Positions 1-28,455 of a DNA stretch of 28,455 nucleotides are shown here, one piece after another; position 1 is the stretch's first letter, and each line of letters begins with the position of its first letter. The notes beneath the pieces were generated by a model. It was not told the DNA's origin and ran no database searches. It was given only the letters and a program-made list of their open reading frames with translations. Both the position numbers and the translations under genes were made by a program. Location of the stretch: the IMG/VR virus record IMGVR_UViG_3300009428_000050, positions 1 to 28,455 of that record; one strand, given 5' to 3'. The DNA comes from a virus.

Positions 1-407
1 GCCTTTGCCTTGATCTTTGCCTTTCCCTTGTCATCTACCTTTTCGATATCGGTAGTCCTGCCTGCAGTTTCCGCAAACAGAGCCGCGTCTTGTCGCTGCA
101 TCATCTGGCATTTAAAGTCAGTGATCGCACCACCGATATCGGTTGAAGCGTGGGCGCGGCCTTTGCCTTTTAAGACCGCCTCGAATAGTTCCCGAACCTG
201 TTTCCACGACTCTTTGCTGGCAATGCTTAGACCGTTTGCCAGATTGTTAGTAGTCGGGGATACAAGTTCACGCCATGACACGTCTTTCTTCAGTGTATCC
301 ATAGCTTCCCCGAATACTATGCCAGTTATATTTTCGCCATCATAGCGAGCCTCGTATGCTGCCTTAATTGACGCAATGACTGAAGGCTGAATAAGTACAT
401 TAGACAT
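1..407 (-). CDS. Leftward phage protein of unknown function, 3' end beyond the window
   Basis: Read on the minus strand, an open frame starts at ATG 407-405 and continues without a stop to the left edge, giving 135 visible residues. It begins MSNVLIQPSVIASIKAAYEA and becomes Lys/Ala-rich at the edge (GKAKIKAKA). A good Shine-Dalgarno (AAGGA) lies 7 bases upstream. The visible part is soluble, with no signal peptide or membrane segment. The gene points away from the whole structural operon, so it probably belongs to the early or replication half of the genome. I do not recognise the family. The competing plus-strand frame at 10-345 has no ribosome site and looks like its shadow. Confidence 0.7.
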   Translation of the reverse strand, partial: MSNVLIQPSVIASIKAAYEARYDGENITGIVFGEAMDTLKKDVSWRELVSPTTNNLANGLSIASKESWKQVRELFEAVLKGKGRAHASTDIGGAITDFKCQMMQRQDAALFAETAGRTTDIEKVDDKGKAKIKAK

Positions 408-516
408 GTTGTTTCCTTTCAAGAAACTTATCGACGTTACTGTTATTAGTCGTTCCGATAACTAATCAATGCCTGATATTGTTTGACATGTATATAGATG
501 TAACCGCGTTATACCG

Positions 517-534
517 TACTATAGTCTACTATAG
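517..534. repeat. Direct repeat TACTATAG x2, 10 bp apart
   Basis: TACTATAG occurs at 517-524 and again at 527-534, exactly one helical turn apart. The first copy overlaps the 8 bp palindrome ACTATAGT (518-525). Two same-face copies suit a protein binding site or paired -10-like elements on either strand. No convincing -35 was found at 16-18 bp for either strand. Confidence 0.5.
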
Positions 535-560
535 CCTAGGCATTGACACGCGACACATCC

Positions 561-600
561 AAATCAAATCAATCCAAACCAAACCGAACCAACTCAATCC
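561..600. repeat. Tandem array of eight degenerate 5-bp units (RAHYC)
   Basis: Positions 561-600 divide exactly into eight pentamers of the form (A/G)A(A/C/T)(C/T)C, without insertions. Inside it, 574-590 reads CC-N3-CC-N3-CC-N3-CC, so the minus strand has GG-N3-GG-N3-GG-N3-GG, a possible two-tetrad G-quadruplex. The array directly abuts the 20 bp palindrome. Possible roles are an origin-type unwinding or binding array, or an unstructured leader. Confidence 0.6.
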
Positions 601-620
601 ATTTAGGGAATTCCCTAAAT
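601..620. promoter_or_regulatory. Perfect 20 bp palindrome, likely operator
   Basis: ATTTAGGGAATTCCCTAAAT is identical to its own reverse complement over 20 bases, with no central spacer. It lies in the divergent intergenic region, about 130 bp upstream of the rightward -35 box and about 195 bp upstream of the leftward start codon. The lack of a loop and T-run argues against a terminator. A dimeric regulator binding site is the simplest reading. Confidence 0.6.
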
Positions 621-629
621 CGCTGATAT

Positions 630-645
630 CGGGGAGGCACCCCCG
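630..645. other. GC-rich hairpin beside a C-rich tract
   Basis: CGGGG (630-634) pairs with CCCCG (641-645) around a 6-base loop. C runs of 5, 4 and 5 follow (640-655), so the minus strand has a strongly G-rich block. No T-run follows on either strand, so it is not a standard intrinsic terminator. Confidence 0.4.
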
Positions 646-751
646 CCCCACCCCCGCGCTGTGACAATGGGACTCCGTATACGCTTTGTAATACTAATAC
701 ACTCAAACGATTACAAAATTCTCAAAACCCCCCACCCTGTTTTTAAAACCC

Positions 752-780
752 TTGTCAAAAATTTTTTTGTACCCTACTAT
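752..780 (+). promoter_or_regulatory. Sigma70-like promoter for the late operon
   Basis: TTGTCA (752-757) and TACTAT (775-780) are separated by exactly 17 bp. The predicted transcript would start near 787, about 25 bases before the ATG at 811. This supports 811 as the first start of the operon and not the in-frame GTG at 661. The -35 matches consensus at 5 of 6 bases and the -10 at 4 of 6. Confidence 0.5.
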
Positions 781-810
781 TCAGTATCGGTTAACAACCT
801 GCGATGTAAT

Positions 811-1407
811 ATGACAATGAATCTTACCCCAGAAGTGGGTGTACCCTTAGATGACGAGCCAAAACACATGTCTTTGCCAGATCGGGTTGAGGCAATGGAC
901 AATACAGTATCAGAATTAGAGGTACATGGGCTCACAATTGACTACGAGGAACAGGATAAAGAGGTTGCTGCCACTCTAGCCACCTCATATGCGCAAGACC
1001 CCGACCTTACCTCTAATAAAGTTACGCACGCTCGTGCAGCTACGTTGACCCCTGCAAGTATACGATTAACAAATAGCATAATAACCGAGTTTAACCACTC
1101 TGTGGTTGAGTCTTCTAGGCAATTACGCAACTTAGTCACGAACAAACTAATACTTGAGACAGATAACCCCGATGCAAAAGTTCGTATGCGTGCATTAGAA
1201 CTGCTAGGTAAGATATCGGACGTAGGTTTGTTCACTGAGAAGTCTGAAGTAACTATTACACACCAGACAACGGATGATATTAAAGAAAAATTACGCGTAA
1301 AGCTCGCTAAATTGGTAAATCCAGAGCCAGAAGTTGAAGATGCAGTGCTGTTGGAAGGCAAAGCAGTAGATATAGACGAAGAATTTGGGTTTGATGACGA
1401 TGACTGA
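811..1407 (+). CDS. Putative terminase small subunit
   Basis: This would be the DNA-recognition partner of the packaging motor. The 198-residue protein has an acidic N-terminus, a helical middle (SIITEFNHSVVESSRQLRN, then VRMRALELLGKISDVGLF) and a very acidic C-terminus ending in four Asp. I recall a similar core in podoviral genes placed just before terL. The position is the main evidence: first gene of the operon, overlapping terL. The frame is open from GTG 661, but a promoter at 752-780 lies inside that extension, so ATG 811 (or 817) is preferred even though no clear Shine-Dalgarno is present. It could instead be another terminase-linked protein. Confidence 0.55.
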   Translation: MTMNLTPEVGVPLDDEPKHMSLPDRVEAMDNTVSELEVHGLTIDYEEQDKEVAATLATSYAQDPDLTSNKVTHARAATLTPASIRLTNSIITEFNHSVVESSRQLRNLVTNKLILETDNPDAKVRMRALELLGKISDVGLFTEKSEVTITHQTTDDIKEKLRVKLAKLVNPEPEVEDAVLLEGKAVDIDEEFGFDDDD

Positions 1408-2950
1408 AGGTTTAGACTTCACCGAATCCGAAATTCAGACTATGTTAGACAATCTAGACGTGTATTCTCCTGAAGAAGTGGCAGAGATTGATCGTATGGT
1501 GGAGGAATTGTCCGCCAGAACCCGTAACAGGCACGCACATAACGATTTAATATCCTTCTGCAAGGCTATGATGCCTGATTATATAGTAGGTAAACACCAC
1601 CGAATACTCGCAAACATGCTTATGGCTATTGAAGCGGGGAATAAAGACCGTATTTGCGTCAATATACCCCCCAGACATGGTAAATCACAGCTAGTTTCCA
1701 TCATGTATCCTGCTTGGTTTCTCGGTAGAAACCCTAATAAGAAGGTTATGATGGTGTCTCACACGACTGATTTAGCAGTAGATTTTGGGCGTAAAGTGCG
1801 TAATTTGATCGCCACAAGCGAGTATAGTTCGATATTTCCTACTGTAAAGCTCGCGCAAGACAGCAAATCTGCAGGTAGGTGGAATACAAATGTCGGCGGT
1901 GAATACTATGCTTGCGGTATCGGTTCTGCTCTCGCTGGTCGCGGTGCTGATCTTTTGCTTGTTGATGATCCTCATTCTGAGCAGGATGTTATTAACGGTA
2001 ACTTCTCTGTCTTTGAAAAGGCCTATGAGTGGTTCACTTTCGGAGCGCGTACCCGACTCATGCCGGGAGGAAGGGTAGCTATAATTCAAACCCGTTGGCA
2101 TATGGACGATCTTACGGGGCGTGTTGTCAAAGATATGTCTAATAATGAACGGTCTGATCAGTATGAAGTTGTTGAATTTCCAGCAATATTAGACATAAAA
2201 AATAAAAAAACAGGCAAACAAGTTAAAAAACCCCTGTGGCCTGAGTTCTTTGATATGGAGGCGTTACTGCGCACTAAGGCCTCTATGCCTGTGTTTCAGT
2301 GGAACGCACAGTACCAACAGCAACCTACCGCTGAAGAAGCCGCGCTTGTTAAACGAGAGTGGTGGAGAGAGTGGACCGAGGAACGTCCTCCTTCTTGTGA
2401 GTACATCATAATGTCGCTTGATGCCGCTGCCGAGAAACATAACCGCGCAGACTACACAGCACTCACTACGTGGGGGGTGTTTTTAAATGAAGAAGACTCC
2501 ACATATAATCTTATATTGTTAAATAGCATAAAACAGCGTATGGAGTTCCCAGAGCTTAAAACGCTTGCTATGGAAGAATACAACGAATGGGAACCAGATT
2601 CCTTTATTGTAGAAAAGAAAAGTTCAGGTGTAGCTCTGTATCAGGAGATGCGGCGTATGGGTTTACCTGTGTCTGAGTATACTCCACATAGAGGGTCAGG
2701 GGATAAACTGGCCCGTCTAAATGCTGTAGCAGATATAATAAGATCAGGGTTATGTTGGATTCCCCAGACACGTTGGGCGGAAGAAGTTGTAGAAGAGATA
2801 GCAGGGTTTCCGTTTATGAGTAATGATGACCTTGTGGATTCAACGGTTATGGCGTTAATGCGGTTTAGGCAGGGTGGGTTTATACGGTTGCCTTCAGACG
2901 AACCCGAGGACGAAGTATACTTTAAACAACGCCGCGGCGGATATTATTAG
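1394..2950 (+). CDS. terL: Terminase large subunit (packaging ATPase/nuclease)
   Basis: This is the motor ATPase and headful nuclease that packages the genome through the portal. Counting from ATG 1394 (518 aa), Walker A is PPRHGKS (about 92-98) and Walker B is LLLVDDP (about 187-193), followed by the coupling segment IIQTRWH. The RNase-H-like nuclease domain shows D in IIMSLDAA (about 343), E in IVEKKSSG (about 407) and the DDLVDS cluster (about 478-483). The length is normal for T4-type large terminases. The start overlaps the stop of the small-subunit gene through ATGACGATGACTGA; ATG 1394 and ATG 1400 are both possible. The stop TAG is part of the next gene's Shine-Dalgarno. Confidence 0.93.
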   Translation: MTMTEGLDFTESEIQTMLDNLDVYSPEEVAEIDRMVEELSARTRNRHAHNDLISFCKAMMPDYIVGKHHRILANMLMAIEAGNKDRICVNIPPRHGKSQLVSIMYPAWFLGRNPNKKVMMVSHTTDLAVDFGRKVRNLIATSEYSSIFPTVKLAQDSKSAGRWNTNVGGEYYACGIGSALAGRGADLLLVDDPHSEQDVINGNFSVFEKAYEWFTFGARTRLMPGGRVAIIQTRWHMDDLTGRVVKDMSNNERSDQYEVVEFPAILDIKNKKTGKQVKKPLWPEFFDMEALLRTKASMPVFQWNAQYQQQPTAEEAALVKREWWREWTEERPPSCEYIIMSLDAAAEKHNRADYTALTTWGVFLNEEDSTYNLILLNSIKQRMEFPELKTLAMEEYNEWEPDSFIVEKKSSGVALYQEMRRMGLPVSEYTPHRGSGDKLARLNAVADIIRSGLCWIPQTRWAEEVVEEIAGFPFMSNDDLVDSTVMALMRFRQGGFIRLPSDEPEDEVYFKQRRGGYY

Positions 2951-2961
2951 GAGATTTTGTA

Positions 2962-5430
2962 GTGGCTATTGAAAGAGGTTTATACGCTTCCCCGTTGGGT
3001 ATGAGTGGTCTAGACGGTGTTGAGGAAATGGAAATCCCAGAAATGGAGATTGAAATTGTCGATCCAGAAGCTGTTACTCTATCTGATGGTAGTATGGAGA
3101 TAACACTTATTCCGGGTATGAACGCGGATATGGGCGCGTTTGATTCTAATTTAGCTGAATCTATGGACGAGAAAGAGCTAAATTTACTATCAAATGATCT
3201 TATTGGGCAAGTACAATCTGATGTAGATAGCCGCACCGATTGGGCAGATACTTTTGTAAAAGGCTTAGATGTATTAGGGTTTAAGTACGAGGAACGTACT
3301 GAGCCGTGGGAAGGCGCTTGTGGGGTTAACTCTACAGTGTTGGCAGAAGCGGTTATTCGTTTCCAAGCAGAAACCATGTCTGAGACGTTTCCCCCCGCAG
3401 GGCCCGTTAAAACTAAGATATTAGGCGAAGAGACTAAAGAAAAAGAAGAAGCTGCCAACAGAGTACAGGCAGATATGAACTATGAACTTACCGAGAATAT
3501 GGTGGAGTACCGCCCTGAACACGAACGTATGCTGTATAGTCTTGGCCTAGCTGGGTCAGCGTTTAAAAAGGTTTATTATGACCCGAATATTGGGCGGCAG
3601 GTAGCTCTGTATATATCGGCAGAAGATGTAATTGTCCCTTATGGCGCGTCTAATATTGAGTCAGCCGAGCGTGTTACGCACGTTATGCGTAAGACAAAGA
3701 ACGAACTAAAGAAGTTACAGGCCGCAGGATTTTATAAAGACATTGATCTTGGCGAGCCAGAATCTTTTCATACAGATATTGAAGAGAAAAAAGCCGAAGA
3801 TGGCGGGTTTTCCCTCAGTAATGACGATAGATACACCCTTTATGAGGTACATGCTGACCTTCTGATTGAGGGTGTAGATGACGAAGATGATATTGCTAGG
3901 CCTTATGTTGTTACTATTGAGCGTGGTAGTAGTGAGGTATTAGCCGTTCGTAGAAATTACAACGAAGATGATCCTCTCACTTTGAAACGGCAGCACTTCG
4001 TACACTATGTTTATGTACCCGGATTTGGCTTTTATGGCCTTGGATTGATCCATATTATCGGAGGGTATGCAAAAGCAGGGACTTCCTTGATACGGCAACT
4101 GGTTGACGCTGGAACCCTATCGAACCTCCCCGGAGGGTTAAAATCACGTGGACTTCGTATCAAGGGAGACGATACCCCGATTGAGCCGGGAGAGTTCAAG
4201 GACGTAGATGTACCGTCTGGGAGTATACGTGATAACATTATGCCGCTCCCATATAAGGAGCCAAGCCAAACTCTCCTAGCTTTACTTAGTCAGATTACGC
4301 AAGAAGGGCGTAGGTTAGGCGCTATCAGTGATATGAACATATCAGATATGTCGGCTAATGCCCCTGTAGGAACTACATTGGCTCTTTTAGAGCGTACTCT
4401 AAAGCCTATGGCAGCGGTACAGGCACGCGTACACTACACTATGAAGCAGGAGTTTAAGCTCCTCAAGGCTATCATGGCAGAGTACGCCCCTGTAGAGTAC
4501 GCCTACGCCCCGCTGAGAGGCGAGGTGACCGCTAAGCGGGATGACTACATGATGGTCGATGTTATCCCTGTAAGCGACCCTAACAGCTCTACAATGGCTC
4601 AGAGAGTAGTGCAGTATCAAGCTGTACTACAAATGTCTGAGAAAGCCCCCCAGATATACAATCTGCCACAACTACACAGACAAATGATTGAAGTGTTGGG
4701 CGTGAGGAACGCGGATAAACTTGTACCAACTAAAGATGACGCCAAGCCTACGGACCCCGTAAGTGAGAATATGGATTCTTTGATGGGTAAACCGATGAGG
4801 GCGTTTATATATCAAGATCAACAGGCCCATATCACCACCCACCAAGCGTTTTTACAAGACCCAATGGTGGCACAAATGATCGGGCAGAACCCACAGGCAA
4901 AGCAGATTATGGCGTCTATGCAGGCGCACATAGCGGAGCATCTAGGGTTCCAGTACCGCGGTCAGATAGAAGAACGTCTTGGTGTTACGCTTCCCGCGCC
5001 TAACGAGGAGCTTCCAGAAGAAGTCGAAGTTCAACTTTCTAGACTTGTAGCAGATGCAGGAAAGCAACTTACGCAGATGCACCAAAAGCAGGCGGCAGAA
5101 AAACAGGCGCAACAGAAACAACAAGACCCAATTATCCAGATGAAGCAAGCCGAGCTTCAGATTAAGCAGGCAGAAGAAAAACGCAAAGCCGCTAAAGATC
5201 AGATGGATTCACAGGTTCGCCAAGCTGAGCTTCAGATGAAACAACAGAAGCTTACGCTTGATGCTAAGGTGGCTTCTGAGCAAATCAACATTGACAAAGC
5301 CGAATTAGCAATAGATGCTAAAAGACAAGGCGTAAAAGAAACATTTGCTAAGCGTGTAGAAGATAACAAGGTTGACTTAGAGTTAGCTAAGTTAAGGCAA
5401 TCTAACGTAAACACAAAAAGGGAAAAATAA
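2962..5430 (+). CDS. Portal protein with long C-terminal coiled coil
   Basis: This forms the dodecameric portal at the packaging vertex. It is 822 aa, starting at GTG 2962 behind AGGAG (2949-2953, 8 bases away). The N-terminus is acidic. The middle holds the portal-type segment GGYAKAGTSLIRQLVDAGTL, then LPGGLKSRGLRI and a QITQEGRRLGAISDM helix near 450-470. From about residue 700 the protein is almost purely Gln/Lys/Glu/Ala-rich helix (repeated QAELQ(I/M)K(Q) units), a long coiled coil. In P22 the portal C-terminus forms a helical barrel inside the capsid, and this tail may do the same. The order terL-portal-scaffold-capsid supports the call. Confidence 0.88.
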   Translation: MAIERGLYASPLGMSGLDGVEEMEIPEMEIEIVDPEAVTLSDGSMEITLIPGMNADMGAFDSNLAESMDEKELNLLSNDLIGQVQSDVDSRTDWADTFVKGLDVLGFKYEERTEPWEGACGVNSTVLAEAVIRFQAETMSETFPPAGPVKTKILGEETKEKEEAANRVQADMNYELTENMVEYRPEHERMLYSLGLAGSAFKKVYYDPNIGRQVALYISAEDVIVPYGASNIESAERVTHVMRKTKNELKKLQAAGFYKDIDLGEPESFHTDIEEKKAEDGGFSLSNDDRYTLYEVHADLLIEGVDDEDDIARPYVVTIERGSSEVLAVRRNYNEDDPLTLKRQHFVHYVYVPGFGFYGLGLIHIIGGYAKAGTSLIRQLVDAGTLSNLPGGLKSRGLRIKGDDTPIEPGEFKDVDVPSGSIRDNIMPLPYKEPSQTLLALLSQITQEGRRLGAISDMNISDMSANAPVGTTLALLERTLKPMAAVQARVHYTMKQEFKLLKAIMAEYAPVEYAYAPLRGEVTAKRDDYMMVDVIPVSDPNSSTMAQRVVQYQAVLQMSEKAPQIYNLPQLHRQMIEVLGVRNADKLVPTKDDAKPTDPVSENMDSLMGKPMRAFIYQDQQAHITTHQAFLQDPMVAQMIGQNPQAKQIMASMQAHIAEHLGFQYRGQIEERLGVTLPAPNEELPEEVEVQLSRLVADAGKQLTQMHQKQAAEKQAQQKQQDPIIQMKQAELQIKQAEEKRKAAKDQMDSQVRQAELQMKQQKLTLDAKVASEQINIDKAELAIDAKRQGVKETFAKRVEDNKVDLELAKLRQSNVNTKREK

Positions 5431-5436
5431 TAACTT

Positions 5437-5634
5437 ATGGCAAAAACCGTCTTTGACGTGCTGAAAAAGAAAATCGAGGATGACATATCCTCCGCACAAA
5501 GTTTCTTAACCGCGGGTTCCTCAAAGGATTACGCGGAATACCGAGAAGTTGTTGGATTAATTCGGGGTCTTGAATCTGGCAAACAATACGTAGAAGACCT
5601 CTCGCGCAATTACATGGAAGATGACGATGACTGA
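5437..5634 (+). CDS. Small acidic head-module protein, unknown function
   Basis: A 65-residue helical protein (starts MAKTVFDVLKKKIEDDISSA, ends MEDDDD) sits between portal and the GroES-like gene, overlapping the latter. A GGGAAAA stretch lies rather far upstream of the ATG. There is no membrane segment and no Cys. Small genes at this place just after the portal are common in marine podovirus-like genomes, but I do not know a function. The tight packing and end overlap support it as real. Confidence 0.7.
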   Translation: MAKTVFDVLKKKIEDDISSAQSFLTAGSSKDYAEYREVVGLIRGLESGKQYVEDLSRNYMEDDDD

Positions 5635-5995
5635 AACAATCATCAGCGATGCTGAACTAGAACTACAACTACCTAAACCTGTAGGTTATCGCGTACTAAT
5701 AGCCCTACCACAGCCTGAAGAAACTGTATCAGGTACTTCTATTTTAAAAACAGATACCGCCAAAACACAAGACCACCTAATGTCCATTATCGGTTTGGTT
5801 GTTGATATGGGCGCTCAAGCCTACTACGACTCTGATCGTTTCCCTACTGGCGCATGGTGTGAAGTGGGGGATTATGTGATGTTTCGTATGAACTCTGGCA
5901 CTCGTTTTACTATTGGGGGCGTAGAGTATCGGCTTATGAATGATGACAACATTGAAGCCGTTGTTAGTGATCCAACCGGAATTACGAGGGCATAA
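5627..5995 (+). CDS. GroES-like co-chaperonin
   Basis: This is likely a phage co-chaperonin that caps host GroEL while capsid protein folds, as T4 gp31 does. The 122-aa protein follows the GroES fold order: KPVGYRVLIALPQP (about 17-30), a mobile-loop-like segment with hydrophobic IL (about 31-50), GLVVDMGAQA, then WCEVGDYVMFRMNSG, and the end YRLMNDDNIEAVV matching the GroES C-terminal strand. It lies between portal and scaffold, just before the capsid genes. ATG 5621 and 5627 are both in frame; GGAAG at 5616-5620 is 6 bases before 5627, so I choose that start. The match is at fold-pattern level. Confidence 0.75.
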   Translation: MTETIISDAELELQLPKPVGYRVLIALPQPEETVSGTSILKTDTAKTQDHLMSIIGLVVDMGAQAYYDSDRFPTGAWCEVGDYVMFRMNSGTRFTIGGVEYRLMNDDNIEAVVSDPTGITRA

Positions 5996-5997
5996 TC

Positions 5998-7023
5998 ATG
6001 GCATTTCAAAAAATAGAGTTTGAGTTTCCCGACGATGAAGATACTAAATTAGAGGTAGAAGATTCTAGTGCAGTTGAAATTGATATCTCCGGTAAAAAAA
6101 CTAAAGAAGATTTTATATCAGATGGAGCTACAGAAGATAAACCTGAACGTAAAGTTGATCATGTTGAGGATGACTTTGAAATTGAAGTTGTTGATGATAC
6201 GCCAAAGGCTGACCGCAACCGCAAAGCTTCTGATCCACCGACTGAAGTTACAGATGAAGAGTTAGAGGACTATTCTGATAAAGTTCGAAAACGAATTCAG
6301 CATTTTAGTAAAGGTTACCATGACGAACGTAGAGCTAAAGAAGAAGCTCTTAGAGAACGTCAAGAGCTTGAGCGTGTTACCCAACAACTTATACACGAAA
6401 ATAAAACTCTAAAAGGTAACGTTAACAAAAACCAAACAGCCCTTCTAGATCAGGCGAGAAAGAATTCTCAAGCTGAGACAGAAGATGCTAAACGTGAGTA
6501 CAAGACAGCTTACGAAGCTGGCGATTCTGACGCTTTGTTAGATGCGCAAGAAAAGCTAACATCTGCTAAGTTAAAAGCCGATAAGCTAGCAAACTTCAAA
6601 GTACCCCCTTTACAGGAGGAGAAACCGCTTGTACAACCACGGCAAGAGTCCGCCCCTACCGCAAACGTCGATGAACGAGCCCAAGAATGGCAAAAGGCTA
6701 ATACTTGGTTCAACGTAGACGATGAGATGACAAGTTTAGCATTGGGGTTGCACAATAAACTTGTCAAACAGGGCGTAAGCCCACAAAGTGAAGAATACTA
6801 CGAGACAATAGATACTCGTATGCGTCAAGTATTCCCGACTAATTTCGAGGATACAGAGCCGAAACGGAGAAAGACTAATGTAGTTGCCCCCGCAACGCGG
6901 AGCACGGCCCCTAAAAAGGTAACATTGAGCAGAACACAAGTCCAACTCGCAAAACGGCTGGGACTGACACCCCAACAATACGCCAAACAGGTTGCATTAG
7001 ATATGAGGAATAACGATGGCTGA
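5998..7023 (+). CDS. Scaffolding protein
   Basis: This is likely the internal scaffold that directs procapsid assembly. It is 341 aa with a very acidic N-terminal third (many D/E pairs), a long charged coiled coil from about 90 to 205 (GYHDERRAKEEALRERQELE and following) and a basic C-terminal tail with LSRTQVQLAKRLGLTPQQYA (about 310-329). A basic helical C-terminus that binds the capsid protein is typical of phage scaffolds. A good GAGGG Shine-Dalgarno precedes ATG 5998. It sits two genes before the capsid genes and overlaps the next gene by 8 bases. No Ser protease signature is visible, so a scaffold/protease fusion is unlikely. Confidence 0.78.
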   Translation: MAFQKIEFEFPDDEDTKLEVEDSSAVEIDISGKKTKEDFISDGATEDKPERKVDHVEDDFEIEVVDDTPKADRNRKASDPPTEVTDEELEDYSDKVRKRIQHFSKGYHDERRAKEEALRERQELERVTQQLIHENKTLKGNVNKNQTALLDQARKNSQAETEDAKREYKTAYEAGDSDALLDAQEKLTSAKLKADKLANFKVPPLQEEKPLVQPRQESAPTANVDERAQEWQKANTWFNVDDEMTSLALGLHNKLVKQGVSPQSEEYYETIDTRMRQVFPTNFEDTEPKRRKTNVVAPATRSTAPKKVTLSRTQVQLAKRLGLTPQQYAKQVALDMRNNDG

Positions 7024-7465
7024 AAATCGCTTAGATCGTGAGCTTGATGCTCATTCAAAAACTGCCCGTAGGAAATCGTGGGAGCGTCCAGAGGTTCTAC
7101 CTTCCCCCACACCAGAGGCTGGTTATGATTTTCATTGGGTACGTGTAAGTACTCAGGGCTTGGTTGATGCCACTAACGTGTCCTCAAAACTACGAGAAGG
7201 TTGGGAGCCTTGCAAGGCTGAAGACCACCCAGAAATTACTATGGTTACTGTAGAGCAGGAACGCTTTAGAGATAACGTAGTTATCGGTGGTTTAATGTTG
7301 TGTAAAGCTCCAAAAGAGATGATTCATGAGCGAAATACCTACTATAGTACGCAGGCACAGTCGCAAATGCAGTCAGTCGATAACAACCTTATGAGAGAAA
7401 ATGACCCTCGTATGCCGTTGTTTAACGAACGAAAAACGAAGGTTACTTTCGGTAAAGGAACTTAA
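7016..7465 (+). CDS. Conserved head-region protein, unknown function
   Basis: This 149-aa protein starts MAENRLDRELDAHSKTARRK and has a central α/β part (GYDFHWVRVSTQGLVDATNV, GWEPCKAEDHPEI). A hydrophobic strand VIGGLMLCKAPKEMI precedes a polar C-terminal helix. I recall similar proteins between scaffold and capsid genes in marine podovirus-like genomes, but their function is unknown to me. The ATG overlaps the scaffold stop by 8 bases, implying coupled translation. A role in capsid assembly is inferred only from position. Confidence 0.7.
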   Translation: MAENRLDRELDAHSKTARRKSWERPEVLPSPTPEAGYDFHWVRVSTQGLVDATNVSSKLREGWEPCKAEDHPEITMVTVEQERFRDNVVIGGLMLCKAPKEMIHERNTYYSTQAQSQMQSVDNNLMRENDPRMPLFNERKTKVTFGKGT

Positions 7466-7479
7466 CTTAGGAGCTAAAA

Positions 7480-8112
7480 ATGGCGTTTCCTACCGTTTCT
7501 GGCCCATACGGGCTACGACCACTAAATCTGGTCGGCGGAACCCCCTTCGCAGGGGCAACCCGTCATATGCCCATCGCTTCTGGCTATGCTACTGCTATTT
7601 ATAATGGTGACGTAGTACAGTATAAGAACGATGGTACACTGATAATTACTACCCTACAAAACAACGTTGCACCTGTTGCAGGTGTTGTTGGTGTGTTCTT
7701 GGGTTGTACTTACACTGACCCCAATCTTGGGTATACGCTCTATAGCCAATCTTACCCCGGTAATGTTGCGGCTACAGACATTCGCGCATACGTGTGCGAT
7801 GATCCTAATGCCCTGTTTAAGGTTGTTAACTGTGCGACTGCAGCAGCAAACGGCGCAGCGGGTGGATTGCTTCCAGCGTTTAAAGCTCGTACCAATTCAA
7901 TCTCTAAGAACGCAGAGCTTGTATTGAACACAGGTGTAACCGCTTCTGGAAACAGTCGTATGGGTGTCTTTATCAACAACGTGGCAACCGCATTGCCAAT
8001 GACCGTTGTAGATATGGTTGAAGGCACAGATAACGCTGCAGGGGAATCAGTAGAATTTATTGTTAAATTCACCGCTGGCTACCACCGTTATACTCATACT
8101 GTTGGTGTTTAA
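7480..8112 (+). CDS. Putative capsid decoration-like protein
   Basis: This 210-aa β-rich protein starts MAFPTVSGPYGLRPLNLVGG, with ASGYATAIYNGDVVQYKNDG near 33-52 and GVFLGCTYTDP near 70-80. It ends in a FTAGYHRYTHTVGV tail. The pattern, a small β-protein with an SGYATxIxNGDVV block directly before the capsid gene, is one I recognise from many marine phages, where it is annotated as structural or decoration. It has a strong TTAGGAG Shine-Dalgarno, and the stop TAA runs into the next gene's AAGGAG. A decoration role is inferred. Confidence 0.65.
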   Translation: MAFPTVSGPYGLRPLNLVGGTPFAGATRHMPIASGYATAIYNGDVVQYKNDGTLIITTLQNNVAPVAGVVGVFLGCTYTDPNLGYTLYSQSYPGNVAATDIRAYVCDDPNALFKVVNCATAAANGAAGGLLPAFKARTNSISKNAELVLNTGVTASGNSRMGVFINNVATALPMTVVDMVEGTDNAAGESVEFIVKFTAGYHRYTHTVGV

Positions 8113-8126
8113 GGAGTTAACATAAC

Positions 8127-9035
8127 ATGGCAATTTCACGCGCCCAGCTACTAAAAGAGCTGCTTCCGGGCCTAAACGCACTGTTTGGGTTGGAATATGC
8201 AAAGTACGGTGAAGAACACACCGAAATCTTTGAAAACGAGTCCTCAGATAGAAGTTTTGAGGAAGAAACAAAATTGAGTGGATTTTCCGCTGCACCTGTC
8301 AAAAACGAAGGTTCTGCCATCGAATATGACAACGCACAGGAAGCATGGTCTGCTCGTTATACGCACGAGACTGTGGCAATGGGTTTCTCAATCACTGAGG
8401 AAGCTATTGAGGATAACCTGTACGATTCTCTATCGGCTCGTTATACTAAAGCACTAGCTCGCGCTATGGCATACACCAAGCAAGTTAAAGCTGCGTCTAT
8501 CATCAACAATGCGTTTGCCGCAGGAGTCACTTATGGTGACGGGCAACCTCTTTGTTCGACAGCGCACCCGCTTGTTTCTGGTGGCACTAACTCAAACCGT
8601 CCTACAGTTGCGGCTGATCTGAATGAAACCTCGCTAGAAGCGGCTATTATTCAGATTGCAGGCTGGACTGACGAACGTAGTTTGTTGATTGCTGCACGCC
8701 CACGTAAACTGGTCATTCCACCTGCCCTGCAATTCGTTGCAACACGGCTTTTGGACACTGATGGTCGCGTAGGCACCGCAGATAACGATATCAACGCTCT
8801 GCGTAACAACGGTTCGATCCCAGAAGGTTATGCTGTCAATCACTACCTGACAGACATTAACGCATGGTTCCTGATGACAGACGTTCCTAACGGGTTGAAG
8901 CACTTCACCCGTACCCCAATGTCTACATCTATGGATGCGGATTTTGATACTGGAAACAGTCGTTATAAAGCTCGTGAGCGTTATAGCTTCGGTGTATCTG
9001 ATCCACTGGGTATCTTTGGTTCTCCCGGCGCATAA
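8127..9035 (+). CDS. Major capsid protein (HK97-type fold)
   Basis: This is likely the main shell subunit. It is 302 aa, without an obvious N-terminal scaffold extension, which fits a separate scaffold gene. The sequence contains ARYTHETVAMGFSITEEAIE, YGDGQPLCSTAHPLVSGG and a late β-region around LVIPPALQFVATRLL, typical of capsid proteins related to the Mu gpT/marine podovirus group. It is preceded by AAGGAG at ideal spacing and followed by a strong terminator, fitting a highly expressed last gene of the head operon. Confidence 0.85.
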   Translation: MAISRAQLLKELLPGLNALFGLEYAKYGEEHTEIFENESSDRSFEEETKLSGFSAAPVKNEGSAIEYDNAQEAWSARYTHETVAMGFSITEEAIEDNLYDSLSARYTKALARAMAYTKQVKAASIINNAFAAGVTYGDGQPLCSTAHPLVSGGTNSNRPTVAADLNETSLEAAIIQIAGWTDERSLLIAARPRKLVIPPALQFVATRLLDTDGRVGTADNDINALRNNGSIPEGYAVNHYLTDINAWFLMTDVPNGLKHFTRTPMSTSMDADFDTGNSRYKARERYSFGVSDPLGIFGSPGA

Positions 9036-9057
9036 GCTGAGGAAAACTTGTTACAGG

Positions 9058-9093
9058 AGGGGCAGCTTAGGTTGCCCCTTTTCTTTTGTTTTA
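9058..9093 (+). terminator. Intrinsic terminator after the capsid gene
   Basis: The perfect 7 bp stem AGGGGCA (9058-9064)/TGCCCCT (9073-9079) encloses an 8-base loop and runs straight into a T-rich tract (TTTTCTTTTGTTTT). It lies 23 bases after the capsid stop codon. Confidence 0.85.
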
Positions 9094-9100
9094 TTGTGTG

Positions 9101-9139
9101 TATACTCTAGGCACCCCTGACAGCCGTAATATGCGGCTG
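9101..9139 (+). promoter_or_regulatory. Possible promoter -10 and 5' leader hairpin after the terminator
   Basis: TATACT (9101-9106) is a good -10, but no convincing -35 exists at 16-18 bp. Downstream, CAGCCG (9121-9126) pairs with CGGCTG (9134-9139) around a 7-base loop, just before the AGGAG at 9154-9158. If transcription restarts here, the hairpin sits at the mRNA's 5' end. It has no T-run and so is not a terminator. Confidence 0.35.
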
Positions 9140-9164
9140 ACACTTGCCACGACAGGAGATATTC

Positions 9165-9647
9165 ATGGCTAATACAACTTTTTCAGGCCCAATTCGGGCT
9201 GGCACTATCCGCGATACAACTGGAACAACTGTAGGGACTAACGTAGCTAACGTTGGTCAAGTTGTTATGGTGCAATCAATTATGATTGATGCTGAAATAG
9301 CAGCGGGTACACTCGCATTTAATGTTGGTGTAATTCCTAAAAATTCACAACTACTAACCGCTACAATTAGAGTTAGTATAGTCAGCAATGCTGGTGGCGC
9401 GGCTACTGTTTCAGTGGGTAAAACCGGTTCGGCGCAGTATTTGATCGCAAACACTAGCATTAAAGCTCTTGGAGAAACTTCATCCATTGCTAATGGTGCT
9501 TTGGATGAAGCAGATCGTTTTGATTCTGACACTCAGATTACAGCAACGCTAATTTCTGCTGGAGCTACTGCAACGACAGGTCAGGTTACGGTTACATTTA
9601 CTTATGTGCAAGCCAACAACCTACGAGATGGGTTAGTAATAGCTTAA
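9165..9647 (+). CDS. β-rich virion protein, unknown exact role
   Basis: This 160-aa protein starts MANTTFSGPIRAGTIRDTTG and is dominated by short Gly/Ala/Thr/Val strands (GTLAFNVGVIP, TATIRVSIVSNAGGAATVSV, QVTVTFTYVQA). The composition is typical of β-sandwich head or tail appendage proteins. ATG 9165 is chosen over the upstream in-frame start at 9144 because AGGAG lies 6 bases before it. The gene is the first after the capsid terminator. I do not recognise a named family. Confidence 0.7.
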   Translation: MANTTFSGPIRAGTIRDTTGTTVGTNVANVGQVVMVQSIMIDAEIAAGTLAFNVGVIPKNSQLLTATIRVSIVSNAGGAATVSVGKTGSAQYLIANTSIKALGETSSIANGALDEADRFDSDTQITATLISAGATATTGQVTVTFTYVQANNLRDGLVIA

Positions 9648-9667
9648 TAGGGCTAAGGAGTAAGTAG

Positions 9668-9952
9668 ATGGCTGCTAATTTAGTACGAGCGTTTAACTTT
9701 GCCACAGGCGATACTGCGGCCCTTGTTGGACCTAACCGCGCCCGGATTCTTGGTGTGTTGGTTAACGCCGCCGCCGCTTGCACGTTCCAGTTACGTAATG
9801 GCACTGCCACTGGAGATATACTGTTAGACCTTACACTGCCTACAGGTTGGAACGATGTATATATCCCTGCTGACGGTATCCTAGCCACAGACGGTTGTTT
9901 TGTAGCTGCTTTAACCGGAGCAGGAAATAAAATAACCGTAATACTGGAGTAA
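9668..9952 (+). CDS. Small β-rich virion protein
   Basis: This 94-residue protein (MAANLVRAFNFATGDTAALV..., ending NKITVILE) contains alternating hydrophobic strands and Gly/Asn turns. It resembles a small jelly-roll or β-sandwich decoration protein. It is preceded by AAGGAG with 7-base spacing. Its stop codon overlaps the Shine-Dalgarno region of the next gene. The function is inferred only from composition and place. Confidence 0.65.
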   Translation: MAANLVRAFNFATGDTAALVGPNRARILGVLVNAAAACTFQLRNGTATGDILLDLTLPTGWNDVYIPADGILATDGCFVAALTGAGNKITVILE

Positions 9953-9956
9953 TCTT

Positions 9957-10265
9957 GTGCGGTCATATTTTAAAAAGGGTGGGGGAGTAAAATCCCCTGC
10001 TTGGACACGTAAAGCAGGCAAGAGTGAGTCCGGTGGACTCAATGCAAAAGGTGTTGCTAGTTACCGAAAGGCTAACCCCGGCAGTAAGTTAAAGACTGCG
10101 GTAACTACAAAACCTAGTAAGCTTAAAAAAGGGTCTAAGGCCGCAAATCGGCGTAAGTCTTTCTGCGCCCGTATGTCGGGTATGAAGAAACGCAATACAA
10201 GTTCTAAGACGGCTAACGATCCAGATAGCCGTATTAACAAGAGTTTACGTAAATGGAATTGTTAG
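9957..10265 (+). CDS. Small basic marine-phage protein (DUF6321-like)
   Basis: This 102-aa, very Lys/Arg/Ser-rich protein starts at GTG 9957 behind GGAG (7 bases). Two blocks stand out: KSPAWTRKAGKSESGGLNAK near the N-terminus, and RRKSFCARMSGMKKR followed by DPDSRINKSLRKWNC at the C-terminus. I associate this C-terminal block with a widespread phage family of unknown function (DUF6321, named from memory). The charge suggests nucleic-acid binding. It begins a run of tiny basic genes. Confidence 0.72.
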   Translation: MRSYFKKGGGVKSPAWTRKAGKSESGGLNAKGVASYRKANPGSKLKTAVTTKPSKLKKGSKAANRRKSFCARMSGMKKRNTSSKTANDPDSRINKSLRKWNC

Positions 10266-10275
10266 GAGTTACACT

Positions 10276-10626
10276 ATGGACGAGATGAAAAAAGGTATGG
10301 CTAATGTACGCCCTAAGCTACGTCCCGAAAATATAGGTGGGCCGGGTGAAAGTACTCGCGGGGTACTGGGGGACCAAGGTTCCGCATCGCAGATGGCTGA
10401 AATGATGGCTAAAAAGAAAAAACAAAAAATGGCTAGACAAAATTCTATGGTCGAAGCGCGCGAAGGTATGCCTAGCCCTGACGATAAGAATAACAAAGCC
10501 AAGGCTATGCTCCAAAATATGAGTGTGGGTATGAACATGGGCGGCAAAGTACCCGGATATTCTCAGGGTAAAATGGTTCGTGGCTACGGTAAAGCCCGAG
10601 GTGCTAAAGCTTGTAAGATGCGTTAA
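10276..10626 (+). CDS. Small Met/Lys-rich protein with GGKVxGY...RGYGKAR tail
   Basis: This 116-aa protein is rich in Met and Lys (AEMMAKKKKQKMARQNSM) and has a C-terminal GGKVPGYSQGKMVRGYGKAR block ending KACKMR. I recall that tail from small proteins of many marine phages, with unknown function. It is preceded by a TAG stop fused to AGGAG, and its own stop overlaps the next ATG (TAATG). Nucleic-acid or capsid-interior binding is a guess from charge. Confidence 0.7.
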   Translation: MDEMKKGMANVRPKLRPENIGGPGESTRGVLGDQGSASQMAEMMAKKKKQKMARQNSMVEAREGMPSPDDKNNKAKAMLQNMSVGMNMGGKVPGYSQGKMVRGYGKARGAKACKMR

Positions 10627-10808
10627 TGCGTAGGTATTACAAATCCAGTGGGTGTGGGTGTTCTTCCTGTAGCGGTAAAGGCTACAAGGAGGGCGGCACA
10701 GTTAAGGATGATTGCTACCGTAAAGTAAAGGCCTCGTATAAGGTTTTTCCTAGCGCGTATGCAAGTGGTGCCATAGCAAAGTGTAGGAAGAAGAAAGGCG
10801 GTAAATAA
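10626..10808 (+). CDS. Tiny Cys/Lys-rich phage protein
   Basis: This 60-aa protein has an N-terminal CGCSSCSGK cluster and the block CYRKVKASYKVFPSAYASGA followed by IAKCRKKKGGK. I recognise the second block as recurrent in marine phage small proteins, sometimes as the C-terminus of longer ones. Five Cys residues could bind metal, but no clean zinc-finger spacing is visible. It is coupled on both sides by TAATG overlaps. Function unknown. Confidence 0.7.
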   Translation: MRRYYKSSGCGCSSCSGKGYKEGGTVKDDCYRKVKASYKVFPSAYASGAIAKCRKKKGGK

Positions 10809-11086
10809 TGGCTGTTCGTAAGACAGCAAAGGGAGCCGCCTTAAAACGTTGGTTTAAAGAGGATTGGAAAGACGTCCGCACAGGTAAAGAGTGTGGTCGG
10901 CAGGAGGGCGAGAAACGCGGTACACCGTACTGCAGGCCGTCTAAGCGCGTATCTAGCAAGACTCCTAAAACTAGCAGTGAAATGACAAAAACAGAGAAAA
11001 GTAAACGTATAGCGCAGAAAAAACGTTTAGGTCAGCCTGCGGGAAAACCTAAGCGTGTAGCCCCTGCAAAAAGGCGTAAGACATGA
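10808..11086 (+). CDS. Small basic protein with KRWFKEDWKDV...PYCRPSKRVSSKTP block
   Basis: This 92-aa protein has a conserved-looking N-terminal half (LKRWFKEDWKDVRTGKECGR, then GTPYCRPSKRVSSKTPKT) and a simple Lys/Arg-rich tail (KRVAPAKRRKT). Similar short segments occur in marine phages and large DNA viruses (possibly DUF5872, from memory and unchecked). The tail looks histone-like. It overlaps the next gene by the 4-base ATGA, so it is expressed together with the head-tail adaptor gene. Confidence 0.7.
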   Translation: MAVRKTAKGAALKRWFKEDWKDVRTGKECGRQEGEKRGTPYCRPSKRVSSKTPKTSSEMTKTEKSKRIAQKKRLGQPAGKPKRVAPAKRRKT

Positions 11087-11772
11087 CAACATCGGGAACC
11101 ACCGCGTTCAATATGGACTTCACGGAAATTGCTGAAGAAGCATGGGAACGTGCGGGGCGTGAGCTTCGCAGTGGTTATGATTTACGCACCGCGCGGCGAT
11201 CCATGAATCTAATGACAATTGAGTGGCAGAACCGCGGCATAAATATGTGGACTATTGATTCCGGCACTGTAAATTTAGTAAAAGGTACTTCTAGATACTC
11301 CTTACCACTAGATACTATTGATTTAATGGAACATCAAATACGTACTAATTCTGGTAACGCCAGCACACAATCGGACTTAACCATAAGCAGGATAAGTGTA
11401 TCCACGTATTCTTCTATACCTAACAAGTTAACAGAAGGGCGACCTATACAGTTATATGTAGAACGCTTGCGTGCCGAGCCGCATGTTAACTTGTGGCCTG
11501 TACCAGACAATAACAATTACACGTTATACTACTGGCGTATGCGCCGTATCCAAGATGCGGGAGCTGGAGCGGAAACTGCGGATATGCCGTTTCGGTTTCT
11601 ACCATGTCTTGTGTCGGGGTTAGCGTATCATATAGCCGCAAAGGTTCCTGAGTTAGTTCAACGCGTTCCTATGCTAAAAGAAATGTATGACGAACAATTT
11701 AACCTCGCCGCGGGGGAAGATAGAGAAAAAACAAACGCTCGTTTTGTGCCTAGAATAGGTAGGATCGGGTAA
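11083..11772 (+). CDS. Putative head-tail adaptor/connector protein
   Basis: This 229-aa protein contains EIAEEAWERAGRELRSGYDL and MTIEWQNRGINMWTIDSG, then β-rich segments and PHVNLWPVPDNNNYTLYYW (about 126-144). A C-terminal helical region includes AGEDREKTNARFVPRIGRIG. This helical bundle followed by a WPVPD strand region is a pattern I associate with podoviral connector proteins that dock below the portal (P22 gp4/T7 gp11-like roles). Another gene with a similar layout follows at 12493, so the exact division of labour is unclear. Confidence 0.6.
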   Translation: MTTSGTTAFNMDFTEIAEEAWERAGRELRSGYDLRTARRSMNLMTIEWQNRGINMWTIDSGTVNLVKGTSRYSLPLDTIDLMEHQIRTNSGNASTQSDLTISRISVSTYSSIPNKLTEGRPIQLYVERLRAEPHVNLWPVPDNNNYTLYYWRMRRIQDAGAGAETADMPFRFLPCLVSGLAYHIAAKVPELVQRVPMLKEMYDEQFNLAAGEDREKTNARFVPRIGRIG

Positions 11773-12140
11773 TGGGCGCTAGGTTTGCTTCTTCTAAAAA
11801 CGCGTTAGGTATGTGCGATGTGTGTGGGTTCCAATACAGGCTACGTGAATTACGTGCGTTGTTTGTTAAAACCCGTAATACAAACCTTCGCGCGTGTAGA
11901 GAATGTTGGAACCCTAGCCATCCACAACTTATGCTTGGGGATAAACCTGTTAACGATCCTCAAGCTATTCGTGACCCTAGACCAGATACAAGTTTAGGCC
12001 TTACAGGTACAAACAGTAGCAGAAATGTGCAGTGGGGGTGGAATCCCGTAGGTTTTTCTACGTCACCCTATTTTCTACTACCTAATAATTTACTGTGTAC
12101 TACTGCACTTGGGCAGGTTACCATAACCACTAATACTTAG
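11772..12140 (+). CDS. Zinc-ribbon-like small phage protein
   Basis: This 122-aa protein has two CxxC pairs, C15-x2-C18 (CDVCGF) and C42-x2-C45 (CRECW), 24 residues apart, typical of a zinc ribbon. The C-terminal part is polar and ends in a strand-like TTALGQVTITTNT. Its ATG overlaps the previous stop (TAATG), and its TAG stop starts the next Shine-Dalgarno. Zinc-ribbon proteins next to adaptor genes are seen in phages of this type, but I know no function. Structural or nucleic-acid binding are both possible. Confidence 0.65.
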   Translation: MGARFASSKNALGMCDVCGFQYRLRELRALFVKTRNTNLRACRECWNPSHPQLMLGDKPVNDPQAIRDPRPDTSLGLTGTNSSRNVQWGWNPVGFSTSPYFLLPNNLLCTTALGQVTITTNT

Positions 12141-12149
12141 GAGTTTACT

Positions 12150-12335
12150 ATGAAAGCTAATAAAGATTCAAATGTCTTTGGGATGAAGGCGGTCAAAGTA
12201 CACAAAGATAAAGGTGTATACCCCTGTCCTGAAGCGCCAAAGCCAGATATGAGCAATGTAAAGACCAGCGGAATTAAAGTTCGTGGTACAGGAGCAGCTA
12301 CAAAAGGTTTAATGGCTCGCGGTCCTATGGGGTAA
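12150..12335 (+). CDS. Tiny phage protein with RGTGAATKGLxARGPMG tail
   Basis: This 61-aa protein is Lys/Gly-rich and ends KVRGTGAATKGLMARGPMG, a C-terminal block I have seen in many small marine phage proteins. It has an excellent TAGGAG Shine-Dalgarno and is followed 3 bases later by another tiny gene. Function unknown; it is basic and probably disordered. Confidence 0.68.
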   Translation: MKANKDSNVFGMKAVKVHKDKGVYPCPEAPKPDMSNVKTSGIKVRGTGAATKGLMARGPMG

Positions 12336-12338
12336 GCT

Positions 12339-12491
12339 ATGCGTAAACGTATCACACAACAGCAGAAAGCTGCGCTTAAAAAACATGCACCACATCATTC
12401 TAAAAAACATATGGATGATATGAAAAAGGCTATGCGTGAGGGTGAGACGTTTACAGAGGCGCATAAAAAAGCGAAAAAGATAGGTACGTGA
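12339..12491 (+). CDS. Tiny 50-aa basic protein
   Basis: A 50-codon frame starting ATG 12339 (MRKRITQQQKAALKKHAPHH..., ending AHKKAKKIGT) fills the gap between two clear genes exactly. About a third of residues are Lys or Arg, with several His. I recall a family of about 50-aa proteins of this form (QQxAALKxH...KKHMxxM) in marine phages. It lies 3 bases after the preceding stop and 1 base before the next ATG. Function unknown. Confidence 0.65.
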   Translation: MRKRITQQQKAALKKHAPHHSKKHMDDMKKAMREGETFTEAHKKAKKIGT

Positions 12492-12492
12492 T

Positions 12493-13122
12493 ATGAACTA
12501 TACCGATCTAAAAACTAACATTGAAGACATTTGCGCGATGACTTTTGAGGACGCGCAGTTAGCGTTGTTTGTACAACAAGCAGAGCAAAACATATATAAT
12601 TATGTTCAAATACCCGCGCTACGTAAAAATGTTACTGGATCATTAACAATTGACAGTAAATATCTTACTGTACCTAGTGATTTTTTATGGAGTTATAGTA
12701 TTGCGATAGAAACCGCAACGGACACATGGGCATTTTTAATTAACAAGGATGTTAATTTTATGCGTGAGGCTTACCCAAACTCTTCTGTAACTGGTGTACC
12801 AAAACACTACGCTTATTTTGACGCCACTAATTTTATATTAGCACCTACGCCCAGTGTAGCCTACAGTGTGGAGTTGCATTATGGATATTATCCAGAATCT
12901 ATTGTAACTGCGGGGAATACGTGGCTTGGTGACGAGTTTGATTCTGCGCTGCTAAATGGGGCGCTAGTTGAAGCTATACGCTTTATGAAAGGTGAAGAAG
13001 ATATGGTTGTTATGTATGATAAATTGTTTAGTCAAGCAATGGTACTTCTAAAACAGCTTGGCGATGGGAAACTACGCGAAGACGCGTATCGTTCAGGGCA
13101 ACCTCGTGTGCCAGTGAAGTAG
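12493..13122 (+). CDS. Putative adaptor/head-closure protein
   Basis: This 209-aa protein starts MNYTDLKTNIEDICAMTFED, has an N-terminal helical pair (AQLALFVQQAEQNIYNYVQI), a β core (SLTIDSKYLTVPSDFL; KHYAYFDATNFILAPTPSVA) and a C-terminal helix that includes ALLNGALVEAIRFMKGEEDM. This is the typical order of podoviral adaptor proteins of the SU10/T7-gp11 type (family name from memory). Position before the fibre genes fits. It probably forms a ring between portal and nozzle. Confidence 0.65.
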   Translation: MNYTDLKTNIEDICAMTFEDAQLALFVQQAEQNIYNYVQIPALRKNVTGSLTIDSKYLTVPSDFLWSYSIAIETATDTWAFLINKDVNFMREAYPNSSVTGVPKHYAYFDATNFILAPTPSVAYSVELHYGYYPESIVTAGNTWLGDEFDSALLNGALVEAIRFMKGEEDMVVMYDKLFSQAMVLLKQLGDGKLREDAYRSGQPRVPVK

Positions 13123-13131
13123 GAAAATACT

Positions 13132-13563
13132 ATGTCCATAACTCAATCCATGTGTACCTCGTTCAAGAAAGCACTTCTTGATGGAGAGATGGACTTTAGT
13201 TCCAACACAGCGCAAACGTTTTATATTGCTCTCTACACCGAAGACGCAGAGTTAGATGCTGATACTCAAGTGTATACAAATACTAATGAAGTAGTTGGTA
13301 CAGCATACGTATCGGGAGGAAAACTATTAACCATATCGCAAGTACCTATTACTAGCGGCACTACGGCGTACATAAACTTTGGCGATGTTACGTGGTTTTC
13401 TTCAACAATTACTGCCCGAGGGGCCCTAATATATAGAGCAGCGCCGTCAAATGCTGCTGTCGCGGTACTCGATTTTGGTTCCAATAAATCAACTACAGGC
13501 GCTAATTTTGTTATAGATTTTCCAACTACCGGAGTTAATACTGCATTAGTGAGAGTGCTGTAA
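13132..13563 (+). CDS. Conserved β-rich virion protein
   Basis: This 143-aa protein starts MSITQSMCTSFKKALLDGEM and contains YIALYTEDAELDADTQVYTN, ITARGALIYRAAP and AVAVLDFG near the C-terminus. I recognise this pattern (CxSFK..LL.G at the start, TxARGALIY later) from a very common phage structural family without a proven role. It is usually next to tail-fibre genes, as here. It is preceded by GTAGGAAAATACTATG, an initiation leader shared exactly with the gene at 18784, and overlaps the fibre gene (TAATG). Confidence 0.7.
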   Translation: MSITQSMCTSFKKALLDGEMDFSSNTAQTFYIALYTEDAELDADTQVYTNTNEVVGTAYVSGGKLLTISQVPITSGTTAYINFGDVTWFSSTITARGALIYRAAPSNAAVAVLDFGSNKSTTGANFVIDFPTTGVNTALVRVL

Positions 13564-15857
13564 TGGCTGTATTTGGGAACAGAGTAAAACAATATACCAC
13601 TACAGTCGGTAACTCTAGCCCATTAACTTTAGCCGCTGCGGTAGAAGCGTATCAAACCATAGCCTCTGCAGGCATAACTGATACCAGTATTGTAAATTAT
13701 GTTATAGAAGACGGACTTACGTGGGAGATAGGTACTGGGGTTGTAGGGTCCAGTGGTACTACTTTAACCAGAAACTTAATACAGTCTAGCACTGGATCGT
13801 TATTAGTTTTAACTGGAAGTGCTTATATTTTTCTTAGTACTGTAGCCAGTGATTTTGATAATATCCCTAACCAACAAGTTAATACGACTAGTAGCCCGAA
13901 TTTTGCGGGGTTAACTGTTGGAACTGCTCCACTTACGGGCAATACGCAACTTTGGGGAAACTTAACTGTTGGGTCAGCCTCCGTTCCATATGATGTAACT
14001 TTTAAGGGCGCTAATTTAAGTTTAGTGTGGGATGGCAGTGCTAGTAGACTCGAATTTGCTGATAATGTTGAAGCTCGTTTTGGCACTAACACTAATTTAC
14101 GTGTATACTATGACAACGCATCGGCGGGTACTAGTTACATTAGGTCAGGTGCCGCTACTGATTTAGTTATTATGGGGGGTTCTGATGTAGACGTTGCTGT
14201 AAAGGGTGACAACGGGGTCAACACGGGCAAAGTTAATTATTTCTTGGCTGAGGGGTCTACTGGCGAAGCAAGCATGTATTTTTATGGAAGTAAAAAGCTT
14301 GCTACAAAAACCACGGGCGTAGATATTACAGGGAATATAACAGTAAGTGGAACTGTTGACGGTGTAGATGTTGCAACTATAGGTCCGCTAGCGCAGAACG
14401 CGCTACAGAAAGACGGTACTGTAACTCCTACAGCCTCCCTACCTATGGGGGGTTTTAAACTTACAGGGTTAGGTACACCCACAGCAAACACGGACGCTGT
14501 TACCAAGACATACGTAGATAACCTTGTAGCCGCGGGGATTGCCTATCACGCTCCTGTTAGATTAGCGTCTACTGCTAACTTATCCGCAGCGTATGCTAAC
14601 GGCAGTTCTGGGGTAGGTGCCACACTCACAAACAACGGTACTCAAGCTGCACTTTTGCTTGATGGTATTGCGGTGGTTCAAGGTAATCGTGTTCTTATAG
14701 ATGCACAATCTAACGCTGTCCATAACGGGGTATATACCGTTACGAACATTGGTTCCGCGAGTATTAACTGGGTACTAACACGTGCTACGGACGCGGATAC
14801 TTATGCTAACGTAGGAGCTGATGGGCTTGGAGAAGGCTCTGCTTTTTTTGTTACTGAAGGTGTTGCTGAAGCAGGACACCTTAAAGTTTGCAACACATCG
14901 GGGGTTATAACATTTGGTACAACAAACATTACGTTTGTTCTAGCCGCTGATTCTACTATCTATACTGCGGGTACGGGCGTAGCAATAACCGGGACAGAAA
15001 TAAGTATTGGTCAGGCCGTAGCAACTACTAATACACCTTCATTTGATGGCGCGGATTTTACAGGTAATGTAGACTTTTCAAACAATATTCAGGCTAGGTT
15101 TGGCGGTACTTCTGACCTTATTATACATGCTGCAACTGGCGTTACCGGTAGTCGGATTCAACATACGACAACGGGTGGAGCCCTTCATATTGAATCAGCT
15201 TCAACTATTCGGTTATATGATACGACAAACAGTCGGTTGTGGGCGAATTTTGGATCTAGCGATGTTACTTTTTATCGGGGTGGAATCGAATCGTTAACGC
15301 TAGAGTTTGGTAAGACCGTAATAAACGGGTCAATTGAGATAGGAAGTGCGATACAACACGCGGGAAATACATCAAATAGAATATCCTTTGGTCCCGATAT
15401 TCAATTTTTCCGCACTGACAACACTGAGCGTTTTAGGATTGAAAACAGCAATGTGGCTTCTAGGTCGCCATTTTATGCCGCTAACGTTAGTTTTATAAGT
15501 AATACCTCTGGGACCGCAGCCGGTGACGTTTCGTTAACTAGACCTGCCGCGGAACAAATGTCGTTATTTACTGGAACTCTAGGTAGCGGTACAGAACGAG
15601 TTAACTTTAGTGCAAATGGAATAGAAATAAAGACGGGACGTCTGGCGGTAAAAGATACTTCTACAGCAGGCACAGTCCGGTTTCATGAATCCGCCGCAGG
15701 GGCAAATTATGTAGACGTTGTTGGTCCTACAACATTAGCTGCAGATTTTACATTAACTTTACCCGCAGCATCGGGTACTGTTGCATTAACTGCAGATATA
15801 CCCGCAGCCGGAGTAAGTACAGGCAAAGCTATTGCGATGGCTATAGTTTTTGGATAG
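13563..15857 (+). CDS. Tail fibre protein
   Basis: This 764-aa appendage likely contacts the host surface. The N-terminal about 95 residues (MAVFGNRVKQYTTTVGNSSP..., TWEIGTGVVGSSGTTLTRN) match a recurring virion-attachment module. The rest is β-repetitive: two related EARFG/QARFG segments (about 178 and 515), a fibre motif LPMGGFKLTGLGTPTANTDA followed by VTKTYVDN (about 294-322), and the domain RVLIDAQSNAVHNGVYTVTN (about 378-397) common in phage fibres. It ends AAGVSTGKAIAMAIVFG. No S74 chaperone domain is seen. The receptor is unknown. Confidence 0.85.
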   Translation: MAVFGNRVKQYTTTVGNSSPLTLAAAVEAYQTIASAGITDTSIVNYVIEDGLTWEIGTGVVGSSGTTLTRNLIQSSTGSLLVLTGSAYIFLSTVASDFDNIPNQQVNTTSSPNFAGLTVGTAPLTGNTQLWGNLTVGSASVPYDVTFKGANLSLVWDGSASRLEFADNVEARFGTNTNLRVYYDNASAGTSYIRSGAATDLVIMGGSDVDVAVKGDNGVNTGKVNYFLAEGSTGEASMYFYGSKKLATKTTGVDITGNITVSGTVDGVDVATIGPLAQNALQKDGTVTPTASLPMGGFKLTGLGTPTANTDAVTKTYVDNLVAAGIAYHAPVRLASTANLSAAYANGSSGVGATLTNNGTQAALLLDGIAVVQGNRVLIDAQSNAVHNGVYTVTNIGSASINWVLTRATDADTYANVGADGLGEGSAFFVTEGVAEAGHLKVCNTSGVITFGTTNITFVLAADSTIYTAGTGVAITGTEISIGQAVATTNTPSFDGADFTGNVDFSNNIQARFGGTSDLIIHAATGVTGSRIQHTTTGGALHIESASTIRLYDTTNSRLWANFGSSDVTFYRGGIESLTLEFGKTVINGSIEIGSAIQHAGNTSNRISFGPDIQFFRTDNTERFRIENSNVASRSPFYAANVSFISNTSGTAAGDVSLTRPAAEQMSLFTGTLGSGTERVNFSANGIEIKTGRLAVKDTSTAGTVRFHESAAGANYVDVVGPTTLAADFTLTLPAASGTVALTADIPAAGVSTGKAIAMAIVFG

Positions 15858-15866
15858 GAATGAATT

Positions 15867-16226
15867 ATGGCTAACCCTAATATAGTAGACGTTACGCAGA
15901 TATACGGTAATACATTATACTATGCTCTAGGCACCACAATACAGAGTCTCAAATCTGGGTCAGCTAACAACGTACTTAAAATGAACACTATTATTGTAGC
16001 AAATATAGATGGCACAAACGATGCTACTTGCGATATTGGTGTACTACGATCAAGTGTCCTTTATTACTTCGCTAAAGGAATTAATGTTCCGGCAAATAGT
16101 AGTTTAATTGTGTCCTCCAAAGATACTGCGTTTTATTTGAACGAAGCTGATGTTCTACAGGGGAAGGCTTCAGCAGCATCAGATTTACAAATATCTTTCT
16201 CTTATGAAGTTATTACTGATACGTAG
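15867..16226 (+). CDS. Small β-sandwich fibre-associated protein
   Basis: This 119-aa protein starts MANPNIVDVTQIYGNTLYYA. Its core strands include IIVANIDGTNDATCDIGVL, YYFAKGINVPANSSLIVSSK and LQISFSYEVI. This layout resembles small appendage proteins found near marine phage fibres. A distant likeness in length and strand pattern exists with the protein at 24115. It is preceded by a TAG-GAA stop/ribosome-site fusion. Function unknown. Confidence 0.68.
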   Translation: MANPNIVDVTQIYGNTLYYALGTTIQSLKSGSANNVLKMNTIIVANIDGTNDATCDIGVLRSSVLYYFAKGINVPANSSLIVSSKDTAFYLNEADVLQGKASAASDLQISFSYEVITDT

Positions 16227-16234
16227 GGGAAAGT

Positions 16235-17194
16235 ATGGTACATCCTTGGCGTAGGACAGGAAGTGTTTTTGGGAAAAAGGGGGCGGCTGGCTACCCCGAA
16301 CAAAGTGGGGTATACGATTTAAGAAGCCCCTATTTAAATTTAAATTTCGCCAATCCAATTGGAGAAATTCAATATCTTACTACGGGAGCGCACGTTTTTA
16401 CCGTACCCCTAAGTGTGACTAATGTTAGTTTTCTGTGTATTGGCGGCGGCGGTGGCGGTATGTATTTCAACAATAGTAGTTCAACTCATTCATATAGAAT
16501 GAATGGCGGTGGCGGCGGCGGTCTTGTGTATGTACCCTCGTTTGGAGTAATCCCCGGAGCCACGATCAGTTTAGCTGTGGGAGCGGCTGGTCAAAGTGGA
16601 GCATACAGCGGTTCTAGCACGGCGGGTGGTACTTCTAACTTCGGTCTTGCAAGTGCCGCAGGTGGAAACCCCGGAAGGTACAACAGTAATATATCAGGGG
16701 GTGTAGGTTCATCAGGAGGGTATGCTGGTGGGGTTGGTAACACAGGCGGTCAAAGTCAGGGTACGGGTTCTAGTGGCAATGGCCCAGCAGGAGGTGGGGG
16801 AGCCGCAGGATACACCTCAAATGGCGGCATAGGTTGGAACCGTGCTTCCGGTCAACCCACATATAGCGGGGATGGTGGCGGCGGCGGGGGCTGGCGTACT
16901 GCTAATTATAGCAGCCTTGGCGGCGGTGGTGTAGGTATATTTGGCGCAGGTTCTAACGGAACTCAAGGCGGTCCGAATACTCAAGCGGGTGGTGGTTCAG
17001 GCGGCACTAACCCCACATCCAACCAAGTGGGAGGACTATATGGTGGCGGTGGCGGCGGCAATTCAAGTGTTTTTTCCGGTACTGGTGGCGATGGCGAACA
17101 GGGGGCTGTTAGAGTAATATGGGGCGCGGGGCGCGCATATCCTTCTACTAATACCGCGCAATCTTATAGCGACGGCAACGTCACTATTGTGTAG
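16235..17194 (+). CDS. Glycine-rich tail adhesin-like protein 1
   Basis: This 319-aa protein has an N-terminal module (SGVYDLRSPYLNLNFANPIG), a VTNVSFLCIGGGGGG segment, a long region of Gly runs separated by short polar or aromatic stretches, and a C-terminal GAVRVIWGAGRAYPSTNTAQ block. Gly-rich repeats of this type form polyglycine-II bundles in T-even gp38 adhesins, and the same could apply here. It is a clear paralogue of the next gene. Host binding is inferred. Confidence 0.78.
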   Translation: MVHPWRRTGSVFGKKGAAGYPEQSGVYDLRSPYLNLNFANPIGEIQYLTTGAHVFTVPLSVTNVSFLCIGGGGGGMYFNNSSSTHSYRMNGGGGGGLVYVPSFGVIPGATISLAVGAAGQSGAYSGSSTAGGTSNFGLASAAGGNPGRYNSNISGGVGSSGGYAGGVGNTGGQSQGTGSSGNGPAGGGGAAGYTSNGGIGWNRASGQPTYSGDGGGGGGWRTANYSSLGGGGVGIFGAGSNGTQGGPNTQAGGGSGGTNPTSNQVGGLYGGGGGGNSSVFSGTGGDGEQGAVRVIWGAGRAYPSTNTAQSYSDGNVTIV

Positions 17195-17203
17195 GAGTCA
17201 AAT

Positions 17204-18187
17204 ATGAGTTGGCGAATAAATGGGGGACAGATAGGAGTCAAAAGAACATATAATGTCGTTAGCGATGACGGCATATGGGACTTATCCGCACCTTATGACC
17301 GTTTAAATGTTGTCCCTACAGGGGAAGCAGTGTTTTCAGGAACAACAACAGGAACTAGTAGAGTTCTTGCGTGGACTGTACCCGCGGGGGTAACCAATGT
17401 GTCCGTTGTAGTTGTTTCAGGTGGCGGAGGATCAAGCGGTTGTCCCGGTACTAGTACTCTTAGCGCCGCAGGTGGCGGCGGAGGTGCCCTTGCGTATGCA
17501 AACAATGTAACTGTTACTCCCGGATCAAATTGTAGAGTAGAGGTAGGTGGGCGTGGAACTAGAGGTACAAATGCTTTTGATATTCCCGGCGGCAATGGAA
17601 CTCAATCACAATTTTATACTAGCGCCACAGCTATACCAGCTAATCTAGCTGTATCCTGTTTTGGCGGCATTGGTGGTAGCCGCGTTGCTGGTGGCGGCGG
17701 AGCAGGAGGCGTAGTTGCTCAAGGTACGGGGGGAACAGGAGGCGTAGGAGGCGATCCGTTAAGTAATAACGGCGGTGGCGGCGGAGGAGGAGCTGGTGGC
17801 TATTCCGGTGCAGGCGGCGATGGAGGCGAAGGTAATAGTGGTGTAGGCGGAGTCGGAAGTGGCGGCGGTGGCGGAGGGGGAGGAGGGCGTAGCTCCGCAG
17901 GTACGCTCCCTAATACTGGAGGAGGGGCAGTAGGCGTTTATGGTGCAAGCGGCGATGGAGTTAGTGGAGCCACAAACAATCCGGGGGGCGGGGGGTCTAA
18001 TGGCTCTATTGGTACTTCAGAAGGAGGTACTCCGGGGGGAGGTGGCGGTGGAGTAGAAGATGATACGGCTTCGGATGGTCAACTTGGTGGGTATGGCGTA
18101 GTTAGAGTGATATGGGGTCCGGCGCGAACTTTCCCCACTACTAATGTTTCGCTGGCCGCTAGCAATGGCAATGTAACTACTTATTGA
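17204..18187 (+). CDS. Glycine-rich tail adhesin-like protein 2
   Basis: This 327-aa paralogue of the preceding gene shares the N-terminal (GIWDLSAPYDRLN), VPAGVTNVSVVVVSGGGG and C-terminal GYGVVRVIWGPARTFPTTNV blocks. The central Gly-rich part differs almost completely, with Gly runs up to nine residues. Two Cys occur near 80 and 107. A TAGGAG stop/Shine-Dalgarno fusion separates the two genes. Tandem duplication followed by divergence of the Gly-rich tip would widen or change host range, which is inference. Confidence 0.78.
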   Translation: MSWRINGGQIGVKRTYNVVSDDGIWDLSAPYDRLNVVPTGEAVFSGTTTGTSRVLAWTVPAGVTNVSVVVVSGGGGSSGCPGTSTLSAAGGGGGALAYANNVTVTPGSNCRVEVGGRGTRGTNAFDIPGGNGTQSQFYTSATAIPANLAVSCFGGIGGSRVAGGGGAGGVVAQGTGGTGGVGGDPLSNNGGGGGGGAGGYSGAGGDGGEGNSGVGGVGSGGGGGGGGGRSSAGTLPNTGGGAVGVYGASGDGVSGATNNPGGGGSNGSIGTSEGGTPGGGGGGVEDDTASDGQLGGYGVVRVIWGPARTFPTTNVSLAASNGNVTTY

Positions 18188-18195
18188 GGTGAGTG

Positions 18196-18774
18196 ATGTT
18201 AGGTTTTGATCCTGTAGCAGCTAGTCCCACAGCAGGACTTGGAACATTTAATGTACTCTTTCCTGTAGATGGGGTAACTTGTACAGTTGTATTAGGGAAT
18301 TTAAATATTTGGAACCCAATTTCTCCAGTTCCAAATGGTAATTGGGTTCCTATTTCTCCCCCAACAGGAGATCAATGGGGTGAAATAATACCTGTTGATT
18401 ACCTTGTCGTAGTTACTGATATTGCGCGTATTGGTGTAGGGTTAACTGATGGTGAGTACTATACATTTTTAACTACTGCTATTCCTGAACGCCCTGCAGG
18501 GCGCGGCGATATTGACGGCAATGGCACAATAACTGTTTTTGATGCCCTAAATCTTGCCAAATACGGAGAAGGACTCCCTATACAGACTGTGCCTCCTGCT
18601 CCGTCACCAGCGGAAGTGTACGTTTATATAAATGATGTGTTTGTACCGCAACTTCGCGCGTATGTAGAATCCGCGGCACGTGCTACATATCAGCCGATTG
18701 CAATTAATACTGGAACTGCCTATACTGCCATAAATCCTAACACTACGACCACGTGGACTGAGATTAAACCGTAG
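18196..18774 (+). CDS. Virion-associated protein with single dockerin-like Ca2+ loop
   Basis: This 192-aa protein (ATG 18196 preferred over GTG 18193, behind GAGGTGA) has a β-rich N-terminal half, with WNPISPVPNGNWVPISPPTG near 39-58. Near 104-125 it carries GDIDGNGTITVFDALNLAKY, an exact 12-residue EF-hand loop (D105, D107, N109, G110, I112, D116) followed by a helix, as in type I dockerin repeats. Only one repeat is present, where cellulosomal dockerins have two. The C-terminal half (EVYVYINDVFVPQLRAYVES) looks fibre-like. It sits among fibre genes. Confidence 0.7.
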   Translation: MLGFDPVAASPTAGLGTFNVLFPVDGVTCTVVLGNLNIWNPISPVPNGNWVPISPPTGDQWGEIIPVDYLVVVTDIARIGVGLTDGEYYTFLTTAIPERPAGRGDIDGNGTITVFDALNLAKYGEGLPIQTVPPAPSPAEVYVYINDVFVPQLRAYVESAARATYQPIAINTGTAYTAINPNTTTTWTEIKP

Positions 18775-18783
18775 GAAAATACT

Positions 18784-19737
18784 ATGAGTACTTACACCGA
18801 TAATAACGGCATAGAAAAAATTACCCCGGGGCAGCAAGACGGTGCATGGGGGACAACTACAAACAATAATTTTGATTTTATAGACGCTTCCTTAGATGGT
18901 CATATCACAATAATACTTCCGTCCGCGGGTAGTTCAGCTTCTCCTAATTTAATACCAATAACTGACGCCGTTACCTCAAACGGCAGAAATAGAGTTATAA
19001 TTATTACTGATGGGGGCGACTTAAACGGCACAGTGTACGTAAGATTAACTCCTGATAATGCAAAAAAAGTTATTTTTATACAGAATAAATTAACCGGTAA
19101 TCGGGATTTAGTCATATCACAACGATCTATATATTCTGCTTCAGATGCTTTTGTGTTATCTCCAAACACTTTTGCCTACCTATCTGCCGCTCCGTATCCT
19201 GCCGCGGTAGTATCTTTTGATGGCGGTGGCGCTAGCGCAAAAGTTACTGGAGTTCTAGATAATCTGCAGACTAGCGGTGTATATGCTAATGATCTAGGTT
19301 TTAGGTTAACTTCGGACCCTTTATCAGACAATTCAGGTTCTATTACTGGGATAAGTGTAACCGGAGGGTGTTTACGACAAACCCGAACTAGGATGGAAGG
19401 ATTGCTTCAACGGGTTCTTACTATTAGTAGTGCAAGTGGAACTATAGCCGCTTTTGATACACAAACATACAATACGTTTGTACTTAATCAAACGGGGAAT
19501 ATTACAGGCCTTAGTTTTTCAAACCTAAACGCTTCAAGTTCGGTTTACAAATGTGACCTTATTTTTGTACAGTTTGGGGCGGGTAATTTTACTGTTACTT
19601 TTCCTTCTACTTTTAAATGGATTAACAATACTGTACCTTCCGCCGCGTACCCTGCCGGAAGAATTCAAAAAGTTAGCTTACTTACTTATGATGGAGGCAC
19701 TACCTTTTTAGCGGAACAAGCCTTTAATATGTATTAA
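18784..19737 (+). CDS. Tail fibre-like protein
   Basis: This 317-aa protein has an N-terminus (MSTYTDNNGIEKITPGQQDG then WGTTTNNNFDFID) matching a recurring fibre attachment module. It is followed by β-rich segments such as NRVIIITDGGDLNGTVYVRL and a C-terminal QKVSLLTYDGGTTFLAEQAF. It uses the same 16-base initiation leader as the gene at 13132. It is the last gene of the fibre block before the lysis cassette. The receptor cannot be inferred. Confidence 0.75.
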   Translation: MSTYTDNNGIEKITPGQQDGAWGTTTNNNFDFIDASLDGHITIILPSAGSSASPNLIPITDAVTSNGRNRVIIITDGGDLNGTVYVRLTPDNAKKVIFIQNKLTGNRDLVISQRSIYSASDAFVLSPNTFAYLSAAPYPAAVVSFDGGGASAKVTGVLDNLQTSGVYANDLGFRLTSDPLSDNSGSITGISVTGGCLRQTRTRMEGLLQRVLTISSASGTIAAFDTQTYNTFVLNQTGNITGLSFSNLNASSSVYKCDLIFVQFGAGNFTVTFPSTFKWINNTVPSAAYPAGRIQKVSLLTYDGGTTFLAEQAFNMY

Positions 19738-19739
19738 AT

Positions 19740-19973
19740 ATGGATGTAGATACACTTATAAACACCTTCTTTACTGCTTCTATTGCAGGGATAGGGTGGT
19801 GGTTAAAAGCGCAGCATGACGAACTAAAACGCGTGCAGATTCTTGTCAATCGTACCCGCGAGGAACTTGCTAAAGAGTATTCTACAAAAGTCGAGAGCAA
19901 CACGTCCATAGACCGAGTTATAACTAGGTTAGATGCTCTCGACAGTAAGATGGACAGAATGTTAGAACGGTGA
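19740..19973 (+). CDS. Small membrane-anchored coiled-coil protein
   Basis: This 77-aa protein has one N-terminal hydrophobic helix (LINTFFTASIAGIGWWLKAQ, about 6-25), then a charged coiled coil to the C-terminus (DALDSKMDRMLER). Such proteins next to holin and endolysin genes are usually small membrane proteins of unknown or lysis-related role. It follows the fibre gene by 2 bases. The promoter of the next cassette lies within its 3' end. Confidence 0.65.
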   Translation: MDVDTLINTFFTASIAGIGWWLKAQHDELKRVQILVNRTREELAKEYSTKVESNTSIDRVITRLDALDSKMDRMLER

Positions 19974-19979
19974 TATACT
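19951..19979 (+). promoter_or_regulatory. Strong sigma70-like promoter for the lysis cassette
   Basis: TGGACA (19951-19956) and TATACT (19974-19979) are separated by 17 bp, with an extended -10 TG (19971-19972). Each hexamer matches consensus at five of six bases. The predicted start near 19986 gives a leader of about 60 bases, containing a small CACG-TATT-CGTG hairpin (19991-20002), before ATG 20047. Confidence 0.6.
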
Positions 19980-20046
19980 GAAATCACTTCCACGTATTCG
20001 TGCGCTTTTATTGTAGTTATAACACTAGATAAAAAGGCACAGGGAT

Positions 20047-20523
20047 ATGATTGATCCAGTTACTGCGTTTGCCGCTGCTAATGCCGCTTTCAAAGGCGTT
20101 AAGATGTTGGTCGGTGCAGGGCGTGAGATTGAAGACGTTAGCAAACAACTCGGTGCATGGTACGGCGCAGTCGCAGACATAAATAAAGCTGAGTCTCAAC
20201 GTAAAAAGCCTACGTTCTTAGAGAAACAATCTCACTCTGGTGACATAGAGCAAGAGGCTATGGACATTGTTGTCCGTAAAAAGACTCTACTAGAGCGGGA
20301 AAAAGAGATTAAGTTTATGCTTAATATGCGATTCGGCCCCTCAACATATGACGAAATGTTGGGTATGCGCAGGCAGATACGTAAAGAAAGAGAAGAAACT
20401 GTGTACGCAGCGATGGAAGCCAAGAGACAAATAGCTAATAATGCGGCGATAGGTGGGCTATCTATAGGCATTATTAGTATGCTTGGTGGTGGTATTTATT
20501 TAATTGTATTGGCTACTCAATGA
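20047..20523 (+). CDS. Conserved protein with C-terminal membrane helix, lysis region
   Basis: This 158-aa protein starts MIDPVTAFAAANAAFKGVKM, has a long charged helical middle (KKTLLEREKEIKFMLNMRFG and RRQIRKEREETVYAAMEAKR) and a C-terminal transmembrane helix, GGLSIGIISMLGGGIYLIVL (about 136-155). I recall this type as widespread in marine phages without known function. It is first in the cassette after a good promoter, and its stop overlaps the next ATG (ATGA). A spanin-like or holin-accessory role is possible. Confidence 0.68.
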   Translation: MIDPVTAFAAANAAFKGVKMLVGAGREIEDVSKQLGAWYGAVADINKAESQRKKPTFLEKQSHSGDIEQEAMDIVVRKKTLLEREKEIKFMLNMRFGPSTYDEMLGMRRQIRKEREETVYAAMEAKRQIANNAAIGGLSIGIISMLGGGIYLIVLATQ

Positions 20524-20777
20524 TTTTGCTTGTTTCTTATCTTTATGTTGGTTTGGTTAATCCTGAATATGTAACGTGCCATTTGGCTAAACGAGCCACA
20601 ATACAAAGTGAAAAGGTCTGTATTTACAAAGGACCAAATAATACGGTAGGGTATCACTACCCAAGTTTTAGTTTTAAAGAGTGTCCATCTACGTTTCAGT
20701 GCCGCTATTCTCCAAACACTAAGCGGCGTCCTACGGTTAAAGAGATAATGAAAGGCTTGCAAGGAGGCTTTGAATGA
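20520..20777 (+). CDS. Small Cys-containing, possibly exported protein
   Basis: This 85-aa protein has a short hydrophobic N-terminus (MILLVSYLYVGLVNPEYVTC), four Cys (20, 34, 55, 61) and a basic C-terminal part (KRRPTVKEIMKGL). The four Cys could make two disulfides if exported, but the hydrophobic segment is short and no lipobox is present. It is linked by ATGA overlaps on both sides to lysis genes. I do not recognise it. An outer spanin is conceivable but unsupported by a lipoprotein signal. Confidence 0.55.
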   Translation: MILLVSYLYVGLVNPEYVTCHLAKRATIQSEKVCIYKGPNNTVGYHYPSFSFKECPSTFQCRYSPNTKRRPTVKEIMKGLQGGFE

Positions 20778-21157
20778 TAACACTACTTAATACATTAGTT
20801 GGTCCTGTTAGTAACTTGCTAGATAAATTCGTTGCAGACAAAGATCAAAAAGCCATTTTAGCGCACCAAATAGCTACTATGTCTGAAAAACATGCACAGG
20901 AAGTTATGCTTGCTCAAATTGAAGTTTTAAAAGCTGATGCACGTGGTAATTGGTTTCAGGCGTCATGGAGACCGTTAGTTGGTTGGATTTGCGGTCTATC
21001 TTTGGGTATTAACTTTATGGTTAGCCCTATATGCGCAGGGTTTGGAGTTAATATACCCCAAGCAGATATGTCAGTTATGATGCCTCTTTTACTTGGTATG
21101 TTAGGCATTTCAGGTATGCGCAGTTTTGATAAACTAAAATCTACGGACTCAAAATGA
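20774..21157 (+). CDS. Holin, three-transmembrane type
   Basis: This likely forms the membrane lesions that release the endolysin. The 127-aa protein has an N-terminal amphipathic part, a charged coil (HAQEVMLAQIEVLKADARGN), then the block WFQASWRPLVGWICGLSLGI and further hydrophobic helices to about 117. The segment ARGNWFQASWRPLVGW is diagnostic of the 3TM holin family known from phages and gene transfer agents. Its position directly upstream of, and overlapping, the endolysin gene confirms the role. Confidence 0.85.
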   Translation: MITLLNTLVGPVSNLLDKFVADKDQKAILAHQIATMSEKHAQEVMLAQIEVLKADARGNWFQASWRPLVGWICGLSLGINFMVSPICAGFGVNIPQADMSVMMPLLLGMLGISGMRSFDKLKSTDSK

Positions 21158-21771
21158 CCAGTGCTATGCAATGCCTCCAAGAAAAAATTGGTAGTACGCC
21201 AGACGGATCGTTTGGCCCTAATACTGCAAAAGCGATTGCTAAGCATTACGAATTATCTCCGTATAGAGCCGCGCATCTTCTTGGGCAAGCTTCACATGAA
21301 AGTGGGGGGTTTAAACGTACTCGTGAAAATTTAAACTACAGTTGGTCTGGGTTAATGAAAACATGGCCCACAAGATTTAAAACAGAAGAAGAAGCTAAAA
21401 AATACCACAGGCAACCAAGTAAAATTGCGGGTAAAGTTTACCTACGTAAATCTCTTGGGAATGAATCAGTAGATGACGCTAGGAATTTTATAGGTAGAGG
21501 CTTCGTGCAGTTAACAGGGCGCGCAAATTACAAAGCTTTTGCCACAGATATGAATGTTCCTGAAGTGTTAATAGACCCTAACTTAGTTGAGGGTAAATAT
21601 GCTTTTGAAACAGCGTTATGGTTTTTTAACAAGAATGATTTGTTTACTGTCGCAGACCGCGGTATAAACGAAAACACTATTACGCAAATAACTAAACGTG
21701 TAAACGGTGGTCATCATGGGTTAGACGATAGAATTGCGCAGACAAATAAAATATACCGCTGGTTATCCTAG
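21154..21771 (+). CDS. GH19-type endolysin (lysozyme/chitinase fold)
   Basis: This degrades host peptidoglycan at lysis. The 205-aa protein has a short N-terminal peptidoglycan-binding-like segment (STPDGSFGPNTAKAIAKHY, about 14-32), then the GH19 core. The core shows LGQASHESGGF with the likely catalytic Glu49, RTRENLNYSW (about 55-64), and GRGFVQLTGRANY (about 114-126), the family's strongest motif. There is no signal peptide, so it depends on the holin. It starts within the holin stop (ATGA). Confidence 0.92.
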   Translation: MTSAMQCLQEKIGSTPDGSFGPNTAKAIAKHYELSPYRAAHLLGQASHESGGFKRTRENLNYSWSGLMKTWPTRFKTEEEAKKYHRQPSKIAGKVYLRKSLGNESVDDARNFIGRGFVQLTGRANYKAFATDMNVPEVLIDPNLVEGKYAFETALWFFNKNDLFTVADRGINENTITQITKRVNGGHHGLDDRIAQTNKIYRWLS

Positions 21772-21792
21772 TGGTCAATACGGAGTAATTTT

Positions 21793-23937
21793 ATGGTTGT
21801 TCGGCGGTTAGAATTTGTACCCGGAATTAATACGAGCAAAACAAATTATTCGCGGCCCGGCGGTTGGTTTTACTCTAATTCAGTGCGTTTTGTGCAGGGG
21901 CAACCAGAAAAAATTGGTGGTTTTAGCGCGCTAATAACGGGCACAGGTAGTACTGCTTTTTTAGGTATAGCTCGCGCTATATGGGATTGGACTAACTTAG
22001 CGGGAATACAATATATTGGAGTCGGCACTAATCTTAAATATTATATTGCAAGAAACAACAGATACTATGATGTAACTCCTATTGACTCTACAGAAACATT
22101 AGCGGCTAACCCGTTTACTACTACTACCGGTTCAACACTCGTACAGGTCACTGTGGCGAATAATTCGTCTCTCAGGGTTGGTGACTATATAGGATTTAGT
22201 CCCGCGTCTATAACAGGTAATGGTGTTACGATAACCGAATTTGCTGTTTCTCCTGCGTCAAATGACTACGATTTTTTGTATAAAATTACCGAAATTCCCA
22301 CAGGGTCTACAACTACTTTTGTTTTTGACAGTTTTGACGCGGCAAGTTCTACTGGAACTTTTGGGGGTTCTGGAGTTGTAGTATCGTATTTATTACCTTC
22401 AGCATCAGCAACAGATACGGTTATATCTGGGTGGGGAACTGGTAGTTGGGGACTTGGTAATTGGGGCCATACTCCTGCGGGATCAGTTGAAAATCCTCAA
22501 CTTATGCGTTTATGGAGTCAAGATAATTTTGGAGAAGATTTAGTATTTGGTCCTCGTGGAGGAGAATTGTATTATTGGGATACTTCTTCTGGAGTAGCTA
22601 CTCGGGCAGTTAAATTAAATACTAGGCCCGGAGCGTCAGATGTTCCAGTAGTACAAAACCTTATGCTTGTATCAGACTCGCAACGGTTTACTTTTTGTTT
22701 TGGAACTAATCCTGTGGGGTCAACGGATCAAGACCCTTTGTTAGTGCGGTGGTCTGACCAAGATAGTGCTACAAATTGGACCCCTAGTGCTATTTCTCAA
22801 GCAGGAGGAATAGCGTTATCTAACGGAAATAAAATTGTAGCCGCGCAACAAGCTAGACAAGAAATACTTGTTTGGACCGATACCGCGCTATTTTCATTGC
22901 AATATGTTGGTGTTGACAGTGGCGTATGGGGATTAAATATTGTAGGAGAAAACATCTCCATAATGTCTCAAAACTCAATTGCGTATTCTAATGGTGTTGC
23001 GTATTGGATGGGTAATGGGGAGTTTTTTAAGTACGACGGCAGAACACAGGTCTTGCGGTGCGATGTAAAAAATTGGGTGTTTGACACCCTTAACTCTATT
23101 AATATTGGTAATGGACTTGATCGTACTCAAAAAGATCAAGTATGTTGTGGCACTAACGAAAACTTTGGTGAAGTTTGGTGGTTTTTTAAAGGCGAAGGCG
23201 GCGCAAACAATTACACCCGCTACAATGATCGGTATGTGGTATATAATTACGAACAAGATATTTGGTATTTTGGTACTTTTACCACACCCGGGTCGCTTAT
23301 AACTGGGACTAGAACTGCGTGGATAGATTCTAGAACGTCAAATAGCCCAATTGCCGCCACTGCACCAAATGAAGTATCAATAAGCTTGCGTAATGCCGCT
23401 GGACTGTCGCAAATCGGGCGTCTAGTACAACAGGAAATAGGGAATGACGTTACACAAACTATAGATGATAACGGAGTTTCTCTTTTTTCGTCGCCAGTTA
23501 CAGCTACTCAGGTTTTACCTGCAACTATAGAATCTACTATGTTTGATTTAGACGGAGGGGACCGGTTTATGTTTGTAGATCGTATTTTGCCCGACATATC
23601 TTTTGACGAAAGTAGTCAGAATACTGCCTCCGTTACTATAATTGTATCTGCGCATGACACTGCTGGAACAGGAACGCACCCCCCAGTAGGCGGCACGAAC
23701 GGCGGTATTAGTACGGTGGTGCAAGTAAATAATCAGGGGTGGGAGTTTGGCGGTCAAGAAACTTCAGACGGTAGGATACGCGGCGGCAGTGAATACTCAA
23801 TTCGTATGCGGGGGCGTGCTGTGACTTTCAGAATATATTCTGATTCTAATAATTCGTTTGGTGTAAAATGGCATTTAGGAGTTCCTAGAATTAACATACG
23901 TGCTGATGGACGAAGGGGAGGCAACATTGTCGGGTAA
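21793..23937 (+). CDS. Tail nozzle / packaged-DNA stabilisation protein (P22 gp10-like)
   Basis: This is likely the short-tail nozzle ring below the adaptors, in which the DNA ends. It is 714 aa, starting MVVRRLEFVPGINTSKTNYS and GGWFYSNSVRFVQGQPEKIG, a well-known opening of P22 gp10-like proteins. Then come a β-propeller-like body (WGTGSWGLGNWGH; WSDQDSATNWTPSAISQAGG; IAYSNGVAYWMGNGEFFKYD) and a C-terminal region ending GVKWHLGVPRINIRADGRRG. Size and order are normal. It overlaps the next small gene by 11 bases. Confidence 0.85.
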   Translation: MVVRRLEFVPGINTSKTNYSRPGGWFYSNSVRFVQGQPEKIGGFSALITGTGSTAFLGIARAIWDWTNLAGIQYIGVGTNLKYYIARNNRYYDVTPIDSTETLAANPFTTTTGSTLVQVTVANNSSLRVGDYIGFSPASITGNGVTITEFAVSPASNDYDFLYKITEIPTGSTTTFVFDSFDAASSTGTFGGSGVVVSYLLPSASATDTVISGWGTGSWGLGNWGHTPAGSVENPQLMRLWSQDNFGEDLVFGPRGGELYYWDTSSGVATRAVKLNTRPGASDVPVVQNLMLVSDSQRFTFCFGTNPVGSTDQDPLLVRWSDQDSATNWTPSAISQAGGIALSNGNKIVAAQQARQEILVWTDTALFSLQYVGVDSGVWGLNIVGENISIMSQNSIAYSNGVAYWMGNGEFFKYDGRTQVLRCDVKNWVFDTLNSINIGNGLDRTQKDQVCCGTNENFGEVWWFFKGEGGANNYTRYNDRYVVYNYEQDIWYFGTFTTPGSLITGTRTAWIDSRTSNSPIAATAPNEVSISLRNAAGLSQIGRLVQQEIGNDVTQTIDDNGVSLFSSPVTATQVLPATIESTMFDLDGGDRFMFVDRILPDISFDESSQNTASVTIIVSAHDTAGTGTHPPVGGTNGGISTVVQVNNQGWEFGGQETSDGRIRGGSEYSIRMRGRAVTFRIYSDSNNSFGVKWHLGVPRINIRADGRRGGNIVG

Positions 23938-24115
23938 TGATTTAATAGTATCGTTTCGCGCCCCTGCGTTGGGGATAGCCGCTAAAGAGTATAATCAACA
24001 GTTGGAAGAACAACAGCTAAACATTTTGCGTCTCTACTACACTAGGATAGATAATGCGCTGCGAAATAACAGTCAGGCGTTACAATCGCAAGCTATGGGA
24101 TGGTATATGAGCTAA
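23927..24115 (+). CDS. Small helical tail-tip region protein
   Basis: The 62-aa product starts at TTG 23927 (MSGNDLIVSFRAPALGIAAK...). I chose this start because AGGGGAGG (23913-23920) lies 6 bases upstream; an in-frame ATG at 23906 lacks such a site. The rest is a Gln/Leu-rich helix (EYNQQLEEQQLNILRLYYTR). It overlaps the nozzle gene and ends in TAATG. Function unknown. Confidence 0.6.
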   Translation: MSGNDLIVSFRAPALGIAAKEYNQQLEEQQLNILRLYYTRIDNALRNNSQALQSQAMGWYMS

Positions 24116-24435
24116 TGTCTAATAGATACGTAAATGCAAAATTAAAACTAGACACAACAGGTACTAGAGATTTGTATACGTGCGCAGAACAAACCACCGC
24201 GATAATAAAATCTATTAGTGTGTGTGATTTTTCTGGCAGCGGAGATACTATTTCAACAGCTATAAAAAATGGAACGCCTGTCTACAATATGTTTAAAGAT
24301 AAGCCTGTTGCAGCTAACGGTACACTAGAGTTGTTAACAGCTCCGCTAGTGCTAAACACCGGAGATATACTACAAGTTACCGCTGCAAATGCGAATAGAT
24401 TAGATATAGTCGCTAGCGTTCTAGAAATTACTTAG
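24115..24435 (+). CDS. Small β-rich virion protein
   Basis: This 106-aa protein (ATG 24115, overlapping the previous stop as TAATG; the frame is open further upstream) starts MSNRYVNAKLKLDTTGTRDL. It shows AIIKSISVCDFSGSGDTIST, VAANGTLELLTAPLVLNTGD and a terminal NRLDIVASVLEIT. This pattern is a recurrent small phage β-sandwich family of probable virion function. It marks the end of the structural block before the acyl-chain genes. Confidence 0.68.
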   Translation: MSNRYVNAKLKLDTTGTRDLYTCAEQTTAIIKSISVCDFSGSGDTISTAIKNGTPVYNMFKDKPVAANGTLELLTAPLVLNTGDILQVTAANANRLDIVASVLEIT

Positions 24436-24470
24436 TATACTATACGTACCCTTAACAAATAGGTGCGTAA

Positions 24471-24758
24471 ATGAACTTTTTAGACCTCTTCGATGCTTGT
24501 GTAATCGAAACCAACCCACGTCCAGACAAATATACAAAACCAATATCTTTAAATATAGGCCTTAGTGAAGAAGACATTGGGCTAGACAGTCTAGACGTTA
24601 CACTTGTCCTTGTACTTTTGTTTGAAATCTATGGGATACCAGAGACAGAAGATTTTGCTGTACCTACTACAAGCTTAGGCGCGGTTTGCGATTTTATGCA
24701 CGACAACAAAACTAAAGATTTTGACACAGTATCCGCGGCTATGGAGACTGTAACATGA
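24471..24758 (+). CDS. Phage-encoded acyl carrier protein
   Basis: This carries acyl chains on a 4'-phosphopantetheine arm. The 95-aa acidic protein contains the canonical attachment motif GLDSLD with Ser40 as the modified residue, followed by helix II (VTLVLVLLFEIYGI) and a C-terminal helix (TTSLGAVCDFMHDN). The N-terminal helix MNFLDLFDACVIETN is also present. Its stop overlaps the KS gene ATG (ATGA), so the two are translationally coupled. No phosphopantetheinyl transferase is in the window; a host enzyme would be needed. ATG 24471 follows a weak AGGTG. Confidence 0.88.
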   Translation: MNFLDLFDACVIETNPRPDKYTKPISLNIGLSEEDIGLDSLDVTLVLVLLFEIYGIPETEDFAVPTTSLGAVCDFMHDNKTKDFDTVSAAMETVT

Positions 24759-25870
24759 TATATCTATCTAAACTTTTTAGTACCTCAACAACCGCAACCA
24801 CACTTGTAAATGATGTACCGTTTCCGCAACATGCGCATATCATACCTAGTACTTTTAGGCGCGCCAAATCGGGATTAAAATATCCCCCGCATACATTATT
24901 AGAAACTGTAGTTACAAACGAAGCAGTAGAGTATGTGTTAAATAATCCAGTAAAAGGCAAAACAGGATTTATATTTGCCGCAGGTAATCAAGGCTGGATG
25001 GGTAATAATGGTCGGTATGATAAAGATGATACTGCTGAACTGCACTACAAAGTAAAACTGCCCTTTATTGTGCTTACCAATATATACGCAGGCCGTATTG
25101 CAAGTATATTTCATGTCCACGACCATGTATCTACAGACGCTAGCGCCTGCGCTTCAAGTTTAAAAGTTATGATGGACGTGCAAAATCTAATGAATAATTT
25201 TGATTTTGACCGCGTTATTGTGCTTACTGGAGAAGACTCGGTTAACAACCTTACACTAGAATTTTTTGGCGAAGCTGGGGCTAGTTTACAATACAAAGAC
25301 GAAGAACACACACGCCCGTCTGCTTTCGATAGTAGCAATCAAGGATTTTTTCTAGGGCAAGGTGCAGCTTTGTGTATATTTGAAAAGGACCACAGGGGAC
25401 TAGACAATCCCGAGGCCGCGTTTCTTGGGGCGTACACGTCTGCAGAAAACAATACAAATCCCCTTGGACAACGACCTGATGGCGAAGGTTATTCTAAAGC
25501 TATTGAAGGCTCCTTACATGTGGCAGAGGTACGTAAGGAAGATATACAGGTGGTAAAAAGTCATGGGACAGGTACAGAGGTAAACAACAGGGCAGAAAAA
25601 ACGGCGCTACAACGTAGTTTAGGAGAGTTTATGGCTACATCTTACAAACAACGTATAGGTCATACTATGGGGGCTAGCGGGTTATTAGAAACGGGGCTGT
25701 TGCTTAATGATTTAAAACGAGGTATTGTTCCAAAAATCCTCAATAGAACTGAACACGATGATGTGTTTTTGTCCTATGATGCGTCTGCTCCAAATAAAGG
25801 AGCGTTTATAAGTTTAGCTGCAGGTATGGGTAACGTCTATTCAGCAGCTATATTTTCGACAGGGGTGTAG
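24755..25870 (+). CDS. Phage β-ketoacyl-ACP synthase (KS), FabB/FabF-like
   Basis: This is predicted to condense malonyl-ACP with acyl chains. The 371-aa protein keeps the full catalytic set: Cys132 in STDASACASSL, His270 in KSHGTGTE, and Lys298...His303 in YKQRIGHTMGASG (the five-residue K-to-H spacing of FabF). The C-to-H-to-H distances (138, 33) match FabF. SSNQGFFLGQGAALCIFE matches the FVxGEGA region. It lacks the usual N-terminal VVxTGxG strand and is shorter than about 410 aa. The FabF GFGG gatekeeper loop appears to be GMGNVY here (about 357-362). It lies immediately after its likely ACP. Confidence 0.87.
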   Translation: MIYLSKLFSTSTTATTLVNDVPFPQHAHIIPSTFRRAKSGLKYPPHTLLETVVTNEAVEYVLNNPVKGKTGFIFAAGNQGWMGNNGRYDKDDTAELHYKVKLPFIVLTNIYAGRIASIFHVHDHVSTDASACASSLKVMMDVQNLMNNFDFDRVIVLTGEDSVNNLTLEFFGEAGASLQYKDEEHTRPSAFDSSNQGFFLGQGAALCIFEKDHRGLDNPEAAFLGAYTSAENNTNPLGQRPDGEGYSKAIEGSLHVAEVRKEDIQVVKSHGTGTEVNNRAEKTALQRSLGEFMATSYKQRIGHTMGASGLLETGLLLNDLKRGIVPKILNRTEHDDVFLSYDASAPNKGAFISLAAGMGNVYSAAIFSTGV

Positions 25871-25873
25871 ATT

Positions 25874-26338
25874 TTGGAAGTAATTGATAGTAACGAAAGA
25901 AAATTATCTCCTCCGGAAATAATTATAGCTGCGTTAATTAATCTTGGGTCGGGAGACTACACTCCGCAAGAAGGATTAGCCGCCGTGGCGGTAGAAATAG
26001 ATCAACCAAACACAGATTTATTAGAGTTAGGTAATACTGTTTTTATTGGTCACAGAGGTACGGGTAAAAGCAAACATAAAATGTGGGGTAGAGGACTTAC
26101 CGTAGATACAGCTCAAAATTTTATATCTGCGGGGTTGAAATATTTTACTCATCTGCAAGAGTTGGGTATTACCCAATACATTACTGAATACGACGGCGCG
26201 GTGTATGATAGCGCGTTTAAAACGTGGAAACGTTACGGAGATCGTGCAGATACTAAGATAGCCGTAGGTAGATTATCTGACGGAAATTCAAAAGCTTTTG
26301 TTGAATTAGGTGTAATTCCTTTATCTAAGGTAATGTAA
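25874..26338 (+). CDS. Small protein with GNAT-like order, upstream of internal virion gene
   Basis: This 154-aa protein starts at TTG 25874 (AGGGG about 9 bases upstream; no ATG nearby). It has an α start (LSPPEIIIAALINLG), strands LAAVAVEI and LELGNTVFIGHR, helix DTAQNFISAGLKYFTHLQEL, strand ITQYITEYDG, helix and a final strand AFVELGVIPL. This order resembles GNAT acyltransferases and, from memory, a podoviral family that precedes internal virion genes (T7 gp13-like). GHRGTGKS also fits the P-loop pattern GxxxxGKS, but no Walker B is evident. It overlaps the next gene (TAATG). Confidence 0.5.
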   Translation: MEVIDSNERKLSPPEIIIAALINLGSGDYTPQEGLAAVAVEIDQPNTDLLELGNTVFIGHRGTGKSKHKMWGRGLTVDTAQNFISAGLKYFTHLQELGITQYITEYDGAVYDSAFKTWKRYGDRADTKIAVGRLSDGNSKAFVELGVIPLSKVM

Positions 26339-28455
26339 TGAGCTTCGCAGTAAAAATAATTAAAAAAGTAGTTAACAAAGCTGTTGATCTTGTTGGAGAT
26401 GTAGTGGGCGCTGTTGGAGACATGGCTGATTGGGTCATGGATGAAATAGTCGATCCGGTTTTTGACGCGATACAAGACGTTGATTTGTGGGACGTAGCTA
26501 AAATTGCCGCCGCTGTATACGCACCGTGGGCTCTACCCCTTATTTCAGGGGCAGAAGCAATAGATCAAGGTGGTGATCTTGGAGACGCTTTTAAAGCCGC
26601 TGCAGTTTCTTACGTAGCGGCTGAAGCTGGCGCTATGGCTGGGGATTATGTTGGGACTGCTGTAGGGGAGGCTACGGGCAGTCAAATAGCTGAAACAATA
26701 ACAACCGCGGCAATTTCAGGGGGTACTAGAGAATCTGTAGGCGCAATAGCTTACGGAGAAGACCCCTTTAAAGCCTTTATTGCAGGAGGTGTAAGTGCGG
26801 GATTGTCCGCGGCAATGGGTGAGGTTGATACACTTACTGGAGCCAAACTTGAAGGAGTAGTAGACGAAGTTACTGGGGAGACTATTGTTCAACAAGTAGG
26901 CGGCGCTTTCTCTAAGCTTCCTCCTACAGCGCAAAATATTATAAAAGATTCTCTTGCGGCAGTTGCTACAGGACAAGATGTTGATGCAGGAGTTCTCGCT
27001 GGGGCTATAGCAAGAGCACATGTAACCACAGACTTAGTGAGCGCCTTTATTGGAGATAACGTAGACTTAGAAGCCGCTGAAATTGCGGCAATTACTTTAG
27101 CCGTTCAACGTTCCGCCGCCGCCGCTGCATCCGGCGGTTCTATATCTGACGCAGTAATGCAAACAGTAACTCAATATGGGCAAACTGAGTTTAATAAAGT
27201 TGCAGGAGAAACGGTTAGAACTGGAATTAATAAGGTATCAGGGGCGTATCAAAATTTAACGGAAGCAGTTGATAAGATAGACGCCACGGGCGCAGAACGT
27301 ATGGCCGTTGCGGAAGAATACAACACGTTAAAATTTGAATATGATGCTGCTTACGAAGTAAGAAGGGCAGCTAAAGAAGATTTTGATGATGCCAAAGCTA
27401 ACTTTGAAGCAAACCCCACAATTTTAAATCAAGAAATTGCAATAGACGCTAATGCGGTTCAAAAAGAAGCGGACAACGCTTTTTCTAAAGTATATGACGA
27501 GATACTGCCACAACTTGAACCGCTTGAACTTGAATATGATCGCCTAAATGATTTAATTCAGACGTATGAAGTAGACCTTTCCGCTGCACAAGACGAGCTA
27601 GTATCAGGCACTTCGTTAATGAGCGAAGAGTTTGTTCCCCTGTTTGGCGCTATAGACAAGGCTTTTGTCTTAGGTATGGTTCCTGATTTTGATGAGGAAA
27701 GTTATAGAAAATTTAACAGTATTCCTGAAGGTGAAGACGCTTATTTTCATTGGTTAACTATTGGTAAAGATGAAAATTTACCTACAAACGAAACTGAATA
27801 CGAAAACGCATTTAATCGTAGACGCACACAGTTAATAAACCAAACATTAGGTAGTCAGTTTCCGGGTTTAACCATTGCTAATATTTCAGAAAATGAAGTT
27901 AAGCGTGTTATTAGTAATATAGATGAAAAGTACTCAACTTTAGCCGAACTTAATGATGCTTCATATGTAGATGTTGCTCAGTTAATGTTGCAAGACGCTG
28001 GAGAAGCGTTTGTACAAAAATGGAACCACACAGCATATAATACTTGGGCTGAAAACAACCCTGAGCTTGTTCCAACTGGCGGGGGTGTAGATAAAAGATT
28101 AGACGAAGATGGTAAAGTAATAGTAGAGTTTGCTGCTAACACCACTCTTACCCCAGAAATAATAGACCTTTTGGGGCGTTTAGACCCTACTTATATACCT
28201 GACGGTATAGAAGGCGAACAATTAACTGACGCCGAATTATCAATTTTAAACTCCGCTATGGAACCGCCGACTGCAGCACAAGAGTTTGTGATAGATAGTT
28301 TGTCTCTTGATCAAGAGACAGCGGCAATGGCGATAGCAAGTAATCAAGCAAGTGTTCAATTAAGCCCTAACGGACTCAAAAAATGGGGCGAAACAGTATA
28401 TAAATCTCCTGAGTGGAGCGAAAAATACGGGCAAATGGTGTACCGTTACGAATAC
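26338..28455 (+). CDS. Large internal virion/ejection-type protein, 3' end beyond the window
   Basis: An uninterrupted frame of 706 codons starts at ATG 26338 and runs off the right edge. The N-terminus is amphipathic and Val/Asp-rich (MSFAVKIIKKVVNKAVDLVG, DVVGAVGDMADWVMDEI). Next is a Gly/Ala-rich, membrane-interacting-looking region (about 60-165), then charged helices and coiled coil (about 310-400). WSEKYGQM lies near the edge. Such giant proteins after the GNAT-like gene usually are ejected internal virion proteins of podoviruses (T7 gp15/16-like role). No lytic transglycosylase motif is seen in the visible part. Confidence 0.7.
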   Translation, partial: MSFAVKIIKKVVNKAVDLVGDVVGAVGDMADWVMDEIVDPVFDAIQDVDLWDVAKIAAAVYAPWALPLISGAEAIDQGGDLGDAFKAAAVSYVAAEAGAMAGDYVGTAVGEATGSQIAETITTAAISGGTRESVGAIAYGEDPFKAFIAGGVSAGLSAAMGEVDTLTGAKLEGVVDEVTGETIVQQVGGAFSKLPPTAQNIIKDSLAAVATGQDVDAGVLAGAIARAHVTTDLVSAFIGDNVDLEAAEIAAITLAVQRSAAAAASGGSISDAVMQTVTQYGQTEFNKVAGETVRTGINKVSGAYQNLTEAVDKIDATGAERMAVAEEYNTLKFEYDAAYEVRRAAKEDFDDAKANFEANPTILNQEIAIDANAVQKEADNAFSKVYDEILPQLEPLELEYDRLNDLIQTYEVDLSAAQDELVSGTSLMSEEFVPLFGAIDKAFVLGMVPDFDEESYRKFNSIPEGEDAYFHWLTIGKDENLPTNETEYENAFNRRRTQLINQTLGSQFPGLTIANISENEVKRVISNIDEKYSTLAELNDASYVDVAQLMLQDAGEAFVQKWNHTAYNTWAENNPELVPTGGGVDKRLDEDGKVIVEFAANTTLTPEIIDLLGRLDPTYIPDGIEGEQLTDAELSILNSAMEPPTAAQEFVIDSLSLDQETAAMAIASNQASVQLSPNGLKKWGETVYKSPEWSEKYGQMVYRYEY

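Follow-up and report, generated by a model that had tools for sequence, protein, structure and literature searches.

An acyl carrier protein and ketosynthase gene pair, usually placed before ejection genes, in a large group of uncultured phages

Acyl carrier protein (ACP) genes have been reported in phages (PMC5463345, PMC11705849, PMC8224337), and for some of these phages an auxiliary metabolic role of the ACP gene has been proposed (PMC11705849, PMC8224337). Reads of fabF have been reported from deep viromes without context (PMC10653327). In elongating β-ketoacyl synthases (KSs), Phe400 serves as a gate that may exclude unsuitable acyl intermediates, and an F400A FabF is roughly as reactive toward acyl-ACP probes as the wild type (PMC7138838). 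The RtxC acyltransferases are GNAT-like proteins that lack CoA-binding elements and use acyl-ACP as the donor (PMC8339906, PMC8510554). We found no description of a phage ACP-KS pair in the open-access literature, which was the reach of our search and leaves subscription papers outside it. The nearest isolates to the phage described here, by terminase (45-47%) and by a gp10-like protein, are HTVC023P/HTVC027P-type pelagiphages and their relatives. These phages have no KS match in the annotated collection, and in the HTVC023P stretch nothing matches the ACP, the KS or the GNAT-fold protein described below.

The window, that is, the whole stretch of DNA analysed, is the 28,455-base IMG/VR virus record IMGVR_UViG_3300009428_000050. 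Its genes run in the order terminase, portal, major head protein, tail, holin and endolysin, with the ACP-KS locus in the late operon. Within the tail region, two adjacent genes (16235-17194 and 17204-18187) both match phrog_4474 over the same profile region and represent a tandem duplication. The left flank of the locus, on the + strand like the genes that follow it, is a gp10-like tail/stabilization protein (21793..23937; phrog_3287, virion structural protein, 2e-52), which is ~30% identical to the HTVC023P-type, MinM2 and DSL-LC04 proteins, the last of which is annotated as a stabilization protein. Two small genes follow, a tail-type protein of 71 aa (23900..24115) that also adjoins gp10 in L002, L008, L070 and other loci, and a tail protein of 111 aa (24100..24435; phrog_1276, 1.1e-07). 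Next come the ACP (95 aa, 24471..24758), the KS (371 aa, 24755..25870), and a GNAT-fold protein of 154 aa with a TTG start (25874..26338). The locus ends with the start of a giant internal virion protein (26338..28455) that is cut by the window end and is probably ejected. Its N-terminus is amphipathic/hydrophobic, and its relatives reach ~1,700-2,250 aa or more (e.g. L002 11586-16616 and L005 11582-18346). The first-pass annotation had placed the ACP and KS between a small tail protein and an internal virion gene; both flanks are as described, but the intervening GNAT-fold gene had been overlooked.

KS-less relatives have a 63-65 aa gene in the position of the 71 aa gene and a similar 107 aa gene in that of the 111 aa gene, followed immediately by a large protein of a different type. 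We considered these relatives as examples of an empty site; since gp10 and the small tail genes are similar while the large protein is mostly of the other type, they do not represent a clean empty site. In HTVC023P (L290), a gene annotated as glycosyl transferases group 1 (11956-12885) lies downstream of the gp10-like protein in the region matching the place of the ACP-KS pair, and the position downstream of the gp10-like gene may act as a hotspot for cargo enzymes.

The ACP carries its phosphopantetheine serine, Ser40, in the motif GLDSLD that the first-pass annotation had recognized, and the Asp and Ser of this site are present in 131 of 131 distinct phage ACPs (the Leu in 127, with Met in the other 4). 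As a single sequence the window ACP has no Pfam match and falls below the cut-off of TIGR00517 (4e-4; 20.1 of 70.45 bits), and PF00550 is matched in 9 of 30 family members, with a best value of 0.0032. A profile of this 30-member family finds solved ACPs in the PDB at 1.5e-5 and many more below 0.01, the match covering about positions 28 to 80. The protein belongs to phrog_14581 (PHROGs v4, 3.4e-5), which is listed as unknown function. It shares the DSL(D) site with bacterial AcpP, a type II ACP, but differs in its C-terminal extension, in its sub-cut-off family scores and in having mostly uncharged residues where AcpP has Glu41 and Glu47 of the acidic recognition helix. This loss suggests a private partner surface on the phage ACP. 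The dN/dS values are mostly 0.05-0.17, with a single value of 0.39 coming from a near-identical pair.

The KS gene overlaps the ACP gene by the four bases ATGA (24755..24758), which can be read directly in the sequence as noted in the first pass. Its product exceeds the cut-offs of PF02801 (1.6e-18) and PF00109 (1.5e-11), so that the HMM searches proposed for the pair identified the KS but not the window ACP. It also matches solved FabF sequences (1e-21) and many FabF-type models below their equivalog cut-offs, including fabF TIGR03150 (E 9.8e-32; 110 bits, where the cut-off is 493.75). Its PHROGs v4 family, phrog_35856 (1e-34), is listed as unknown function. The AF2 model (pLDDT 87.5) superposes on FabF 2rjt over 361 residues with a Z of 41.3, and the predicted thiolase-type KS fold spans the full length of the protein, as in the KAS I/II superfamily. 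The phage KSs differ from FabF/FabB in their ~20% identity over the structural alignment, their shorter length and their separate clade, and are alike in the spacing of the active site. C132, H270, K298, H303 and E312 align with FabF C163, H303, K335, H340 and E349 and are invariant in 134 distinct phage KSs, which bears out the FabF-like spacing seen in the first pass for the first four residues. The Cys-His-His set with Lys and Glu for decarboxylative condensation is therefore complete. A chain-length factor or other non-condensing KS homologue was rejected as a candidate, as the active-site Cys and the second His are kept in 134 of 134 sequences. The dN/dS values for the KS are 0.035-0.19.

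The gate of the KS is altered throughout the family. All 134 phage KSs have Met (M358) in place of Phe400, Ala in place of Phe398 and Asn (N278) in place of Asp311, whereas Phe400, Phe398 and Asp311 are found in 56 of 56 bacterial KSs in the alignment. The Asn404 position is Tyr or Phe, Gly402 is replaced by Asn, and the motif reads AAGMGN where SFGFGG is expected. The phage KSs thus lack the GFGG gate loop, Phe400, Asn404 and Asp311 of elongating FabF/FabB enzymes. Because the gate has been rebuilt, the label FabF in its housekeeping sense is doubtful. Since F400A FabF still accepts acyl-ACP, we infer that the phage KS should be able to condense, with altered substrate control. The family constitutes a set of natural KSs with a replaced Phe400 gate and would be useful for testing the gating model.

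The pair is widespread in uncultured phages. In a profile scan of IMG/VR, the KS was found to be encoded by at least 545 stretches. Since several scans share some of their loci, identical sequences were removed, which left 150 distinct complete KS genes. The ACP lies directly upstream of the KS in all 149 distinct loci with room for it, none of these having a KS without an ACP, and the 4-base overlap is present in 127 of the 149. A GNAT-type gene directly follows the KS in 133 of 138 distinct loci. The distances among ACP, KS and GNAT are all correlated in a mirror-tree comparison (r 0.82-0.88), with no pair singled out. The annotated collection contains one good match, Caudoviricetes sp. ctpbd312 (MW202545), a circular 57 kb genome from Manatee Spring that has the stabilization protein, ACP, KS, GNAT-type gene and internal virion gene in the same order. 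Its KS, 52% identical to that of the window, is annotated as 3-oxoacyl-ACP synthase and its ACP as hypothetical; no publication on this block was found in the open-access literature. Conservation over hundreds of contigs, together with dN/dS values mostly well below 0.2, rules out chance, and the carriers of the ACP-KS pair are a large, old group of uncultured phages.

The KS was not recently acquired from a host. In a set of 84,980 bacterial and archaeal species, represented by one genome apiece, a single close relative (51%) was found. It lies on a Balneolaceae MAG contig that bears these phage genes too and has an ACP before the KS, and the remaining bacterial matches are at most ~34% identical. 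We built a tree from 30 phage KSs and 58 bacterial KSs, including FabF of Balneolaceae relatives, E. coli FabF and FabB, and the best matches in other phyla. The phage KSs form one clade (SH-aLRT 100) with a stem of 2.88 changes per column, in what is a quick tree with flagged long branches and a bacterial set picked partly by phage-like motifs. Even with these caveats, a recent origin from a host is excluded. The idea of a recently host-derived auxiliary metabolic gene was dropped, as the KS has, apart from the one on the phage-type contig, no close relative among these bacterial genomes and is not nested in a host clade.

The ACP-KS pair does not have a fixed position in the genome. The commonest arrangement is that of the window, ACP-KS-GNAT-giant protein; six distinct loci have ACP-GNAT-giant protein and no KS, and four have GNAT-giant protein with neither ACP nor KS. 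In five further distinct loci, drawn from two KS clades, the pair lies in an early module beside genes that by sequence reading are of helicase, DUF3310 and small-terminase type, and no GNAT gene was seen on these contigs of 4-13.5 kb. Union of the two early-module KS clades is rejected (AU p 0.018). The virion operon is thus the usual place of the pair, as first described, but the proposition that it always lies there is ruled out by the early-module loci. Early-module loci such as L077 and L377 (also L381, L382, L387 and L424) have KSs of two clades in the same surroundings; repeated exchange of ACP-KS into one early-module site is possible.

Two of the KS-less loci contain remnants of the missing gene. 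In L338 an in-frame KS scar, MIYMTQ-DDSVFLSSDAPVPE-GMGNIYSAALFSREV, lies between an intact ACP and an intact GNAT gene (3886-3993), and in L324 a different in-frame scar (2198-2275), MSKTIEGALFIAKVHQNDVKLAGG..., resembles the KS stretch SKAIEGALFVAKAHQNDVRLV, again between intact ACP and GNAT genes. A single scar may come from an assembly error; two different scars with ACP and GNAT still open point to at least two losses of the KS. Searches of the contigs of 47.5 and 59.8 kb with ACP-GNAT-giant protein turned up no KS at another position. The KS is therefore dispensable in these two lineages that have kept ACP and GNAT. Likewise, the four GNAT loci without ACP or KS show that GNAT need not depend on ACP-KS, and a GNAT specific to ACP-KS is ruled out by these and the ACP-GNAT loci. 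Altogether, ACP-KS is a tight pair and a mobile unit that adjoins GNAT and the giant protein in most loci, though not in all.

The product of 25874-26338 has no family match in Pfam, PHROGs or further family searches, and its fold was recognized from its AF2 model (pLDDT 92.4). The best 50 PDB matches to the model are all GNAT-fold proteins, with RimI at the top (Z 11.7) and TofI, an acyl-homoserine-lactone synthase, scoring Z 10.1. The viral model that matches best belongs to an uncharacterized phage protein; a model of an internal virion protein A matches weakly. The canonical CoA-binding P-loop is missing: the pyrophosphate loop Q/RxxGxG/A, which lies between strand 4 and helix 3, is replaced by 3 residues between the strand at 69-76 and the helix at 80-96, and no such motif is present in the family alignment. 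Conserved residues are E41, G53-N54-T55, R73, D78 and F115. Like RtxC/HlyC, the phage protein has a GNAT-like fold without CoA-binding elements and a gene placed right before that of a large membrane-active protein, but it has no detected sequence relation to them. Its Asp78 is invariant in 27 members and no His is; lacking the RtxC-type His/Asp dyad, it is not assigned to RtxC/HlyC. A giant-protein ORF with a related N-terminus follows GNAT, wherever readable, in all three arrangements that contain it: with KS, without KS, and with neither ACP nor KS. The roseophage CRP-902 (L291), which has no ACP or KS, contains an annotated GNAT (12894-13328) before large internal genes that is not detectably similar to that of the window. 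In L065, L066 and L067, the GNAT is 58-61% identical to the window's, about as close as the GNATs of the window clade, and the KS (67-68%) falls in another clade, which suggests recombination between the neighbouring genes.

Further fatty-acid enzymes were looked for in the phage contigs. Neither a phosphopantetheinyl transferase (PPTase) nor an SDR-type ketoreductase turned up in MW202545 or the first 17 virus contigs, and 20 phage records of 42-66 kb yielded no PPTase, SDR, FabD-type malonyl transferase or FabA/Z dehydratase; the same searches were positive in control genomes. A fuller phage fatty-acid synthase was dropped as a candidate on these results. The description of the locus as the acyl-elongation core therefore holds for a KS that looks catalytically intact and its dedicated ACP, but the reductase, dehydratase and both transferases were not found in the records searched. 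Since neither a PPTase nor a malonyl transferase was found, host enzymes would have to prime and charge the phage ACP.

We propose, with a probability of roughly 0.6 that covers the pair and not the fate of its product, that the ACP and KS form a catalytic, self-contained, phage-owned and translationally coupled condensing pair. From the sequences, it is most likely active, private and dependent on host supplies. Host AcpS would load Ser40 of the phage ACP, and host FabD or an acyl-ACP synthetase would charge it. Cys132 of the KS would then take up an acyl chain, which His270 and His303 would help to condense, with decarboxylation, with the malonyl group carried by the phage ACP; the product would be a β-ketoacyl-ACP. 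With the Glu41/Glu47 equivalents of the ACP and the Phe400 gate of the KS both replaced, the two proteins probably work mainly with each other, and their substrate or product is probably one that ordinary elongating KSs exclude. An active private pair is favoured by the invariant catalytic residues of both proteins, by its joint inheritance under purifying selection, by phage monophyly and by movement as a pair between modules. Against it stand the weakness of the ACP in single-sequence searches and the dispensability of the KS in two lineages.

What becomes of the product can be read in several ways. The first-pass annotation had suggested either a redirection of host lipid synthesis or an acyl group for a phage component, and the GNAT-fold neighbour makes the second reading more concrete. 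The acyl thioester could most often be passed to the GNAT-fold protein and from there onto the ejection protein encoded next, a step we offer tentatively. In its fullest form, ACP-KS would make a special acyl group that the GNAT-fold protein, accepting acyl-ACP because its CoA loop is lost, attaches to the giant ejection protein for entry into or crossing of the host membrane; this private protein-lipidation line is on balance unlikely. Ejection-protein acylation is consistent with the position of GNAT before the giant protein, co-inheritance, the loss of the CoA loop and the retention of ACP-GNAT after KS loss, and is opposed by the early-module loci with no GNAT seen, by the GNAT-only loci and by the missing His/Asp dyad. 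We consider modulation of host lipids about equally likely as acylation of the ejection apparatus. The phage KS and ACP would in that case join host fatty-acid synthesis to extend or bias the acyl chains of host lipids, with host FabG, FabZ and FabI doing the rest, which fits the complete condensation residues, the need for a host reductase and dehydratase, and the early-module placement in two KS clades. The proposals of an auxiliary metabolic ACP in other phages (PMC11705849, PMC8224337) point the same way, but the published prophage fabG-acpP-fabF set (PMC8224337) is arranged like the E. coli fab operon and may therefore be host DNA. The usual place between tail and ejection genes of a late virion operon, the replacement of the substrate-sorting gate in every phage KS, and the lost acidic ACP residues, which argue against easy use by host enzymes, make such an auxiliary metabolic role somewhat doubtful.

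The phage ACP and KS might instead act as a decoy that titrates AcpS, FabD or malonyl-ACP and so halts host lipid synthesis. FabF overproduction blocks fatty-acid synthesis in E. coli, and the pair could have this effect with no other enzyme, matching the lack of any found. However, a decoy would require neither the preservation of all KS catalytic residues over 134 divergent sequences nor an invariant ACP partner, and with the usual late-operon placement also counting against it we regard a shut-off as improbable. The two proteins could also be virion or assembly components whose enzymatic features are relics, in keeping with their location next to the GNAT-fold and ejection genes, and with the weak structural resemblance of the GNAT-fold protein, a putative enzyme, to the internal virion protein A model. 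The invariant Cys/His/His/Lys/Glu set and the ACP Asp-Ser are signatures of catalysis rather than relics, and the pair is also found outside the structural module, so that a structural or chaperone role is quite improbable. The window is a single metagenomic contig, which left room for a recent host acquisition or an assembly chimera. This explanation is refuted by the gene-neighbour survey and the tree that the first-pass annotation called for, and we give it almost no weight: the IMG/VR stretches, the circular ctpbd312 genome with the same block, the deep monophyletic phage clade and the sole near relative, itself carried by a phage-type contig, all oppose it.

Of these readings, the active private pair remains the one we favour. 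KS and ACP are core metabolic enzymes that here form a phage-specific branch over hundreds of environmental contigs, mostly in the virion operon. The presence of ACP-KS, usually before ejection genes, suggests that the phages produce or modify a fatty-acyl group that they use themselves. The protein-lipidation line, if true, would parallel the HlyC/HlyA system within the virion, and we know of no previous description of phage acyl chemistry on the phage's own DNA-delivery proteins. If the pair is active, these phages would either acylate their own DNA-delivery proteins or influence the fatty-acid chemistry of the host through a KS with an altered gate.
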